From Acidobacteriota bacterium (lineage in GTDB: Bacteria > Acidobacteriota > Thermoanaerobaculia > Thermoanaerobaculales > Thermoanaerobaculaceae): 64,000 nucleotides of DNA. The DNA is taken from positions 21,385 to 85,384 of the forward strand of contig PKYI01000033.1 in the NCBI GenBank assembly GCA_003133645.1, given 5' to 3'. This document shows, in pieces, positions 1 through 64,000 of this stretch (the first letter of the stretch is position 1; every line of letters starts with the position of its first letter). The notes under the pieces are model-generated. The model was not told the DNA's origin and did not search any database. It saw only the letters and a program-made list of their open reading frames with translations. Position numbers and translations under genes: made by a program.

Positions 1-448
1 TTTCGAGCAGCGCCGGGTCGTGGCCGAACTCCATACCGCCGGCGGTCACGTTCGGGCAGGAGACGTTGAGCTCGTAGGCGGCGACGCCTGCCTCGCGCTC
101 GCAGCGCGCGATGACCTCGAGGTACTCCTCCATCCGCGCGCCGAAGACGTTGACCGCGACGACGGCGCCGCGCGCGCGCAGCAGCGGCAGCGCGTCGCGG
201 CAGAACGCCTCGACGCCGATGTTCTGCAGGCCGATCGCGTTGATCATGCCGGCCGCCGTCTCGACGATGCGCGGCATCGGGTTGCCGGGGCGCGGCTGCG
301 GCGAGAGCCCCTTGGAGACCACCGCCCCCAGCCGCTCCGGAGGGCAGAAGTCGATCAGGTCGAGGCCGTATCCGAACGTGCCGGAAGCCGCCATGACCGG
401 GTTGGCCAGGCGCACGGCGCCGACCGAGGTCGCCATGCGCACGCTCAC
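1..448 (-). CDS. pyrD: Dihydroorotate dehydrogenase, catalytic subunit (class 1B), partial
   Basis: The reverse strand encodes the N-terminal ~149 residues of a class-1 dihydroorotate dehydrogenase; the rest lies beyond the window edge. Visible are the substrate/FMN loop 'NPVMAASGTFGYG', 'VSKGLSPQPRPGNP', 'NAIGLQNIG' and the active-site loop 'LNVSCPNV', whose Cys is the catalytic base in class-1 enzymes. The enzyme oxidises dihydroorotate to orotate in the cytoplasm. The GTG at 448 overlaps the pyrK stop (GTGA), so translation is probably coupled; an in-frame ATG at 436 is the alternative start. The adjacent pyrK marks the NAD-linked 1B type. The track does not list this reading frame because it runs off the edge. 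Confidence 0.93.
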   Translation of the reverse strand, partial: MSVRMATSVGAVRLANPVMAASGTFGYGLDLIDFCPPERLGAVVSKGLSPQPRPGNPMPRIVETAAGMINAIGLQNIGVEAFCRDALPLLRARGAVVAVNVFGARMEEYLEVIARCEREAGVAAYELNVSCPNVTAGGMEFGHDPALLE

Positions 449-1260
449 GCCGACCACCTCGCCGCCAGGCGCGAGGCCGGAAACACTGGCCCCTCCTTGC
501 ACGACGGCACGAACTGGCCGTCCGCCAGCTCCACGACGCAGCCGAGGCAGACGCCGACGCCGCACCCCATCGGTTCCTCGAGCGACAGCTCGGCATCGAG
601 TCCGCGCTCGCGGGCGAGCCGCGCCAGCGCGCGCAGCATCGGGTTGGGGCCGCAGGCGAGGGCGCGCGCGTACCGCCGCCCGCCCGCGAGGCGGCGTTCG
701 AGCGCCGCGGTGACGAAGCCGGCCTCGCCGGCGCTGCCGTCGTCGGTCGTGCACACGAGCTCGCCGCCGGCGGCCGCGGCCGCGCTCCGGCAGTGCTCCA
801 CCTCCAGCAGCTCCGCCGCCGTCGCGGCGCCGAGGTAGAGGTCGAACGCCGTCCCCTGCGCGGCCAGCAACTCGGCAGCGAAGAGCAGCGGCGGCAGCCC
901 GATCCCTCCCGCGACGAGCGCCAGCGGGCCCTCCTCGCCGGGGGCGAGCGTGAAACCGTTGCCCAGGGGGGCCAACAGGCGCAACTCGGCGCCCAGCGGG
1001 GCGCGGCGCAGCAGCGCGCTGCCCCGCCCGATCTGCTTGACCATCAGCTCCACGATCGTGACGCCTTCGCGCCTGGCCACGCCGGCGATCGAGAACGCCC
1101 GCCGCAGCAGCGGGTCGAACCCCTCGCCGCACGCCACCATCCCGAACTGGCCGGGGACCGCGGCGAGCGGCTCCGGCGTCGTGAGGGCGATGCGAAAGCA
1201 GGTGGGAGAAAGGTCGGTGCGCGCAGCCACGCGTACGGCCAGGTCGCGACGGGCTATCAT
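445..1260 (-). CDS. pyrK: Dihydroorotate dehydrogenase electron-transfer subunit PyrK
   Basis: This 271-residue ferredoxin-reductase-type flavoprotein passes electrons from PyrD's FMN to NAD+ through FAD and a [2Fe-2S] cluster. The FAD motif 'RRAFS' lies at residues 53-57, the nucleotide-binding 'GGIGLPP' at 118-124, and the cluster ligands are Cys233, Cys238, Cys241 and Cys254 ('CGVGVCLGC' plus a distal Cys). The length is normal for the family. It is the upstream partner of pyrD with a 4-nt overlap, so the two form a PyrDB-PyrK operon. Only 11 bp separate its ATG from the ATG of the divergent gene at 1272. No Shine-Dalgarno is visible, and a CATAAT -10-like box sits about 6 nt upstream, so the mRNA may be leaderless. 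Confidence 0.95.
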   Translation of the reverse strand: MIARRDLAVRVAARTDLSPTCFRIALTTPEPLAAVPGQFGMVACGEGFDPLLRRAFSIAGVARREGVTIVELMVKQIGRGSALLRRAPLGAELRLLAPLGNGFTLAPGEEGPLALVAGGIGLPPLLFAAELLAAQGTAFDLYLGAATAAELLEVEHCRSAAAAAGGELVCTTDDGSAGEAGFVTAALERRLAGGRRYARALACGPNPMLRALARLARERGLDAELSLEEPMGCGVGVCLGCVVELADGQFVPSCKEGPVFPASRLAARWSA

Positions 1261-1271
1261 GCGGCGCCATT
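1255..1271. promoter_or_regulatory. Overlapping divergent -10 boxes between pyrK and the phosphodiesterase-like gene
   Basis: The forward strand has TATCAT at 1255-1260, 11 nt before the ATG at 1272. The reverse strand has CATAAT at 1271-1266, just before the pyrK ATG. The two boxes form an imperfect palindrome around GCGGCGC. Start sites predicted from them would leave almost no 5' leader on either transcript. No convincing -35 box is seen on either side, so these are suggested promoters only. Confidence 0.4.
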
Positions 1272-2930
1272 ATGCGTCACCTCCGCCGCCTTGGCCACAG
1301 TGTGGCGGCCGGCGCGGTCGCCGGCGCCGCGCTGGCGCCGCTCCAACTCCTGCTCTGGCCCGAGGTGGTGCTGCCGCCACTGAAGATCGCCCTCGCGTTC
1401 GCGGCCTGGACGAGCTGGGGGGCGCTGTGGATCGGCGGGGCGCTGTTCGCGCTCACCGAGGTGGCAGGGGTCTTCATGCCCTACCTCGGCGCCAGCCGGG
1501 GGGTCAGCATCGGCCTCTGGCGCTGGCTGATGACGGTCGTCGCCTTCCTGGGTGCGGCCGCCGCCTGGTGGAACCGCGAGGAGACCCGCGACCTCCTCCT
1601 CAAGGACAACCGCCACGCCCTGGCGTGGGCGGGCTCGGTCGCCGCCCTGTTCTGGATCTCGTTCCTGGTGCAGGCCATCCGCCGGCGGCCGCGGCATCAC
1701 GCGCTGGCGCGCGCAGCGGTTTCCGCAGGGGTGCTCGTGGGGTGGCTGTGGGGGATCTGGGCCGTCGCGCCGCGCCTCACCTCCGAGGCCGCGACGGTCG
1801 AGCCGCCCCGCTTCGCGCCCGCGCACCGGCTGCTCTTCGTCTCGTGGGAGGGGGCGGACCTGCCCTGGCTCCTCCCCGCGATGGAGCGCGGCGACATGCC
1901 GTTCCTGCACGCATGCTGGGATGGCGGCGCCTGGGGTCAGCTCCGCACCGTGCACCCCTACACCCGCTCCGCCACCCTCGCGACGCTGGTCACCGGGTGC
2001 GCCCCGGCGGTGCACGGCATCCTCGGCCGCAGCTCGTACCGCATCCCCTGGCTGACGCCCGGCCCCGTCACCCTTCTACTCGTCGGGCCCTGGCCGGCAC
2101 CGCACCAGCTCCCCTGGTGGGGGTGGAGGCGCACCCCCGAGCTCGCACCGCAGCGGGCCACGCTTTGGCAGATCCTGATGGCCACCGGCCGCAAGGTCGG
2201 CCTGGTGGGGTGGCCGAGCTACGCGCACGGCACCTGGACCGTACCGCGCCCCTCGACGGCCCAGGCCGTCCGCGCGGCGGCGCTCGACTCCGATCTCAAG
2301 GCCTCGCTCGAGCCCGCGCTGCGCGCCGACTCGCGGCTCGCCGCGGACACGCGCGGTTCCTTCGGCCTCGCGGCGGCGATCGGGGCGGTCGCGCAGCGGC
2401 GGGCTCGCGCCCACCCGGTGGACGCCCTCGCCGTGGACTTCGAGCTGGCCGCCCACCTGCGCCCGCGCTGGACCGCCGAGGAGCCCGGCAGTCCGGAGGA
2501 CGTGCTGCACCTCGCGGCGCGCCTGCTCGACGAGCAGCTGCGCACGCTCTGGCTACTGATGGGGGAGGACACCCTGCTCGTCGTGGTCTCGCCGTACGGC
2601 CTGGCGCCGCCGTCGCCGTGGCAGCGCCTGATCCACTTGGGCACCCCGCTGCGCCGCTGGCACGTGACCCCTACCGATTCCCCGGACGGCTTCGTCTTCT
2701 TCTACGGCCCCGGCGTGCGCCCGGGCGCCCGCCTGCGCGGCGGGCGTCTCGCCGACGTCACCTCGACGGTCCTGTACCTCCTCGAGCTCCCGGTCGCCCG
2801 CGACATGGCCGGCCGCGTCATGCTCGAGGCGGTCACCGACGAGCGCGCAGCCACCGTGCCGCTGCGCCTCGTCCCCAGCTACCCGGCGCCCGACGGCGGC
2901 GCCAGCCGGCCCGCCGCTACGGCGCCGTGA
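1272..2930 (+). CDS. Membrane-anchored alkaline-phosphatase-superfamily (type I phosphodiesterase-like) protein, probably degenerate
   Basis: This is a 552-residue protein with several hydrophobic segments in residues ~10-170, then a globular domain with the fold signature of the phosphodiesterase/nucleotide pyrophosphatase group. The signature parts are 'HPYTRSATLATLVTG' around the nucleophile position, 'PAVHGILG', and a C-terminal 'FYGPGVRPG' followed by 'LPVARDMAGRV'. Family members normally start the domain with a 'GLDG'-type metal ligand and carry 'SDHG' later. Here these positions read 'SWEGAD' and 'SPYG', so metal ligands look lost. It could be a non-catalytic or altered-specificity member. 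It is divergent from pyrK and has no visible Shine-Dalgarno. Confidence 0.7.
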   Translation: MRHLRRLGHSVAAGAVAGAALAPLQLLLWPEVVLPPLKIALAFAAWTSWGALWIGGALFALTEVAGVFMPYLGASRGVSIGLWRWLMTVVAFLGAAAAWWNREETRDLLLKDNRHALAWAGSVAALFWISFLVQAIRRRPRHHALARAAVSAGVLVGWLWGIWAVAPRLTSEAATVEPPRFAPAHRLLFVSWEGADLPWLLPAMERGDMPFLHACWDGGAWGQLRTVHPYTRSATLATLVTGCAPAVHGILGRSSYRIPWLTPGPVTLLLVGPWPAPHQLPWWGWRRTPELAPQRATLWQILMATGRKVGLVGWPSYAHGTWTVPRPSTAQAVRAAALDSDLKASLEPALRADSRLAADTRGSFGLAAAIGAVAQRRARAHPVDALAVDFELAAHLRPRWTAEEPGSPEDVLHLAARLLDEQLRTLWLLMGEDTLLVVVSPYGLAPPSPWQRLIHLGTPLRRWHVTPTDSPDGFVFFYGPGVRPGARLRGGRLADVTSTVLYLLELPVARDMAGRVMLEAVTDERAATVPLRLVPSYPAPDGGASRPAATAP

Positions 2931-2945
2931 CCGGCGTGAAACCGC

Positions 2946-5042
2946 TTACTTCGACTTCTCGAACACCTGGTTGCGCAGGAACTTCTCCGGGTCCCACGGC
3001 GCCGGTCCGCCGCCCAGGTAGCGGTGGAACCAGTCGAGGTGGAGGTCGTAGTAGAACGCCATCTCGTACCACGACGGCCAATGCCCGGACTTGGAGAGCA
3101 CGACGAGGCGCGACGGCACCTTCATCTCCTGCAAGTCGGTGAAGAACTCCAGCGACTGGATGTACGGGACGCGGTAGTCGCGCTCGCCGGTGACCACCAG
3201 GCACGGCGTCTTGAAGCTCGGCACGGACTCCGACGGCGACCACGTGCGGTACTCCGGGCTCGTCCACGGCTCGCCGCCGAGGTCGTGTTCGGGGAACCAC
3301 AACTCCTCGGTGGCCGAGTGCATGGCGCGCAGGTCGTACACGCCCATCATCGCGGCGATCGCCTTGAACCGGTCGGTATGCCCCTCGAGCCACATCATCA
3401 TGGTGCCGCCGTACGACCACCCCATCGCGCCGATGCGCGAGGCGTCCACGTAGGGCAGCTTCGCCAGCGCGTCGGCCACGGCCATGACGTCCTCGTAGAC
3501 CTTCCCGCCCCAGTCGCGCGTGATCCCGTCGGTGAACGCCTGGCCGTAGCCGGTGGAGCCGGTCGGGTTGGGGAACGCCACGACGTAGCCGGCGCCCGGG
3601 TAGACCTGCCAGTCGCCGCGGTAGGCGTCGGCCCACTGTGACTGCGGCCCGCCGTGGACGTTGAGGATGAGCGGGTACTTCTTGGCCGGGTCGAACCCGT
3701 GCGGCTTGACGATGAACACCTGGATGCGGCGGCCGGCGGGCCCGTCCACCCAGATCGCCTCGGCGGGCCGGACGTCCACCTCGGCGAGGAGCGCGTCGTT
3801 CTGGTGTGTGAGCTTGACCCGCTGCGCTCCGTCCAGGGCGCTGCGGTAGATCTCGGCGGGCTCCCCGACCGAGCGGCGGGCGTAGGCGACGCCGCCGGGG
3901 AGAAACTGCCACGCATCGATGGTGGCGTCGGCGAGCAGCGGGCGGACCGCGCCGGAGGCGACGTCGAGCTCGAACAGCGGCGTGCGCCCCTCGACCTCGG
4001 CCTGGAAGACGATGCCCTTCCCGTCGGGGAGCCAGTGGAAGTCGTCGATCCAGTTGCGGAACGCCTCGGTGAGGACGCGGTGCGTCTTCGTCGCGCGGTC
4101 GTACACCGCGAGCCGGAACAGGTCCGACTCGTAGCCGGGGACGTGCTGCGTGCGGTAGGCGATGAGGCGGCCGTCCGGGGAGTACGCTGGGGAGCCGTCC
4201 CACGCCGGGTTCGCCGCGGTGATGTCGGTCGCGGACCCCGGTTTGCCGGCCTCGTCGATCGGCACGGTCCAGAGGTCGGCGTTGGTGGAGCGGGCGGGGA
4301 CGGCGTCGTGGTTGGAGACGACCACGAGCTCGCGGGAGTCGGGCGCGAACGCGACGCCGGACTCGCCGCCGAGGCTGAACGTCGGCGCGTCGAAGGCGCC
4401 CGGCGTCAGGTCGGTGATCGCTCCGTCCGCGACCTTCACCAGCAGCACGTGGCTGTAGGTGCCGTCCCGCCACGACGTCCAGTGGCGGTAGAGGAGCGAG
4501 TCCGCCATGTGGGCGTGCAGCGGGCCGTCGCTCCACGCCTTGGAGATCTTCTCGTTGCACGCCGCGTCGGCGCCGCACTCCGGGTAGACCTCGGAGGCGA
4601 CCGCAATGAAGCGCCCGTCGGGGGACCACACCGGGTCGGACACGCCCATCGGGAACGTCGTGAGCTGGCGCGCGTCACCGCCGTCGAGCGGCAGGAGGAA
4701 GAGTTGGGTCTCGTCCCCACTCCGGTCGGAGAGGAACGCGATGCCGGCGCCGTCCGGGGACCAGCGCGGCGAGACGTCCTTGTGCTTCCCCTGGGTGAGC
4801 GGGCGGTCGCCACTGCCGTCGGCCGCCATGATGCGCAGCTCCGACCACTGCTTCGCCGCGGCGAGGTCGGTGTGGCCCGCCACGTAGACGATGCGGCGGC
4901 CGTCGGGGCTGACCTGCGGGTCGGAGACTCCGACCACGCGGTAGTGATCCGCGATCGTGAACGCCTTCTTTTCGGCCCGCGCGACGGTGCTCGAGACGAG
5001 AAGCACCAGAACCGTGACCAGGACGAGCTTTCCGTGTCTCAT
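2946..5042 (-). CDS. Secreted S9-family prolyl oligopeptidase-like peptidase
   Basis: A serine peptidase of about 698 residues (dipeptidyl-peptidase/acylaminoacyl-peptidase type). A signal peptide 'LVLVTVLVLLVSSTVARA' is followed by a TolB/WD-like beta-propeller with repeated 'SPDGR' blades, then an alpha/beta-hydrolase domain. The catalytic triad is visible as 'GWSYGG' (Ser), 'GERDYRVPY' (Asp) and 'SGHWPSW' (His). The propeller restricts access, so oligopeptides are the expected substrate, in the periplasm or outside the cell. The track start at 5069 is rejected in favour of the ATG at 5042, which is preceded by GGGGAGGAACG and begins the signal peptide. It converges on the upstream gene with a 15-bp gap. 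Confidence 0.93.
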   Translation of the reverse strand: MRHGKLVLVTVLVLLVSSTVARAEKKAFTIADHYRVVGVSDPQVSPDGRRIVYVAGHTDLAAAKQWSELRIMAADGSGDRPLTQGKHKDVSPRWSPDGAGIAFLSDRSGDETQLFLLPLDGGDARQLTTFPMGVSDPVWSPDGRFIAVASEVYPECGADAACNEKISKAWSDGPLHAHMADSLLYRHWTSWRDGTYSHVLLVKVADGAITDLTPGAFDAPTFSLGGESGVAFAPDSRELVVVSNHDAVPARSTNADLWTVPIDEAGKPGSATDITAANPAWDGSPAYSPDGRLIAYRTQHVPGYESDLFRLAVYDRATKTHRVLTEAFRNWIDDFHWLPDGKGIVFQAEVEGRTPLFELDVASGAVRPLLADATIDAWQFLPGGVAYARRSVGEPAEIYRSALDGAQRVKLTHQNDALLAEVDVRPAEAIWVDGPAGRRIQVFIVKPHGFDPAKKYPLILNVHGGPQSQWADAYRGDWQVYPGAGYVVAFPNPTGSTGYGQAFTDGITRDWGGKVYEDVMAVADALAKLPYVDASRIGAMGWSYGGTMMMWLEGHTDRFKAIAAMMGVYDLRAMHSATEELWFPEHDLGGEPWTSPEYRTWSPSESVPSFKTPCLVVTGERDYRVPYIQSLEFFTDLQEMKVPSRLVVLSKSGHWPSWYEMAFYYDLHLDWFHRYLGGGPAPWDPEKFLRNQVFEKSK

Positions 5043-5228
5043 CGTTCCTCCCCGGGGGGCGGCCGGCATCCCGCCGGAGCAGGCGCCGCCGGCCGCACGC
5101 AGCCGGAATGCTAATCCACCTGCCGTCGCCCATGCGACCCGCCACCGTGCGACCTCGCTCCTGGATGCACGGTCCCGAATCGGCTATTCTTGCAGCATCG
5201 TCAGAATCGGATCGGAAGGGAGGCAACG

Positions 5229-5666
5229 ATGCTCAAAGAGTTCAAAGAGTTCGCCATGCGCGGCAACGTCATGGACATGGCCATCGGCATCGTCATCGGC
5301 GTCGCGTTCGGGCGTATCGTGACCTCGCTGGTCAACGACGTGCTGATGCCGCCGATCGGCCTGATCCTCGGCAAGGTCGACTTCTCGAGCCTGTTCATCA
5401 ACCTCTCGGGGACCTCGTACCCCACCCTTGCGGAGGCCAAGAAAGCCGGCGCGGCGGTGATGGCGTATGGCGCCTTCTTGAACACCATCCTGGACTTCGT
5501 CATCGTGGCGTTCGTCATCTTCTTGCTCATCAAGCAGCTCAACCGCCTGAAGAAGCCCGCTCCGGCGGCGCCGCCGGCAACCAAGGACTGCCCTTTCTGC
5601 CTGTCGGCGATTCCGATCAAGGCGACGCGCTGCCCCCACTGCACCTCGCAGCTCTCGGCCAGTTGA
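5229..5666 (+). CDS. mscL: Large-conductance mechanosensitive channel MscL with C-terminal zinc ribbon
   Basis: A 145-residue inner-membrane channel that opens under membrane tension to release solutes during hypo-osmotic shock. The N-terminal amphipathic helix '[18 protein letters not shown]', TM1 '[16 protein letters not shown]' and TM2 around '[13 protein letters not shown]' are typical. After TM2 comes a Pro/Ala linker and a four-cysteine zinc ribbon, 'CPFC' then 'CPHC', in place of the usual short C-terminal helix bundle. The start at 5229 has GGGAGGCAACG immediately upstream; the track's 5190 start is rejected. A TATTCT box at 5185-5190 could be its -10. Confidence 0.95.
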
Positions 5667-5698
5667 AAAATGAAACAATGAGGTACCAGGTACCTAAA

Positions 5699-6811
5699 AT
5701 GCGACACAACGTCCCGCTCGGCAGGATCATCGGAATACCGATTGGCCTCGACCTCTCCTGGTTCCTCATTTTCGGCCTGCTCACCTGGTCGCTGGCGGCC
5801 AGCTACTACCCGGCGGAGTTCCACGGCTGGACGCCCGCGCTGTACTGGATCACGGGCGCGGCGACCGCGCTCCTGCTGTTCGCCAGCGTGCTCTTGCACG
5901 AGCTTGGGCACTCGGTCGTGGCGCTGTGCTACAAGATTCCGGTCCGCAGCATCAACCTGTACATCTTCGGAGGCGTGGCCGAGATCGGCGCCGAACCGCC
6001 ATCCGCGAAGGCCGAGCTGGCCATCGCGATCGCCGGGCCGATCGTGAGCCTTGCCCTCGCGGCTCTCTTCACGCTGGCAAAGCCCTTCGCGGCCGCCAGC
6101 GCCCCTCTGTTTGGCATAGCCAAGTACCTTGCCTACATGAACACGGCTCTGTTCGTGTTCAACCTCATCCCGGGCTACCCGCTCGACGGCGGGCGCGTCT
6201 TCCGCGCCGCCGTGTGGGGGTACACCCACAACCTCCGCCGCGCCACGTTGATCGCCGCCAGCGTCGGCCGCTTCTTCGGGTTCGTCTTCATCTTCGTCGG
6301 CGTCTGGCAGGTGTTCGCCGGCAACCTGGGCGGCCTCTGGATGGCGTTCATCGGCTGGTTCCTCGACAACGCGGCGTCCGCCCAGGTCCACCAGTTGGCG
6401 TTCCAGGGCGTGCTCGCCGGCCACACCGTGTCGCAGGCCATGGGCGGGCGCTGCACCGCCGTGCCTGCGGAGCTGACGCTGCAACAACTGGTCGACGAGC
6501 ACATCCTGGCCGGCGGCCAGCGTTGCTTCCTCGTCAACCGCGGCGAGGAGACCGTCGGCCTCATGACCCTGCACCGGATCAGGGACGTGCCCCGCGCCCA
6601 GTGGCCGACCACGCGCACCGCCCAGGTCATGCTCCCGATGGAGAACCTCAAGCGCATCGGTCCCGACACCGACCTATGGGGCGCGCTGCAGGAGATGGAC
6701 CGCGACGGCGTCAACCAGCTCCCGGTGATGACCGACGCCCGCGTCGTCGGCATGCTCACCCGCGAGGACGTCGTCACCTTCCTCCGCACACTGCGCGAGC
6801 TCGGCGGCTGA
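5699..6811 (+). CDS. Site-2-type intramembrane metalloprotease (M50) with CBS domain pair
   Basis: About 370 residues. The membrane part carries the zinc motif 'HELGHS' and the distal 'YPLDGGRVF' (third ligand Asp), the hallmarks of M50 peptidases. Several hydrophobic helices surround them, and two CBS-like segments at the C-terminus end with 'GMLTREDVVTFL'. Members of this subgroup cleave membrane-embedded substrates, and CBS domains often sense adenine nucleotides; the substrate here is unknown. The start is uncertain: ATG 5699 (MRHNVPLGR...) fits the family N-terminus, and ATG 5678 is in frame upstream. Between them lies a near-perfect inverted repeat, AGGTACC-A-GGTACCT (5681-5695), which could be an operator or chance. 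It follows mscL by about 30 bp in the same direction. Confidence 0.9.
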   Translation: MRHNVPLGRIIGIPIGLDLSWFLIFGLLTWSLAASYYPAEFHGWTPALYWITGAATALLLFASVLLHELGHSVVALCYKIPVRSINLYIFGGVAEIGAEPPSAKAELAIAIAGPIVSLALAALFTLAKPFAAASAPLFGIAKYLAYMNTALFVFNLIPGYPLDGGRVFRAAVWGYTHNLRRATLIAASVGRFFGFVFIFVGVWQVFAGNLGGLWMAFIGWFLDNAASAQVHQLAFQGVLAGHTVSQAMGGRCTAVPAELTLQQLVDEHILAGGQRCFLVNRGEETVGLMTLHRIRDVPRAQWPTTRTAQVMLPMENLKRIGPDTDLWGALQEMDRDGVNQLPVMTDARVVGMLTREDVVTFLRTLRELGG

Positions 6812-6836
6812 TCGCGGCCGGCGCTTCGACCGCCGT

Positions 6837-7655
6837 TCAGGAAGGAGGGCCGTGGGGCGTCGAGGGTCCCCACGTCCAGTAGAGGCCCAGGTAGGCGACG
6901 GTGTGGCGCTCGCCGCGAACAGTGTGGCCCGCGCTGAAGAGAAGGCTGAAGCCCGGAGTGAAGTTGAGGGAGCCCCCCAGGTCGGCGATCGCGAAGCCGC
7001 GTTCGCCTTCCGCATCGGCGCCCTGAGCGAAGACCTCGCCGCCGAGGGTCAGTCTCTTGCCAAGGTCCCGTTGCAGCAGCCAGCCGGCGAACGTGTGGCT
7101 CCTCTGCCCGGGAGCGTGGTTGATGGTCCAGCCGCCGCCGCCGTAGGTGGTCCACGGGCCCCAGCTCTTCTGGATCCAAAGCGGGATCCTGAACCACGCG
7201 CGGCCGTTGCCGAGGCCGCGCGAGGCGTTCCCGGCCGGCAACTCGACCATCGGAAAGATCCCAATCTGGGGTCCGTGCTCGGTCTCCTGGAGAAAGCGAA
7301 ACTTGAAACCCAGCTCCACGTCACCCAACCCGGATTGCGTCCGGCTTCCGAACGACTGGCTCCACGCCCACGGCACGACCAAGTGGAGCTGGAGGTTCGG
7401 GGCCGCGCCCAGGTTGAACTCGACGGCGGGGCCCTGGATCTGCCTGGCGGCTGAGGAACGGTCGTAGCTGGAGAAGAGGTACGCCTCCCAGTGCCGGTAG
7501 TCCACCGGCTCGGGGTCGTCCGTCAGGAACGGCGGGCCGGCGAACGCGGGAGGCGCCAGGACGAGGGCGAGCAACACCAGCACACGCAGAACAACCAGGC
7601 AAAGGCACCTCGCCCCCGCTCGAGTCATGGGGCGCCCCCGCTCTCGCCCTCTCAT
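6837..7655 (-). CDS. Predicted outer-membrane beta-barrel-like protein (transporter-type)
   Basis: About 272 residues with a signal peptide ('LVLRVLVLLALVLAPPAFA') and then 'GPPFLTDDPEPVDYRHWE', alternating aromatic/polar strands, and a C-terminus ending in strand-like 'VAYLGLYWTWG'. The N-terminal 'PFLTDDPEPV' pattern occurs in a group of predicted outer-membrane transporter-like proteins; no substrate can be read from the sequence. The start chosen is the ATG at 7655, whose ATGA overlaps the stop of the upstream doxX gene, indicating translational coupling. An internal ATG at 7628 is the alternative. The longer track ORF is an artefact. Confidence 0.75.
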   Translation of the reverse strand: MRGRERGRPMTRAGARCLCLVVLRVLVLLALVLAPPAFAGPPFLTDDPEPVDYRHWEAYLFSSYDRSSAARQIQGPAVEFNLGAAPNLQLHLVVPWAWSQSFGSRTQSGLGDVELGFKFRFLQETEHGPQIGIFPMVELPAGNASRGLGNGRAWFRIPLWIQKSWGPWTTYGGGGWTINHAPGQRSHTFAGWLLQRDLGKRLTLGGEVFAQGADAEGERGFAIADLGGSLNFTPGFSLLFSAGHTVRGERHTVAYLGLYWTWGPSTPHGPPS

Positions 7656-8113
7656 CCGTCGAGGTCCCGCCGGCACCGCCGGTCGAGGGACCAGGGGCCC
7701 GGGCCCGACAGCAGAAGGAAGATGAGCGAGCAGAGCATGGCGAAGTCGGCCCGCGCGTCGCTCACCATGAACCAGAAGCCCTGCCCCGCGCGGAGCAGCT
7801 CCGGTACCTTGGTCGTGGCGATGGCCGTCAGGATGACCGCGAGGAGCGGAACCGCCGCCAGACGGGTCGCCAGCCCCAGGACGATCAAGAGACCGCAGAG
7901 GACCTCGAAGGTCCCGACGAAGTGCGCGGTGGCCCCCGGCCACGGGAACCCGATCCGCGTGAACCGCACGACGCCCATGTTGGGGTCGGTGAACTTAAGG
8001 ATGCCCTGGGTGAAGAAGATCAGCCCCACGGCGAGCCGGTCAACGAGGGTGCTCCGCGCCCCGGTGGTGGCGGCCGGAAGAAGAGGAAGGACCAAGCGTC
8101 GATCATGCCACAC
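7652..8113 (-). CDS. DoxX-family membrane protein
   Basis: A small four-helix membrane protein of about 153 residues in the DoxX family, recognisable by 'DRLAVGLIFFTQGILKF', 'FVGTFEVLCGLLIVLGL' and 'ARADFAMLCSLIFLLLSGPG'. Family members are linked to thiosulfate:quinone oxidoreductase or stress-related membrane complexes, but the role here is not established. The start is uncertain. GTG 8113 gives the usual family length; ATG 8254, preceded by GGGAGGGA, would add about 47 residues with no family similarity that I recognise. Its stop overlaps the start of the outer-membrane gene by 4 nt, so the two are an operon. Confidence 0.85.
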   Translation of the reverse strand: MWHDRRLVLPLLPAATTGARSTLVDRLAVGLIFFTQGILKFTDPNMGVVRFTRIGFPWPGATAHFVGTFEVLCGLLIVLGLATRLAAVPLLAVILTAIATTKVPELLRAGQGFWFMVSDARADFAMLCSLIFLLLSGPGPWSLDRRCRRDLDG

Positions 8114-8387
8114 GCTCCCTTGCGCTTTGTCCAGGTGGACGGCGGCTGCTGCCCGGCTGAAGCCTGTTGCGGAAGCCACGAAACTCGCGGTTGACAGGGT
8201 CCATGCCCAGGTTCCTATAACGATAGGCATCAACGAGATCCACAATACTTCCATTCCCTCCCCGAATGGCGACGTGCCCGGACGGCAGGCGACTGGCCCG
8301 GCGGCCAACCTCGGCGACGCGTTCCGGCGCCGCGACCGAATCGCGTCGCTGCATTGCCTCGATGGAAACCACGCGAGCGGTCGGCGC

Positions 8388-10232
8388 TTACGAACGTGGC
8401 CCAGGCCTGCGTTCGTATACCCGGAGGCGATAGCCGCTTGCGGGAAAGACCTGCTGCGAGCGGAGCCGCCAGCGCGGGTCCGTCTCCATCGCGCGGCGCG
8501 CCGGGTCGAGCCAACCGGTCTCCTGCGTCCACCCCTCGCGCCAGGCTGAATCGTCCCGCTGGAGGTCAAGGATCAGCACGGCACTCACGTTGCTCCGTTG
8601 CGCAGCAATTTCCGGAAGGCGTTGGGGACCCGCGTCCCGCAACACTTGATCCGCCGAGCGCGGCACGTCGCTCGCTTCGAACGCACGCACAGACTGCCAG
8701 GCATCCCACTCGACGAGACCCGGGCTGAAGTCGTTCCAGTAGCCGGCGAGGACGGAACCGCGGGCGGTCGCCGCCGCTTGGGCAACCGCCGTCGCGACCG
8801 GGCGCAATGTGGCCGGCACGCTGTTCTCCACCAGGCCGGCGGTAAGGCGCCCTCGATCAATCGGAACGAAAATCGCGAGAATGAGGACGAGCGCGGCGGC
8901 GCTCGAGGCCACCAGGGTTCGGAGGCGAGGCGTGATCGGCCGCCTGATCACCCAGACGAGCGCGGTCGCCGCCGCGAGCCAGAGCAGCGGTACCAGCGGG
9001 AAGAGAAACCGCGTGAGCTTGTAGGGGTGGACCAGCGTGCCGATCAGGCCAAGGACAAGCGCCAGGACGACGACGCCGTTGGGTGGCGAGAGTCGAGGCC
9101 AGAGAACGACCGCGAGCACGACCAGGACGAGGCACGCCCCGCCCACCGCGACCGAGGGCGAGAATTCTTGGAGGAATGCACGGGGGTAGAACAGGGCGCC
9201 CGAGGGCGTCCACAGCGAGGGGCCTGCGTCACGGTTTTCGAGGACACGCACGAAACCGCGCGCGTGGGAAGGCGGGAGCATCCAGACCGCGATCGGCAGG
9301 AGGATGACCAGCGCAATCGCCCGCGGCCGCGGACCGGCCGTCGCATACCAGGCCTTGAGCCGCGCCCAACTCCGTCGCGGTCGGATGAGCGCGTGGGCGA
9401 GCACCAGGATGTAGAGGATGTAGAGCGGCGTGCCGAGTGAGATCGAACGGCTGGCTTGGCCGCTGGGGTCGTTCACTCGCCCGCCGAAGATGGCGAGCGC
9501 CAGTATCCCGGCGGCGTACGCGAGCAGGAAGATCCGCCACGGACGGCGCCAGGCGACCAACCTCAAACGCGTCACCGCCTGGGCGCGCAGGGCTGCCAGC
9601 GATCCGGCTGCGAGCCAAATCTCGGCGAGCACGAACGGCACGAGCCACGCCAGACCGTAGTTGAACTTGAGGAAGAACAGCAGCACCGCCGCCAGGCACG
9701 CGAGCGTGAAATCGCGCGGCGCGCTGCTGCGCAGCGAGCGCGCGTAGCTCCCCACGGCGAGAAACAGCAACAGCGCTCCAGGGATCTCGAGCATCACGAG
9801 CGTTCCAAAGAGCTGGAAGGCGGGGCTCACCGCAACCGAGGCCGCGACGAGGGCGCCGGCGAGGTCCCTGCCATCGCCGCCCACCTGTCGCCCGGCCCAG
9901 AAGCCGGCCATGATCGTGAGGACGAACAGCACGACCATCCCGCCGCTTGCCGTCCGATAGGTCGGGCCGAAGGGGACGAACGCCGTCGCTTCGATCAGCG
10001 GGAAGACCGGCCCCCACAGGTCGAGTTCCCCGACGGCCCGCGCGAAGTCGAGAGGGTCCAAATCCTTCACCGCGTGCGCCAGGTGGGCCCCCGCCGCGCC
10101 ATACTTGGCCATATCCCATTTGGGCAGCCCGTCCCACGAGGAGGCCAGCGCCCACAGCCCGGCGCCGGTGCGCACTGCAAGTGCGCCCACGAGGAGCCAG
10201 GTGAGCAGCACGAGTGCTCGCGCTACCCGCAT
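8388..10232 (-). CDS. GT39/ArnT-like integral-membrane glycosyltransferase
   Basis: About 614 residues with roughly a dozen hydrophobic helices. The first extracytoplasmic loop carries an acidic 'SSWDGLPKWDMAKYG', matching the Asp/Glu-bearing first loop of lipid-phosphate-sugar dependent GT-C enzymes. A soluble C-terminal region (from about residue 480) includes 'GYWNDFSPGLVEWDAW'. GT39-type enzymes move a sugar from a polyprenyl carrier to protein or lipid on the outer face of the inner membrane. The acceptor and donor cannot be inferred. The ATG at 10232 begins a signal-anchor helix ('MRVARALVLLTWLLVG') but has no Shine-Dalgarno. Confidence 0.8.
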   Translation of the reverse strand: MRVARALVLLTWLLVGALAVRTGAGLWALASSWDGLPKWDMAKYGAAGAHLAHAVKDLDPLDFARAVGELDLWGPVFPLIEATAFVPFGPTYRTASGGMVVLFVLTIMAGFWAGRQVGGDGRDLAGALVAASVAVSPAFQLFGTLVMLEIPGALLLFLAVGSYARSLRSSAPRDFTLACLAAVLLFFLKFNYGLAWLVPFVLAEIWLAAGSLAALRAQAVTRLRLVAWRRPWRIFLLAYAAGILALAIFGGRVNDPSGQASRSISLGTPLYILYILVLAHALIRPRRSWARLKAWYATAGPRPRAIALVILLPIAVWMLPPSHARGFVRVLENRDAGPSLWTPSGALFYPRAFLQEFSPSVAVGGACLVLVVLAVVLWPRLSPPNGVVVLALVLGLIGTLVHPYKLTRFLFPLVPLLWLAAATALVWVIRRPITPRLRTLVASSAAALVLILAIFVPIDRGRLTAGLVENSVPATLRPVATAVAQAAATARGSVLAGYWNDFSPGLVEWDAWQSVRAFEASDVPRSADQVLRDAGPQRLPEIAAQRSNVSAVLILDLQRDDSAWREGWTQETGWLDPARRAMETDPRWRLRSQQVFPASGYRLRVYERRPGPRS

Positions 10233-10354
10233 GAGAGGAGGGGAACACCCACGTCGAATCCCCACAGATGGTACCTCGGCCGCGGCTTCGACGAGCGGTA
10301 TCCTGGAGCGGGGCCGAACCCCGGACCTGTGGCCAGTAGGGAAAGGAGCAGCGC

Positions 10355-12439
10355 ATGCCCTTGGCGGAGCTGGCGCGGCGTCCGAAGGTGAGGCGGTGGC
10401 TCGGAATCGCGGCCGCCGCGGTGGCCGTGCACGCCCTGATCGGCGTCTTCGCCGTGCCGCCCCTGCTGCGCTCACTCCTCGCCGGCAAGCTCACGCAGGC
10501 GCTGCACCGGCGCACCACGGTCGAGGCCGTGTCGTTCAACCCGTTCGCCCTCGCCGTCCACGAGCTCAAGGTGGCGGACGGGACCGTGCTGTTCTCCGAC
10601 GCGGCGGTGAAGCCCCCGTTCGCGGCCACGTTGCGCGCGGTGGAACTCGGCGTGCGCTCGTTCAGCACCGCACCCAACGCAGCCGCCACGGTCGAGCTGT
10701 CGCTGGCGACGGACGCGGACGAGACGCTGCGCGAGACCGGCGAGCTGACGTTCGCGCCGCTCGCGGCGCACGGGACGGTCGAGGTCGCGGGTCTGCCGCT
10801 GCGCCGCTACGCGGCGTACTACAGGGACGCCGTCGCGTTCGAGGTCAGAGACGGCGTGCTCGGCCTGCCCACCGGCTACGCCTGATCCGGAAGCGGCGAC
10901 GGCTGGACGCTCTCGGACTTGGCGGCCACACTGCGCTCGCTGCGCCTGCACCGTGCCGGGGAGCGCGGCGACTTCCTCGCCGTCCCCGAGACGGTGCTGA
11001 AGGGGTCGTCTCGCTCGACCTGGCCGCACGGACCCTCACGCTCGGAGAGCTGTCGCTCGCGGGCGCCCGCCTCGCGGTCGCTCGCGGCTACAGTCAAGGG
11101 CCTGCCTTTGGTCCCGCTGCAGGGGTACATCACCGACCGCCTTCACCTCGTCGTCAACGACGGCACCGCCTCGGCCGCCGGCGAGCTGACCGTTGCCGCG
11201 GGCGGCCCGGCGTCGAGCGCCAGCTTCACCGGGCGGGCCTCGGTCGACCGCCTCGCCACCGTGGACGCCCACGCCGCCGAGGACCTCGTCAAGTGGGACT
11301 CGCTCGTCTTCACCGGCGTCTCGTTCGCCAGCGAGCCGTTCCGCCTCGAGATCGCCGACGTCACGCTCGCAGGACTGGCCTCGAAAGTCATCCTCGCCGC
11401 CGACAGCGCGATCGCCTTCGTCGACCGCTCGGTGAGCCCGGAGTTCCGGATGGACGTGACCGGCCTGGCAGGATCCGTGTCGGGCCTGTCCTCGCTCGCC
11501 TTGACCGCCGCCGATGTCGATCTCCGCGCGACCCTCAACGGCCAGGCGCCGGTGTCGCTCACCGGCAAGGTCAACATGCTCGCCGGGAACCTGTTCCTCG
11601 ACATCAAGGTGGCAAGCCCAAAGGCGACCCACCTGCCGGTGCGCCTCGCCATCTCGCTGCTCAAGCACCGCGAGGGGCGCATCACGCTGAACCTGCCGGT
11701 CAGCGGCTCGCTCGACGACCCCAAGTTCCGCGTCGGGCGGATCATCCTGAAGGTGATCGTCAACCTGCTCGCCAAGGTCGCAACCTCCCCGTTCTCGCTG
11801 CTGGGCTCACTGTTCGGCGGCAGCAGCGCCGAACTGGACACCGTCGCGTTCGCGCCCGGCGCCGCCACCCTCGACGACACCGCTCGCGGCCGTCTCGACA
11901 TCCTCGCGAAAGCGCTCAACGACCGGCCCGGCCTCCGGCTCGAGATCGCCGGCCGCACCGACGAGGCCGCCGAGTACGACGAGTACCTCACCCCCGCCTA
12001 CAAGCACGGCAAGTTCGCCAAGCCGCGGAACTTCCTCGGCATCGCCAAGAAGGAGCCGGCGCCCGAGATGGAGCGTCTCCTGCGCGCCAGCCTCGACCCC
12101 AGCCCCGACGCTCTGCGCCACCTCGCCACCGCCCGCGCCGAGGCCGTCCAGGGCTACCTGCTGCAGACCGGCAAGGTCAAGGCCGACCAGCTCTTTATCG
12201 TCGGGCCGTCGGGCGCCGCGCCAGCCGCCAAGGGCAAGGGCGATTTCTCCGCGGTGACTTCGATCGACGAGGTCATCGGCAGCTACGTCGCCGCCGAGGC
12301 CGCCGCCGGCGCCGTCAAGTCGGGTGAGGCGGCGGTGTACACGAAGGGCGAGGTCTCGCTCGCCCTGGCCGGCACCGGCCGCGGCGTCGTCATCGGCTTC
12401 GACTTCGGCAAGCTCGACATCGAGCGCACTCACAGATAG
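10355..12439 (+). pseudogene. DUF748 (AsmA-like) protein gene, disrupted by indels and an in-frame stop
   Basis: The N-terminus (good RBS GGAAAGGAG, TM helix, then 'TTVEAVSFNPFALAVHELKV') and the C-terminus (OmpA-like 'FAPGAATLDDTARGRL') are typical of DUF748 envelope proteins, which are usually about 1000 residues or more. Here the frame stops with TGA at 10883. Reading one base over for a few codons restores the expected 'YRLIRSGDGWTL' pattern. A second shift near 11008, in a G run, changes 'VVSLDLAARTLTLGELSLAG' to another frame, and the original frame returns near 11090 with much expected sequence missing. The 506-aa downstream ORF in the track is the 3' part. Either true decay or base-calling indels could explain this. 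Confidence 0.75.
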
Positions 12440-12544
12440 CCGCGGGCTGCTGCAGGACGGCCGGAACCGGTGTGGGTCCGGAGGCGGAGCCGGGCGGGGC
12501 GCCCCGGGCGCAACTGCGGAACGGGGTTGTGCGTAAACTGTTCC

Positions 12545-13237
12545 ATGATGAGACTGGACAGGCCGCGGCCGTGGACATGGTTGAGGTCCGCGTCGCTGCT
12601 CTGCCTGACAGTCGGCGTCGCGGCGGCGGCCGGGCCGCGCATCGACTTCGACCGTCTCTCGACCGACGAGGGCCTGTCGGAGAGCATCGTCGAGGACGGA
12701 TCGGGCATCCTCTGGGTGGGCGCATTCGAGGGTGGCCTCAACCGGCTGGACCAGGCAACTGGCGGCTTCCGCCGCTATACCGCCCGCGACGGTCTGGCCA
12801 GCGACTCCGTCTACGCGATGGTCCTCGACCCCGCAACCGGCGATCTGACGTTCGTCAACGCCGGTCTGTGCGAGCCGCTCATGAAGTCCGGAGCGGGCGT
12901 GGAGTACTTGACCTCCTCCGGGTCGACCCTCCCGCTGGGCGCCCGTGCCGGCACCTCGTACGAGCGCCGGACGGTGCGGCTGGCCGGGGGGGACGCAATC
13001 GTCGTGTTCTCCGACGGGGTCCCCGAGGCTCAGAGCCATTCCGGCGGCCAGTACGGCTACGACCGCCCCCGTGACCTCCTCGCTCGCCTGGACGTCTCGG
13101 CCCTCTCGGCGGAGAGCATCAGGGACACGCTCATCCGGGATGCGCGACACTTCTCGGGCGGCTCGCACCCGAGCGACGACATGACCCTGGTGGTGATCAG
13201 ATCGACGGCGAACCCTGACGGGTCGGCCGCACACTAA
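12545..13237 (+). pseudogene. Internally deleted sensor: two-component propeller remnant joined to SpoIIE/PP2C phosphatase tail
   Basis: An open frame of 230 codons begins with a signal peptide ('LRSASLLCLTVGVAAAA') and one or two propeller repeats ('DFDRLSTDEGLSESIV', 'GSGILWVGAFEGGLNRLD'). It then jumps to the second half of a SpoIIE-type phosphatase: 'NAGLCEPLM', 'VVFSDGVPEAQ', 'SDDMTLVVI'. Normal family members have 10-14 propeller repeats, a Y_Y_Y domain, a TM helix and a full phosphatase domain (~1000 residues). The first metal-binding half of the phosphatase and nearly all sensor sequence are missing, so it is very probably non-functional although the frame is intact. It lies directly after another damaged gene. 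Confidence 0.7.
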
Positions 13238-13264
13238 ACTCCGCGGCGGCCGTACTCGGCGCTC

Positions 13265-13310
13265 GGGTCAGGCTTGCATCGTTGGGTTGTCGGGCTCCAG
13301 CCAGCCGCCC
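13265..13310 (+). repeat. Dispersed repeat, copy A
   Basis: The sequence GGGTCAGGCTTGCATCGTTG continuing through GGGCTCCAGCCAGCC matches three other intergenic sites in this window (19150, 21371, 33938). The shared core is GTCAGG-C/T-TTGCGTTGTTGCGTTGTTGG followed by a CTCCA/CGGCC stretch. This copy is the most diverged. It sits between two convergent genes. Confidence 0.6.
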
Positions 13311-13327
13311 ATCCCGCATTTGTCAAC

Positions 13328-14083
13328 TCAGCCGGACCTGGAGGTACCGATCGCGCCAGGGTTCTGGTGAGGCCACCGCTTCCTGCACACGCCGACGACC
13401 ACGCCGGCGAGCTCGTCGATCGGGCACCAGGACGAGTTGACGACCAGATCGTAGTACAGCGGATCCTCCACGTCGCAGTCGAACGCGTGCGATACGGCGT
13501 GCGCCCGCGCCCTGTCGGCATCCTTGATCTCATCGTACGCACTCTCCTTGTCCATGCCGCTCCGGGAACAGACACGGGCGATGCGGTCCTCGATGGTCGC
13601 CACCACCCGGACCGAGAGGCCACGTTCGTGCGGCAGGAAGAAATTGGCGTCACGCCCGAGAAAGACCACCTCCCCGTGCACCGCGAGGAGCTGAAAGACG
13701 CGCCGCAACTCGTGGGTGTAGGTGTCGCGCGTGATCATGGCGTGCGGCATGAGGTCGCCGAGAACATCGGTGACCCAGTTCGCGGCGTCCTTATCGAGAA
13801 GGTTCATCATCGAGGGGTTGACATGCAGGTGTGCAGCCACGAGGTCGACCACCTCGCGATCCAGGACCGGCCACCCGAGGGCTGCGCCGACCCGCCGGGC
13901 GAGCTCGATCCCGCCCGCTCCGCGCTGCCGGGCCACGGCGACGTACGGACCCATGTGGCATTCGGGCTCGTACTCCGGCCTCTCGGACGCGAGGGCCGCG
14001 GCGATGCGCCGCCGCATGCGGTTCCAGCTGATGCTCCGCGCCGCCAGTTCGGTGACGATCGCATCCACTGAGGGAGTGGTCAT
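13328..14083 (-). CDS. Cytidylate-kinase-like family protein
   Basis: About 251 residues. The central part 'GGIELARRVGAALGWPVLDREVVDLVAAHL' resembles the N-terminal nucleotide-binding region of the cytidylate-kinase-like family (AAA-type P-loop kinase fold). In place of a classic GxxGxGKS loop it has 'ARQRGAGGIELARRV', as in this subfamily. Later 'VVFLGRDANFFLP' and 'RVVATIEDRIARV' also fit. The substrate is unknown; these proteins are not the housekeeping Cmk. The start at 14083 is supported by CCGGAGGCCACCGTC upstream; the track's 14248 start would run through intergenic sequence. Confidence 0.82.
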   Translation of the reverse strand: MTTPSVDAIVTELAARSISWNRMRRRIAAALASERPEYEPECHMGPYVAVARQRGAGGIELARRVGAALGWPVLDREVVDLVAAHLHVNPSMMNLLDKDAANWVTDVLGDLMPHAMITRDTYTHELRRVFQLLAVHGEVVFLGRDANFFLPHERGLSVRVVATIEDRIARVCSRSGMDKESAYDEIKDADRARAHAVSHAFDCDVEDPLYYDLVVNSSWCPIDELAGVVVGVCRKRWPHQNPGAIGTSRSG

Positions 14084-14210
14084 GACGGTGGCCTCCGGAT
14101 CTGTTGGTCCTAAACCTAATCTCGTCGCATCTCGCTGCCACGTCAACCCTGGTCGCTCGCGACCAGGTGAGCCGGCGGCACCCGCGAGGCGGAGCTGCGC
14201 CGCCGACCGG

Positions 14211-16001
14211 TCATTGCGGCCTCGCCTCCCGGTACATCTCCTCGACAAGGGCGGCGAACTCCCTCTCCACGACGCGCCGGCGTACCTTGAGCGTGGGGGT
14301 GAGCTGGCCGCCCTCGATGGTCAGCGTCACGGGCAACACCCGAAACAGCCGGATCTGCTCGTAGTGGGCCAACTCGGCGTTGGCCGCCTCCACCGCCTCG
14401 CGGAACAGCGCCTGCACCCGGGAATCGGCGGCAAGGCCGACGGGCTCCTCCTCCGCGATCCCCTGTCCGGCGGCCCAGCCCCGCAGAGCGGCGAAGTCGG
14501 GGGAGAGGAGGGCCACGATATACGGCCTGCCGTCGCCGATGAGCACCGCGGCGTCCACGAACCGGGAGCGCTTGAGCAACTCCTCGATGGGCTGAGGGGC
14601 GACGTTCTTGCCGCCTGCGGTGACGATGAGGTCCTTCTTGCGGTCCGTGATGTAGAGGAATCCGTCGCCGTCGAGGCGGCCGATGTCGCCGGTGTGGAAG
14701 AACCCGTCGGGCTCGAAGGCATCGCGGGTCGCGTCCGGCCGATGCCAGTAGCCCGGCGTGACGTTGGCGCCACGCACCAGGATCTCGCCGTCGCCCGCGA
14801 TGCGGACCTCCACGTGGTCCAGGGGGCGGCCCACCGAGCCCAGGCGGTTTTCTCCGGGAAGGCAGCCGTTCACCGCAATCCCGGGCGACGTCTCGGTGAG
14901 GCCATAGCCCTCCTGGATGGGAACCCCGACGGCGTGGAAGAACTCGTTGACGCGGACCGGCAGCGGTGCGCCGCCGGAGAGGGCGTAGGCCACCCGTCCG
15001 CCCAGGGCGGCGCGCACCTTGGAGAGCACGAGCCGGTCGGCGACGGCGTAGGCGAGGGCCGTGCGCACGCCCGGGCGTTGCCCCGCCAGGCGGGCCCGAG
15101 CCACCCGCGTGCCGGCGGCCAGGGCCCAGTGGAACAGCCGGCGGCGCGCGGGGGTTGCCGCGTCCACCCTGGTGAGCACCGCGTCCCGGACCTTCTCGAA
15201 CACGCGTGGCACGCTGCAGAAGTACATCGGCCTGATCACCGGCAGCAGCTCCGCCACGTGGCGGGCGGCGCAGTACGCCCGCGGGCACGACAACCGCATG
15301 TAGGCATAGCCCGCGCAGCGCTCGAGAACGTGGCACAGGGGCAGGAACTCCAGAACCAGGTCGTCCCCGGTGGTGGCGGCGCGCGCCGCCACCACCGCCG
15401 AGTTCTCGATGAAGTTGCGGTGCGTCAGCATCACGCCCTTGGGGTCGCCGGTGGTGCCGGAGGTGTAGATGATGGTGGCCAGGTCATCGGGACCGATCCT
15501 CCCGGCGCGCTCCCAGAAACGCGAACCGGCGTCCCCGGAGGCGCCGGAGGCGAGGATCTCCTCGAAGGACAGAGCGCCCGCCGCCGGCGTCCCCTCGATC
15601 TGCACCACGTGCTCGAGGCCGGGGCAGTCGCGGCGCACGCCGACCAGCATCACCGCGTGTTCGGCGCTGTCCGCCACAACCACGCGGCTGCCGGAGTCGC
15701 GCACCTGAAACGCGATCTGGGCGGCGGTGAGGGTGGTGTACACGGGCACGTCCACGGCGCCCAGATCCAGCACCGCGAGGTCCACCATGTGCCACTCCGG
15801 GCGGTTCTCCGACATCAGCATCACCCGGTCGCCCCGCTCCACACCGAGCCGCGCGAGGCCCTCGGCCAAGGCCGCCGTGTGCTCGAGCAGCTCGCGGGTC
15901 GAGAGCCACCGCACCTCGCCGGGGCGGTAGAGGGCACAGTGGCGGTCCTTCTCCACCGCCACGTCGCGCCGGAAGATTTCGATGATGGAGCGCTCGCTCA
16001 T
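14211..16001 (-). CDS. Long-chain acyl-CoA synthetase (AMP-forming)
   Basis: A 596-residue ANL-superfamily enzyme that activates fatty acids with ATP and then CoA. Core motifs are complete: A3 'IIYTSGTTGDPKGVMLTHRN', A5 'YGLTETSPG', A7/A8 'HTGDIGRLDGDGFLYITDRK', and the C-terminal lysine region 'LTPTLKVRRR'. The N-terminus 'CALYRPGEVRWLSTRELLEH' matches FadD15-like long-chain synthetases. The start at 16001 has GAGGTGCCC upstream, and the track's longer start at 16061 adds unrelated residues. It is a single gene, divergent from the DUF3311-symporter operon. Confidence 0.93.
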   Translation of the reverse strand: MSERSIIEIFRRDVAVEKDRHCALYRPGEVRWLSTRELLEHTAALAEGLARLGVERGDRVMLMSENRPEWHMVDLAVLDLGAVDVPVYTTLTAAQIAFQVRDSGSRVVVADSAEHAVMLVGVRRDCPGLEHVVQIEGTPAAGALSFEEILASGASGDAGSRFWERAGRIGPDDLATIIYTSGTTGDPKGVMLTHRNFIENSAVVAARAATTGDDLVLEFLPLCHVLERCAGYAYMRLSCPRAYCAARHVAELLPVIRPMYFCSVPRVFEKVRDAVLTRVDAATPARRRLFHWALAAGTRVARARLAGQRPGVRTALAYAVADRLVLSKVRAALGGRVAYALSGGAPLPVRVNEFFHAVGVPIQEGYGLTETSPGIAVNGCLPGENRLGSVGRPLDHVEVRIAGDGEILVRGANVTPGYWHRPDATRDAFEPDGFFHTGDIGRLDGDGFLYITDRKKDLIVTAGGKNVAPQPIEELLKRSRFVDAAVLIGDGRPYIVALLSPDFAALRGWAAGQGIAEEEPVGLAADSRVQALFREAVEAANAELAHYEQIRLFRVLPVTLTIEGGQLTPTLKVRRRVVEREFAALVEEMYREARPQ

Positions 16002-16207
16002 GGGCACCTCGCCTCGATCGCGGGATCCGCCCGCCTGCAGTGCCGGGACGGAACGCTCCACGGCACGGTCGCCGCTCCCGGAATGGCGGCCGCGACGCGG
16101 GTCCGTATCGCGAAAACGGTCGTTCTCTCAATATTCTAGCGTCTCCGAGGCCCGGCGCGACCGGAGGGTCGTTCGCCGTCAGGCCCGTCTCCCTCGCCGG
16201 CGTCGAT

Positions 16208-16474
16208 ATGAGTGGCCCACGCCGCGGCCCAGGTATCATCGAGACCGTGGCCAAGGAAGTTCCCGCCGCTGCGCTCGTTTCGGCTCTGGCCCCGGCAGTG
16301 GCCCTCGTCGCCGGCCTGCCGTTCGTGAACCGGATCGAGCCCGTCGTGCTCGGCCTCCCATTTCTGCTCTTCTGGATCCTCGGGTGGGTCCTGGTCACGC
16401 CGGTCTTCCTGGCCATCGCCTATCTCCTCGCCGAGGCGACGCCCGATCGCACGGCGGGCGGGGCGAGTCGGTGA
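16208..16474 (+). CDS. DUF3311 small membrane subunit of SSS-type transporter
   Basis: An 88-residue protein with two hydrophobic helices, 'AAALVSALAPAVALVAGLPF' and 'PFLLFWILGWVLVTPVFLAI', the arrangement of DUF3311 proteins encoded directly before sodium:solute symporters. It overlaps the symporter start by 4 nt (GTGA), so the two are translated together and probably work as a pair. A second possible start is the GTG at 16247. It lies just after a TATCATCGAGA motif at 16234 that also occurs before the gene at 41601, which would give a near-leaderless mRNA. Confidence 0.85.
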   Translation: MSGPRRGPGIIETVAKEVPAAALVSALAPAVALVAGLPFVNRIEPVVLGLPFLLFWILGWVLVTPVFLAIAYLLAEATPDRTAGGASR

Positions 16475-17919
16475 CGACGCCCCTGCTCGTCATCGTGGCG
16501 TTCGTCCTCGTCTCGGCGGCGGTCGGCGTCATCGGCCGCGGCCGCGGCGAGATGAACATCGAGCGCTGGAGTGTCGGCGGCCGCCGCTTCGGCGTGGTCC
16601 TCGTCTGGCTGCTGACGGCCGGCGAGATCTACACCACCTTCACCTTCCTCGGCGCGAGCGGCTGGGCCTATTCGCGCGGCGCGCCGGCGTTCTACATCCT
16701 CGCCTACGGCACGATCGGCTACATCATCTCGTTCTTCCTGCTCCCGCCGGTGTGGCGCATGGCGAAGCGCCTCGGCCTGCACACGCAGCCGGACTTCTTC
16801 CTGGCGCGCTACGACTCTCCGGTACTCACCACGCTCGTGGTGTTGATCGGCGTGGTGTCGATCGTGCCCTACCTGCAGCTCCAGCTCGCCGGCCTCGGCA
16901 TGATCGTCGAGATCGCCAGCGCGGGCGCGGTCTCCTCCCACCTCGCGATCGTCGTCGGGTTCGCCGTCACCTGCGTGTTCGTCTACACCAGCGGGATCAA
17001 GGGCATCGCGTGGGTGGCGATCATCAAGGACGTCGCGATGATCGTCGCCGTCGTCGTCATCGGCATCGGGCTGCCGGCGATGTACTTCGGCGGCGTGGGC
17101 AAGATGCTCACCGAGCTGATACGCCAGCACCCCACCCACCTCACCTTTCCGGGCGGGACGACGACGATGGGCGTCGGCTGGGTGATCAGCACCGTCCTGC
17201 TCACCGGCATGGGCTTCTACTGCTGGCCGCACACGTTCGCGTCGGCGTTCTCCGCGAAGGACGACCGCACGCTGCGGCGCAACGCGGTCATCATGCCGCT
17301 CTACCAGCTGCCGGTCCTGCTCGTCTTCTTCGTCGGGTTCACGGCGCTGCTGGTGATGCCGGGGTTGAAGAACCCGGACACCGCGCTGCTGGCGCTCGTC
17401 GGCCGCAGCTACCCGGGCTGGTTCGCCGGCTTCGTGGGCGGCGCCGGTGCCGTCACCGCGATGGTGCCGGCGGCGATGCTCCTGCTCGGGGCGTCGACAC
17501 TGGTGGCGAAGAACCTCTACCGGCCGTTGCGGCGCGGTCCCGTCAGCGAGCAGCACCTGATGCGCGCGTCGCGCGGCTTCATGCTGGCGATCGCCGTCAC
17601 GGCGCTGGTGCTCGCGCTCTGGTCGCCCACCGAGCTGGTCAAGCTGCTGATCTTTGGCTACGACGGCATCGCGCAGCTCTTCCCCGGCATCGTGCTCGGC
17701 GTGTTCGCCCGCCGCGTCACCGCCCGCCCCGTCATCCTGGGGTTGGTGGCCGGGGTCGCGTTCGTGATCGGCCTCATCTGGAGCGGCCACGATCCGTTCC
17801 TGGGGCTGAACGCCGGGTTCGCCGGCCTTGTCGTCAACGCGGCGGTCACCCTCATTTCGATGGCGATCGTCAGCGCCGGGGAGCCGGCCGGCGCGCACGT
17901 TCCTGGAACGCAGTGCTGA
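16471..17919 (+). CDS. Sodium:solute symporter (SSS family)
   Basis: About 482 residues with some 13 hydrophobic helices. SSS features include 'WSVGGRRFGVVLVWLLTAGE', 'SGWAYSRGAPAFYILAYG', 'GLHTQPDFFLARYDS' and the helical 'GFYCWPHTFASAFSAKDD' typical of the monocarboxylate/pantothenate-type branch. It drives uptake of an organic solute with the Na+ gradient. The start is the GTG overlapping the DUF3311 stop. The following M20 amidohydrolase (26 bp downstream) suggests the imported solute could be an N-acylated or peptide-like compound hydrolysed in the cytoplasm; this is inference from context. Confidence 0.9.
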   Translation: MTTPLLVIVAFVLVSAAVGVIGRGRGEMNIERWSVGGRRFGVVLVWLLTAGEIYTTFTFLGASGWAYSRGAPAFYILAYGTIGYIISFFLLPPVWRMAKRLGLHTQPDFFLARYDSPVLTTLVVLIGVVSIVPYLQLQLAGLGMIVEIASAGAVSSHLAIVVGFAVTCVFVYTSGIKGIAWVAIIKDVAMIVAVVVIGIGLPAMYFGGVGKMLTELIRQHPTHLTFPGGTTTMGVGWVISTVLLTGMGFYCWPHTFASAFSAKDDRTLRRNAVIMPLYQLPVLLVFFVGFTALLVMPGLKNPDTALLALVGRSYPGWFAGFVGGAGAVTAMVPAAMLLLGASTLVAKNLYRPLRRGPVSEQHLMRASRGFMLAIAVTALVLALWSPTELVKLLIFGYDGIAQLFPGIVLGVFARRVTARPVILGLVAGVAFVIGLIWSGHDPFLGLNAGFAGLVVNAAVTLISMAIVSAGEPAGAHVPGTQC

Positions 17920-17945
17920 GCACGCCGTCGCGGGAGGACGCAACG

Positions 17946-19109
17946 ATGGGCAACCTCGCAGCTGAAATCGATCCGATGGCCGGCACGCTGGTGGAGTGGC
18001 GGCGTGATTTTCACCGGCACCCCGAGCTGGCGTTCGAGGAGCGACGTACGTCGGCTGTGATCCGGGCGTTCCTCGAGTCCCTGGGGATCGAGGTCCGGAG
18101 CTGCGGCCGCACCGGGCTGCGCGGCGTCCTCCGCGGCGGGCGGCCGGGCCGGACCGTGGCGCTTCGGGCCGACATGGACGCGTTGCCGGTGGCCGAGATC
18201 GCCGGCCACGACTACCAGTCTCAGAACCCCGGCGTCATGCACGCGTGCGGGCACGACGGCCACATGGCGATCCTGATGGGGGCCGCCAAGGTCCTGGCCG
18301 CGCGACGGGACACGCTGCCGGGGAGCGTCGTGTTCCTCTTCCAGCCTGCCGAAGAGAACCCGCCGGGCGGCGCGGCGCTGATGATCGAAGATGGCGCGCT
18401 CGACGGCGTGGACGGCATCTTCGGCCTCCACCTCTGGCAGCCGCTGCCGAGCGGCATCGTCGGCCTGCGCGCCGGCGCGTTGATGGCCCAGGCCGACGAG
18501 TTCGAGGTGGTCGTCCAGGGGCGCGGCGGCCACGCCTCGCAGCCGAACGTGACCGTCGACCCCGTCGTGGTCGCGTCCCACGTCGTCGTCGTCGCCCAGA
18601 CCATCGTCAGCCGGTTCACGAACCCTCTCGAACCGGTCGTCGTGTCGTTCACGACAGTCCACGGAGGGCGGATCCACAACATCATCCCGGACGAGGTGAC
18701 GATGACCGGCACGGTGCGGACGCTCGACCCGGGGACGCAGCTCGCGGTCAAGCAGCGGCTCGCCGAGGTCTGCGAGGCGACATGCCGGCTGTTCGGCGCG
18801 ACCGCCGCGTTTACCTACAAGGAGGGCTACCCGCCGGTCATCAACGATGCCGCCTCGGTCGATCTCGTGCGCCGCGTGGCCGCGCTGGAATTGGGCGGCG
18901 ACTCCGTCAGGACCATCGCACCGGTCATGGGCGGGGAGGACTTCGCGTATTACCTGCAGCGCGTTCCGGGAGCGTTCGCCCTGCTGGGGATGGGAGACAA
19001 CCGGCCCCACCCTCACCACAACGCCCGCTTCGACATCGACGAGACCGTGCTGCCGCTCGGCGTGCGGCTGATGACGGCCGTGGCGCTGGAGATGCTGCAG
19101 CCGGCGTGA
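17946..19109 (+). CDS. M20-family amidohydrolase (hippurate/N-acyl amino acid hydrolase type)
   Basis: 387 residues. The dinuclear-metal motifs of M20D amidohydrolases are complete: 'ALRADMDALP', 'HACGHDGHMA', 'FQPAEENPPGG' and a late 'GGEDFAYYL' with 'PHPHHNARFD'. The dimerisation insertion 'GRGGHASQPNVTVDP' is also present. Such enzymes hydrolyse N-acyl amino acids or aminoacyl amides in the cytoplasm. The start at 17946 follows GGGAGGACGCAACG. It is the third gene of the operon with DUF3311 and the symporter and ends at a strong hairpin. It belongs to a different subfamily from LysK, so I do not connect it to the lysine operon. Confidence 0.92.
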   Translation: MGNLAAEIDPMAGTLVEWRRDFHRHPELAFEERRTSAVIRAFLESLGIEVRSCGRTGLRGVLRGGRPGRTVALRADMDALPVAEIAGHDYQSQNPGVMHACGHDGHMAILMGAAKVLAARRDTLPGSVVFLFQPAEENPPGGAALMIEDGALDGVDGIFGLHLWQPLPSGIVGLRAGALMAQADEFEVVVQGRGGHASQPNVTVDPVVVASHVVVVAQTIVSRFTNPLEPVVVSFTTVHGGRIHNIIPDEVTMTGTVRTLDPGTQLAVKQRLAEVCEATCRLFGATAAFTYKEGYPPVINDAASVDLVRRVAALELGGDSVRTIAPVMGGEDFAYYLQRVPGAFALLGMGDNRPHPHHNARFDIDETVLPLGVRLMTAVALEMLQPA

Positions 19110-19131
19110 CCGCCGGCCGGCAGCCGGCGGT
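19109..19131 (+). terminator. Hairpin after the M20 operon
   Basis: ACCGCCGGC-CGGCA-GCCGGCGGT forms a perfect 9-bp stem with a 5-nt loop that begins at the last base of the amidohydrolase stop codon. No U-tract follows, so it may act as a weak terminator or a 3' stabiliser. Confidence 0.55.
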
Positions 19132-19149
19132 CTGGCACCTGTTGCCGCT

Positions 19150-19193
19150 TGGAGCCCAACAACGCAACTGCGCAAGTCTGACTCAACTACCAA
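19150..19193 (-). repeat. Dispersed repeat, copy D (reverse orientation)
   Basis: Read on the reverse strand this gives GAGTCAGACTTGCGCAGTTG followed by CGTTGTTGGGCTCC, matching the repeat at 13265, 21371 and 33938. It lies right after the M20 terminator in the gap before the kinase-fold gene. Confidence 0.65.
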
Positions 19194-19279
19194 CCCAAGT
19201 CCGATCGCGCAGGGGTCGTTGTGGCTCCGCCCGTGGCCCCGAACATCGGATCGGAAGAGATCCGTGACATATTGAGAGC

Positions 19280-20272
19280 GTGGTGACTTCGACGGAACCT
19301 CTGCCGGCGTGGGCGCGGGACCGGGTGGCCGAACTGACGGGCCGATTGTTGCCTGAGTCGTCTCGCATCATCCGGGACACATCCGAGTTCATGGCCATCG
19401 ACCGCGATTCCGTCGTCGAGCTCGGCGGAGAGCTGTTCCTGGTCACGGGCACCGAGCGGGAGCGGCGCTTCGGCCTCGCAGGCGAGCCCAAGTTCTGGGT
19501 CAAGCGCGCCCTCGCGCTGGGGAGCGGATCCCGGCACATCCTCAAGATGGTTTTTCACGAGCGTTTCCGGGCCTGTATCGGCCAGCTCGAGGTCGTTTGC
19601 GTGCGGAGCGCCGAGAAGGAGGCTGCCGTTCTCGATCTGGTGCGGGGCGACCCCCGGTACATGAACGGGCGCTCGGTGCGCGACGAGCGGGGAAACCTGG
19701 TCCGCGTCATCGACTTCATCGAAGGGGAAACCTTCCTCTCGCGGATCTTGGGCCTACCCCTCAGCCACGAGGCGTATATCGAGTCGGTGTTCCCGGGAGT
19801 GCTCTCGGCGATCGCCGAGAGCCTGCTCGCGATCGAACGGCTCCACCGGAGCGGCCTGACCCACGGGGACATCCGCAACGACCACATCTTCGTCGAGGCC
19901 GGGAGCGCACGGCTCCGGTGGATCGACTTCGACCTCGACCAGGACACGCCCGCGTACGACGTCTGGAGCGTCGGCAACCTGCTGCACTGCGTCGTGGCCA
20001 AGGGGTTCATCACCTTCCAGGACGCGTTCGAGCAGCGACCCGAGCTCGCCACGGCCCTGCAGGAGGGCGATGCGAGCGTGTTCTTCCCCTTCCGGGTGAT
20101 GAACCTGGGCAAGGTGTTCCCCTACATTCCGGCTGCGCTCTCCCGGGTTCTCGAGCACTTTGCCGTCTCTGGGACGGTTCGCTACGATCGTGTCGGCCAA
20201 GTGGCGGAGGACCTTGGCGCGTGCGCATCGTCCCTCCGGCGGCCCGGGGACACAACGTTGTTTCGGGTGTGA
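19280..20272 (+). CDS. Protein-kinase-fold protein (APH/RIO-like)
   Basis: 330 residues. The catalytic-loop-like 'LTHGDIRNDHIFVE' and metal-loop 'WIDFDLDQD' show a kinase-fold C-lobe of the kind found in RIO, aminoglycoside or lipopolysaccharide kinases. The N-lobe has 'EPKFWVKRALALGSG' with a candidate Lys, then 'EKEAAVLDLV' with a candidate Glu. A glycine-rich P-loop is not obvious. The substrate is unknown. The start is GTG 19280, with GAGAG upstream; the second codon is also GTG. It is a single gene between a repeat and the DsrC-like gene, which converges on it. No transmembrane helix is seen. Confidence 0.7.
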   Translation: MVTSTEPLPAWARDRVAELTGRLLPESSRIIRDTSEFMAIDRDSVVELGGELFLVTGTERERRFGLAGEPKFWVKRALALGSGSRHILKMVFHERFRACIGQLEVVCVRSAEKEAAVLDLVRGDPRYMNGRSVRDERGNLVRVIDFIEGETFLSRILGLPLSHEAYIESVFPGVLSAIAESLLAIERLHRSGLTHGDIRNDHIFVEAGSARLRWIDFDLDQDTPAYDVWSVGNLLHCVVAKGFITFQDAFEQRPELATALQEGDASVFFPFRVMNLGKVFPYIPAALSRVLEHFAVSGTVRYDRVGQVAEDLGACASSLRRPGDTTLFRV

Positions 20273-20437
20273 AGGCACCGTCACTCCCGGTTGCGCAGGG
20301 GAACACGCTCCGCCAGGCCGATGCGGTTCGGCTCGGGATGAAGGCGAACCGGCTTGTTGCGCTGCGCGAGGTCGCAGCCAGTGATCACCGTGGGTCCGTG
20401 TCTCAAGCGAGTGACTGGAAATTTGAACTGAGCCTGA

Positions 20438-20500
20438 TCAGGTCAGCTCTTCTGAAAGCGTGAAGGCTCCGGGCGAGGCGATCGCGCAACGGGTGGCCTC
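20438..20500 (-). pseudogene. IS66 transposase C-terminal tail remnant
   Basis: The reverse strand encodes 'EATRCAIASPGAFTLSEELT' followed by a stop. It closely matches the tail 'QATRRAIASPGTTTLPEHVT' of the IS66 remnant at 57363-57665 in this window. Nothing upstream of these ~20 codons matches IS66, so only the last piece remains. The rest of the gap 20273-20553 shows no gene. Confidence 0.55.
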
Positions 20501-20553
20501 GATCAGGGCCGGAGGGAGGGCCTCCCGAGCCTCGGCCGGCGAGCCCGGCGCGC

Positions 20554-21207
20554 CTAGCGAACCCGCAACCCGGCGACCTTGACGGCGCCACGGTGGTAGC
20601 CATCCGGGAAGAGCTTCTCGAGTTCCTCGATGCCGATGCCGGTGGCCTCGCACGCGTCGTAGACGGTGGGAACCAGGTTCTTCTCCCCAAAGGTGTTGCG
20701 CAGGAAGTGGATGAGCTTCCAGTGCTGCTCCGTGAGCTTGGGCATCTTCATTTCCCAGGCCTTGTAGCGGGCGAATCGCTCGTCCCACGCGTAGGGGTTG
20801 ACAAGAAAGCCGCGCACGTTGACTTCATAGACCTTCTCCTGGCTCTCGGTCGTGACGTGTTCGGCGAGTTCCTCGGCCCACGCCTGGTCGAGGTACCCCT
20901 CCGCGTACGTGACGCCGGCCAGCTTGCACGCTCCCCGCAGGTACCCCGCCGGGAACAGAGTCTTGAGTTCCTGCAGGTGCAGCCGGTTGGTCCGGCACGT
21001 CTCGTAGACCAACGGGCACCTGCCATTCGTCACGAAGCTCTCGCGAATGAAACGGATGACCCGCCAGTGGTCTTCGCTCAGGCCGGCGATGACGCCAACC
21101 TTGGGGGCCATTCCCCGTGCGAAGTTCTCGTCCCAGTCGTTGAAAGTCGCGAGGAAGTCCTGGGTGTCCACCGCGTACGTCCTGCCTCCAAAGGTGAAGC
21201 TGCTCAT
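20554..21207 (-). CDS. Tandem-domain DsrC/TusE-like protein lacking the functional cysteine pair
   Basis: 217 residues made of two DsrC/TusE-type domains: residues ~1-105 and ~115-217. Each has the 'WDENFA/WDERFA', 'LSEDHWRVIRFIRESF / LTEQHWKLIHFLRNTF', 'VYETCRTN / VYDACEAT' and 'LFPAGYLRGACKLAG / LFPDGYHRGAVKVAG' segments. DsrC and TusE work as sulfur carriers through a penultimate Cys and a second Cys about 10 residues earlier. In domain 1 only the upstream Cys (Cys94) is kept and the terminal-arm Cys is absent. In domain 2 both are absent (Val209; the protein stops at 'GLRVR'). Persulfide transfer is therefore unlikely and a regulatory or binding role is possible. The RBS is GGAGGGAGGGAACG before ATG 21207. 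Confidence 0.85.
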   Translation of the reverse strand: MSSFTFGGRTYAVDTQDFLATFNDWDENFARGMAPKVGVIAGLSEDHWRVIRFIRESFVTNGRCPLVYETCRTNRLHLQELKTLFPAGYLRGACKLAGVTYAEGYLDQAWAEELAEHVTTESQEKVYEVNVRGFLVNPYAWDERFARYKAWEMKMPKLTEQHWKLIHFLRNTFGEKNLVPTVYDACEATGIGIEELEKLFPDGYHRGAVKVAGLRVR

Positions 21208-21370
21208 CGTTCCCTCCCTCCGGACAGCGGCTTCTTAGCCTGGTTCACCTGGCAAACGACTCGCTTCGCCAGCATCGGTGCCGCGGGAGCCAACCGGCAT
21301 CGGCGGACATGTTTCCCTCCCCGGCCTGAGATCATCCTAGCAGCGCCCAGCATCCCGTCAAGTAAGCACT

Positions 21371-21417
21371 GGAGTCAGGTTTGCGTTGTTGCGTTGCTGG
21401 CCTCCAACCGGCCGCCG
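21371..21417 (+). repeat. Dispersed repeat, copy B
   Basis: GGAGTCAGGTTTGCGTTGTT followed by GCGTTGCTGGCCTCCAACCGGCCGCC is the cleanest copy of the four-member repeat. It lies in the ~345-bp gap between the DsrC-like gene and the 3' end of the 5'-nucleotidase gene. I see no other feature in that gap. Confidence 0.7.
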
Positions 21418-21553
21418 ATTCTGCGGTGGTCGACTTCGGCGGAGCCGCGGGTGCCCATCCCGACTTCCAAGTGGTGGCCACGAGGGGCGCCGGGCGAGTT
21501 CGCACCCGCCCGGCGCCCCGACAAGCACACGACCCCTCAAAAGCCAGGCGCAG

Positions 21554-23245
21554 CTATCTTTCCCTGTGCCGGCGGACGCTGACGTCCACGATCCTTCCCT
21601 CCGGTCTGACGTCCACGCGATGGAGCGAGACCACGCGGTCCTTCAGAACGTCGTACTCGAGATCCGACAGGTTCTCCAGCTCGGACACCTCGACGCCCAT
21701 CATCGGCAGCAGCGCCGCGATCGCCTCGTTCACGGTCACCGAGTAGGTGCGATAGGGGTCGAGGGGCTGCCCGTGCACGCGGACCGACTGCAACAGGACG
21801 CGAGCACCGGCGGCGGCCCTCGGGTCGTACGCGAAGCTCATTCCGGAGACCTGGAGGAAGAAGTCCTCGTTGATCCCGAGGTAGGCGAGCCCGGTCTCCA
21901 GGCTCTTGATCAGCTCGGCCCCCGTGATCCGGAACGTCGCGATCTTGAGGCCGAGGCCGGTCGCCTGGTCGTAGCCGTAGGACACCGGCCGGAAGAGGTC
22001 GATCCCGACGATGGGCCCCTTGAAGATCCCTTCGGAGATGAGGCCGTTGGCGGTGATCGCGATGTCGGTGCCGGTCTTGGCGCGCAGCGCGTCGGTGATG
22101 AGGTCGCCCATCGCGCTGTCGCGCTCCGGCCGGTTGGGCTCGGTGGCCGTCTCGAGGTCGCAAACGGCGGTGGCGAGCCTGAGTTCATAGACGTCGCCGT
22201 AGGTGTCGACGATGCCCCGCTTGAGTTCGTCCACCACCCCCTGGACCTGCGGCAGCGGCCGCACCCTCTCGTCCACGGGCAGCAGCTTGTAGCTGGAGAC
22301 CTTCACCGCCCCCGCGTCGAGCGTGAAGCGCAGCCGCCCGACGTACTCGTAGTGCGACCCCGCCTGGAGGATCAGGGTCGGCTTCCCCTCCGGGTTGGTC
22401 ACGACCTCCGGCCGCTCGAACACGTAGTGATCATGGCCCCCGACGATGATGTCGATGCCGGGGACGGTGGCGGCGAGCGCCCGGTCGTAGAGCACCCCGA
22501 GGTGGGACAGGCAGATCACGACCTCCGCACCGTTGGTTCGGAGTTCCGCGACCTGCTGCGCCGCGATTTCCATCAGCAGCTCCGGGTGGCCGGCGCCAAG
22601 GATCACCACCGGCGCGGGCGAGTTCATCACGTCGTCCGGAACGGTCATCCCGAAGATGCCGATCGACACGCCCCCGACCTTCTTGATCATGTTGGGCCGG
22701 ATCCAGGTCGCCAGCGCCGGGTAGCCGGAAAGATCGAGGTTCGCCGACAGCAGCGGCAGCGTGCCGGCGCCGTACGCCGCCGCGAGCGAGCCGGCGAGCA
22801 CGTCCGGCCCGAAGTCGAACTCGTGGTTGCCGACCGCCATGGCGTCGAACCCGAGCTCCTTCATCAGCTGGAGCTCGGGGACCCCGAAGTACTGGTTGAA
22901 GAAGAGGTCGCCGTGAAAGACGTCGCCCGCGTGCAGGAGCAGCACGTTGGGCTCCGACGCGCGCACCGCGGCGATCACGCTCGCGGCCTTGGCCATCCCG
23001 CCGACGGTGCCTTCGAGGTGCCGGTCTTTGGGCCCCCAGGCGTCGAGACGCGAGTGGGTGTCGTTGACGTGGAGCAGCGTGATCGTGGCCGGCCGGGCTT
23101 CGAGCGCCGGGCAGATCCCGAGCCACGCCGCCACCGCGACCGCCACCCCCAGGCAGGAGGTGAGCCGTCGCAGCCGGCCGGCCGCCCACCTGCCCATCCC
23201 TACCGCATCGTTACGGTTCCTTCCGCTGCTGCGCTGCCTTGTCAT
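21554..23245 (-). CDS. Secreted 5'-nucleotidase / metallophosphatase (UshA-like)
   Basis: About 563 residues. A signal peptide 'LGVAVAVAAWLGICPALEA' precedes a calcineurin-like metallophosphatase domain with 'LLHVNDTHS', 'HAGDVF', 'AVGNHEFDFG' and 'GGHDHYVF', then a C-terminal 5'-nucleotidase substrate domain with 'DSAMGDLITDALR' and 'NGLISEGIFKG'. It would remove phosphate from nucleotides or similar compounds in the periplasm. The start is ATG 23245, 9 nt after AGGAGG; the track's ATG 23254 overlaps that Shine-Dalgarno. The start also overlaps the stop of the upstream 46-codon ORF (ATGA), so it is the third gene of a coupled operon. Confidence 0.92.
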   Translation of the reverse strand: MTRQRSSGRNRNDAVGMGRWAAGRLRRLTSCLGVAVAVAAWLGICPALEARPATITLLHVNDTHSRLDAWGPKDRHLEGTVGGMAKAASVIAAVRASEPNVLLLHAGDVFHGDLFFNQYFGVPELQLMKELGFDAMAVGNHEFDFGPDVLAGSLAAAYGAGTLPLLSANLDLSGYPALATWIRPNMIKKVGGVSIGIFGMTVPDDVMNSPAPVVILGAGHPELLMEIAAQQVAELRTNGAEVVICLSHLGVLYDRALAATVPGIDIIVGGHDHYVFERPEVVTNPEGKPTLILQAGSHYEYVGRLRFTLDAGAVKVSSYKLLPVDERVRPLPQVQGVVDELKRGIVDTYGDVYELRLATAVCDLETATEPNRPERDSAMGDLITDALRAKTGTDIAITANGLISEGIFKGPIVGIDLFRPVSYGYDQATGLGLKIATFRITGAELIKSLETGLAYLGINEDFFLQVSGMSFAYDPRAAAGARVLLQSVRVHGQPLDPYRTYSVTVNEAIAALLPMMGVEVSELENLSDLEYDVLKDRVVSLHRVDVRPEGRIVDVSVRRHRER

Positions 23246-23382
23246 TGTCCGCATCCTCCTTTTTGCGGTTCACAGCGTTTCTGGACCGTCATTCCTGGTC
23301 GACGAAACCGTGGCCCCGGCGGGACCAGCGCCATCGCCAGGACGACAACCGCCATGAGCAGCAGTACGGCCGTTGCGTTCAT
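23242..23382 (-). CDS. 46-residue single-helix membrane peptide, unknown
   Basis: This ORF is not in the track. It starts with ATG 23382 after GAGGAGGGAGAAAGCG and ends with TGA overlapping the 5'-nucleotidase ATG. The product starts 'MNATAVLLLMAVVVLAMALV', an obvious membrane helix, then a short basic tail with two cysteines ('KRCEPQKGGCGQ'). Its strong RBS and coupling at both ends argue that it is a real gene and not spacer. I do not recognise a family. It may anchor or assist the neighbouring exported proteins. Confidence 0.6.
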   Translation of the reverse strand: MNATAVLLLMAVVVLAMALVPPGPRFRRPGMTVQKRCEPQKGGCGQ

Positions 23383-23444
23383 CGCTTTCTCCCTCCTCGA
23401 TCAGGCGCCGGACCACCCGCGCGCGGGTCCTCTTCGGCCAGCGC

Positions 23445-23996
23445 TCAGCGGCCGAAACTGCCCCCACGCCAATGCTGACTCTCCATGTCGTGGCGAACCC
23501 AGAGCGCCGCGGCGACCAGCACCGCGACCCCGGCCGCAACCCAGACCGCGACCTTCCCCCAGACCTTGCCGCCGTTGCTCAGCACCACATCGGCCATCGC
23601 CGTCTCGTTGGCGCGGATCACGAACGTTTTCTTGAACTTAGATGGGAGCGCCTGGGCGTTGCCTTGGTCGTCGATCCAGCTATTGACCTGCAGCACATAA
23701 TCGCCGGGCGGGAGGTCGGAAACCGACCAGCGGGACTCACTCTCCTGGCGCACGAGCTTGCTGGACTTGCCTTCGACGCGGTAAAGCTCGGCCAGGACCT
23801 TCCGGTGGGTGCTGACCTCGCGTCTCCTCTCGGATCGGTTCTCGAACACCCTCACCAGCAACCGCCCGTTCCCGTCCCCCGCGACGGCCACGGCCGACCG
23901 CTGGAGGCGGATCTCGGTCGCGCAGCCGAGGCACCAGGGCGCCAGCGCGGTGAGCAACGCCACACTCACGAGCCTGTTTGGGATCCGACCTCGCAT
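23445..23996 (-). CDS. Lipoprotein of unknown function with C-terminal membrane helix
   Basis: 183 residues. The start at 23996 follows AGGAGGTCGGCG; the track's longer start is rejected. The signal 'LVSVALLTALAPWCLGC' has a lipobox (CLGC), so the protein should be lipidated. A beta-rich middle ('LLVRVFENRSERRREV', 'SVSDLPPGDYVLQV', 'KFKKTFVIRANETAMADV') resembles a carboxypeptidase-regulatory or prealbumin-like fold. It ends with a helix 'VAVWVAAGVAVLVAAALWV' and a short polar tail. A lipoprotein with a C-terminal TM helix is unusual. It leads the operon with the 46-aa peptide and the 5'-nucleotidase. Confidence 0.75.
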   Translation of the reverse strand: MRGRIPNRLVSVALLTALAPWCLGCATEIRLQRSAVAVAGDGNGRLLVRVFENRSERRREVSTHRKVLAELYRVEGKSSKLVRQESESRWSVSDLPPGDYVLQVNSWIDDQGNAQALPSKFKKTFVIRANETAMADVVLSNGGKVWGKVAVWVAAGVAVLVAAALWVRHDMESQHWRGGSFGR

Positions 23997-24177
23997 CGCC
24001 GACCTCCTTTCGTCCCAGTCCCACTCACTCCGCTGGGCTGTTCTCCACACATGCTCGCCTCCGGCCGGCGGCGCGTCCTGATGAGGGCCTCACGCACGGG
24101 TGACGGTTCGGCAACAGTTGGGCAACATCGGGGCAATATCCTGAGAAGGTGATTCTGTCCAGAAGACATTTGTTTGG

Positions 24178-24206
24178 TTGAAAATGGACACGGCCAGCGG
24201 TATCCT
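24178..24206 (+). promoter_or_regulatory. Sigma-70-type promoter for the winged-helix/TPR gene
   Basis: TTGAAA at 24178-24183, a 17-bp spacer, and TATCCT at 24201-24206 lie just before the ATG at 24222. The predicted start site leaves a leader of only about 10 nt, so the transcript would be very short-leadered. Confidence 0.6.
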
Positions 24207-24221
24207 GAGCGAAGAATCAAC

Positions 24222-26225
24222 ATGAACGAACGTGCTGGCCACGAGGTGTACCGGATCGGTGACCTCACACTCGACGTCGAGGCCCGGCTGTTGATGCGTG
24301 CCGGCACGCTGGTGCCGCTGCCGCCCAAAACGTTCGAGCTTTTCGTCGAACTCGTTCGCCGCGCGCCCGGCGTTGTCCGGCGCCAAGAACTCCTCGACAC
24401 CGTGTGGGCACACGAGCTGGTCAACGACGAGGCGCTCACGCAGAGGGTGATGCTGTTGCGGCGCGCACTCGGTGACGATCCCAAGGAGCCGACGTTCATC
24501 GCCTCGGCACCCAGGTGGGGGTACCGGCTGGTGGCCGGGGTCGAACGAATCGAAGCCGCCCCTCCGCGACCCGCCGTTTTGCCGCAACCCGCCGCCCTGC
24601 CACGGCGCGAGGAAGGCTCGGGAAGCAGCGATCGCCTGCGCTCGGTGCTCGCAACCACGCGCGTCCGCTACCGCTGGCTTGTCTGGCTCCTCTCCGGCGC
24701 CCTCGCGGCCGCCGTCACCGTGCTGGTCGCACCCCTCGTTCTCGAGGGCCATCGGCGCACCATCGACTCGCTCGCGATCGTTCCCTTCCGTGCCGCCGAG
24801 GGCGGCGGGGGCGGGACCGACTACCTGTGCGACGGCATCCCCGCGACGCTCAACCGGACTCTGAGGTCGGCGCTGCCCGACCTCCGGATCATCGCCGAGA
24901 GCGCCATGGCACGTTACAAGGACACGCAGGTCGACCCGCAAAGGGTCCGCCGCGACTTCGGCGTCCGCGCCGTGCTCACCGGCACGCTGCTCAGGCGTGG
25001 CGACACGCTGGTCATCGACGCCGTGCTGGCGGATGCCAGGGACGGGACACAGCTCTGGGATGCCCACATCGAGCGCCCCATCGCCGACATCCTCTCGGTT
25101 CAGGACGAGATCTCCAACGAGATCGTGAAGGGCCTGCGCATCCGGCTCTCCGGGAAGGAGCGCACCCAACTGGCCAGGCGTCCGACGGCGAACGCCGAGG
25201 CCTACACCCTCTACCTCAAGGGCCGGTACTTCTGGGGCAAGCGGAACGACAAGGGGTTCGAGGACGCGATCGCGTGCTTCAAAGCCGCGATCGACCAGGA
25301 CCCGGCCTATGCCCTCGCCTACGCCGGACTCGCGGACTGCTACGCCATCGAGAGCACGATCGAGTACGGCGCCGCCCCGGCCAACGAGGCGATGCCCAGG
25401 GCACGGGCCCTGGCGAGGAAAGCGCTCCTGATCGACGCGGACCTCGCGGAGGCGCACGCGTCGCTCGGCCTCGTGCTCTGGTTGTACGACTGGGACAGGG
25501 CCGCCGCCGAGCGCGAGCTGCGCCGCGCCGTCGAGTTGGACCACAACGACGCCGCTGCCTGCCAGTGGCTGGCCGAGTTGCTCGCGGAGCAGGGAAAGAC
25601 GCAAGCGGCGGACCGGGAGATCCGGCGCGCCCTCGAGATCGACCCCCTGTCCCTCGTCGCCAACGGCGACCGGGGGTTGTTTTCCTACTACCAGCGCGAC
25701 TACGAGCAGGCGGTCCGATCCTACCGTCAGACGCTCGCGATGGACGCGGGCTTCTCCCAGGCGTGGCTCGGCCTCGGCCTCGCGTATGCGCAGCAGGGGG
25801 CGCACGCGCAGGCGGTCGAAGCGCTCCAACGGGTCAACCGCCTCGGCCCGATACCGCCAGCGATGGCCGCGCTCGGCTACGCCTATGGCCTGGCCGGCAA
25901 CAAGGGTGAAGCCCGAACGGTGCTGGACGACCTGCTGGCGCTCGCCAGGCAGCGCTACGTCTCCAGCTTATACGTCGCCGCGGTGTTCATCGGGCTTGGG
26001 GATCGTGACAGCGCCTTCGAGTGGCTCGGCCGCGCCTGCGACGAGCGCGCGAGCATGTTGGGCACCCTGAAGGTCGACCCCGCCTTCGACCCGCTGCGGA
26101 GCGACCCCCGCTTCGCGGCGCTGCTCGCGCGCACCGGCCTCGCCACGCAGGCGCGCCATTTGAATCCAGGTCGGGATCAGCCGCTTGGCCGCGTGAAGGG
26201 GTTGCGCACCACGATGCCGTCGTAG
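24222..26225 (+). CDS. CadC-like winged-helix regulator with TM helix, TolB-like segment and TPR repeats
   Basis: 667 residues. The OmpR/PhoB-type winged helix fills residues ~1-105 ('PLPPKTFELFVELVRRAPGV', 'RRALGDDPKEPTFIASAPRW'). A single TM helix ('WLVWLLSGALAAAVTVLVAP') follows, then a TolB-N-like domain ('SLAIVPFRAAEGGGG', 'LRIIAESAMARYKDTQ', 'VRAVLTGTLLRRGD') and at least five TPR units up to the C-terminus. This makes a one-component membrane regulator: DNA-binding inside, sensing outside. The target genes are not known; the M16 operon 219 bp downstream is a candidate. It shares its TolB-TPR half with the kinase at 30965. The start fits the promoter and family N-terminus, although the Shine-Dalgarno is poor. 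Confidence 0.9.
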   Translation: MNERAGHEVYRIGDLTLDVEARLLMRAGTLVPLPPKTFELFVELVRRAPGVVRRQELLDTVWAHELVNDEALTQRVMLLRRALGDDPKEPTFIASAPRWGYRLVAGVERIEAAPPRPAVLPQPAALPRREEGSGSSDRLRSVLATTRVRYRWLVWLLSGALAAAVTVLVAPLVLEGHRRTIDSLAIVPFRAAEGGGGGTDYLCDGIPATLNRTLRSALPDLRIIAESAMARYKDTQVDPQRVRRDFGVRAVLTGTLLRRGDTLVIDAVLADARDGTQLWDAHIERPIADILSVQDEISNEIVKGLRIRLSGKERTQLARRPTANAEAYTLYLKGRYFWGKRNDKGFEDAIACFKAAIDQDPAYALAYAGLADCYAIESTIEYGAAPANEAMPRARALARKALLIDADLAEAHASLGLVLWLYDWDRAAAERELRRAVELDHNDAAACQWLAELLAEQGKTQAADREIRRALEIDPLSLVANGDRGLFSYYQRDYEQAVRSYRQTLAMDAGFSQAWLGLGLAYAQQGAHAQAVEALQRVNRLGPIPPAMAALGYAYGLAGNKGEARTVLDDLLALARQRYVSSLYVAAVFIGLGDRDSAFEWLGRACDERASMLGTLKVDPAFDPLRSDPRFAALLARTGLATQARHLNPGRDQPLGRVKGLRTTMPS

Positions 26226-26443
26226 GCGGGTGACTGTGACATAGAGCTCGAGCATGACCTGCGTCGACACCGCGAAGCATCCTTCCTCGAATCCGCGCGC
26301 GACAAGGGAGGCGGCGACGCGATGCTTTCCCTGCTCGCCGGAGGCCAGTATGAAAAGGTGTATTCTTGAGACTCATCACGTTGCGTAACGTACGGCTTGG
26401 CGCCCGGGTCTTCAGGGCCAGGTCGTGGGAATGGAGGGATCGC

Positions 26444-27970
26444 ATGCCCCAAGCGAAGAGACTCTCACCTGTCGTCATCCTGCTCGCCGCGTTGCTGACC
26501 TCAGCGGCGGCCGTGCGAGCCCAGGGTCTCGGCGACCTCGAGAAGAAGGTCGTCGAGAAGACCCTCCCGAACGGTCTCAAGGTCCTCATCCTGCCGCGGC
26601 CCGCGGCGCCGGTCGTCTCGATGGCGACCTACGCCGACGTCGGCGGCGTGGACGAGAACCAGAACGCCACCGGGCTCGCCCATATCTTCGAGCACATGGC
26701 GTTCAAGGGCACCACGACCATCGGGACCAAGGACTACGCGAAGGAGAAGGCCGCAATGAAGACGGAGGACGAGGCCTTCGCCGCCCTGCGCGCCGAACGG
26801 TTGCGCCGGCCCCGTCCGGACCCGGACAAGGTCAAGCGACTCGAGGACGCGCTCACCAAAGCCCAGGACGAAGCGCGCGCCTTCGTCGTGCCGAACGAGA
26901 TGGGCGAGATTATCGAGCGGGCCGGCGGTCACGGCCTCAACGCCTTCACCAACTTCGACATGACCGTCTACCACTACTCCCTGCCGTCGAACCGGCTCGA
27001 GCTTTGGGCCTCGCTGGAGGCCGACCGCTTCAGCCACCCGGTGCTGCGCGAGTTCTACAAGGAGAAGGACGTGATCATGGAGGAGAAGCGGATGGGCGAG
27101 AGCCAGCCCACCGGCCGCCTGTTCACCGACTTCATGCCGCTCGCCTACACCGCGTCGATGTACCGCGCCGGCGTGATCGGCTACACGAGCGATTTGAAGG
27201 CGATCACCCGGGCGGAGGCCGAGACCTGGTTCGCCAAGTACTACGGCGCAAAGAACCTCACGGCCGTCGTCGTGGGTGACGTCGACCCCGCGACGGCGAT
27301 GCCCCTGTTCGAGAAGACCCTCGGCACCATCCCTTCGGGGCAGAAACCGGGACCGGTGGTGACCCAGGAGCCGGCGCAGCGCGCCGAGAAGCGCCTGATC
27401 ATGGAAGATCCATCGCAGCCGTTCCTGCTCGTCGCCTACCACAAGGGTGACATCAACGATCCGGACAGCGCGGTCTACGAGGCGATCAGCGACATTCTCG
27501 CCGAGGGGCGCTCCTCGTGGGTCTACAAGTCGCTGGTGACCGACAAGAAGGTGGCGCTCTACACCGGTGCCTTCACCGAACTCGGCCAGAAGTACCCCGG
27601 ACTGTTCGTGTTCTTCGCCATCCCCAACAAGGGCAAGAGCAACGCCGACTGCGAGAACGCGATTTACGAGCAGATTGAGCGGCTCAAGAAAGAGCCCGTG
27701 TCGGCCGCGGAGCTGCAGGCCGTCAAGGCAAAGGAGAAGAAGAAGTTCCTCGCGGCGATCGACTCCAACATGGGTCTCGCCATGCAGCTCGCGTACGCTC
27801 AGAACCTGCAGGGCGACTGGCGCGAGGCGTTCCGCTGGCTCGACAAGGTCGACAAGGTGACATCAGCCGACATCCAGCGTGTCGCCCGCGCTCTGTTCGT
27901 CAGGTCCAACCGCAGCGTCGCCATGATCGAGACGACCGCCGAGAAGCCGACCGAGCAGGCGGCGAAGTGA
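26444..27970 (+). CDS. Zinc M16 peptidase, catalytic subunit
   Basis: 508 residues with a signal peptide ('VVILLAALLTSAAAVRAQ'). The inverted zinc motif 'HIFEH' is at residues 80-84 and the distal region has 'NAFTNFDMTVYHYSLP' and 'KDVIMEEKRM' where the third ligand lies. A long charged insertion (~95-150) separates the two, as in bacterial PqqL/M16B proteins. It would degrade peptides in the periplasm. The start at 26444 has GGAGGGATCGC upstream. It is followed after 20 bp by the non-catalytic partner, which is the usual heterodimer arrangement. Confidence 0.93.
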   Translation: MPQAKRLSPVVILLAALLTSAAAVRAQGLGDLEKKVVEKTLPNGLKVLILPRPAAPVVSMATYADVGGVDENQNATGLAHIFEHMAFKGTTTIGTKDYAKEKAAMKTEDEAFAALRAERLRRPRPDPDKVKRLEDALTKAQDEARAFVVPNEMGEIIERAGGHGLNAFTNFDMTVYHYSLPSNRLELWASLEADRFSHPVLREFYKEKDVIMEEKRMGESQPTGRLFTDFMPLAYTASMYRAGVIGYTSDLKAITRAEAETWFAKYYGAKNLTAVVVGDVDPATAMPLFEKTLGTIPSGQKPGPVVTQEPAQRAEKRLIMEDPSQPFLLVAYHKGDINDPDSAVYEAISDILAEGRSSWVYKSLVTDKKVALYTGAFTELGQKYPGLFVFFAIPNKGKSNADCENAIYEQIERLKKEPVSAAELQAVKAKEKKKFLAAIDSNMGLAMQLAYAQNLQGDWREAFRWLDKVDKVTSADIQRVARALFVRSNRSVAMIETTAEKPTEQAAK

Positions 27971-27990
27971 GCCGCGGCAAGGAGACTGCC

Positions 27991-30141
27991 ATGAAAACAC
28001 CACGAATCGCCCTGTCCCTGGTTGCCCTGCTCGCCTTCCTCGTGCCCGCCGCCGCCTCGTTCGGGCAGGGGGCGAAGGCCGGGAAGCCGCGGGCCATCGA
28101 CACCATCAAGTACCCCAAGCTGCACGAGATCAAGATGCCGGCGGTGGTCCGCGAGACGCTGCCGAACGGGATGAAGCTCCTCCTCGTCGAGGACCACGAC
28201 CTGCCGCAGATCTCGTTCCGCGCCACGGTGCGCGGTGGCCGGCTCGCCGAGCCCGCCGGGCGGCGCGGTCTTGCCGAGCTGTTCGGTGAGGTGCAACGCA
28301 CGGGCGGCGCCGGCACGATGACCGGCGACCAGGTCGATCAGCTCCTCGACAGCCTCGGCGCCGAGGTCGAAACCAACGTCGGGGAGGCCGCCGGGACCGT
28401 GGAAGGCAAGGCCCTGACCGAGACCTTCGACAAGGTCCTGCCGGTGTTCGCCGAGATCCTGACGAAACCGGCGTTTGCCCAGGACAAGGTCGACCTCGGC
28501 AAGACCCACATGCGCTCGAACATCTCGCGGCGCAACGACCAGGTCATGGGGATTGCGGTGCGCGAGTTCAGGAAGCTCATCTACGGCGCGGCCTCGCCCT
28601 ACGCCCGCCAGGTCGAGTACGACGACGTCGAACGGCTGACCCGCGAGGACCTCGCCGCCTTCCACAAGACCCACTACCGGCCGGACACGACGATCCTCGC
28701 CATGTGGGGCGACTTCGCCGTCGCCGACATGAAGGCCAAACTCGATGCGGCGTTCGCCGGTTTTGTGGCCTCGGGTCCCGCGCCGGCGGTCATCGCCGCC
28801 AGCGTCCCGGCGCAAACGCCGTCGCTCAACTACATCGAGAAGAAGGACGTCGAGCAGACGTTCATCCTCGCCGGTCAGCTCGGCCTGCGCCTGGATGACC
28901 CGGACTACCCGGCCATCTGGGTGATGAGCGACATCCTGGGCGGCGGCTTCGCGTCACGGATCTTCGTCAAGGTGCGCACCGAGAAGGGGCTCGCCTACGC
29001 CGCCGGGGGCGGCATGTCCCCCGCAATGGACCACGTCGGGGCGTTCTACTTCTTCACCTCCACCAAGCCGTCGACCACCGCCGAGGCGCTGGCGACGATG
29101 CTCGGCGAGATCAAGAAGATCCGCGAGGCGCCGGTGACCGACACCGAACTTCAGCGCTCCAAGGACGGGTACCTCAACAGCTACGCCTTCGAGTACGACT
29201 CGACCGGGAAGATCGTCAACCGGCTCGCCACGTACGAGTTCTACGGCTACCCGGCGGACTTCAACGTCAAGCTGCGCGACGGCATCGAGAAGGTCAGCCG
29301 GGACGACGTGCTGCGCGTCGCCAGGAAGTACCTGAACCCCGACGCGCTCAGCATCCTTGCCATCGGCCGCAAGGAACAGTTCGACCGGCCGCTCGACACC
29401 TTCGGCAAGGTCGCCACCCTCGACATCACGATCCCCGAGCCGAAGCCCAAGGAGGCCGTCGCCGAGGCCACGCCCGAGGCCATCGCCAAAGGCCGGGCGT
29501 TGCTCGCCAAGGCGGCCGGCCACGTCGGCGCCGCCGCGCTCGCCGGCGTCAAGGACATCACCTCCGAGGGCACCGCCACCGTGAGCACGCCGATGGGCCA
29601 GATGGACCTGAAGGCCAAGGTGACATTCGTTCTGCCCGACCGATCGGCCAACGAGATGACCACGCCAATGGGCGCGATGGTGCAAGTGCTCGACGGTGAC
29701 CGCGGATTCGTGAAGATGGGGCCGAAGAGCCAGCCCCTGCCGGAGCGCGCCGTGGCCGAGATGAAGCGCGCCCTGTACACCGACTTCGGCTGCTTGCGAC
29801 TGCTCAAGGAGGGACCCTCCGGAACGCCCAAAGCGTGGGCCGGCGGGGACGCCGAGTTCGAGGGCAGGAAGGCGGACGACGTCCTGATCGGCGTGGGTGA
29901 CGGCGTGTTCCATGTCTACCTCGCGCCGGACACCGGCGAGGTCCTCGGGACCAGGCGCTCGGCGCAGACCGAGGAGGGCGCCGTCGACGTGGTCACCGCC
30001 TATTCCAACTACCAGATCGTGTCCGGGTTGCGCATCCCGTTCGCGAGCGTCCAGAAGGTGAAGGGCGAGGTGAAGTCCGACGTCAAGCTCACGGCGGTCA
30101 AGGTCAATGCCGGGTTCGCCGAGGCCGTGTTCAAAGAATAG
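27991..30141 (+). CDS. M16 peptidase, non-catalytic partner with C-terminal extension
   Basis: 716 residues with a signal peptide. The position of HxxEH reads 'GLAELFGEV', so zinc cannot be held as in the partner. The second M16 half ('EKGLAYAAGGGMSPAMDHVG', 'SKDGYLNSYAFEY') is intact. After about residue 490 comes an additional ~225-residue beta-rich domain ('GTATVSTPMGQMDLKAKVTF' to 'SGLRIPFASV') like LolA/outer-membrane lipoprotein-sorting folds. It probably completes the peptidase chamber with the upstream subunit. The start at 27991 has AAGGAGACTGCC; the GTG at 27967, overlapping the previous stop, is less likely. Confidence 0.9.
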   Translation: MKTPRIALSLVALLAFLVPAAASFGQGAKAGKPRAIDTIKYPKLHEIKMPAVVRETLPNGMKLLLVEDHDLPQISFRATVRGGRLAEPAGRRGLAELFGEVQRTGGAGTMTGDQVDQLLDSLGAEVETNVGEAAGTVEGKALTETFDKVLPVFAEILTKPAFAQDKVDLGKTHMRSNISRRNDQVMGIAVREFRKLIYGAASPYARQVEYDDVERLTREDLAAFHKTHYRPDTTILAMWGDFAVADMKAKLDAAFAGFVASGPAPAVIAASVPAQTPSLNYIEKKDVEQTFILAGQLGLRLDDPDYPAIWVMSDILGGGFASRIFVKVRTEKGLAYAAGGGMSPAMDHVGAFYFFTSTKPSTTAEALATMLGEIKKIREAPVTDTELQRSKDGYLNSYAFEYDSTGKIVNRLATYEFYGYPADFNVKLRDGIEKVSRDDVLRVARKYLNPDALSILAIGRKEQFDRPLDTFGKVATLDITIPEPKPKEAVAEATPEAIAKGRALLAKAAGHVGAAALAGVKDITSEGTATVSTPMGQMDLKAKVTFVLPDRSANEMTTPMGAMVQVLDGDRGFVKMGPKSQPLPERAVAEMKRALYTDFGCLRLLKEGPSGTPKAWAGGDAEFEGRKADDVLIGVGDGVFHVYLAPDTGEVLGTRRSAQTEEGAVDVVTAYSNYQIVSGLRIPFASVQKVKGEVKSDVKLTAVKVNAGFAEAVFKE

Positions 30142-30167
30142 GCCGCGCCTCAAGAGTAGGGATACGC

Positions 30168-30197
30168 GCAGCGCCGGGTCACGAGGCCCGGCGCTGC
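30168..30197 (+). terminator. Hairpin terminator after the M16 operon
   Basis: GCAGCGCCGGG-TCACGAGG-CCCGGCGCTGC is a perfect 11-bp stem with an 8-nt loop, 26 bp after the M16 stop, followed by a pyrimidine tract TTCCCTTTCCCC. It is the strongest hairpin noted in the window. Confidence 0.75.
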
Positions 30198-30267
30198 TTC
30201 CCTTTCCCCTGAGCGCTGCCGTTCCACGCCGGTCTCGTTTCGGCGGGCAGCCTGTGCCTCACCTGCC

Positions 30268-30296
30268 TTGACAGAGCAGAGGGAGGGCTCAATACT
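30268..30296 (+). promoter_or_regulatory. Promoter for the small cupredoxin-like gene
   Basis: A perfect TTGACA (30268-30273) is followed after 17 bp by AATACT (30291-30296). The predicted leader to the ATG at 30448 is about 145 nt. The rest of this 306-bp gap holds only the M16 terminator. Confidence 0.55.
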
Positions 30297-30447
30297 CGCG
30301 GAAATGCGCAAATCGGGTGAGCAGTTGCTGAACAAGGCCGGCTTGTGCGACTTGAGCAACGACGAGAGTCCGGAGAAACTCCCTGAAGGGAACTGACAAG
30401 AACACTGAAGCCGGTCGAACCAGGCTCGAGCGGGAAAGGAGAAGCGG

Positions 30448-30780
30448 ATGGCCAGCCACAAAGTCACCATCAAGGAGGTCGGCGGAGTCTTCGAGGTGGA
30501 TATGCGCAAGCTTCACACGAAGGGGGGCAATACGGTCGTCTTCCACAATGACACCGACGACCCTATTGCAATATTCTTCCCGGAGAACGACTTGTTCCTA
30601 GGGTTCGCGGAGCAGTACAACGTCATTGAAGTTCCGGCAAAGGCGTCATCGATCGCCTACACGGTCCAGGGCGGCCAAAAGGGGAAGAAGGACAACCACT
30701 ACGCCTACGCCGTGTATTGCCATACCACGGGGGAGTTCGCCATCGCAAACTCCAACCCCGTCATCATCATTGACCACTAA
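30448..30780 (+). CDS. Small cupredoxin-like / beta-sandwich protein, unknown
   Basis: 110 residues with lower GC than its neighbours. The pattern 'GGNTVVFHNDTDDPIAIFFP' followed by 'NHYAYAVYCHTTGEFAIANS' and a final 'NPVIIIDH' looks like a plastocyanin-type beta-sandwich in which a Cys-His pair sits near the end. The usual Met ligand is not seen, so copper binding is uncertain. There is no signal peptide. The RBS GGAAAGGAGAAGCGG is excellent, and the gene has its own promoter and sits downstream of a strong terminator, so it is a single-gene unit. Confidence 0.65.
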   Translation: MASHKVTIKEVGGVFEVDMRKLHTKGGNTVVFHNDTDDPIAIFFPENDLFLGFAEQYNVIEVPAKASSIAYTVQGGQKGKKDNHYAYAVYCHTTGEFAIANSNPVIIIDH

Positions 30781-30964
30781 CACGGCGCTTCAACCCGTCC
30801 TGCCGGTACCCCGCAGCCCGGCACCGCCGGGCCGGCGCGCCGTTTCGTGACTCGAGCGGCCGCGCGTAGGATATGGAGACAGAGGGTCACCAAGGCATGG
30901 AAATGGCCGAGGATCTCTTCCAAAGCGGTGCAGCCAGGCGGGTCGAACGGCCGCGGTGTGCCGC

Positions 30965-33589
30965 GTGATCGGCACGACGGTCTCTCACTACCGGGTCCTT
31001 GAACGCCTCGGCAGAGGCGGGATGGGCGTCGTCTACAAGGCCGAGGACACGCGCCTGAAGCGTTTCGTCGCCCTCAAGTTCCTGCCGCCCGAGCTCACCA
31101 CCCACCCGGTCTCGCGCGAGCGTTTCATGCACGAGGCCCAGGCCGCGGGCTCGCTCGATCACGCCAATATTTGCACCATCTATGAGATCGACGAGACGAC
31201 CGACGGCCAGGTCTTCATCTGCATGGCGTACGTGGACGGCGAGGCTCTGCGCGCGAGACTCGCGCGCGGACCGCTGACGGTCGAGGAGGCCCTCGCCATC
31301 GCCATCCAGGCGGCCGCCGGGCTTGGCCAGGCGCACCGGCACGGCGTCGTCCACCGCGACATCAAGCCGGGCAACCTGATGCTGACCCGTGACGGCATCG
31401 TCAAGATCGTGGACTTCGGGCTCGCCTCGCTCGCCGGGCACGCACGCTTGACCATGACCGGACAGGTCGTCGGCACGGCGTCGTACATATCGCCGGAGCA
31501 GGCCCGCGGCGCCGGGACCGACTGCCGGTCCGACTTCTGGTCGCTCGGCGTCGTGATCTACGAGATGCTGTCCGGCCGGCTGCCATTCGGCGGGGACAGC
31601 GATGTTGCGACGCTTCACGCCGTCGTCTACGACAACGTTCGCCCTCTTGCCGAGCTGAGGCCGGACCTTCCGCCGCAGCTGCTGGCCGCCGTCGCGCGAT
31701 GCCTCGCGAAGGACCCAGCGATGCGCTACCAGACCGCGGCGGAGCTCGTCGCGGACCTGGAGAACGTCCAGCGCGGGCTCGGACTGGCAACCGCGCCGAC
31801 CCTCTGGAACCTGCCGACCGACCGGTCCGGCGCACGGCGGTTTCGGCTTCCGGCGTGGCTGCGCCGCGCGCTTCGGCCCGCGGTCGCGGTGCCGGCGGCC
31901 GCGGCTCTGATCGTCGCCGCCCTGCTGGCGGTTACACCCATGGGGCAGAAGGCGATGAGGAACCTGCTCCACATCCAGTTGGTCCCGGACCAGCTTCACA
32001 TCGCGGTGCTGGAATTCACGAATGTGGGTGGGGATCCTGACAACCGGGCGTTCTGCGACGGCGTGACCGAGATCCTGTCCAGCACGCTCACCAAGCTCGA
32101 AAGCTTCCGCGAAAGGCTGTGGGTCGTGCCGGCGAGCGAGGTGCGCGCCAGAGAGGTCAAGAGCGCCGGCGAGGCACGCGGCGTCTTCGGTGTGAACCTC
32201 GCGGTCACAGGCAGCGTCCTCCGCGAGGGTGACAAGGTCCAACTCACGGTGAACCTCGTGGACGCCGAGACCCTTCGTCAGATCGACTCCGATGTCATCG
32301 AGGCGCCCGAGGCGGATCTGCCCGAGCTGCAGGACCGCGTCACGTCGGCCACCCTCCAGATGGTCAAGATGAAACTCGAGCCGGTCGAGAGAAAGGAGAT
32401 CACGACCGGAGGCACCAGGGTGCCGAAGGCCTACGACCTCTACGTCCAGGCGCGCGGCACGCTCGAGAACTACCGGGGCGAAAGCGACCCGCAGAAGGCC
32501 GCGGCGCTGTTCAAACAGGCGATTGCCCTCGACCCCGATTTCGCCCTCGCCTGGGCGGGTCTCGCCCAGACTGATCTGGAGTCCTACCGGGTGAAGAAGG
32601 ACGCACACCACGTGGACGAGGCGGCGACGAGCGCGAAACGCGCCCTCGAGCTGGACGATCGCCTCGGCGAGGTGCACGCCACGCTGGGCAGCCTCTTCGC
32701 GACGACCGGGAAGTACGAGGATGCGGTGCACGAGTTCAAACGGGCGATCGAGATCCAGCCCAGGAACGCCAGCGCGTTCGCCGGCCTGGCGCAGGCGTAC
32801 GACCTTCTCAACAATCCCACCCAGGCCGAGGCGACCTACAAGCAGGCCATCGACCTCAGGCCCGAGTACTGGGTGGGCTACACCGAACTGGGCTGGTTCT
32901 ACTACCGGCGGGGTCGATACGAAGACGCCGAGAAACAGTTTGAGAAGGTCACGGCCCTCGTCCCCCAGAACGCCTGGGCGTACAACAACCTCGGGACCGT
33001 GTCCCTGGTCCGTGGGCAGGATGCCCAGGCGCGCGAGATGCTCGAGCGATCTGTGGCCATCAGACCCGTCTACGGGGCCGTTTCCAACCTGGGGACGCTG
33101 TACTTCAAGGAAGGCAAACTGCGGGACGCTGCGACGATGTACGAGAAGGCGCTCGTGATCAGGGGCACCGACTTCCGGCTCTGGGGCAACCTGGGGACCG
33201 CGTACTACTTCTCGGACCAGAAAGCCAAGGCCAAGGAGGCGTACACGCGGGCCGTCGAGGTGGCCGAGCAGCAGCGCGCGGTGAACCCGCGCGACAGCAG
33301 CTTGCTGATCGACCTCGGTGGCTATTACGGCATGCTGGGCGAACGCGCAAAAGGGCTTGCGGTGCTTGAGCTCGTCCTCAAGACGCCACCCACCGACGCC
33401 GACTCGATGGCGGCGATCGGCGAGTCTTTCGAGGACCTCGGAGAACGCGACAGGGCCGTCGAGTGGATCGAAAAGGCGCTCAAGGCCGGGTTCTCCACGG
33501 CCACGCTCGAGGAGGGGCCGGCGTTGCGCGGCCTCCGCAGCGACCCGCGGTTCAAGAAGCTAATCGAGCAGGGCTCGAAGCCGCGCTGA
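30965..33589 (+). CDS. Membrane Ser/Thr protein kinase with TolB-like and TPR extracytoplasmic region
   Basis: About 874 residues. The kinase domain (residues ~9-275) is complete: glycine loop 'LGRGGMGVVYKA', 'VALKFLPPE' (Lys), 'HRDIKPGNLM', 'DFGLA' and 'GTASYISPEQARG'. A single TM helix follows ('PAVAVPAAAALIVAALLAV'), then a TolB-N-like domain ('HIAVLEFTNVGGDPDNRAFC', 'AVTGSVLREGDKVQL') and about eight TPR units. It is a Hanks-type receptor kinase of a kind common in Acidobacteria. The GTG at 30965 gives the usual N-terminus ('IGTTVSHYRVLERLG'); the track starts three codons earlier, and neither has a clear RBS. Confidence 0.93.
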   Translation: MIGTTVSHYRVLERLGRGGMGVVYKAEDTRLKRFVALKFLPPELTTHPVSRERFMHEAQAAGSLDHANICTIYEIDETTDGQVFICMAYVDGEALRARLARGPLTVEEALAIAIQAAAGLGQAHRHGVVHRDIKPGNLMLTRDGIVKIVDFGLASLAGHARLTMTGQVVGTASYISPEQARGAGTDCRSDFWSLGVVIYEMLSGRLPFGGDSDVATLHAVVYDNVRPLAELRPDLPPQLLAAVARCLAKDPAMRYQTAAELVADLENVQRGLGLATAPTLWNLPTDRSGARRFRLPAWLRRALRPAVAVPAAAALIVAALLAVTPMGQKAMRNLLHIQLVPDQLHIAVLEFTNVGGDPDNRAFCDGVTEILSSTLTKLESFRERLWVVPASEVRAREVKSAGEARGVFGVNLAVTGSVLREGDKVQLTVNLVDAETLRQIDSDVIEAPEADLPELQDRVTSATLQMVKMKLEPVERKEITTGGTRVPKAYDLYVQARGTLENYRGESDPQKAAALFKQAIALDPDFALAWAGLAQTDLESYRVKKDAHHVDEAATSAKRALELDDRLGEVHATLGSLFATTGKYEDAVHEFKRAIEIQPRNASAFAGLAQAYDLLNNPTQAEATYKQAIDLRPEYWVGYTELGWFYYRRGRYEDAEKQFEKVTALVPQNAWAYNNLGTVSLVRGQDAQAREMLERSVAIRPVYGAVSNLGTLYFKEGKLRDAATMYEKALVIRGTDFRLWGNLGTAYYFSDQKAKAKEAYTRAVEVAEQQRAVNPRDSSLLIDLGGYYGMLGERAKGLAVLELVLKTPPTDADSMAAIGESFEDLGERDRAVEWIEKALKAGFSTATLEEGPALRGLRSDPRFKKLIEQGSKPR

Positions 33590-33652
33590 TCCCCGCCGAG
33601 GCGGGCCCCATCAGACCTCATACCAATTTGCCATCTGTCGTAGAGCAATGCT

Positions 33653-33771
33653 TGTCACTGCGAGGAGCGGACCGACGAAGCAATCTCGTGGCCCAGTGAG
33701 GTTGGTGGACACCGGGTTGGGGACGGGATCGCTTCGTCATCCCGCCTGCGGCGGGACTCCTCGCGATGACA
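33653..33771. repeat. Palindromic MITE-like element
   Basis: The left arm TGTCACTGCGAGGAGCGGAC with GACGAAGCAATCTCG and the right arm (reverse complement TGTCATCGCGAGGAGTCCCG with GACGAAGCGATCC) are inverted copies about 40 bp long, around a ~36-bp centre. An inner hairpin CCCGCCTGCGGCGGG sits in the right arm. The TGTCATTGCGAGGAGC-type palindrome resembles small non-coding repeats seen in many bacterial genomes. It lies 63 bp after the kinase stop. Confidence 0.7.
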
Positions 33772-33806
33772 CCATTTCCTCTACAAAGGACGGTGAATTC
33801 GTATCA

Positions 33807-33919
33807 GGCTCACGGCCAGAGGAAACGCTTGAGGATCGAGAAGGCTCGGTCTACGTCGTCCTTCGCGAGCACGATGGTCAGCTCGCCGTACGTCGAGACC
33901 ACCACCACGTTGAGGCCTA
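33807..33919 (-). pseudogene. Partial duplicate of the ACT-domain gene 3' end
   Basis: About 113 bp match 34769-34884 at roughly 90% identity with one 3-bp gap. Read on the reverse strand it encodes the last ~35 residues of the ACT protein ('STYGELTIVLAKDDVDRAFS' and 'ILKRFLWP' plus the stop). It has no start and no upstream part. The two copies flank a ~850-bp block holding repeat C and the zinc-ribbon gene. Confidence 0.85.
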
Positions 33920-33937
33920 CTGGGCTCATACTGTACT

Positions 33938-33990
33938 GGGGTCAGGCTTGCGTTGTTGCGTTGTTGCGTTGTTGGCCTTCAGGCGGCCGG
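33938..33990 (+). repeat. Dispersed repeat, copy C
   Basis: GGGGTCAGGCTTGCGTTGTT is followed by an expanded GCGTTGTTGCGTTGTTGG run (one more GCGTTGTT unit than copy B) and CCTTCAGGCGGCC. It belongs to the same family as 13265, 19150 and 21371, and lies directly after the partial ACT duplicate. Confidence 0.7.
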
Positions 33991-34204
33991 ACCGCCCGGG
34001 GTGACCGCGTGGAGCCGGACCGGGCTCCCGTTGCCACCAGCCGTCGGTTGCGCTGACCCGCATGCGAATTGCCACTACCATGATGTTGGGACAGGGGATC
34101 ACGCCGTCTCCGGGATGGGAAGCGGAACACGGCCGGGGAGTGGAAGGCTCTCGGGTTCAAACGGGCCCCGGCCGAAGCCGGGAGAAGCAACGGGGGAGGG
34201 ATCG

Positions 34205-34615
34205 ATGGACGTTCCATCAGGGTGGTTCGAAGCGGCGAAGGGCAAGGAGGTCGAGGTCGTCCTGACCGGCCAGCAGGGCCCGATCACAGGCATCCTCGAG
34301 TCGGTCGGTGCGAGCTCTCTCGAGCTTCGGGACGGGCTCGACGACGTTTGGGTGAGCCTGTCGGCGGTCGTCTCGATCAGGGTTCACTCGCGCAAGCCGC
34401 CGGTGAGGGGCGTCGATTCGAAGCGTTCGGTGACGAGCGAGCCCGAGACGCGAGAGGTTGTGCTGTTCTGCGAGGAGTGCGGGTACGAGCGGATGGGTCG
34501 AGAGCCGGTCTCCGCGGCGGAGAAACCGGAGGCAGCACCGGGAGCCGTGCAGGCGATCGACACATGTCCCGTATGCGGTTGTACGAGCTGGACACGCAAG
34601 AGGTCGCAGCCCTAG
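34205..34615 (+). CDS. Small Sm/SH3-like protein with C-terminal zinc ribbon, unknown
   Basis: 136 residues. The first ~60 residues ('GKEVEVVLTGQQGPITGILE', 'LELRDGLDDVWVSLSAVVSI') look like an Sm/SH3-type barrel of the kind that binds nucleic acid or coats polynucleotides. The C-terminal half has two CxxC knuckles, 'CEECGYERMG' and 'CPVCGCTSW', for one zinc. I do not recognise a named family. The RBS is GGGGGAGGGATCG. It sits inside the block bounded by the two copies of the ACT gene end, so it may have arrived with that rearrangement. Confidence 0.65.
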   Translation: MDVPSGWFEAAKGKEVEVVLTGQQGPITGILESVGASSLELRDGLDDVWVSLSAVVSIRVHSRKPPVRGVDSKRSVTSEPETREVVLFCEECGYERMGREPVSAAEKPEAAPGAVQAIDTCPVCGCTSWTRKRSQP

Positions 34616-34771
34616 GGATCGTCCGGACGGAAGCCGACCGCCGCGCGTTTGCCGACTGCGGCGGAGTTGGACGTGCCCGCGTCGTTCCGGCGCCAGCAAA
34701 CCCTGTGTGTCGTCGACCGCCTGGGACACCCAGACACAGGGGCCGTCGCCCGGCTCGAACAGATCTCCGGC

Positions 34772-35428
34772 TCACGGCCAGAGGAAACGCTTGAGGATCG
34801 AGAACGCGCGGTCCACGTCGTCCTTCGCGAGCACGATGGTCAGCTCGCCGTACGTTGAGACCACCTCCACCACGTTGAGGCCGGCCAGCGCCAGTTGCTT
34901 GAGCAGGGTGTAGTGAACCCCCGGCGTTTGCACGCTCTTCGGCGGCAGCGGGATGACGATCGCCGAGAGGTCATCGAGGCGGCTCACCAGCTGCTCGGAG
35001 CCGAACGCCGCCTCGATGCGGCCCGCCAGACGCGCGCTCGCGATCAACGTCACTTCGAACACCCCCTGCGTATAGGTCAGGAACGCGTCCCGCTCCTTCG
35101 CGATGCTCAGCAGCAGGTTGCGATGGCGCTCGAGCAGTGTCGGCGAGCTACGGAAAGTGAATTCGACCAGGCTCGAGCGCACGGTAAGGTCGCGCATCTG
35201 GCGCAGCAGCTTCACGATCGAGCGGTCCTGCGCGGCGATCCGCGGGGCGAGGCGCTTCAGGGCCATCATCACGGCCGCATCCGACACGCCCTTGCTCAAA
35301 GCGTCCTCCACCTTCGGCCGCAAGCGGCGCGCCAGCGCGGAGAGGTTGAGGATGCCCTCGGCAAGCCCCTCTTCGAGCAAGGGCAACTCTCGAACTAGTT
35401 CCTCCACCACTGCGGCCGTCGTTCGCAT
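34772..35428 (-). CDS. ACT-domain protein divergent from the lysine operon (putative regulator)
   Basis: 218 residues. Residues ~1-75 are helical ('VVEELVRELPLLEEGLAEGI', 'LRPKVEDALSKGVSDAAVMM'), the middle is mixed, and the end is an ACT-type module: 'VHYTLLKQLALAGLNVVEVV', 'STYGELTIVLAKDDVDRAF'. ACT domains bind amino acids, so a lysine- or pathway-sensing role next to lysW is a reasonable inference; no kinase domain is present. The start at ATG 35428 is chosen because a TTGACG-17-TAATTT promoter ends 7 nt before it, so the mRNA is probably leaderless. The TTG start at 35521 in the track lies upstream of that promoter. Confidence 0.75.
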   Translation of the reverse strand: MRTTAAVVEELVRELPLLEEGLAEGILNLSALARRLRPKVEDALSKGVSDAAVMMALKRLAPRIAAQDRSIVKLLRQMRDLTVRSSLVEFTFRSSPTLLERHRNLLLSIAKERDAFLTYTQGVFEVTLIASARLAGRIEAAFGSEQLVSRLDDLSAIVIPLPPKSVQTPGVHYTLLKQLALAGLNVVEVVSTYGELTIVLAKDDVDRAFSILKRFLWP

Positions 35429-35435
35429 CCCACAA

Positions 35436-35484
35436 AAATTAACAACAAGAATGATTTTCGTCAATCCTTCAAAGAAATTTGACA
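35436..35484. promoter_or_regulatory. Divergent promoters between the ACT gene and lysW
   Basis: On the reverse strand -35 TTGACG (35464-35459) and -10 TAATTT (35441-35436) are 17 bp apart. On the forward strand a perfect TTGACA is at 35479-35484, with only a weak GACGAT 18 bp further on. The two -35 boxes are back to back, 14 bp apart, in an A/T-rich stretch that stands out in this GC-rich region. A regulator bound here could control both directions. Confidence 0.6.
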
Positions 35485-35531
35485 ACCCATGACGGCCCGA
35501 CTGACGATGGCACGTTCGCAATGGAGGACGA

Positions 35532-35708
35532 ATGAGTCCACTTCACAGCACCTGCCCGATCTGCGATGCAAATGTCGAGTTGCCGCCGGACGTGAGCGCA
35601 TCGGAGGTGGTGCGCTGCGGCGACTGCGGCGCCGACCTCGAGGTGCAAGCGCTCGACCCGCCGGTGCTGGTCGAGGCCCCGGCCGAGGAAGAGGACTGGG
35701 GGCAGTGA
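35532..35708 (+). CDS. lysW: LysW amino-group carrier protein with C-terminal Gln
   Basis: A 58-residue acidic carrier, absent from the track. The zinc site is Cys8, Cys11 ('CPIC') and Cys29, Cys32 ('CGDC'). The acidic tail 'EAPAEEEDWGQ' matches the conserved LysW end. In characterised LysW proteins the last residue is Glu (EDWGE), whose gamma-carboxyl is joined to the amino group of alpha-aminoadipate by LysX. Here the codon is CAG, so the chain ends in Gln. That side chain is an amide and should not be a LysX substrate without deamidation. The RBS is GGAGGACG. The stop overlaps the next start (TGATG). It begins a seven-gene operon. Confidence 0.93.
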   Translation: MSPLHSTCPICDANVELPPDVSASEVVRCGDCGADLEVQALDPPVLVEAPAEEEDWGQ

Positions 35709-36886
35709 TGCTGCGCATCCTCGACAGCACCCTGCGCGAGGGCGAGCAGACGCCCGGCGTCTGCTTCGACCTCCACGTCAAGCTGGCGATCGCCGAGTTG
35801 CTCGCCGACATCGGCGTGGACGTCATCGAAGCCGGCCACCCGGCGGTAACCGAGGGGGTCCACCGGGCGGTGCGGGCGATCGCCGGGCGGGGGCTGCGGC
35901 CGCTCGTCGGTGCGCACGCCCGTTCCCTGGAAAGCGACGTCGAGATGGCGCTCGGGTGCGGCGTGGGCTTCCTCGGCATCTTCTACTGCGTCTCGGAGAC
36001 GCGCTTGGCCGATCGCGCGACCGACCTCGACGACGCGGTCGCCCGGATCGCCGCGGTGATCCGCCTCGCCAAGACGCGAAAACCGGACCTCATCGTCCGC
36101 TACACGCCCGAGGACGCGGTCCGCTCGCCGTTCGGAAACGTCGTGACCGCGGCCGCGGCCGCCTGCGCGGCCGGCGCCGATGTGATCAGCATCGCCGACA
36201 CCACCGGCTACATGATCCCCGGCACCGACCGCAGCATGTTCGACTACGTCACGCGCCTCAGGGCCGAGCTGGCGCTGCGCGGGTTCGAGCCGCAGATCGC
36301 GGTCCACTGCCACAACGACCGCGGCCTCGCCCTCGCCAACGCTCTCGACGCCATGCGAGCCGGTGCAAGCATCATCGACGCATCGGTCCTCGGCCTCGGC
36401 GAACGAGCCGGGATCGTGGACCTCGGCACGCTGCTCGCCGTGCTCGCGTCCGACTTCGGCCTGGCCGGTCGCTGGGACCTGACGCTGCTGCCGGAGCTGT
36501 ACGAGCTCGTCAGCCGGTACGCCCGGGTGAGCGTCCCCATCAACCTGCCGGTGACGGGCAGGAACGCGTTCACCCATTGCGCCGGCGTCCACACCCAGGC
36601 GGCGGTCCGTAACCCGCTGCACTACCAGAGCCTCGACCCGGCGATCGTGGGCCGCAAGCCGGAGATCGCGCTCGACCACATGGCGGGGATGGCGTCGCTC
36701 CGGTTCTCGCTCGAGCGGATCGGCTACGGCGACCTCCCGGACGAGCTTGCCCGCCCGCTCCTCACGCGCGTCAAGGAGGTCGGTGAGAGCGGCCGCACGG
36801 TGGACCTCGACGAGCTGCGGCTGATCGTGCACGCCGTGCTGGAGCAAGAGACCCTTCTGGAGCGTGTCGAGAGGCTCGCGTCATGA
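35708..36886 (+). CDS. Homocitrate synthase (LeuA/HCS family)
   Basis: 392 residues. It is a DRE-TIM metallolyase with the '[13 protein letters not shown]' N-terminus and the metal motif '[19 protein letters not shown]'. It condenses 2-oxoglutarate with acetyl-CoA to homocitrate, the first step of the alpha-aminoadipate route to lysine. 2-isopropylmalate synthase is the alternative, but the sequence lacks the LeuA C-terminal regulatory domain, and the position in the LysW operon favours homocitrate. The ATG overlaps the lysW stop. Homoaconitase and homoisocitrate dehydrogenase genes are not in the window. The track's upstream start at 35489 runs through lysW in another frame. Confidence 0.88.
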
Positions 36887-37731
36887 GAGTCGGGTTCCTC
36901 CACTCGCTGATCCGCAAGGAGGAAAAGTTGCTCCTCGACGAGCTCGCGACCCGGTCGGACGTCGAGGTGGTGATGATCGACGATCGCGAGATCACCTTCA
37001 CGCTCGGCCAGGCCCGGCACGATCTCGACGTGGTGCTGGAGCGCTGCATCAACCACTCGCGCGCCCTCCATGCGCTGCGCCTGTTCGAGAGCCAGGGCGT
37101 CGCGTGCGTGAACACCTCGGCGGTGGCGGCGACATGCGGCGACAAGCTGCTCACCTCGATCGCGCTCGACGAGCACGGCGTGCCGCAGCCCGAGGTGCGC
37201 ATCGCGTTCACGCCGGAATCGGCGATCGGGGCGATCGAGGCGATGGGCTACCCGGTCGTGCTCAAGCCCGCGGTTGGCTCGTGGGGGAGGCTGCTCGCCA
37301 AGGTCAACGACCGCGACGCCGCCGAGGCGCTGCTCGAGCACAAGACCACGCTCGGCTCTTACCACCACTCGGTGTTCTACATCCAGAAGTACGTCGCCAA
37401 GCCCGGCCGCGACATCCGCGCCTTCGTGGTCGGCGACGAGTGCATCGCGGCGATCTACCGCAACTCCGAGCACTGGATCACCAACACCGCCCGGGGCGGA
37501 TCCGCGACACGGTGTCCGATCACGTCGGAACTGGCGGCGATCTCGCTTGCCGGCGCCAAGGCGGTCGGGGGCGGTGTGGTCGCACTCGACATCTTCGAGG
37601 CCGACGGCGGCCTTCTCGTCAACGAGGTGAACTACACGATGGAGTTCAAGAACTCGATCGCGCCGACGGGCGTCGACATCCCGGCCAGGATCGTCGACTT
37701 TGCGCTGGCGCGCGCCCGGGTGCCGGCGTGA
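36883..37731 (+). CDS. lysX: LysX, LysW:alpha-aminoadipate ligase (ATP-grasp)
   Basis: 282 residues of the RimK/LysX ATP-grasp family. Visible are '[20 protein letters not shown]', the nucleotide loop '[16 protein letters not shown]', and the metal-binding end '[20 protein letters not shown]'. It joins the amino group of alpha-aminoadipate to the gamma-carboxyl of LysW's C-terminal Glu using ATP. The dedicated homocitrate synthase argues for lysine and against the glutamate-specific ArgX role. Its ATG overlaps the preceding stop by 4 nt. Confidence 0.93.
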
Positions 37732-38774
37732 GCCCGGTCCCGGTCGCGATCGTCGGCGCCTCGGGGTACGCGGGCGGCGAGCTGCTCCGCCTGCTCCTCG
37801 CCCACCCCGGCGTCGAGGTGCAACAGGTCACCTCGGAGAGCCGCGCCGGCGAGCCTGTCGTCGTCGTGCACCCCAACTTGCGCAAGCGCACGTTGCTCAA
37901 GTTCTCCCGGATGGGAGACCTGCAGCCCTGCGACACGGCGTTCCTCTGCCTGCCGCACGGCCGCACGGTCGAGGTCATCGACGGGGTGCTGGCAAGGTCT
38001 GAGCGGACCATCGACCTCTCCGCCGACTTCCGCCTGCGCCGCGCCGAGGACTACCTGCGCTGGTACGGCTTTGTCCACCCGCGGCCCGACCTGCTCGGCG
38101 CGTTCGTCTACGGCATCCCCGAGCTGCACCGGGACGCAATGCGAGGCGCGCGCCTGGTCTCCAGCGCCGGCTGCAACGCGACCGCGGTGATCCTGGCGCT
38201 TGCCCCGCTGTTCAAGCACGGGGTGGCCGACACCCGCTGCACCGTGGTCGAGGCCAAGGTCGGGTCGAGCGAGGGCGGCGCCGGCGTCTCGCCCGCCTCG
38301 CACCACCCGGTGCGCGCCAACTGCGTGCGCTCGTACAAGCCCACCGGCCACCGCCACACCGCGGAGATGCTGCAGGAGTTGGGGCTTTCCGGCGACTCCC
38401 GCATCCATTTCTCGGCGACCGCGATCGACCTCGTGCGCGGGATCCTCGCCACCTGCCATGTGTTCCTCAACGACGGCGTCGACGAGAAGCAGATCTGGAA
38501 GCTCTACCGCCAGGAGTACGGCGACGAGCCGTTCGTCCGCATCGTCAAGGAACGCGACGGGGCGTTTCGCTACCCGGAACCGAAGCTGCTCGCCGGCACG
38601 AACTTCTGCGACATCGGATTCGAGCTGGACCGGGATGGCAACCGCTTGGTGGTGATGAGCGCACTCGACAACCTGGGCAAGGGCGCCGCGGGCCAGGCCG
38701 TGCAGGCGTTCAACCTCATGCACGGCCTCGACGAGACGGCGGGCCTCGGGTTTGTCGGCCTTCACCCGGTGTAA
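37728..38774 (+). CDS. lysY: LysY, [LysW]-aminoadipate 6-phosphate reductase (ArgC family)
   Basis: 348 residues. The Rossmann start '[19 protein letters not shown]' binds NADPH; the catalytic Cys is in '[14 protein letters not shown]', with a His in '[19 protein letters not shown]'. It reduces the LysW-bound aminoadipyl phosphate to the semialdehyde. The GTG at 37728 overlaps the lysX stop (GTGA). ArgC proper cannot be excluded on sequence alone, and dual use is known in this pathway family. Confidence 0.93.
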
Positions 38775-38777
38775 GCC

Positions 38778-39416
38778 ATGTGCCGCCTGCTCGCCGTCAA
38801 GGACCGTACGCCGTTCGCGATCGCGCCGCTGCTGCGAGCGTTCGCCGCGATGGCGCGCACCAGCCGCGAGTACCAGGGTGACGGGTGGGGTTGTGCCTGG
38901 CGCGACGGGATCGGCTGGAATGCCTACCACAGTCTCACGCCGGTCTGGGACGACGACGTCAGGTCCTTCGGCGAGACCGGCCTGCTCGTCGCCCACGCCC
39001 GCTCGGCGTTCCGCAACGAGGGGATCGCGCTCGAGAACAACATGCCGTTTGCCGCCGGCGGGCTCGTGTTCGCGTTCAACGGCGAGCTGCACGGCGTGCG
39101 GATCCGCGAGGACGGCCGCATCGGCGCCGAGAAGGTGTTCAACACGATCCGCCGACTGACCAACGGCGATCTCCGCGCCGGCCTGGAGCGGGCGGCGGCG
39201 GTGATTTGCGCCCGCAGCCGCTACGTCAGGGCGATGAACGTCGTGCTGAGCGACGGCGAGCGGATCCTCGCCCACTCGTCCTTCGCGGAGCGACCCGAGT
39301 ACTTCACCGTGCACGTGGCGGCCCGCGACGGGCGGGTCGCCGTGTGCTCCGAGCCGTTGCCCGGCGAGGACGGCTGGCGTCCCATGGACAACGGCGCCAC
39401 GGAGGTGTTCGCGTGA
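38778..39416 (+). CDS. Class-II glutamine-amidotransferase-like Ntn hydrolase inside the LysW operon
   Basis: 212 residues of the GATase_4/YafJ-EgtC type. Cys2 directly after the initiator Met ('MCRLLAVK') is the expected N-terminal nucleophile. Further class-II signatures are 'QGDGWGCAWRDG', 'VAHARSAFRN', 'NNMPFAAGGLVFAFNGEL' (oxyanion Asn-Gly kept; the usual HNG is FNG) and 'ICARSRYVRAMNVVLSDG'. There is no fused synthase domain, so it should act as a stand-alone amidohydrolase on a gamma-glutamyl/glutaminyl amide. It lies 3 bp after lysY and overlaps lysZ by 4 nt, so it is fully embedded in the operon. Candidate jobs are deamidating LysW's C-terminal Gln or hydrolysing lysine off LysW; both are inferred. 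Confidence 0.85.
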   Translation: MCRLLAVKDRTPFAIAPLLRAFAAMARTSREYQGDGWGCAWRDGIGWNAYHSLTPVWDDDVRSFGETGLLVAHARSAFRNEGIALENNMPFAAGGLVFAFNGELHGVRIREDGRIGAEKVFNTIRRLTNGDLRAGLERAAAVICARSRYVRAMNVVLSDGERILAHSSFAERPEYFTVHVAARDGRVAVCSEPLPGEDGWRPMDNGATEVFA

Positions 39417-40240
39417 TCATCGTCAAGATCGGTGGCGGCAAGACGATCAACGTCCCGGGCATCGCCCGGGACCTGGCCGGCATCGGCGTGAAGGCCGTCG
39501 TCGTGCACGGCGCCAACGCGGTCCGCGACGAACTGGCGGGCGCTCTCGGCCGGGCCCCGCGGGTGGTGACCTCGGCCTCCGGCGTCACGAGCGTGTTCTC
39601 CGACCAAACGGCAATCGACCTCCTGTTGATGGCCTACGCCGGCGCGCGCAACAAGCGGATCGTCGAGGCGATGCAACAGGCCGGGGTCAACGCGGTCGGC
39701 CTCTGCGGGCTCGACGGGCGGGTCGTGCAGGGCCAGCGCAACCGCGGCATCCGCGTCGAAGCCGGCGGCAGGACCAGCATCCTCCACGACCTCTCGGGCA
39801 AGCCGCAATCCGTCAACGTCGCGCTGTTGCGCGCGCTCCTGGCGCTCGGCCACACGCCCGTGCTCACGGTGCCGATCGCCGACGAGAACGGCGCGGCGAT
39901 CAACGCCGAGAACGACGACATCGTCGGCGTGCTGGCGCGCGACCTCGAAGCCGACACCGTGGTCCAACTCATCGAGGCGCCGGGGATGCTGCGCGACCCT
40001 GGGGATCCCGCGTCGGCGATCGCCTCGCTCGAGCTCGAGGAGCTGGCGCGTTGGGAGGCGTCCGCCGGCGGGAGGTTCAAGCGCAAGCTCATGGCGCTGC
40101 ACCGCCTTCTTGAAACCTGTGCGCCGCGCATCGTGATCGCGGACGGTCGCGCCGAGCATCCGCTTGCCGACGCGCTCGCCGGGATCGGGACCGAGGTCCT
40201 GGCATCCGCGTTCGCGCGGGCTGGGGGTGAGCGTGGCTAG
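39413..40240 (+). CDS. lysZ: LysZ, [LysW]-aminoadipate kinase (amino acid kinase family)
   Basis: 275 residues. 'IIVKIGGGKTINV' and 'KAVVVHGANAVRDELAGALG' are the ATP and substrate glycine loops of the NAGK/LysZ family; 'NAENDDIVGVLARDLEADTV' and the late 'GGRFKRKLMALHRLL' complete the site. It phosphorylates the delta-carboxyl of LysW-bound aminoadipate before LysY acts. The start is the GTG overlapping the preceding stop. It overlaps the aminotransferase by several codons. Confidence 0.93.
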   Translation: MIIVKIGGGKTINVPGIARDLAGIGVKAVVVHGANAVRDELAGALGRAPRVVTSASGVTSVFSDQTAIDLLLMAYAGARNKRIVEAMQQAGVNAVGLCGLDGRVVQGQRNRGIRVEAGGRTSILHDLSGKPQSVNVALLRALLALGHTPVLTVPIADENGAAINAENDDIVGVLARDLEADTVVQLIEAPGMLRDPGDPASAIASLELEELARWEASAGGRFKRKLMALHRLLETCAPRIVIADGRAEHPLADALAGIGTEVLASAFARAGGERG

Positions 40241-41414
40241 CCGACTCGGGTTCGACGCCGCGGCCACGCAGCGGGAGTTCATGGCGAACCTCTACGTGAG
40301 GCGGGGGCTGACGCTCACGCATGGGGAGGGTGTCGAGCTGGTCAGCGACACCGGCGAACGCTACCTCGACCTCATGAGCAACTATGGCGTCAACATCCTC
40401 GGCTACGGGCATCCCGGGCTGGAAGCAGCGCTCATCGCGCAACTGCGCGCCCTTCCGACCCTCCACTGCAGCTTCGTCAACGACGTGCGGGCATCGGCGT
40501 CGGCGGAGCTCGCGCGGCGGGTGAACCCGGCCGATCCCGGCCTCGTGTACTGGTCCAACTCCGGCGCCGAGGCGGTCGAGGCCGCGCTCAAGTTCGCCGC
40601 GATGGCGACCGGGAAGCGGCGCTTCGTCGCCTGTCGCGGCGCCTATCACGGCAAGACCCTCGGCGCGCTCTCCGCCACCTGGGGGGCGAAGTACCGCGAG
40701 CCGTTCGAGCCGTTGCTCTGGGAGTTCACCCACGTCGATTACGGGGACTCGGCGGCGCTCGAAGCCGCTCTCGACGAGGGCGCCGCCGCGTTCATCGTCG
40801 AGCCGATCCAGGGCGAGAGCGGCATCGTCGTGCCGCCGGAGGGCTACCTGCCTTCGGCGCGGCAGCTCTGCACCGACCGCGGGGCCTTGCTGATCACGGA
40901 CGAGGTGCAGAGCGGCGTCGGCCGCACCGGCCGCTTCCTCGCCGCGGAGCACGAGGGCGTCGCGGCCGACATCGTTTGCCTGGGCAAGGGCCTCGCGGGC
41001 GGCATCCCGGTCGGCGCGACGGTCGTGACACGGGCCGTCGGCGAGCGCCTCGAGCGCGGCGCCCACTCCTCCACGTTCGGCGGCAACCCCCTGGCGCTTG
41101 CGGGCGCCCGCTTCATCCTCGCGACGCTCGACGCCGCCATGCTGGAGCACGTCTCCCTCACCGGCGAGGCGTTCCTGGCCGCGCTGCGGTCGGTGACCCA
41201 CGACCTGGTGCCCGGGGCCCGCGGCCGCGGGCTGATGCTCGGCCTGGTGGTGAGCGACCGCCGCGACGACATCCTGCGCGGCTTGCAGAAGCACAAGGTG
41301 CTCGCCGTCCCCGCCGGCAGCCACGTCGTGCGCTTCCTGCCGCCGTACGCGATCGAGTCCAGCCACATCGACCGGGCGGTCGGCGCGCTGCGCGACACCT
41401 TGCGCGGCATGTAA
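40233..41414 (+). CDS. lysJ: LysJ, [LysW]-aminoadipate semialdehyde transaminase
   Basis: About 393 residues, a class-III PLP aminotransferase of the acetylornithine-aminotransferase group. Motifs include 'YWSNSGAEAVEAALKFA', 'RGAYHGKTLGALSAT', 'ITDEVQSGVGRTG' and the PLP lysine in 'CLGKGLAGGIPVGA'. It aminates the LysW-bound semialdehyde to LysW-lysine. The start is uncertain between GTG 40227 and GTG 40233; the second has GGGGG at suitable spacing. Both overlap lysZ. No LysK-type M20 deacetylase follows, so the enzyme that releases lysine is either elsewhere or is the Ntn hydrolase at 38778. Confidence 0.93.
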   Translation: MASRLGFDAAATQREFMANLYVRRGLTLTHGEGVELVSDTGERYLDLMSNYGVNILGYGHPGLEAALIAQLRALPTLHCSFVNDVRASASAELARRVNPADPGLVYWSNSGAEAVEAALKFAAMATGKRRFVACRGAYHGKTLGALSATWGAKYREPFEPLLWEFTHVDYGDSAALEAALDEGAAAFIVEPIQGESGIVVPPEGYLPSARQLCTDRGALLITDEVQSGVGRTGRFLAAEHEGVAADIVCLGKGLAGGIPVGATVVTRAVGERLERGAHSSTFGGNPLALAGARFILATLDAAMLEHVSLTGEAFLAALRSVTHDLVPGARGRGLMLGLVVSDRRDDILRGLQKHKVLAVPAGSHVVRFLPPYAIESSHIDRAVGALRDTLRGM

Positions 41415-41600
41415 CCAGCGTGCTTCAGTGGCGAACCGGTGACGAGGCCTCTCACCGTCCCCTGGGCGGCGCCTCCTCGCCTGGCGGCCCCTTCCATGCC
41501 CTCCAGATGTGCTGCCCACGCCCTGCGCACGGGTATCATCGAGATCGTGGGAACGGGAGTTCCAGTCCAAAGAGAGAATACGCACCTGGGAGGTGACCCG

Positions 41601-42605
41601 ATGAAGGCACGGTTGTGGTTCGTCTCGATCTTGGTCGTGGTGTGCCTGACGGCGGCTGCCGGGGGCGCGTGGGCGGCCGACCGCCCGGCGACCCCCGCGG
41701 TGTACCCGATCCAGGAGCAGTTCGTGGACGCCAACGGCGTCCTCATCTACACGCTTTCGATCGGGCGCGGCGCTCCCCTCGTGGTGCTCCACGGCGGGCC
41801 CGGCGCCTCGCACGACTACTTCCTCCCCTACCTGCTGCCGCTCGCTCGCCACAACCGCCTCGTGTTCATCGACGAGCGCGGCTCGGGCCGTTCGGAGAAG
41901 CTCGAGGACGCCTCGCGCTACACCGTCGAGGCGATGGTGGAGGACGTCGAGGCGGTGCGGGTCGCGCTCGGACTCGGCAAGATCAACCTCCTGGGGCACT
42001 CGTTCGGCGGCGTGCTGGCGCAGGCGTACGCCTTCGCCCACCAGGCGAGCCTCTCGCACCTCGTCCTCTGCAGCACGTTCCACAGCACCAAGGCGCTCAA
42101 CGAGGTGTTCGTCCGCATGAAGGCGGCGATGCCGGAGGAGCTGCGGAGCCGCATCGACCGGATGGAAGCCGCCGGGTTGTACGGGCACGGCAAGGACTAC
42201 GAGAAGAACCGGTACACCAACGAGTACATGATCGCCGCCTGGGGCGAGGGGTACTTCCCCTACCTCTACCAGAGGCGGCCCGACCCGAACTACGACCCGG
42301 TCGCCAATGGCAACACGGCGTGGGACCTCTACCGCGAGATGTGGGGCTCGCACGGGGAGTTCGTCGTGGACGGCAACCTCGCGTCGGCCGAGTACGCCGG
42401 CCGGCTGCCGGGGATCAAGGTGCCGACGCTGATCACAGTCGGCGACCACGACGAGAGCGACCCCTCGATCGCGCGGGAGATGCACGCCCTCATCCCGGGG
42501 TCGAAGCTCGTGGTCCTCCCGGCGAGCGGTCACATGACGTTCGTGGACCAGCCGGGCATGTTCCTCAAGGCGGTGGACGAGTTCCTCCACCCGCCCGCGA
42601 AGTGA
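41601..42605 (+). CDS. Exported proline-iminopeptidase-like hydrolase (S33 family)
   Basis: 334 residues. A signal peptide 'FVSILVVVCLTAAAGGAWA' leads into an alpha/beta hydrolase. Oxyanion motif 'VLHGGPGASHDYF', nucleophile elbow 'GHSFGG', Asp in 'VGDHDES' and His in 'ASGHMTF' complete the triad, and 'DERGSGRS' is typical of proline iminopeptidases. It would remove N-terminal proline or cleave related small substrates in the periplasm. The RBS is GGGAGGTGACCCG. It lies 186 bp after lysJ behind its own TATCAT box (41534-41539), so it is probably separate from the lysine operon. Confidence 0.9.
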   Translation: MKARLWFVSILVVVCLTAAAGGAWAADRPATPAVYPIQEQFVDANGVLIYTLSIGRGAPLVVLHGGPGASHDYFLPYLLPLARHNRLVFIDERGSGRSEKLEDASRYTVEAMVEDVEAVRVALGLGKINLLGHSFGGVLAQAYAFAHQASLSHLVLCSTFHSTKALNEVFVRMKAAMPEELRSRIDRMEAAGLYGHGKDYEKNRYTNEYMIAAWGEGYFPYLYQRRPDPNYDPVANGNTAWDLYREMWGSHGEFVVDGNLASAEYAGRLPGIKVPTLITVGDHDESDPSIAREMHALIPGSKLVVLPASGHMTFVDQPGMFLKAVDEFLHPPAK

Positions 42606-42703
42606 GCGCCGGCAACCGCAATTTTCCCACGCAAACCTATGCAGAGGATGGAATTGACGGATCTTGAAATGCGAGTCTCGTCGCGCATCGCGGCGACGGC
42701 AGT

Positions 42704-42883
42704 GGGTTGCCCTTCATGGTCGTGCTCTCGCCCGGCGGCGACAAACTCGGCGACTCCGGCCGCATCGGCTTCCCGGCCACGCCGGCCGAGATCGATGCCT
42801 TCCTGGGGCTGATCCGCTCGACCGCGCCCCGCCTCGGCCCGTCCGACCTCGACGCCCTGCGCGCCCGGCTGCAGGCGCCCTGA
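42704..42883 (+). pseudogene. C-terminal fragment of a thioredoxin-like protein
   Basis: The frame reads 'GLPFMVVLSPGGDKLGDSGR' then 'IGFPATPAEIDAFLGLIRST' to a stop, matching the C-terminal third of thioredoxin-fold proteins (cis-Pro region, 'GFPATPAEIDAFL'). The CxxC active site and N-terminal half are missing, and the upstream sequence is in other frames. ATG 42716 could start a 55-residue peptide, but a functional protein is unlikely. The remaining parts of the gap 42606-43052 hold only the PTS promoter. Confidence 0.55.
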
Positions 42884-42976
42884 CCTCCCGGCGGCGAGCC
42901 CCAGCCGTCGCGAGTACGGTCATCCTGCTGGTTGAAGAGGTCGATTGGGAAATCGTGCGCGCCGGGCTGAGCCGCC

Positions 42977-43004
42977 TTGACCGAACTCTGGCCGATGCTA
43001 GACT
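42977..43004 (+). promoter_or_regulatory. Promoter for the PTS operon
   Basis: TTGACC at 42977-42982, a 16-bp spacer and TAGACT at 42999-43004 lie 49 bp before the EIIC start codon. Confidence 0.5.
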
Positions 43005-43052
43005 CGGCCGTCGTGTGGTAGGCCTTGACCAGCCGTGTGCGAGGGGGCGGCG

Positions 43053-44078
43053 ATGAGCGGGCAGTTCTCCGACCTGAAGAAGTACCTGCTCTCGGGGGTT
43101 TCCTACGCGATCCCGTTCGTCGCCTGTGGCGGCATCATGATCGCCGCCGCCATCGCCCTCGTTCCTATGACCCCGGCCGGTCCCGACTTCTCCCATTCGC
43201 CGTTTCTCAAGATGATCCTCGACATCGGCACGGCGGCGTTCTCGCTCCTCGTCCCGGTGTTGGCGGGGTACATCGCCTTCGGCATCGCCGACCGACCCGG
43301 GCTGGTACCGGGGTTCGTCGGCGGCACGGTGGCCAATCAGATCGGTGCTGGGTTTCTCGGCGGGCTGGTCGCCGGACTGCTCGCCGGCCTCGTCGTCTAC
43401 TGGATCAAGAAGGTCAAGGTCCCGCTCTACGTCCGGCCCGTCATGCCCATCCTCGTCATTCCGGTCCTCGCGTCGTTCGCCGTCGGGTTCGTCATGTACA
43501 AGGTCGTTGGATTCCCGATCAAGGACGCGATGAGCTACCTGTCCCGCTGGCTCGCGACCATCGGCACCGGCAACAGCGTCATCCTTGGCGTCGTCCTGGG
43601 AGCGATGATCGCCTTCGACATGGGCGGCCCCGTCAACAAGGTTGCGTTCTTCTTCGGCGCCGCCATGATCAAGGAGGGGAACTTCGCCGTCATGGGAGCG
43701 TGCGCCGCAGCGATCTGCATTCCGCCCATCGGTCTGGGTCTGGCGACGGTGCTCGGCCGCAAGCTCTGGAGCAGCGAAGAGCGCGACGCCGGCTACGCGG
43801 GGCTGGCCATGGGGATGATCGGCATCACCGAGGGCGCCATCCCGTTCGCCGCGGCCGACCCGGTGCGCGTCATCCCGACGATCATGGCCGGCTCGGCGAT
43901 CGGCTCGGTCATCGCGATGCTCGGAGGCGTGGGCGATCACGCCCCCCACGGCGGGCCGATCGTCCTCCCCGTCATTGACCATCGGCTGGCGTACGTGGCG
44001 GCGATCGCGGCGGGCTCGCTGTTCGTCGCTCTTGTCATCAACGGGCTGAGGAAGCTCGCGGCTAGCGGGAAGGCTTAG
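43053..44078 (+). CDS. PTS fructose-type EIIC permease
   Basis: 341 residues with about nine hydrophobic helices. Fructose-family IIC marks are 'LLSGVSYAIPFVACGGIMIA', 'YIAFGIADRPGLVPGFVGG', 'FDMGGPVNKVAFFFG' and 'GITEGAIPFAAADP'. It binds and moves the sugar while IIB phosphorylates it. In contrast to the common fused EIIBC, it is a separate protein. The RBS is GAGGGGGCGGCG. It is the first gene of a three-gene PTS operon, and the following mannosidase suggests mannose or fructose-like substrates (inference). Confidence 0.92.
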   Translation: MSGQFSDLKKYLLSGVSYAIPFVACGGIMIAAAIALVPMTPAGPDFSHSPFLKMILDIGTAAFSLLVPVLAGYIAFGIADRPGLVPGFVGGTVANQIGAGFLGGLVAGLLAGLVVYWIKKVKVPLYVRPVMPILVIPVLASFAVGFVMYKVVGFPIKDAMSYLSRWLATIGTGNSVILGVVLGAMIAFDMGGPVNKVAFFFGAAMIKEGNFAVMGACAAAICIPPIGLGLATVLGRKLWSSEERDAGYAGLAMGMIGITEGAIPFAAADPVRVIPTIMAGSAIGSVIAMLGGVGDHAPHGGPIVLPVIDHRLAYVAAIAAGSLFVALVINGLRKLAASGKA

Positions 44079-44087
44079 GAGAGCGCG

Positions 44088-44387
44088 ATGAACATCGTGG
44101 CCATCACCGCGTGCCCGACCGGTATCGCCCATACCTACATGGCGGCCGAGCGTCTCGAGAAGGCAGCCAGGCGGCTCGGGCACACCATCAAGGTGGAGAC
44201 GCAGGGCGCGATGGGGATCGAGAACGAACTCTCGGCGGACGACATCGCCCGCGCCGACGTCGTGATCCTGGCGGCCGGCATCGCGGTGCGCAACCGTGAT
44301 CGCTTCGCGGGGATGCGGATCGTCGAGGTCCCCGTGCAGGACGCCATCAAGGACCCCGAGCGGATCGTCGCCGGCCTCGGCACCTAG
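44088..44387 (+). CDS. PTS fructose-type EIIB
   Basis: 99 residues, a stand-alone IIB-fructose domain. The phosphorylated Cys is in 'ITACPTGIAHTYMAAERL'. It takes phosphate from IIA and gives it to the sugar bound by IIC. The start follows GGAGAGCGCG, 9 bp after the IIC stop, and its stop overlaps the next gene's GTG. Confidence 0.94.
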   Translation: MNIVAITACPTGIAHTYMAAERLEKAARRLGHTIKVETQGAMGIENELSADDIARADVVILAAGIAVRNRDRFAGMRIVEVPVQDAIKDPERIVAGLGT

Positions 44388-46909
44388 TGGCCAAAGAGCT
44401 TTCTTTCCGCTTTCCCCTTCCGCACGGCCTCCACGCCCGGCCCGCCAGCCTCCTGCGCGACGCGGCAGGCTCCTTCCAATCCGCGATCACTCTGATCAAC
44501 CGCCGCAACGACCTCAAGGCGAACGCCAAGAGCGCGCTGGCGCTGGTCGCCACCCTGACCAGGCAAGGGGACGAGTGCACGCTCCTGATCGCCGGCGGCG
44601 ACGAGCCGGCCGCCGCAGAGGCTCTGCGACGCTTCATCTCCGTGGAGTTGTCGCTGTGCGACGAAGCGCCGCCCGCTGTCCCGGCGGCTCAGGGGTCGTC
44701 GCCCCTGCCGCGCGCCCTGCGCGGCGAGGGCGTGCGTGTCCATCGCGGGCGTTCCGCGAGCGGCGGCATCGGCCGGGCGCCGGCCCTCCTCGCGGCACGG
44801 TGGAACGGCGGCCCGGACCTCGCCAATCGTGAAAAGGGCTCGCCCGAGGCGGAGTTCGCGAAGCTCGAACGGGCGTTCGTGGAGGTCGGCGCCGCGCTGC
44901 GGGCGCGGCGCGCCGCGGCCGCAAACAACACCGAGCGCGGGGTTCTCAACGCGCATCTCGCCATCCTCGAGGATGTCGAATTGAAGGCGAAGATCGCCGA
45001 TGAGATCGGCCGCAGCGGCGCCGGCGCCGGACAGGCCGTGGCCGCGGCCGTGGAACACTTTGCCGCGGTCCTGCGCGATTCGGGCAGCGCCGTGCTCGCC
45101 GAGCGCGTGCTCGACCTGCGCGACGTCGGGGAGCTCCTCGTTCGCGCCCTCGATCCCGGCACGGCCCGCGACGACCGCATCGCCCTCGAGCGCGACGCCG
45201 TCGTCGTCGCCCAGACCCTGAGCCCCGCGCACTTCCTCGCCCTCGACAAGGCCCGTCTCAAGGGGCTCGTCCTCGCGCGCGGCGGCGCCACCTCGCACAC
45301 CGTGATCCTCGCCCGTGCTCTCGGCGTCCCCTGCGTCACCGGCGTCGCCGAGGCTGTCCGCACCTTGAGGGACGGGCAGGAGATCGTCGTCGACGGCGAG
45401 CGGGGCCTGCTGGTCGCCGATCCCTCGCCCGCGGTGTCGGAGTTCTACGACGCGGAGAACGCCGCGTTGCGGACGATCCGGGAGCGGGTCGAGCGCACGG
45501 CCGCCCGCGACGCCGCGACGTCCGACGGCCGGCGCATCGAGGTCGCCGCGAACGTCTCGTCGCTCGCCGAGGTGCAGGAGGCGCTCGTTGCGGGCGCCGA
45601 AGGCGTCGGCCTCTTCCGCACCGAGCTGCTGTTCATGGACCGCGCGGAAGCACCCTCCGAGGACGAGCAGGCCGAGGTCTTCGCCGCGGCGGCACGCCTG
45701 GCCGGCGCGCGCTCGGTGATCATCCGCACCCTCGATGTCGGCGGCGACAAGCCGATCCCATACCTGCACCTCCCCGAGGAACGCAACCCCTTCCTCGGCT
45801 TCCGCGCGATCCGCACCTACGCGGCGCACCCCGGGATCGTCGCAGCGCAGATCCGAGCCTGCCTGCGCGCGTCGGCGTGCGGCAACGTCAAGATCATGTT
45901 CCCGATGGTGAGCTCGCTCGATGACGTCCGTATGCTGCGCGGCCTCGTGGCGGCGGAGATGGAGAGGCTGGCCGCCGCAGGCGTCCCGTTCGACCGCGAC
46001 ATCGGGGTGGGCGTCATGGTCGAGGTCCCGTCGCTCGCGTTCGTCATGGACCAGGTCGCCCGCGAGGTGGACTTCTGCAGCATCGGCTCCAACGACCTGC
46101 TCCAGTACCTCCTCGCCGTCGACCGGGACAACCAACTGGTCGCTCACCTTTACACGCCGTTCGAACCGGCGTTCCTGCGCGCCCTCGCGGCGGTCTGCGA
46201 CGGGGCGCACGCCTGCGGGAGGTGGGTCGGCCTCTGCGGCGAGCTGGGCGGCGACCCGCTGGCTGTTCCGCTGCTGGTCGGGCTCGGCCTCGACGAGATC
46301 AGCGTGGGCTGTGCGCGCGTGTCGGCGGTGAAGTCGGCGATCGCCGGCTGCGCGATGCCCGAGTGCCGGCAGCTGCTGGAATCGGCGATGCGTCAGGAGA
46401 CCGCGGCCGACGTCGAGGCGCTGCTCCGCGCGTTCGCCGCGAAGAGAGCGGACCGCTCGCTTCTCGCCGAAGACCTCGTCCGCCTGCAATCGCGCAGCCG
46501 TACGAGGGACGAGGCGATCCGGGAGCTCGTCGGCCTACTGCGAACGGCGGGGCGGGTCGGCGACCCGGACCGCGTCGAGGACGCGATCTGGCAACGGGAG
46601 GAGACGTACTCCACCGCGGTCGGCTTCGGCGTCGCCATTCCCCACTGCACGTCGGAAGGCGTGCTGGCGACCTCGATCGCGGTCGCCTCCTACCCGGCCG
46701 GCGTGGAGTGGCAATCGCTCGACGGATCGCCGGTGACGATGGCGATCCTCATCGCCGTCAACGCGAACGATCCCGGCGAGACGCACCTCAAGACGATCGC
46801 CGCGCTCTCGCGCAAGCTGATGGACGACGAGTTCCGTGCATCGCTGCTGGCGGCGGCGAGCGCGGCCGAGGTGGTGGCGCTGCTGCGGAGCGCGGTGGAA
46901 GTGTCGTGA
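44387..46909 (+). CDS. Fused HPr-EI-EIIA(Fru) phosphoryl-transfer protein
   Basis: 840 residues with three PTS modules in one chain. HPr (residues ~1-95) has active His16 in 'PHGLHARPAS'. Enzyme I (~115-680) has 'GGATSHTVILARALGVPCVT' (active His), 'GVGLFRTELLFMDR' and 'SIGSNDLLQYLLAVDRDN'. EIIA of the fructose type (~695-840) has 'GFGVAIPHCTSEG' (active His). It can therefore carry phosphate from PEP to IIB alone. The order HPr-EI-IIA differs from the common IIA-HPr-EI or IIA-HPr proteins. The start is GTG overlapping the IIB stop (TAGTG). Confidence 0.93.
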   Translation: MAKELSFRFPLPHGLHARPASLLRDAAGSFQSAITLINRRNDLKANAKSALALVATLTRQGDECTLLIAGGDEPAAAEALRRFISVELSLCDEAPPAVPAAQGSSPLPRALRGEGVRVHRGRSASGGIGRAPALLAARWNGGPDLANREKGSPEAEFAKLERAFVEVGAALRARRAAAANNTERGVLNAHLAILEDVELKAKIADEIGRSGAGAGQAVAAAVEHFAAVLRDSGSAVLAERVLDLRDVGELLVRALDPGTARDDRIALERDAVVVAQTLSPAHFLALDKARLKGLVLARGGATSHTVILARALGVPCVTGVAEAVRTLRDGQEIVVDGERGLLVADPSPAVSEFYDAENAALRTIRERVERTAARDAATSDGRRIEVAANVSSLAEVQEALVAGAEGVGLFRTELLFMDRAEAPSEDEQAEVFAAAARLAGARSVIIRTLDVGGDKPIPYLHLPEERNPFLGFRAIRTYAAHPGIVAAQIRACLRASACGNVKIMFPMVSSLDDVRMLRGLVAAEMERLAAAGVPFDRDIGVGVMVEVPSLAFVMDQVAREVDFCSIGSNDLLQYLLAVDRDNQLVAHLYTPFEPAFLRALAAVCDGAHACGRWVGLCGELGGDPLAVPLLVGLGLDEISVGCARVSAVKSAIAGCAMPECRQLLESAMRQETAADVEALLRAFAAKRADRSLLAEDLVRLQSRSRTRDEAIRELVGLLRTAGRVGDPDRVEDAIWQREETYSTAVGFGVAIPHCTSEGVLATSIAVASYPAGVEWQSLDGSPVTMAILIAVNANDPGETHLKTIAALSRKLMDDEFRASLLAAASAAEVVALLRSAVEVS

Positions 46910-46944
46910 GCAAACCGATCTCGACAGAGGCAAGGAGGCTGGTC

Positions 46945-49900
46945 ATGCGGGTTGCAACCCTCATCGTCGGAGGCTCTCTGCTGGCTGCGTGCGCCGCAAC
47001 CGCCGGGGACGCGCCACCACTCCCCGCCACGCCGCCCGACGTCTACGTCGTCGCCACCTCCCACCTCGACACCCAGTGGAGGTGGACGGTGCAGGACACG
47101 ATCGACGACTTCCTGCCCGACACCATGCGCGGGAACTTCGCGCTCATCGAGAAGTACCCGGGCTACAACTTCAGCTTCGAAGGCGCCTTCCACTACATGC
47201 TGATGAAGGAGTACTACCCGGCGGATTTCCAGCGCCTGAAGGGCTACGTCAAGGCCGGTCGCTGGAAGGTGGCCGGGAGCTGGGTGGACGCCGTCGACAC
47301 CAACATCCCGTCCCCCGAGTCGCTCATCCGCCAGACGCTGTACGGCAACGGGTTCTTCCGCCGCGAGTTCGGCGTCACCTCGCGCGACGTCTTCCTCCCC
47401 GACTGCTTCGGGTTCGGCTTCGCCCTGCCGGCGATCGCCGCGCACTGCGGGCTGGTGGCGTTCTCGACGCAGAAGCTCACCTGGGGCAGCTCGATCAAGA
47501 TCCCGTTCGACGTCGGGCTCTGGGAGGGGGTGGACGGCTCGACCCTCATCGCCGCCCTCAACCCGGGCGACTACGCCTCGGAGATCAAGGGCAACCTCAC
47601 CCTCGACGCCGACCTCTACGCCACCGCGGACCGGCAGGTCGCGCTCACCGGGCTGCCGCTGGCGTTCAGGTACTTCGGGACCGGCGACGTCGGCGTGCCG
47701 CCGATGGACTCCTCCGTGGCGTGGCTGGAGAAGAGCCTGGCCGGGCCGGGGCCGGCCCGGGTGAAGAGCGCGGCGCCCGATCAGATGGCGATCGACCTGA
47801 TGGCGAGCCACGGCGGCCGGGCGCCCGAGGGCCTGCAGCGCTACCGCGGCGAGTTCCTCCTCACCAGGCACGGCACCGGCTGCTACACCTCGCAGGCCGC
47901 GATGAAGCGCTACAACCGCAAGAACGAGCGCCTGGCGGACGACGCCGAGAAGGCGGCGGTGGCGGCCTCGTGGCTGGGCGGCGCCGCGTACCCGCGGGAG
48001 CGGTTGCGGGAGGCGTGGACGCGGGTGCTCTGGCACCAGTTCCATGACGACCTCACCGGCACCTCGATCCCCGCGGCGTACGTCTTCTCGTGGAACGACG
48101 AGGCGATCGCCGGCAACGTCTTCGCGGACGTGCTCTCCCAGGGCGTCGGCGCGGTGGCGACCGCCCTCGACACCCGGGGCGAGGGCGCCTCCCTCGTCGT
48201 GTTCAACCCGCTCGCCGGTGCGCGCGACGACGTGGTCGAGGCCGACGTGCGCTTCCCCGGCGGAGCGCCGCGCGCCGTGCGCGTGATCGGGCCGGACGGC
48301 CGCGAGGTCCCGGCGCAGGTGGACTCCACCGCCGGTGAAGTCGCCCACGTCGTCTTCGTTGCCCGCGTCGCGCCGCTCTCCTTCTCGGCGTTCGACGTGC
48401 GCCCCGCGACTTCGCCCCCGCCGGCCGGCGAGCTGAAGGCCGGCCGCGACGGCCTCGAGAACGCCCGCTACCTCGTGCGGCTCGACGCCTCCGGCGACGT
48501 CGCCTCGGTGTTCGACAAGCAGCTCGGCCGCGAGCTGCTCGCGGCGCCGCTCGCGCTCCAGCTCATCGACGACCGGCCGCACCGGTGGCCCGCGTGGGAG
48601 ATCGAGTACGACGCGCTCGCCGCGCCGCCGCGCGCGACGGTCGGCGGCCCCGCGGACGTGCGGGTCGTCGAGGACGGCCCGGCCCGCGTCACCCTCGAAG
48701 TCGTGCGCCGCGCCGCGGGCTCCACGTTTATCCAGCGCATCCGCCTCGCAGCCGGGGGCGCGGGCGACCGCCTCGAGATCCTGCAAGACATCGACTGGCG
48801 GACCAAGGAAACGCTGCTCAAGGCGGCGTTCCCGCTCGCCGCGACGAACGAGATGGCGACCTACGACCTCGGACTCGGCACCGTGCCGAGGCCCACCGAC
48901 TGGCCCAACCGCTACGAGGTGCCGGCGCAGGAGTGGGCCGATGTCACCGACACGGCCGGCGCGTTCGGCACCGCCGTCCTCGACGACAGCCGCTACGGCT
49001 GGGACAAGCCCGACGGGCACACCCTCCGCCTGACACTCGTTCACACGCCGCGCGTCCCGCCGGGCACGAGCTGGCCAGCCGAGCAGGGGTCCAACGACCT
49101 CGGCCGCCACCGCGTGCTCGTCGCCCTCGCCGGTCACGCCGGGGACTGGCGATCGGGGCGCGTCCCGACCTCCGGCGACCGCCTCAACCAGCCGCTGCTC
49201 GCCTGGCAGGCACCCGCGCACGGCGGCCTGCTCGGCCGCGCGCTCCAGCTCCTGCGCCTCGCCAGCCGCAGCGGTGCCGAGCCGCCGGTCGCCGTGCGGG
49301 CGCTCAAGCTCGCCGAGGAGAGCGACGAGGTCGTGGTCCGCCTGCAGGAGCTCTCGGGCGCGCCGGTCGAGGGCGTGCGCCTCGCGTTCGCGCGGCCGGT
49401 CGTCGCCGTCCGCGAGTTGAACGGCGCGGAGGAGCCGATCGCAGAGCACGGCACCGGCGGCGCGATCCCGCCGGTGGCCCCTCCCCGCCTGGCACTCGAG
49501 AACGGTGAGGTGGTGCTGGACTTCCTCCCGTATCGCCCGCGCACGATCGCGCTCCGCCTCGCGTCGCCGCCGGCGACGCTCGCGGCGCCACGCGCCGTCC
49601 CGCTCGAGCTGCTTTTCAACCTCGACGGTATCTCGCGCGACGACGCCCGCACCGACGGCGACTTCGACGGCAAGGGTCACACGATCGCCGGCGAGTTGCT
49701 CCCCGCGACCGTCGTTTCCGCGGGCGTCCCGTTCCGCACCGGGCCGCGCGCGCCGGGCAAGCCGAACGTTCTCGTGTGCCGCGGCCAGACGTTGAGCCTG
49801 CCCGCAGGCGATTTCAACCGCGTCTACCTGCTCGCCGCCGCCGTCGGCGGCGACCGCTTGGCGACGTTTGCGGTGGACGGCGCACCCGTGCGACTGCTCG

Positions 49901-50931
49901 TGCCCGACTGGGCCGAGCCGGTCGGGCAGTGGGACAGTCGCGTCGTCGCCGGGGAGATCGTGCAGGATCCCGCGCGCATCGCGCCGTCGTACGCCAAGAC
50001 CGTCCCCGTCGCGTGGGTCGGCAACCACAGGCACGGTGCCCGCGGCGAGAACGAGGCGTACGTGTTCACCCACCTGTTCCGCCTGCGCCTCGACCTCCCG
50101 GCCGGAGCGAGGGTGGTGACGCTCCCCGACGACGAGCGCGTCCACATCCTCGCCGTCACTGTCGCCCGCAACGATGATGACGACGTCGTGGCGGCGCAGC
50201 CGTTTGTCGACCCGGCGAGCGGCACGGTCGTCCACGTCGAGGCGCCGGAGAAGATCTTCCTCGACCGGACCACGGTCACGCTCACCTCGCCGAACCCGGG
50301 CGCGACGATCCGCGCCACGCTCGACGGCAGCGAGCCCACCGCGGCCTCACCCGTCTACACCGAGCCGCTGCTCCTCGAGCGCACGACCACGGTCAAGGCG
50401 CGGGTGTTCGCCCCTGGCCTCGACGACCGGTTCGTCGCCACGGCGACGTTCACAAGGGTCGAGGCGAGGCCGAGCGCGACCGTCGTCCCCGGCTCGCTCG
50501 CGCCCGGCCTGTCGTGCCGGACGTACGAGGGCGACTGGCCGAAGCCGCCCGACTTCTCTGCGCTCAAGCCGGCCGGCGAGATCACGCTCGCCACCGTTGA
50601 ACTTCCGACGGACCGCCCCACCGACCGCTTCGGCATGGCGTGCCAGGGCTTCCTCGCGGTGCCTGCCGACGGCCTCTACCACTTCAAGCTGCGCTCCGCG
50701 GACGCCAGCGAGCTGCGTCTCGACGGCCTGCCGGTGGTCGAGAACGAGAGCCCCGACTTCATCAGCCGGTTCGGCACGGCGGCGCTCAAGGCGGGTCTCC
50801 ATCCCATCGAGGTGCGCTACGTCCACGGCACCTTCTTCGTCAAGGGCCTCGAGCTGGCGATGGACGCCCCGGGCGCGCCGCTCGCGCCGGTCCCGCCCGG
50901 GCGCCTGTTCCACCTGCGGGAGACCAAGTAG
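46945..50931 (+). CDS. Lipoprotein alpha-mannosidase (GH38) with chitobiase-like and PA14 C-terminal domains
   Basis: 1328 residues. A lipobox 'GGSLLAAC' gives a lipidated Cys16. The GH38 catalytic domain starts with the zinc pair His40/Asp42 in 'SHLDTQWRW' and has the nucleophile region 'VFLPDCFGFGFALP' and 'LWHQFHDDLTGTSI'. The alpha-mannosidase middle and C-terminal beta domains extend to about 1090. A chitobiase-C-like beta module follows ('ATIRATLDGSEPTAASPVYT'), then a PA14-like domain ('LYHFKLRSADASELRLDG'). It would trim mannose from glycans at the cell surface. The start at 46945 has AAGGAGGCTGGTC. It follows the PTS by 35 bp in the same direction, so released sugar could feed that PTS. 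Confidence 0.92.
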   Translation: MRVATLIVGGSLLAACAATAGDAPPLPATPPDVYVVATSHLDTQWRWTVQDTIDDFLPDTMRGNFALIEKYPGYNFSFEGAFHYMLMKEYYPADFQRLKGYVKAGRWKVAGSWVDAVDTNIPSPESLIRQTLYGNGFFRREFGVTSRDVFLPDCFGFGFALPAIAAHCGLVAFSTQKLTWGSSIKIPFDVGLWEGVDGSTLIAALNPGDYASEIKGNLTLDADLYATADRQVALTGLPLAFRYFGTGDVGVPPMDSSVAWLEKSLAGPGPARVKSAAPDQMAIDLMASHGGRAPEGLQRYRGEFLLTRHGTGCYTSQAAMKRYNRKNERLADDAEKAAVAASWLGGAAYPRERLREAWTRVLWHQFHDDLTGTSIPAAYVFSWNDEAIAGNVFADVLSQGVGAVATALDTRGEGASLVVFNPLAGARDDVVEADVRFPGGAPRAVRVIGPDGREVPAQVDSTAGEVAHVVFVARVAPLSFSAFDVRPATSPPPAGELKAGRDGLENARYLVRLDASGDVASVFDKQLGRELLAAPLALQLIDDRPHRWPAWEIEYDALAAPPRATVGGPADVRVVEDGPARVTLEVVRRAAGSTFIQRIRLAAGGAGDRLEILQDIDWRTKETLLKAAFPLAATNEMATYDLGLGTVPRPTDWPNRYEVPAQEWADVTDTAGAFGTAVLDDSRYGWDKPDGHTLRLTLVHTPRVPPGTSWPAEQGSNDLGRHRVLVALAGHAGDWRSGRVPTSGDRLNQPLLAWQAPAHGGLLGRALQLLRLASRSGAEPPVAVRALKLAEESDEVVVRLQELSGAPVEGVRLAFARPVVAVRELNGAEEPIAEHGTGGAIPPVAPPRLALENGEVVLDFLPYRPRTIALRLASPPATLAAPRAVPLELLFNLDGISRDDARTDGDFDGKGHTIAGELLPATVVSAGVPFRTGPRAPGKPNVLVCRGQTLSLPAGDFNRVYLLAAAVGGDRLATFAVDGAPVRLLVPDWAEPVGQWDSRVVAGEIVQDPARIAPSYAKTVPVAWVGNHRHGARGENEAYVFTHLFRLRLDLPAGARVVTLPDDERVHILAVTVARNDDDDVVAAQPFVDPASGTVVHVEAPEKIFLDRTTVTLTSPNPGATIRATLDGSEPTAASPVYTEPLLLERTTTVKARVFAPGLDDRFVATATFTRVEARPSATVVPGSLAPGLSCRTYEGDWPKPPDFSALKPAGEITLATVELPTDRPTDRFGMACQGFLAVPADGLYHFKLRSADASELRLDGLPVVENESPDFISRFGTAALKAGLHPIEVRYVHGTFFVKGLELAMDAPGAPLAPVPPGRLFHLRETK

Positions 50932-51261
50932 CGCAACTTGACAGGCCGTCCGCCCACACGTGCCGCTGCCTGTCGCGGTGCAGTTGCCACCTGTGGGTTC
51001 TCGGGCCAGTCCTGGCGCTTCAGCGATTGCGCGGTCACGCCTCGGGCTTGCTGTAGACCCTCTCCACGGCGAGGCCGGCACCCGACGCGTTGCTCCCAAC
51101 ATCGCGACCCGCCGACGGGTGCGTTAGGAACTGCCGGTAGAGCTCCATGGAAGGACGAACATAAGAACCGGTCGCTCGGTGACATCGTCGCAAACATCAG
51201 ATTCGGAATCGGGGGTCAAGCCCAAGCCGACGAAGTTGTGCAGCGAGACTGTCGTGCCGTC
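50932..51261. other. 330-bp gap, no gene recognised
   Basis: Between the mannosidase and methyltransferase stop codons the two strands hold only short frames. A reverse-strand stretch starting 'MELYRQFLTHP' near 51150 runs about 38 codons without family similarity that I recognise. I see no hairpin terminator, tRNA or clear repeat here. Confidence 0.5.
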
Positions 51262-51858
51262 TCAGAGTTGCGCGATTCTGTACGCCATCGGGATCGTGAT
51301 GTTGGTGCGCCCGCGCCAGGGCTCGATCCGCCGGATCGCCTCCGCGCCCTGGCCCTTGATCTTCTGAACGAGTTCCTCGTACGACGCAAACCGCTGGACG
51401 GCGTCGTAGTCCTCCTGGCGTCGCACCCCCCGCGCCGACACCGCCTCCCACGACGCCACGACCTTTTCAGCCTCGTCGGCCACGTGCGCCCACGGCGAGC
51501 CGGGTGCGTGGTCGATGATCACGACGTCCGGCGCGAGTGTTCCGGCGTGGGCCAGCGCCGCGTCGGGAAGCAGCATCTCATGCAGGGCGAACTCGAACAG
51601 CACGACGTCGGCACGCTCGGTCACCACCATGAAGTCCTTTTGGACAACGACGAACTTGTCCTCGATCCCAACCGCCCTAATCCGCTCGGCGAGCGTGGCA
51701 AGCGCTGCCCCGTCGGGGTCGACAGCGATTACCTTCCGGGCAACCCAGCCGTACCCGGCCAGTTGGCCGCCGCCGGCCCCAACGCAGATCATGACCTTGG
51801 CGTCAAACACATAGAAACGCAGCAGGTTCTCGAGGACCAGAGCCATGTCGGTGGCCAT
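51262..51858 (-). CDS. Class I SAM-dependent methyltransferase-like protein
   Basis: 198 residues. The SAM loop 'VMICVGAGGGQLAGYG', 'KVIAVDPDGAALATL' and 'ADVVLFEFALHEMLLP' are motifs I, II and IV of a class-I methyltransferase. The C-terminal part ('QEDYDAVQRFASYEELVQKI') probably forms the substrate side. The target is unknown. The start at 51858 follows GGGAGGAGAG with short spacing. It is a lone gene, convergent with the mannosidase and close to the tRNA-fragment scar, so it may be part of an acquired block. Confidence 0.8.
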   Translation of the reverse strand: MATDMALVLENLLRFYVFDAKVMICVGAGGGQLAGYGWVARKVIAVDPDGAALATLAERIRAVGIEDKFVVVQKDFMVVTERADVVLFEFALHEMLLPDAALAHAGTLAPDVVIIDHAPGSPWAHVADEAEKVVASWEAVSARGVRRQEDYDAVQRFASYEELVQKIKGQGAEAIRRIEPWRGRTNITIPMAYRIAQL

Positions 51859-52042
51859 CTCTCCTCCCGGCGCGGGATGATCGAGCTGCCCTCTTCTCTT
51901 GCGCCACTACACTGTTTCTGACGAAGGCGCCCGAGGCGGAACAGAGACTGCTCGGACGCAAAGGGCTCAGATTGGGCGCAAATGCGATTCTAGGACAAAC
52001 AAGACCTTCGTAGAAGGGCCTGTAAGTTTCTTCTATTTTGAG

Positions 52043-52092
52043 TGGTGCGCCCGGGGCGATTCGAACGCCCGGCCTTCAGATCCGGAGTCTCA
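52043..52092 (-). pseudogene. tRNA-Arg (CCG) 3' half, probable integration scar
   Basis: The reverse strand reads CTCCGGA (anticodon loop, CCG), then TCTGAAGG, the T-arm GGGCGTTCGAATCGCCC, the acceptor end CGGGCGC and ACCA. The D-arm and 5' acceptor strand are absent; beyond the anticodon stem the sequence is unrelated (TTTTACCGGTCTTTCC). A tRNA cut at the anticodon stem is the usual footprint of integrase-mediated insertion. Similar GGGCGCAAAT strings flank it at about 51972 and 52250. No integrase gene is seen in this 484-bp gap. Confidence 0.75.
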
Positions 52093-52342
52093 TTTTACCG
52101 GTCTTTCCCTGTCCAGCCTGGTTCATTCCGGTTCACACTGGAACCACTGAACAGACTCATAGGACATGATTTATGGTCAGCTCTCGGGCCTTGTGGTCGA
52201 GTCCGGTCTACTGCGGTTCACGGGGGTCTTTCTTGGTCCGAGGGCGCAAATTGGGCGCAAATTCCACGCTGTAGGTAATGGCGCAGAGCTCACGTTTGGT
52301 CCTCGGAGTCCTTCCCCCGGCCCACTGTAAGCGAAGCGGCGC

Positions 52343-55135
52343 CTACGGCGCGGGCTGCGCCAGGATGAAGTTGGGGTCGCCGGTCTGCGAGTCGATGACG
52401 GTCGCGTATGCCGTCCCCGGACCGCCGCCCGTCACCTGGATCACCGCCGAGATGGCTTTCAGGTTGACGCCCATCGCCGGGAAGCCCGTAGTGTTCTTGA
52501 ACCGGTTTTCCAGCAGATCCTGGTCCCACCCCCCGACGCCGAGCGAGATCGTGTACGGGATTGGGTTGCTCTGCGAGTCCAGGGGGTTGAGCACGTTGCC
52601 GCCCTCGTCGTAGAACAGCACCGAGAAGACCACGCTGGAGGCGTCGGAGAGGTCAACGAAACCCAGGTTGGTGCGGGCGATATCCTGGCTCGACATCCCG
52701 GTCAGCAGCAGGCGCTCGCCCTGCCCCGCCGCGACCCCCATGTCCGCCGTGATCGGCGTGATGTTCTGCCCGAACGTGCCGTTGGGCGTCTGGTTGAACG
52801 AGCGCGCCTGCACGATCGGGTAGACCGAATCGCCGGCAACGGGCGCGATGCGTACCATACCCGAGGTGCTCGCGTCCGCAGGAAGGAGGCCAGCGAATAC
52901 CCACGACAGCAGGTCGTCTATGCGCGTCGTGGCCTGCGACGCGAGCGTGATCTGGCGAAGGGCAATCGGGAGGCTGTCCCCCGACCTCGGCAGGTACTTG
53001 ATCTCCCAGGTGTGGGGCGCGGCGCCGTCGGGGTTTGTGATCTGCAGGTCGGCGCGCCACACCGTCCCGTTCAGACCAGGGGTGTACCCCACCGCCGGGA
53101 GGAAGATCGGCGACGTTGGCGGCGGCACGGCGGGGATCAGCACCGGGTCGCCGGTGAGGTTGTCCATCACCGAGACGTACGCCTGCACGTCGGAACCGGT
53201 CGGCACCTCAACCTTGACGGCGAGGGGGTCCGGGCTGACCGCCGCGGCGGCACCGCCGAACAGGTTGGCGAGCGAGTCCTGCCGGTACTCGAGGGTGTTC
53301 ATGCTGGTCGTCTGGGTGGCGATCGTGGTGCCGGTCGCGTCGAAGAGGGTGAACTTCAGGTTCTGCACGCCGGCGTCCTTGCGCAGGTTGACGAGGCTGT
53401 AGTTGGTCCTGAAGCCCGTCGTGGTGCCGTTGTTGCGGATACCAGGAATCCACAGCACGGGCGGCGTGGTGTTCGGCACCACCTCGATCCCCGGCGTGAG
53501 CTCGCCGTAGGTGCCGCCGCCCGACGGCGGCGAGGTGTAGGTGTCGCTGACGACGACCGGCGCCTTGTTTTCGATGTTGTCGAAAGTGAAGCGCAGCGCG
53601 GCCTTGGTGACGCCGGCGCCGACGAACCCTTGAGTGAGTGCCATCCCCAGGATGTCGTCAAGCACCCAGATGGCATTCGGTGCGAGGGTCGTGGAGGTGC
53701 CCGGGCCCGAGGCGGAGCCCTGGTTGATGGGCAGGAACTCCACCGTCACCTTCGATGACTGCGCGGAGGGGTTGAAGATCTGTACGTTGGTGCGCCACAC
53801 GGTGCCGTTGAGGCCGTTGACCCTGGCGGCGTCCACCGTCATCACCGCCAGCGGCGCGCACAGCGCCAGGCCCGTGACGGTGAGCGTGTGCGTCGCGGCC
53901 GCAATGGCGGCGTCGTTGCTGCGCGACGCGGTGAGCGTCACCTTGTGCTGGCCGGCGCAGGTGAAGGTGTGGGTGGTCGAAGAACCGTTCTGCGGCGTGG
54001 TGCCGTCGCCGAACGTCCAGGTGAACGTGTCGGGGTCGCCGTAGGACGGGCCCGTGTCCGCCTTGAGCGTGACCGGCGCGCCGACCGTGAGGGTGCCGTC
54101 GCTCCAGGTGAAGTCGGCGACGACGGGGCGGATGTCGGAATAGATCGTCACCACCTTGGCGATCTCAGCCGAGGTCCCGAAGCAGTTGGTTGCGGTCATG
54201 CGCACGTTCTTGGGGCCGGCGGGAAGGTTCGCGGGCGAGGTGACGGTGAACGTTGGCGTCGTGACCGTCTGGTTCACCGCCAGTTCGTTGAAGTCGTACC
54301 AGTGCCACGATGTCGGGCTATTGGTCGAGACGTCGATGAACGTGATCTTCTGACCCAGGTACGGTTGCTGCTGCTCCGGGAACCCGGGCAGCGTCCCGAC
54401 CGGTGCCCAGGTAAAGCCCGCCGTCGGCACCGCCGGGTAGGGGCAGCTGATCGACACGGTCGCCGTGGCGCTGTAGTCATGGCCACACGCGTTGGAGACC
54501 CACGCCCAGTAGGTAGTGGTGACGGTCAGTGCCAGGGTTGTGAAGCTGCTCGCGTTGGTCCCGACTGGGTGTGAGGTGTCGCCTTGATACCACTGGTAGG
54601 AAAGCGGCGCTGTGCCCGTCGCGGTCACGGAGAGTGTGGCAGTCTGCCCACTCTGAATGGCCTGGCTCTGAGGCTGTCCGATGATCGAGGGCGCTGTACA
54701 GGTGGCGACGAACACCCACGCTGCGCCATTCTGGGAGTTGTCCCCGGGCCCGCCAAGGATGGCGGTGTTCCCATCTGCGGAGATCGCCACCGATGAGCCC
54801 TGATAGACCCCGTAATAATTAGGGGCCTCGATGGCGCCGGTGCCGACCAGCTTGTCACCTTGCTGCGTCCACACCCCGCCGCTTCGTGTGAAGACCCAAA
54901 CGGCGCCGATAAAGCTGTTGTCATACAGCCCACCGATGATTGCGGTGTTCCCATCCGCCGAGATCGCCGCTGAGGAACCGGTGCCTTCTACGGGACCGAT
55001 GCCACCAGTACCAACCAGCTTCGCCCCTTGCTGGGTGAACTCCGCCGCCGCCACATGCGCAAGGAACAGCATCCCGAGGACCGCACCCGCATACTGTGTC
55101 ATTGTCCGCCCCGTCTCGCACCATGACCAACTCAT
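52343..55135 (-). CDS. Large secreted PKD/Ig-like surface protein
   Basis: 930 residues. After a signal peptide ('YAGAVLGMLFLAHVAAA') come two FG-GAP-like repeats ('AISADGNTAIIGG', 'AISADGNTAILGG'), an Ig-like module ('GQPQSQAIQSGQTATLSVTA'), and two PKD domains ending in 'FTWTFGDGTTPQNGSSTTHT'. The second half is a duplicated module, each starting with 'GLNGTVWRTNVQIFNP' or 'GLNGTVWRADLQITNP' and ending near 'SVMDNLTGDPVLIPA' or 'TVIDSQTGDPNFILA'. It is probably exported and adhesive or structural; no catalytic motif is seen. The start at 55135 has GGAGGCAGAGCG. Confidence 0.85.
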   Translation of the reverse strand: MSWSWCETGRTMTQYAGAVLGMLFLAHVAAAEFTQQGAKLVGTGGIGPVEGTGSSAAISADGNTAIIGGLYDNSFIGAVWVFTRSGGVWTQQGDKLVGTGAIEAPNYYGVYQGSSVAISADGNTAILGGPGDNSQNGAAWVFVATCTAPSIIGQPQSQAIQSGQTATLSVTATGTAPLSYQWYQGDTSHPVGTNASSFTTLALTVTTTYWAWVSNACGHDYSATATVSISCPYPAVPTAGFTWAPVGTLPGFPEQQQPYLGQKITFIDVSTNSPTSWHWYDFNELAVNQTVTTPTFTVTSPANLPAGPKNVRMTATNCFGTSAEIAKVVTIYSDIRPVVADFTWSDGTLTVGAPVTLKADTGPSYGDPDTFTWTFGDGTTPQNGSSTTHTFTCAGQHKVTLTASRSNDAAIAAATHTLTVTGLALCAPLAVMTVDAARVNGLNGTVWRTNVQIFNPSAQSSKVTVEFLPINQGSASGPGTSTTLAPNAIWVLDDILGMALTQGFVGAGVTKAALRFTFDNIENKAPVVVSDTYTSPPSGGGTYGELTPGIEVVPNTTPPVLWIPGIRNNGTTTGFRTNYSLVNLRKDAGVQNLKFTLFDATGTTIATQTTSMNTLEYRQDSLANLFGGAAAAVSPDPLAVKVEVPTGSDVQAYVSVMDNLTGDPVLIPAVPPPTSPIFLPAVGYTPGLNGTVWRADLQITNPDGAAPHTWEIKYLPRSGDSLPIALRQITLASQATTRIDDLLSWVFAGLLPADASTSGMVRIAPVAGDSVYPIVQARSFNQTPNGTFGQNITPITADMGVAAGQGERLLLTGMSSQDIARTNLGFVDLSDASSVVFSVLFYDEGGNVLNPLDSQSNPIPYTISLGVGGWDQDLLENRFKNTTGFPAMGVNLKAISAVIQVTGGGPGTAYATVIDSQTGDPNFILAQPAP

Positions 55136-55378
55136 CGCTCTGCCTCCGCGGATCGCCGCTGACACCTTCGTTGCGCTAGGGCGGTCTTGCTCATCTTCAC
55201 CATCGTACCCCTGTCGGAGGCTACCGCGTCGATGTCACAGTCCAGGTCACGTCGGTAGTCGGAGATCGCACCGCGTGGCGGCGTCAGGCTTCAGCATCGT
55301 GAGCGCCCGATCGAGGACAGCCTGCGTGAGCAATTGCAGCGCAAACGCAAGTCGTGACCTCAAGGCCCAACGGCTCAC

Positions 55379-55530
55379 CTACCTCTGCATGGTCACGAGG
55401 GTCGGGTCGTTGGTGATGTTGTCGATCACCGAGGCGAAGGCGAACACCCCGATCCCGACTGCACCGTGATCTTGGCGTACCCGAGGTCCAGAAACGCGAT
55501 CCAAGGGATGGACCCGCGCTCCAGGCGCAA
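55379..55530 (-). pseudogene. C-terminal remnant of a second 'GLNGTVWR'-type surface protein
   Basis: Reverse-strand reading gives 'IPWIAFLDLGYAKITVQSGS' in one frame and, after a one-base shift, 'VFAFASVIDNITNDPTLVTM' then a stop. This matches the ends of the repeated modules in the neighbouring protein ('AYATVIDSQTGDPNFILA'). No upstream part remains. It lies in the ~490-bp stretch upstream of the intact gene, which otherwise shows no gene. Confidence 0.6.
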
Positions 55531-55628
55531 TGCCCTCTATGCGACGATCGACTTCGCTCGGTGGCCTTCGAGCCATACGCCCGAGCGGCTGCGGCGGCAC
55601 TGCAATGGCCTGGTGTTGCATCGCGCAT

Positions 55629-55904
55629 TCACTTTGCCGCACCTTCGGCACGGGGACCCTTGAACGCCACCCATGCCAGGACGCAGAAGAACGCGGACAT
55701 TGCTATGAAGAACGCAGCAGTACCGAGATCGGTCCGGACCTCGGAGATCGCCTTAGCAAGCCCAACAACCGCAAGGACCACGTAGATGCCAGCCGTCAGC
55801 TTCCGCGAAATCGGGTTGCTGGGCACGTACCTCGCCACCACCAAGGCGCTGCTTGCCATGGCACCGAGAGCGATAACCATCACAACCACGGTCAGGCCGC
55901 TCAT
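55629..55904 (-). CDS. Small multi-helix membrane protein, unknown
   Basis: 91 residues with about three hydrophobic segments: 'LTVVVMVIALGAMASSALVV', 'AGIYVVLAVVGLAKAI' and 'AAFFIAMSAFFCVLAWVAF', with a short basic tail. The family is not recognised. The RBS is weak (AGG about 11 nt before ATG 55904). It sits between the PKD-gene remnant and the IS5-type element, in accessory DNA. Confidence 0.5.
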   Translation of the reverse strand: MSGLTVVVMVIALGAMASSALVVARYVPSNPISRKLTAGIYVVLAVVGLAKAISEVRTDLGTAAFFIAMSAFFCVLAWVAFKGPRAEGAAK

Positions 55905-55975
55905 GAGTGGTGTACCTGGCGGTGGCTTGAAGCTCCTCGACAGCGGCGCGGCCTAACGCAAGTTAGACGGACTAA

Positions 55976-56874
55976 GGACGTATCCGTAAATAGATTGACA
56001 TGGAGGTGTCCGTGACCTAGATTTGTCCCAGGAGGACGCGCATGCCACGAGCAAGATCCTGGGAGGTTTCGGACGTGTTCTGGGAACGGGTGGCACCACT
56101 GATCCCACCACGAGCTGTGCGCGAGCGTGGGCGCCAGTACCAACGCAAGCCTGGGGCCGGACGCAAGGCGATGGACCCGCGGCAGGTGTTCGAGGCCATC
56201 GTGTTCGTCCTGCGCACGGGGTGCCAGTGGAAGGCGTTGCCCAAGGAGCGGTTTGGCAGCGCCAGTTCGGTGCACCGCTATTTCCGGACGTGGCTGAACG
56301 AAGGGTTCTTCCTGGCGCTATGGCGCGCTGGACTTGCGGAGTACGACGACATGGAGGGCATCGCCTGGAGGTGGCAAAGCGTGGATGGAACCATGCTGAA
56401 GGCACCGCTCGCCCAAGAGTCCGTTGGACCCAACCCGACGGACCGGGGGGAAAAATGGAAGCAAGCGGCACGTGCTGGTCGACGGGCGTGGGGTCCCGCT
56501 GTCGATCTGCGTCACCGGGGCCAACCGGAATGATGTCACGCAGCTCGAGACCCTCCTCGATACCCTGGTCTACCAGCCACGGCGCCATCGCCGCATGCAC
56601 CTGCTCGCCGACCGTGGGTACTCCGGCCAGCCGGCGCTCGATGCCGTCACCGAGCGGGGCTACCACGCTCGTATCCGCCAGCAGGGCAAGGCCCGACGCG
56701 GCCGGCCTCCCAAGCACCGGCGCTGGGTCGTCGAGGCGGCGCACAGCTGGTTTAACCGTTTCCGCAAGCTCCTCGTTCGCTTCGAGAAGCTCCACGAAAG
56801 CTACCTGGCTCTCGTCCATCTCGCCGCCGCCATTATCTGTTGGAGGAAAGCAGTGCCTATTTATGGATAGGCCT
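55976..56874 (+). mobile_element. IS5-family insertion sequence (IS427-like)
   Basis: About 0.9 kb. The inner parts of the terminal repeats match: left CGTATCCGTAAATAG (55979-55993), right, read in reverse, CCTATCCATAAATAG (ending near 56857). The flanks CTAAGG and CTTAGG suggest a short TNA-type target duplication, but the exact ends are not certain. The only content is the transposase. The right repeat overlaps the transposase stop codon. Confidence 0.75.
56042..56870 (+). CDS. IS5-type transposase in two overlapping frames
   Basis: Frame 1 (56042-56533) gives the N-terminal helical domain and first DDE Asp: 'FEAIVFVLRTGCQWKALPKE' and 'WQSVDGTMLKAPLAQESVG'. Frame 2 (56424-56870) gives 'GSKRHVLVDGRGVPLSICVT', 'MHLLADRGYSG' (second Asp) and 'VVEAAHSWFNRFRKLLVRFE' (Glu region). 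The frames meet at GACCGGGGGGAAAAATGG: reading D-R-G, skipping one G, then K-N-G-S joins them exactly. So either a +1 programmed frameshift at the G6A5 run makes the full ~275-residue protein, or one inserted G has inactivated it. Confidence 0.85.
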
Positions 56875-57362
56875 AAGGGAAATAGGCAAACCGAGCGTCG
56901 AAGGCTTGGTTTACGTTTCCCGTCAGCGGTCATTTGGTCTTGGAACCTCCTGCTGGAACTCATTATGCGCCCTTAATAGGCCCATGGCGCCATCCAGGAT
57001 AGGCCGCGTCGGGGGCCGCCTAATTCGTCCACAGCGCCCACGTCGCGGGGTGGGTATTCGGCAACGCCAGGGCCGCCACCTATTGACCTCCGGCGCTCGA
57101 GGCCCCACAATCCAGTCTGCATCGAGAGTGGTCCTGCACGTCAGGACCCGGCAACCTGGGGCGGACACCCAAGGTGCCATACCCGCTCGAACGCGGGGAT
57201 GCGGCCACGAGGGGCTCAGCCTCGACCGTGGCAAGCGAAGGTCCGGCGGAGGCCCCGCTCTCTTGATGCAAGGGAGCGGGGCTTTCGGCGTTAAAGGCCG
57301 GCGCGTCGCATCCCTTACTCCGAGCGAGTGGCAATGGGGCCCTAGGAGAAAGGGAGAGCGCA
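56875..57362. other. ~490-bp stretch after the IS element, no gene recognised
   Basis: No frame with family resemblance was found on either strand. The only clear structure is the hairpin at 57252-57282. The stretch separates the IS5 element from the IS66 remnant and looks like decayed accessory DNA. Confidence 0.5.
57252..57282 (+). terminator. Hairpin with short T run
   Basis: GCCCCGCTC and GAGCGGGGC form a 9-bp stem around a 13-nt loop, followed by TTTCGG. It may end transcription from the IS side, ahead of the IS66 remnant. Confidence 0.45.
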
Positions 57363-57665
57363 ATGACCAGCAACCCCGCCCACCAACCCGACCATGACAA
57401 CGGACGCAGGTCCGAACCCAATCTCAGGCACGCCGAGGCGACTCGAACGTCTGCCCTGCCTCCGGCGCACAGATCCACGGCAGTCGGGCGGAAGAACCAC
57501 TACGGGTCGCACTCCAGGCGCGGCGGCGAGGTGGCGGCGATTCTCTACACGCTGTTCGAGAGCGCGAAGCTCGCAGGCGTTGATCCCCACGCCTACGTGC
57601 TCCAGGCCACCCGCCGCGCGATCGCCTCGCCCGGCACCACTACGCTCCCCGAACACGTCACCTGA
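57363..57665 (+). pseudogene. IS66 transposase C-terminal remnant
   Basis: From about residue 40 of this 100-codon frame the sequence is the IS66 transposase C-terminal domain: 'VGRKNHYGSHSRRGGEVAAI', 'LYTLFESAKLAGVDPHAYVL', 'QATRRAIASPGTTTLPEHVT'. The first ~38 residues are unrelated and low-complexity. A fair RBS (GGGAGAGCGCA) precedes the ATG, so a short peptide might be made, but the DDE domain is missing. The same tail occurs at 20438-20500. Confidence 0.75.
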
Positions 57666-57749
57666 TCCGCCTGGGCCCAGATTCGGAGTCACTCACCCAA
57701 GAGACTCCGATCAAGCTGGCGCGAGGACCTACGTTCGGTTCGCAGCAGG

Positions 57750-58997
57750 TCACACCACCTTTCGGCTCAGCAGCAACACGGCGGTGACGGCGAGCAGGAC
57801 GATGAAGATGAACGTGCCACCGCCACCGGTCGCTGGTATGGGGCTGGCGGTCGGCGTGGGTGTCACTGTGGGGGTTGGCGTCGGAGTGGGCGTCGGAGTC
57901 GGCGTTGGAGTTGGTGTTGGTGTCGGGCCGGGCGTCACGTCGGTGAGGACCACGTCGTTACCGTCGCCACCCACGTAGGTGATCTTGTACGTGCGACCGT
58001 TGCCAGTAAAGGTCGCACCCTCAGCCAGACCGGTAAACGTCCCGGTGACGGCGCCCGCGCCGGTCTTGTTGATAATGGTGAACGTGTTGCCGCTGCTCGA
58101 CGTGAAGAACCAGCTTAACGAGAGCGTCACACCCGTGATGTCCACCGCGCCGGACGAGTTGAGCTGTCCGTAGTTCGTGAGGCTGTTCATCCCCAATACC
58201 ATGCTGGAACCGGACGCCATGGAAGCACTCGTGACGAAGCCCGCGCTGCTAATCCCCCCACCGAAGAGTCCCACGACACCCGAGGCGGCGACGGTCATGG
58301 ACCCTATGGAAGCTCCATTCGAAAGCTGCAGCTCGCCGTTTACGGTCACCACGCTCGCCGGGTTGAGAGTGTCCCCGTTAAGGGAGAGATAGCCGGTCAC
58401 GGTCGTTGGCCCCGAATAGGTGCAATTCGAATCGAAAGCCACGACCCCTGCCCCCACCGCCGTCATCCCGCCCGTCCCCGAGATCACGCCCGCGTTTTGC
58501 ACCTCGATGAAGCTCCCGGAGGATGGGCTGAACGTCAGCGTGAAGGCTTGCAGCGCAATCGTGCCGGCGATGAGGAGTCGGCCGGACCCGACCGGAGTGG
58601 AGCAGGAGAACGTCTGGGACGCCGTAAGAGTGATGGGCAGCGCCACGCTGTTGTTGCCCGTGGTGTTCGAGGCCGTGATCCCCGCGACGAGCTGGATGGC
58701 GTTCCCGCCGAGGACGTATCCGCCGCTCGCCCCGGTGAAGCTGATCGTGTTGAAGCTCGTGCTGGCGCCGAGATCGTTGTTGTTAGTCAACCGGGCGGCC
58801 CCGCCGGGAAACACCAGGTCGTCGCCGGCGACCGGCGCGGTGCCGCCCCAGTTGGCCGCCGTGCTCCAGTTGGCGTCGCCCCCGGCGCCAGTCCAGGTCC
58901 TCGTGGCCGCCGCAGCCTGAGGCGCGAGGCCGAGCGCGGCAAAGAGGAGGACTGTCAAGAGAATGCGAACCGATCTGACTCTCATACCTGTGGTCAT
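57750..58997 (-). CDS. Autotransporter-like beta-helix surface protein with (TP)n linker and sortase-like C-terminal anchor
   Basis: 415 residues. A signal peptide ('RILLTVLLFAALGLAPQAAA') and 'TRTWTGAGGDANWSTAANWG' begin a repetitive Gly/Ser/Thr-rich beta-helix region of the autotransporter-associated type ('GVVAFDSNCTYSGPTTVTGY'). A Thr-Pro repeat linker, about 20 dipeptides long, follows. The protein ends 'PIPATGGGGTFIFIVLLAVT' and a basic 'SRKVV'. An IPATG motif, a hydrophobic helix and a basic tail is the layout of a cell-wall or membrane sorting signal. The ATG at 58997 follows a G-run; ATG 58985 is the alternative. Confidence 0.8.
   Translation of the reverse strand: MTTGMRVRSVRILLTVLLFAALGLAPQAAAATRTWTGAGGDANWSTAANWGGTAPVAGDDLVFPGGAARLTNNNDLGASTSFNTISFTGASGGYVLGGNAIQLVAGITASNTTGNNSVALPITLTASQTFSCSTPVGSGRLLIAGTIALQAFTLTFSPSSGSFIEVQNAGVISGTGGMTAVGAGVVAFDSNCTYSGPTTVTGYLSLNGDTLNPASVVTVNGELQLSNGASIGSMTVAASGVVGLFGGGISSAGFVTSASMASGSSMVLGMNSLTNYGQLNSSGAVDITGVTLSLSWFFTSSSGNTFTIINKTGAGAVTGTFTGLAEGATFTGNGRTYKITYVGGDGNDVVLTDVTPGPTPTPTPTPTPTPTPTPTPTVTPTPTASPIPATGGGGTFIFIVLLAVTAVLLLSRKVV
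57842..57935 (-). repeat. Simple repeat encoding the Thr-Pro linker
   Basis: Tandem 6-bp units of the type GGCGTC/GGAGTT (read in reverse ACNCCN) encode alternating Thr-Pro within the surface protein. Such tracts can change length by slippage while keeping frame. Confidence 0.7.
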
Positions 58998-59310
58998 GGG
59001 CCCCCCCGTGCAGTCGGTTGCCAGGTTTAACTGGAAACCGAAGCCACCCATTCATTCGACGACGTACGCCAGAGTTGCTCTTGGAACCGTGTGACAACCG
59101 TACCGCCGCTCGGCGACCCATGTCAAGGCCGAAGGATGCCGCAGCCCCCGCCAACCACTCTGGCAACGCCCGCCGCCGCATGTTTCCTCCCGCATCGCCT
59201 CGTCTTCGAGGGTGACTCTCGACCTGCTCTCCGGAGGATCAGTCCGAGGTCGGCGCTGAGCCCGAGGCTAGGACGCACGGGGTTGCACCCGACCAGCCCC
59301 CTCGGATTAG

Positions 59311-59580
59311 GACGGGCTACGGCGAGGTGTTACGGAATTTCTTTCCACTACTGTCGTAGGGTTCTGGCAGGGCCGCCCGCACCCGACGTTCGCCGAGGCG
59401 GTAAACGCGGCCACCATGTTCGAGAGCCAACTCGCGGAGCGGGTCCACCGGACGACGATTGTCGAGTCCAACCCGAACGTCAAAGCCCTCATCGAGCGTC
59501 TTGGAAACGACAACACAAAGCACATGCAAACACTGGAAGACCTACGCCAACGCTCCAAAGAGAGCGCAGGAAGCTCCTGA
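59311..59580 (+). pseudogene. Fragment of an unknown coding sequence
   Basis: An open stretch without an upstream start reads '...TTVVGFWQGRPHPTFAEAVN', 'AATMFESQLAERVHRTTIVE' and 'MQTLEDLRQRSKESAGSS' then a stop. It looks like real helical protein sequence (balanced composition, low repeat content). ATG 59416 would give 54 residues. I do not recognise it. The rest of the gap 58998-59583 shows nothing clear. Confidence 0.35.
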
Positions 59581-59583
59581 CGT

Positions 59584-62500
59584 TCAGGTGCCGGGAGCGT
59601 CCAGGGCGGCGTGGATCTCGCGAGCGAGCGACCCCATGCCGAACGGCTTCTGCAGGAAGCGGATGCGCCCGGCTAGGGCTCCGCGCCGCATCGCTTCGTC
59701 CTCCGCATAGCCGGACATGAGGATCACCTTCAGGTTGGGCCAGCGGTCCAACAGCCCGCGCGCGAGGTCGCCTCCCGCGACCCCGGGCAGCATCAGATCG
59801 GTGAGCAGCACGTCGAATCCAGGATCGTGCGGAAGAAGCCCCGCCTCTTCGCCGCTCCCGACCGCCACGACGTCGTACTCGAGCATCTGGAGGATCTCGA
59901 CCAAGCCCTGCCTCGCCCCGTCCTCGTCCTCGACCACCAGCACCCGCTCGCCATGCCCGCTCGGTGCCGCGGACGGGTCTGCCGTCGGGGTGGGCACGAT
60001 GGGGTGTTCGCCCGAGCCGGCCCGCGGGAGGGCGACGCGGAACGAGGTGCCCCCACCGGGCCGATCCTCAAACGCCACGACGCCGCGGTGCTGCGTCACG
60101 ATGCCGTGCACGACCGAAAGTCCGAGTCCCGTTCCCTTGCCCGTGGTCTTGGTGGTGAAGAAAGGCTCGAAGATCCGCTCGCGGATTTCGACCGGGATGC
60201 CGCTCCCGGTGTCGTCCGCGGCAAACCACACCCGCTCGCGTCCCTGGCTGCCCGAGCGGATGGTGAGACGACCCCCACCCGGCATCGCATCCGCGGCGTT
60301 GACCACCAGGTTCATGAGCACCTGGTCGATCTGGCTGCGGTCCGCGGTCACGGGCAGCGGCTCGTCGGCAAGCTCGACACTGAAGGTCACGTTGGCACGG
60401 ACGAGGCGGCGGAGGAACGTTGCCGCGCTGCCGATGACCTCGTTGAGATCGAGCTGCTCAGGCTTCGCGGTCTCGCGCCGGGCGAAGAGAAGGAGTTGCC
60501 GAGTGAGGGACGATCCACGCCGGATCTCGGCCTCCAGCTCGGTCATCGTCGCTGCCATTCGGTCGGCATCGGCGTGCCGGCCGCGAACGACCTCGACATG
60601 GTTGAGCATCCCCTGCAGCAGGTTGTTGAAGTCGTGCGCCACGCCGCCCGCAAGCATGCCGACCGCTTCCATTTTCTGCGCCTGGCGGAGCTGCGCCTGG
60701 AGCGCCATCTCCTGAGTGACATCGCGCTTGACCTCGACGAAGCTTACGATCCTGCCGCTATCGTCCCGGATGGGTGAGACCGTGGCCTCCTCCTCGTAGA
60801 GGCTGCCATCCTTGCGCCGGTTGACGAAGTGCCCCTGCCACATCTCACTCTGGATGATCGTCTGCCACAACGTCGCGTAATACGCGTCGTCGTGCTCGCC
60901 GCTCTCGAGCATGGTGAGCTTCTTGCCGATCGCCTCCTCGCGCGTGTAGCCGGTAGTCCGCTCGAATGCCGGGTTGACGTACTCGATCCGACCTTCGGTG
61001 TCCATGATCACGATCGTCTCAGAGGCTTGCTCGATGGCCGCAACCAGGCGCCGCCGCTCCTCCTCGCCACGCCGCTGCGCCGTGACATCCTCGATGGTGC
61101 CCTCGTAGTAGAGCGCTTTGCCGTCCTGGTCGCGCACCACCCGCGCGCTCTCGCGAACCGCGAGCACCTGCCCATCTTTCTTCAGCCACGCCGACTCGAA
61201 GCCAATCACCTCGCCGTCACGCTCAATCCGCTCCTTGAACTCCCGTCGAGGATAGGTTGGTTCGTACCCGTCGCGCTCGAGGTTGCGGGCGGTCAGCTCC
61301 TCCAGCGAGGAGTAGCCGAGCGCCCACAGGAGGGCCGCGTTCGCCGCCAGGATCGTGCCGTCGGGCGTTGTCTGATAGATGCCGATCGGTGACTGTTCGA
61401 ACAGGCTCCGGTAGCGTGTCTCACTCTCCCGCAAGGCCTCTTCGGCACGCTTTCGTTCGGTGATATCGCGTGTGACACCGAGCACGCTGGTCACCCGGCC
61501 GCTCGCATCGGTCAGTGCAGTGGCCACGATCTCAGTCTGCACAACGCCGCCTTCCTTGGTCGGCATGTCGGCTTCGATCGTACCGGTCCCGGCCGACTGG
61601 TCCCCGGCGGCGATCGCTGCAAGGTTTGCGGCGAGCTTCGCGTTGACGCGCCGCGCCGACTCCGGCGTCATGCTGGCCTCGAACGGCTGCGCCAGCATTT
61701 CTTCGGCGCTGAAGCCGCGCAGCCTCTCGACGGAAGGGCTCATGTAGGTGAAACGGCGGGTCGCGAGATCGAGCGTCCAGATGACGTCGGCCGTGTTCTC
61801 CGCGATCAGGCGATAGCGCCTCTGGCTTTCGCGCAAGGCTTCTTCCGCCCGCTTGCGCTCGGTAACGTCGCGAAAAAGGCCGGAGAATCCTATGGGCTGA
61901 CCCGAAGAATCTCTTCTCAAGGATGCTGAAGTCTCAATATGTCGCTTGGTTCCATCTTTTCTGATGATTTCCCAATCGACTTCTCGGGTAGGTTCACCCG
62001 TCGTGTAGACCTTATTGAAAGCCTGAAACACCTTCTTCGTATGCTCCTTGTCAGTGAAGTGCCGATTATTCATGCCCAGCAATTCGTCTCTGGGATATCC
62101 CAACAGTCGGCACAGGGAATCATTGAAGAATGTCAAAGTACCCGCGAGATCAACCTCGAAATAGCTCTCCTCCATGTTCTCGAGAATGCCTCGATACTTT
62201 TCCTCACTCGTCTTCAACGCCTCCTCCGCGCGTCGCTTGTCCTGCTCCAGGCGGGACCGTCCGAGAGCGCCGCGAACCGCCGGCAGCAGCCGCGCCAGGT
62301 GTTCCTTGAGCACATAGTCCGCGGCTCCGGCCTTGATACACTCGGCGGCGGTCTCCTCGTCGAGCGTGCCGGTAACGATGATGACCGGGGTCGTGGGCGA
62401 CCGTTGCTGGACAAGCCCGAGTGCGTTCATGCCATTGAAAGAGGGAAGCGAGTAATCGCTGAGGACGATATCGGGCTTGAAATCGGCGAGCGCCGCGATG

Positions 62501-62625
62501 AAATCCGGCTCGGTCTCGACGCAACGGGTGATGGATTCCAGTCCGCCGTGGTGTAGCTCGCGCTCCACCAGCGCTGCGTCGGAAGGCACGTCCTCGACGA
62601 TCAGGATGCGAAGGAGCTCGACCAT
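59584..62625 (-). CDS. Hybrid histidine kinase: REC-PAS4-HisKA-HATPase-REC
   Basis: 1013 residues, soluble. Domain order: N-terminal receiver (~1-125, Asp in 'IVLSDYSLPSFNG'), four PAS/PAC units each ending in a 'DVTERKRAEEALRES'-like linker (~140-640), HisKA with H-box 'GGVAHDFNNLLQG', HATPase with 'NLVVNAADAMPGGG' and 'GKGTGLGLSVVHGI', and a C-terminal receiver (Asp in 'VLLTDLMLPGVAGG'). No membrane helix is seen. The H-box type (AHDFNN) is that of the HPK4-like group. The start follows GGGAGGCGCC. The first PAS (about 61880-62230) has lower GC than the rest. The operon order after the kinase at 63066 and the receiver at 62636 suggests one signalling unit. Confidence 0.93.
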   Translation of the reverse strand: MVELLRILIVEDVPSDAALVERELHHGGLESITRCVETEPDFIAALADFKPDIVLSDYSLPSFNGMNALGLVQQRSPTTPVIIVTGTLDEETAAECIKAGAADYVLKEHLARLLPAVRGALGRSRLEQDKRRAEEALKTSEEKYRGILENMEESYFEVDLAGTLTFFNDSLCRLLGYPRDELLGMNNRHFTDKEHTKKVFQAFNKVYTTGEPTREVDWEIIRKDGTKRHIETSASLRRDSSGQPIGFSGLFRDVTERKRAEEALRESQRRYRLIAENTADVIWTLDLATRRFTYMSPSVERLRGFSAEEMLAQPFEASMTPESARRVNAKLAANLAAIAAGDQSAGTGTIEADMPTKEGGVVQTEIVATALTDASGRVTSVLGVTRDITERKRAEEALRESETRYRSLFEQSPIGIYQTTPDGTILAANAALLWALGYSSLEELTARNLERDGYEPTYPRREFKERIERDGEVIGFESAWLKKDGQVLAVRESARVVRDQDGKALYYEGTIEDVTAQRRGEEERRRLVAAIEQASETIVIMDTEGRIEYVNPAFERTTGYTREEAIGKKLTMLESGEHDDAYYATLWQTIIQSEMWQGHFVNRRKDGSLYEEEATVSPIRDDSGRIVSFVEVKRDVTQEMALQAQLRQAQKMEAVGMLAGGVAHDFNNLLQGMLNHVEVVRGRHADADRMAATMTELEAEIRRGSSLTRQLLLFARRETAKPEQLDLNEVIGSAATFLRRLVRANVTFSVELADEPLPVTADRSQIDQVLMNLVVNAADAMPGGGRLTIRSGSQGRERVWFAADDTGSGIPVEIRERIFEPFFTTKTTGKGTGLGLSVVHGIVTQHRGVVAFEDRPGGGTSFRVALPRAGSGEHPIVPTPTADPSAAPSGHGERVLVVEDEDGARQGLVEILQMLEYDVVAVGSGEEAGLLPHDPGFDVLLTDLMLPGVAGGDLARGLLDRWPNLKVILMSGYAEDEAMRRGALAGRIRFLQKPFGMGSLAREIHAALDAPGT

Positions 62626-62635
62626 GGCGCCTCCC

Positions 62636-63079
62636 TCAGTGCAGGCCCTGGTTAAGCAAGAGCCAGTACATGCCGAGCGTTCCCACGGCTTCGACGAACT
62701 TCTCGAAGTCCACCGGCTTGACGATGTAGCTGTTGACCCCGAGGGCGTAGGCCGTCTTGATGTCCGGCTCCTCTCGCGACGAGCTGAGCACCACGACCGG
62801 GATGGTCCTGGTCGCCGGGTCCGACTTGATCCGGCGCAGGACGTCGAGCCCGGAGACCTTGGGCAGCTTGAGGTCGAGAATCACCACTTTGGGATGGTGG
62901 GGCTCACCCTTTCCTGGCTCCTGACCAGCCCCGAACAGATAGTCGAGCGCCTCGGTGCCGTCCTCCACCACGTGAATGGGGTTGGCGAGATTGGCCTTGC
63001 GAAGAGCGCGCAGGGTCAGCTCGCCGTCCTCCGGGTTGTCCTCGACGAGCAGGATGTCGACCAAATCACCGTTGCTCAT
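62636..63079 (-). CDS. Rcp1-like single-domain response regulator
   Basis: 147 residues, receiver only. Acidic pocket and phospho-Asp: 'ILLVEDNPEDGELT' and 'KVVILDLKLPKVSGLDVL'; the conserved Lys is in 'NSYIVKPVDFEKFVEAV'. It has the long loop 'FGAGQEPGKGEPHHPK' typical of Rcp1/phytochrome-partner regulators. It overlaps the 3' end of the upstream kinase by 14 nt and lies 10 bp before the hybrid kinase, so it probably carries phosphate between them. The start at 63079 follows GGAGGAAAACC; the track's longer start is rejected. Confidence 0.93.
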   Translation of the reverse strand: MSNGDLVDILLVEDNPEDGELTLRALRKANLANPIHVVEDGTEALDYLFGAGQEPGKGEPHHPKVVILDLKLPKVSGLDVLRRIKSDPATRTIPVVVLSSSREEPDIKTAYALGVNSYIVKPVDFEKFVEAVGTLGMYWLLLNQGLH

Positions 63080-64000
63080 GGTTTTCCTCCTCCGGCAGCG
63101 CGAAGGAGAACGTCGCGCCGCCGTCCACCGCGCCTTCACCCCACACCTCGCCGCCGTGACGGCGAACGATCCGTTGCACGAGTGCGAGCCCCACGCCCGT
63201 CCCCTCGAACTCGCGGGTCGAGTGGAGCCGCTGGAAGACGCCGAACAGCTTGCCCGCATACTGCATGTCGAAGCCGACGCCGTTGTCGCCTACGTGGTAG
63301 ATGGTTCTGTTGTCCTGCCGCGACGCGCTGACCCTGATCTCGGCGCGAGGCCGGGGACGGGAGAACTTCACCGCATTCGAAATCAGGTTGACCCAGACCT
63401 GCCGGATCAGCGCGGGGTCGGCCCAGGCATCAGGGAGGTCGCCGACCGACAGGCCGACGCGTTCGCGCTCCTCGGGGTTGGGCACGGCCTCCAAGAACAC
63501 GGCTTGAACCAGAGGACCCATCGCGACCCGCGCGCGGCGCAGCTCGGTGCGCCCGATCCGAGAGAACGCGAGCAAGTCGTCGATCAACTGACCCATCCTT
63601 TTCGTGTTGGCGCAGATCAACCCGAGCTGACGCTTTCCCTCGTCGTCGAGCCGGTCGCCATAATCGTCCATTACGATGCGGGAAAAGCCGTCGATGGCGC
63701 GCAACGGCGCCCGCAGGTCGTGCGACACCGAGTATGAGAACGCCTCCAGCTCCTTGTTTGCCGCCTCCAGCTCGACGTTCTTTTCCTGCAGAACCTGATC
63801 CAGTCGTATGCGCTCCGTGACGTCGCGCGCCGCGGCGAACATGCCCTGCAGCCTCCTGTCGCGATCGTAGAGGGTGGTCGCGTTCAGGGACACCACGGTC
63901 TCCTTTCCGTCCCTGCCGCGCGCAGTGAGTTCGTAGTTGTTGACCTTCCTTTCGCTCAGCACCAGTTTGATGCCCGCCTCGGCCCGATCCGGATCGGTGA
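63066..64000 (-). CDS. PAS histidine kinase (phytochrome-type H-box), N-terminus beyond the window
   Basis: The C-terminal ~311 residues are visible and the frame continues past the window edge; the GTG used by the track at 63962 is internal. A PAS/PAC end ('NYELTARGRDGKETVVSLNA', 'FAAARDVTERIRLDQVL') is followed by HisKA 'SYSVSHDLRAPLRAIDGFSR' and HATPase 'WVNLISNAVKFSRPRPRAEI', 'DNGVGFDMQYAGKLFGVFQR', 'GTGVGLALVQRIV'. This H-box is the type paired with Rcp1-like regulators, and that gene overlaps its stop codon. Confidence 0.92.
   Translation of the reverse strand, partial: TDPDRAEAGIKLVLSERKVNNYELTARGRDGKETVVSLNATTLYDRDRRLQGMFAAARDVTERIRLDQVLQEKNVELEAANKELEAFSYSVSHDLRAPLRAIDGFSRIVMDDYGDRLDDEGKRQLGLICANTKRMGQLIDDLLAFSRIGRTELRRARVAMGPLVQAVFLEAVPNPEERERVGLSVGDLPDAWADPALIRQVWVNLISNAVKFSRPRPRAEIRVSASRQDNRTIYHVGDNGVGFDMQYAGKLFGVFQRLHSTREFEGTGVGLALVQRIVRRHGGEVWGEGAVDGGATFSFALPEEENHEQR

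Follow-up and report, generated by a model that had tools for sequence, protein, structure and literature searches.

Release of lysine from its carrier protein LysW is the task of LysK, an M20 metallopeptidase (TIGR01902, NF003367) that hydrolyses the gamma-glutamyl amide linking the amino acid to its carrier. A bond of this kind is also the target of EgtC, the gamma-glutamyl amidohydrolase of the ergothioneine pathway (4zfj, 4zfk, and 4zfl; TIGR03442). In the class-II glutaminase domains of GlmS and PurF, glutamine is held at its alpha-amino group by the Asp of a [ST]-D-[ST]-E motif and at its alpha-carboxylate by the Arg of an HxR motif. Dop deamidates the C-terminal Gln of the Pup tag and also cleaves the gamma-linked conjugate.

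In the window (the whole stretch of 64,000 nucleotides analyzed here), a class-II Ntn hydrolase gene, hereafter NTN, is embedded in a LysW operon (Table 1). With a probability of roughly 85%, its product is the terminal enzyme of LysW-dependent lysine synthesis in this lineage and a non-homologous replacement of LysK. The reaction proposed for NTN and the kind of operon are those of LysK; nevertheless, both proteins are unrelated in sequence and fold, NTN being a Cys-dependent Ntn hydrolase and not a metallopeptidase, its gene lies between lysY and lysZ whereas lysK follows lysJ, and intact LysK and NTN never occur in one genome. EgtC is the top structural match and shares with NTN the catalytic Cys2 and the kind of bond; however, NTN reaches 50.5 bits against TIGR03442, below the cut-off of 218.65, its homologues are found in LysW operons and not in egt clusters, and its proposed substrate is a carrier protein. 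The GATase_4/YafJ-type, GlmS, and PurF glutaminase domains (PF13230 and relatives) have in common with NTN the fold, Cys2, the HxR arginine, and the N-G oxyanion pair, but NTN carries Gly for the Asp of [ST]-D-[ST]-E, has a shorter loop before it, and lacks a synthase domain. Finally, Dop would be a functional parallel, compared by logic only, as the folds are unrelated. Among open-access papers, none combining LysW and "glutamine amidotransferase" and no description of such an enzyme were found. With the proposed function, the carrier-protein lysine pathway would gain its missing final step in many uncultured bacteria, where automatic annotation would call it incomplete, and a role would be given to proteins that domain models name only class-II glutamine amidotransferases.

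The LysW operon of the window and its genome

The genes lysW–HCS–lysX–lysY–NTN–lysZ–lysJ form one tightly coupled operon on the + strand (35532–41414), in which neighbors overlap or lie at most 3 bases apart; NTN starts 3 bases past lysY, and its stop codon overlaps the GTG of lysZ. The initial annotation had described this order, with no M20-type LysK after lysJ, and both gene calls and profile scores bear it out. The marks of a LysW-mediated lysine operon are all present, namely the LysW Zn ribbon with its EDWG(E/Q) tail, a LysX with the GSWGR motif and the Asn-Thr motif of the alpha-aminoadipate type (PMC10433800), LysY, LysZ, and LysJ.

Table 1. Genes of the LysW operon and two NTN codons, in window coordinates.
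Feature	Position	Strand	Evidence or remark
lysW, amino-group carrier protein	35532..35708	+	TIGR01206 57.9 bits, cut-off 53.2; C-terminus EEDWGQ by translation, Gln replacing the usual Glu
Homocitrate synthase-like gene (HCS)	35708..36886	+	HMGL-like and HCS_D2 domains; ATG start overlaps lysW stop
lysX, LysW ligase	36883..37731	+	TIGR02144 343 bits, cut-off 275.6
lysY, LysW-aminoadipyl-phosphate reductase, ArgC-like	37728..38774	+	TIGR01850 388 bits
NTN, EgtC-like Cys2 Ntn hydrolase, proposed LysW-gamma-lysine hydrolase	38778..39416	+	PF13230 37.3 bits, cut-off 23
Codon of catalytic Cys2	38781..38783	+	Invariant in 81/81 homologues
Codon of Gly116, at the place of Asp in class-II amidotransferase [ST]-D-[ST]-E	39123..39125	+	Gly in 81/81
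lysZ, [LysW]-aminoadipate kinase	39413..40240	+	NF010659 226.4 bits, cut-off 223
lysJ, [LysW]-aminoadipate semialdehyde aminotransferase, ArgD-like	40233..41414	+	GTG start at 40233

The gene directly after lysJ (41595–42605) encodes an alpha/beta hydrolase that carries a signal peptide and is proline iminopeptidase-like by eye; it was set aside as a substitute for LysK on account of this signal peptide and because its homologues do not recur among the inspected operon genes. Further downstream (43035–46909) there are fructose-type PTS-like genes (EIIC, EIIB, and a fused HPr-EI-EIIA) and then a large gene for a glycosidase-like protein that by eye resembles an alpha-mannosidase.

An unambiguous lysK at another place in the genome would speak against a replacement. 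None was detected in the window's genome, a draft of 216 contigs and 3.69 Mb that is 89% complete: in a TIGR01902 search of all contigs the best M20 protein scored 87.2 bits against a cut-off of 163.1. The same holds for the genomes with a close NTN homologue, a 40-residue scrap described below being a partial exception. Five M20 proteins are encoded in the window's genome, all far under the TIGR01902 cut-off, and NCBIfam names them acetylornithine deacetylase/DapE-like, YgeY, glutamate carboxypeptidase-like, PepT-like, and M20 hydrolase; the gene of the first, the best-scoring of the five, adjoins argB- and argH-like ORFs. The "[LysW]-lysine hydrolase" model NF003367 gave no match over its cut-off either (best 104, cut-off 363). 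LysK is also absent from the genome of a same-genus relative (locus L006; 96% complete), whose NTN is 91% identical. As for the alternative route, lysA (TIGR01048) has no match in the window's genome or in this relative, so that the former shows no way to lysine other than through LysW.

Distribution of NTN and LysK

One scan of genome contigs in one-genome-per-species data yielded 55 NTN loci, some of them interrupted by contig ends, from Acidobacteria, Gemmatimonadota, Gammaproteobacteria, Phycisphaerae, Binatia, a deltaproteobacterium, KSB1, and Melioribacteraceae. Nearly all sit among LysW-operon genes in the order W-X-Y-NTN-Z-J, and no M20 gene was found near them within the fetched flanks, which reached up to 10 kb. 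In the KSB1 locus (L018, 9900–11800) NTN and lysJ are paired, with W, X, Y, and Z absent nearby, and three gammaproteobacterial clusters (L007, L008, and L011) are without adjoining lysZ and lysJ, the first two of them reading W-X-Y-NTN.

The complementary distribution of LysK and NTN across LysW operons is seen in two samples. Among 34 genomes picked for having NTN, none exceeded the TIGR01902 cut-off, vs. 4 of 14 named control genomes. The second sample comprised 53 genomes from three phyla, picked by LysW (TIGR01206) regardless of NTN: LysK scores over the cut-off in 16, NTN is present in 33 (one of them divergent), both in none, and neither in four. By phylum, the 25 Acidobacteriota have LysK in 15 cases, NTN in five, a divergent NTN in one, and neither in four; the 14 Gemmatimonadota have LysK once and NTN 13 times; and all 14 genomes from the phylum of the Melioribacteraceae genome G034 have NTN. 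Two layouts are observed in the fetched regions, W-X-Y-Z-J-K and W-(HCS)-X-Y-NTN-Z-J. As regards the four genomes with neither gene, G165 is of the LysK type, judging from a fragment of LysK (54% identity) where a contig ends, the operon of G108 is truncated by a short contig, and in G255 and G293 a LysW-like gene stands alone, LysX and LysY being absent. A profile search for divergent NTN proteins in 18 LysK-type or unresolved genomes found none.

Several single loci depart from these layouts. The LysW-like proteins of G255 and G293 (loci L158 and L159) end in DDWEE or EEDWTE and are perhaps carriers of another system. The divergent NTN (L160, G098:C70, approximately 4868–5701) shows 26% identity and the motif IGSQK, and it is encoded after lysJ, the usual place of lysK. 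In an NTN genome, G039, a 40-residue scrap of the LysK C-terminus with 55% identity is found (L162, C182, 3325–3510) with a transposase-like ORF nearby, and it may be what is left of the replaced gene.

A tree of LysX plus LysY from 85 operons parts all 69 NTN rows from all 16 LysK rows by a single branch (SH-aLRT 99). On this tree the complementary pattern cannot stand for many independent events, and genome counts are not independent trials; from these sequences, the replacement looks like one ancient event, after which spread was both vertical and horizontal. The operon of G343 (Gemmatimonadota) clusters with an acidobacterial LysK operon, which indicates that operons move between phyla. 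The argument draws its force from an entire clade in which the pathway is otherwise complete, LysK is missing, and NTN is present. In this large group of bacteria making carrier-tethered lysine, the usual release enzyme is absent, and its task very probably falls to an unrelated enzyme whose gene lies in mid-cluster.

Fold, active site, and proposed mechanism of NTN

The AlphaFold2 model of NTN, built from a 36-row alignment, has a pLDDT of 91. Its best PDB match by Foldseek is EgtC (4zfl, TM 0.84, approximately 20% identity), followed by other class-II amidotransferases such as GlmS and PurF, and a profile search of PDB sequences agrees with this ranking. The protein has the features of the class-II (Cys2) Ntn amidohydrolases, that is, Cys2, the HxR arginine, the N-G oxyanion pair, and a predicted alpha-beta-beta-alpha fold. 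Eight residues are invariant in 81 of 81 NTN homologues: Cys2, Arg3, His73, Arg75, Asn88, Asn101, Gly102, and Gly116. The last of these separates NTN from the glutaminases, since the aligned site is Asp in all the GlmS, PurF, and YafJ-type paralogues aligned from the same genome set and in 1te5 and 3mdn; the comparison rests on these proteins, as the EgtC alignments end short of the motif. The segment preceding this position is also shorter in NTN than in the paralogues. As judged from the model, NTN has the fold and the active site expected of an enzyme that hydrolyses gamma-glutamyl amides. The roles of Arg75 and of the Asp/Gly116 site are presumably those of the corresponding positions in the GlmS and PurF structures. 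The target Glu of LysW has a free alpha-carboxylate and an alpha-nitrogen engaged in a peptide bond, and it would be predicted that the Arg is kept and the Asp lost. NTN was also inspected for a positive net charge that might point to LysW binding, and nothing clear was seen.

Gene order, the absence of LysK, distribution, fold, and residues suggest LysW-gamma-lysine as the substrate and a reaction along the following lines. Removal of Met1 would expose Cys2 as the N-terminal residue, which would attack LysW at the gamma-carbonyl of its terminal Glu, bonded to the alpha-amino group of lysine. Lysine would then depart, and water would resolve the LysW-gamma-glutamyl thioester, leaving LysW free for the next round. 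During this cycle Arg75 would hold the free alpha-carboxylate of the terminal Glu, and Asn101 and Gly102 would hold the oxyanion. Gly116 and the shorter loop before it would take the place of the amine-holding Asp of the relatives, because the alpha-nitrogen of the LysW Glu sits in the Gly-Glu peptide bond. This proposal predicts a single-residue specificity switch (Gly116) within a large enzyme superfamily, which is directly testable. The same chemistry, acting on a C-terminal Gln, would convert LysW-Gln into LysW-Glu.

The LysW tail and alternative explanations

The LysW of the window ends in EDWGQ, with CAG as the Gln codon (tail at 35697–35705), and that of its nearest relative (L006) in EDWGE. 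A C-terminal Gln is found in 19 of 68 NTN operons, the other 49 having Glu, vs. 0 of 16 LysK operons (Fisher p = 0.017, relatedness ignored). Parsimony on the tree requires at least 11 changes between Glu and Gln, none of them on the LysK side, which accounts for 31% of the branch length; the chance of zero changes there would be approximately 0.016 if changes fell at random. LysX should need a gamma-carboxylate, so that a Gln tail must be deamidated before loading, and NTN, which would attack the same gamma-carbonyl, could do this and make a change from Glu to Gln harmless only beside NTN. Such a deamidation would explain the interchange of Glu and Gln in NTN operons only, and the pattern suggests that NTN acts on the LysW tail and can also deamidate a C-terminal Gln.

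Two readings give deamidation a place in the cell. That NTN solely converts the C-terminal Gln to Glu for LysX loading, another enzyme freeing the lysine, would suit both Ntn amidohydrolase chemistry and the confinement of Gln tails, the window's included, to NTN operons, but it is very improbable: of the 68 LysW proteins encoded with NTN, 49 have a terminal Glu from the outset, that of the relative with the 91% identical NTN among them, and the missing LysK would stay unexplained. The initial annotation had treated lysine release and Gln deamidation as different hypotheses that one enzyme could nonetheless satisfy, and the tail pattern links the two. The Glu-ending carriers rule out deamidation alone as the conserved function. 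NTN may well perform both deamidation and release. That in Gln-ending lineages the two jobs, maturation of LysW-Gln and lysine release, are of comparable weight has about an even chance, a reading that extends the replacement of LysK and overlaps with it in probability. Bond type and position are identical in both reactions, the Gln/Glu pattern tracks NTN, and Dop is known to do both on Pup; on the other hand, the deamidation is a putative one, and the statistics are modest (the Fisher test and the branch-length estimate alike). The possibility is raised that such carrier proteins are made in an inactive Gln form, in parallel to Pup.

Alternatively, the lysine might be freed by another hydrolase, an ArgE- or DapE-like M20 enzyme or an unrelated peptidase, with NTN in a side role such as clearing misloaded or stalled LysW conjugates. 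Most NTN genomes, that of the window included, do have several M20 proteins, one of which could act on LysW-lysine, and the M20 gene beside the argB- and argH-like ORFs is a case in point; this counts against the replacement of LysK by NTN. Yet none of the M20 genes recurs in all NTN genomes, and NTN is found in nearly every operon examined of this type and LysK in none, so that such a hydrolase is unlikely. In two single-contig NTN genomes, G660 and G044, the best M20 proteins reach just 31 and 39 bits against TIGR01902, and lysA has no match; these two apparently make their own lysine through the LysW route, which then requires some terminal step. A glutaminase subunit supplying ammonia to a step of the pathway is scarcely credible: the class-II glutamine amidotransferase fold would fit, but no pathway step is known to use ammonia, LysJ being an aminotransferase, and the Asp present in every paralogue examined is Gly in all NTN homologues. 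Two further points weigh against the replacement reading, namely that the single-branch split may reduce the complementary pattern to one event, and that many NTN genomes of Gemmatimonadota, Gammaproteobacteria, and Binatia have lysA and an operon without HCS (e.g., G003, G009, and G016 from the first two groups). Replacement of LysK by NTN, as the initial annotation had proposed, is nonetheless supported by the absence of LysK, the complementary distribution, the EgtC-like fold, and the fitting substitution at Gly116. A wider reading is more tentative and has slightly less than an even chance: a Cys2 Ntn subfamily marked by the Asp-to-Gly change would have replaced LysK once, spread with the LysW operon over some eight phyla, and, like Dop on Pup, both matured Gln-ending carriers and released the amino acid, which would let the terminal Glu drift to Gln.

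The product of the operons without HCS is a related matter. Such genes have been interpreted as an ornithine route in Gemmatimonadota (PMC11651109), in which case NTN would release ornithine there. Ornithine as the product of the other NTN-type operons is weakened by the Asn-Thr aminoadipate motif carried by the LysX proteins with an intact motif region, and it is a possible product in the lysA-bearing genomes. Finally, in Caldithrix abyssi LysWXZYJ and Hcs reportedly lie in one locus (Cabys_3146-3153), with other genes of the pathway scattered (PMC5317091), which makes this bacterium a possible cultured test case.
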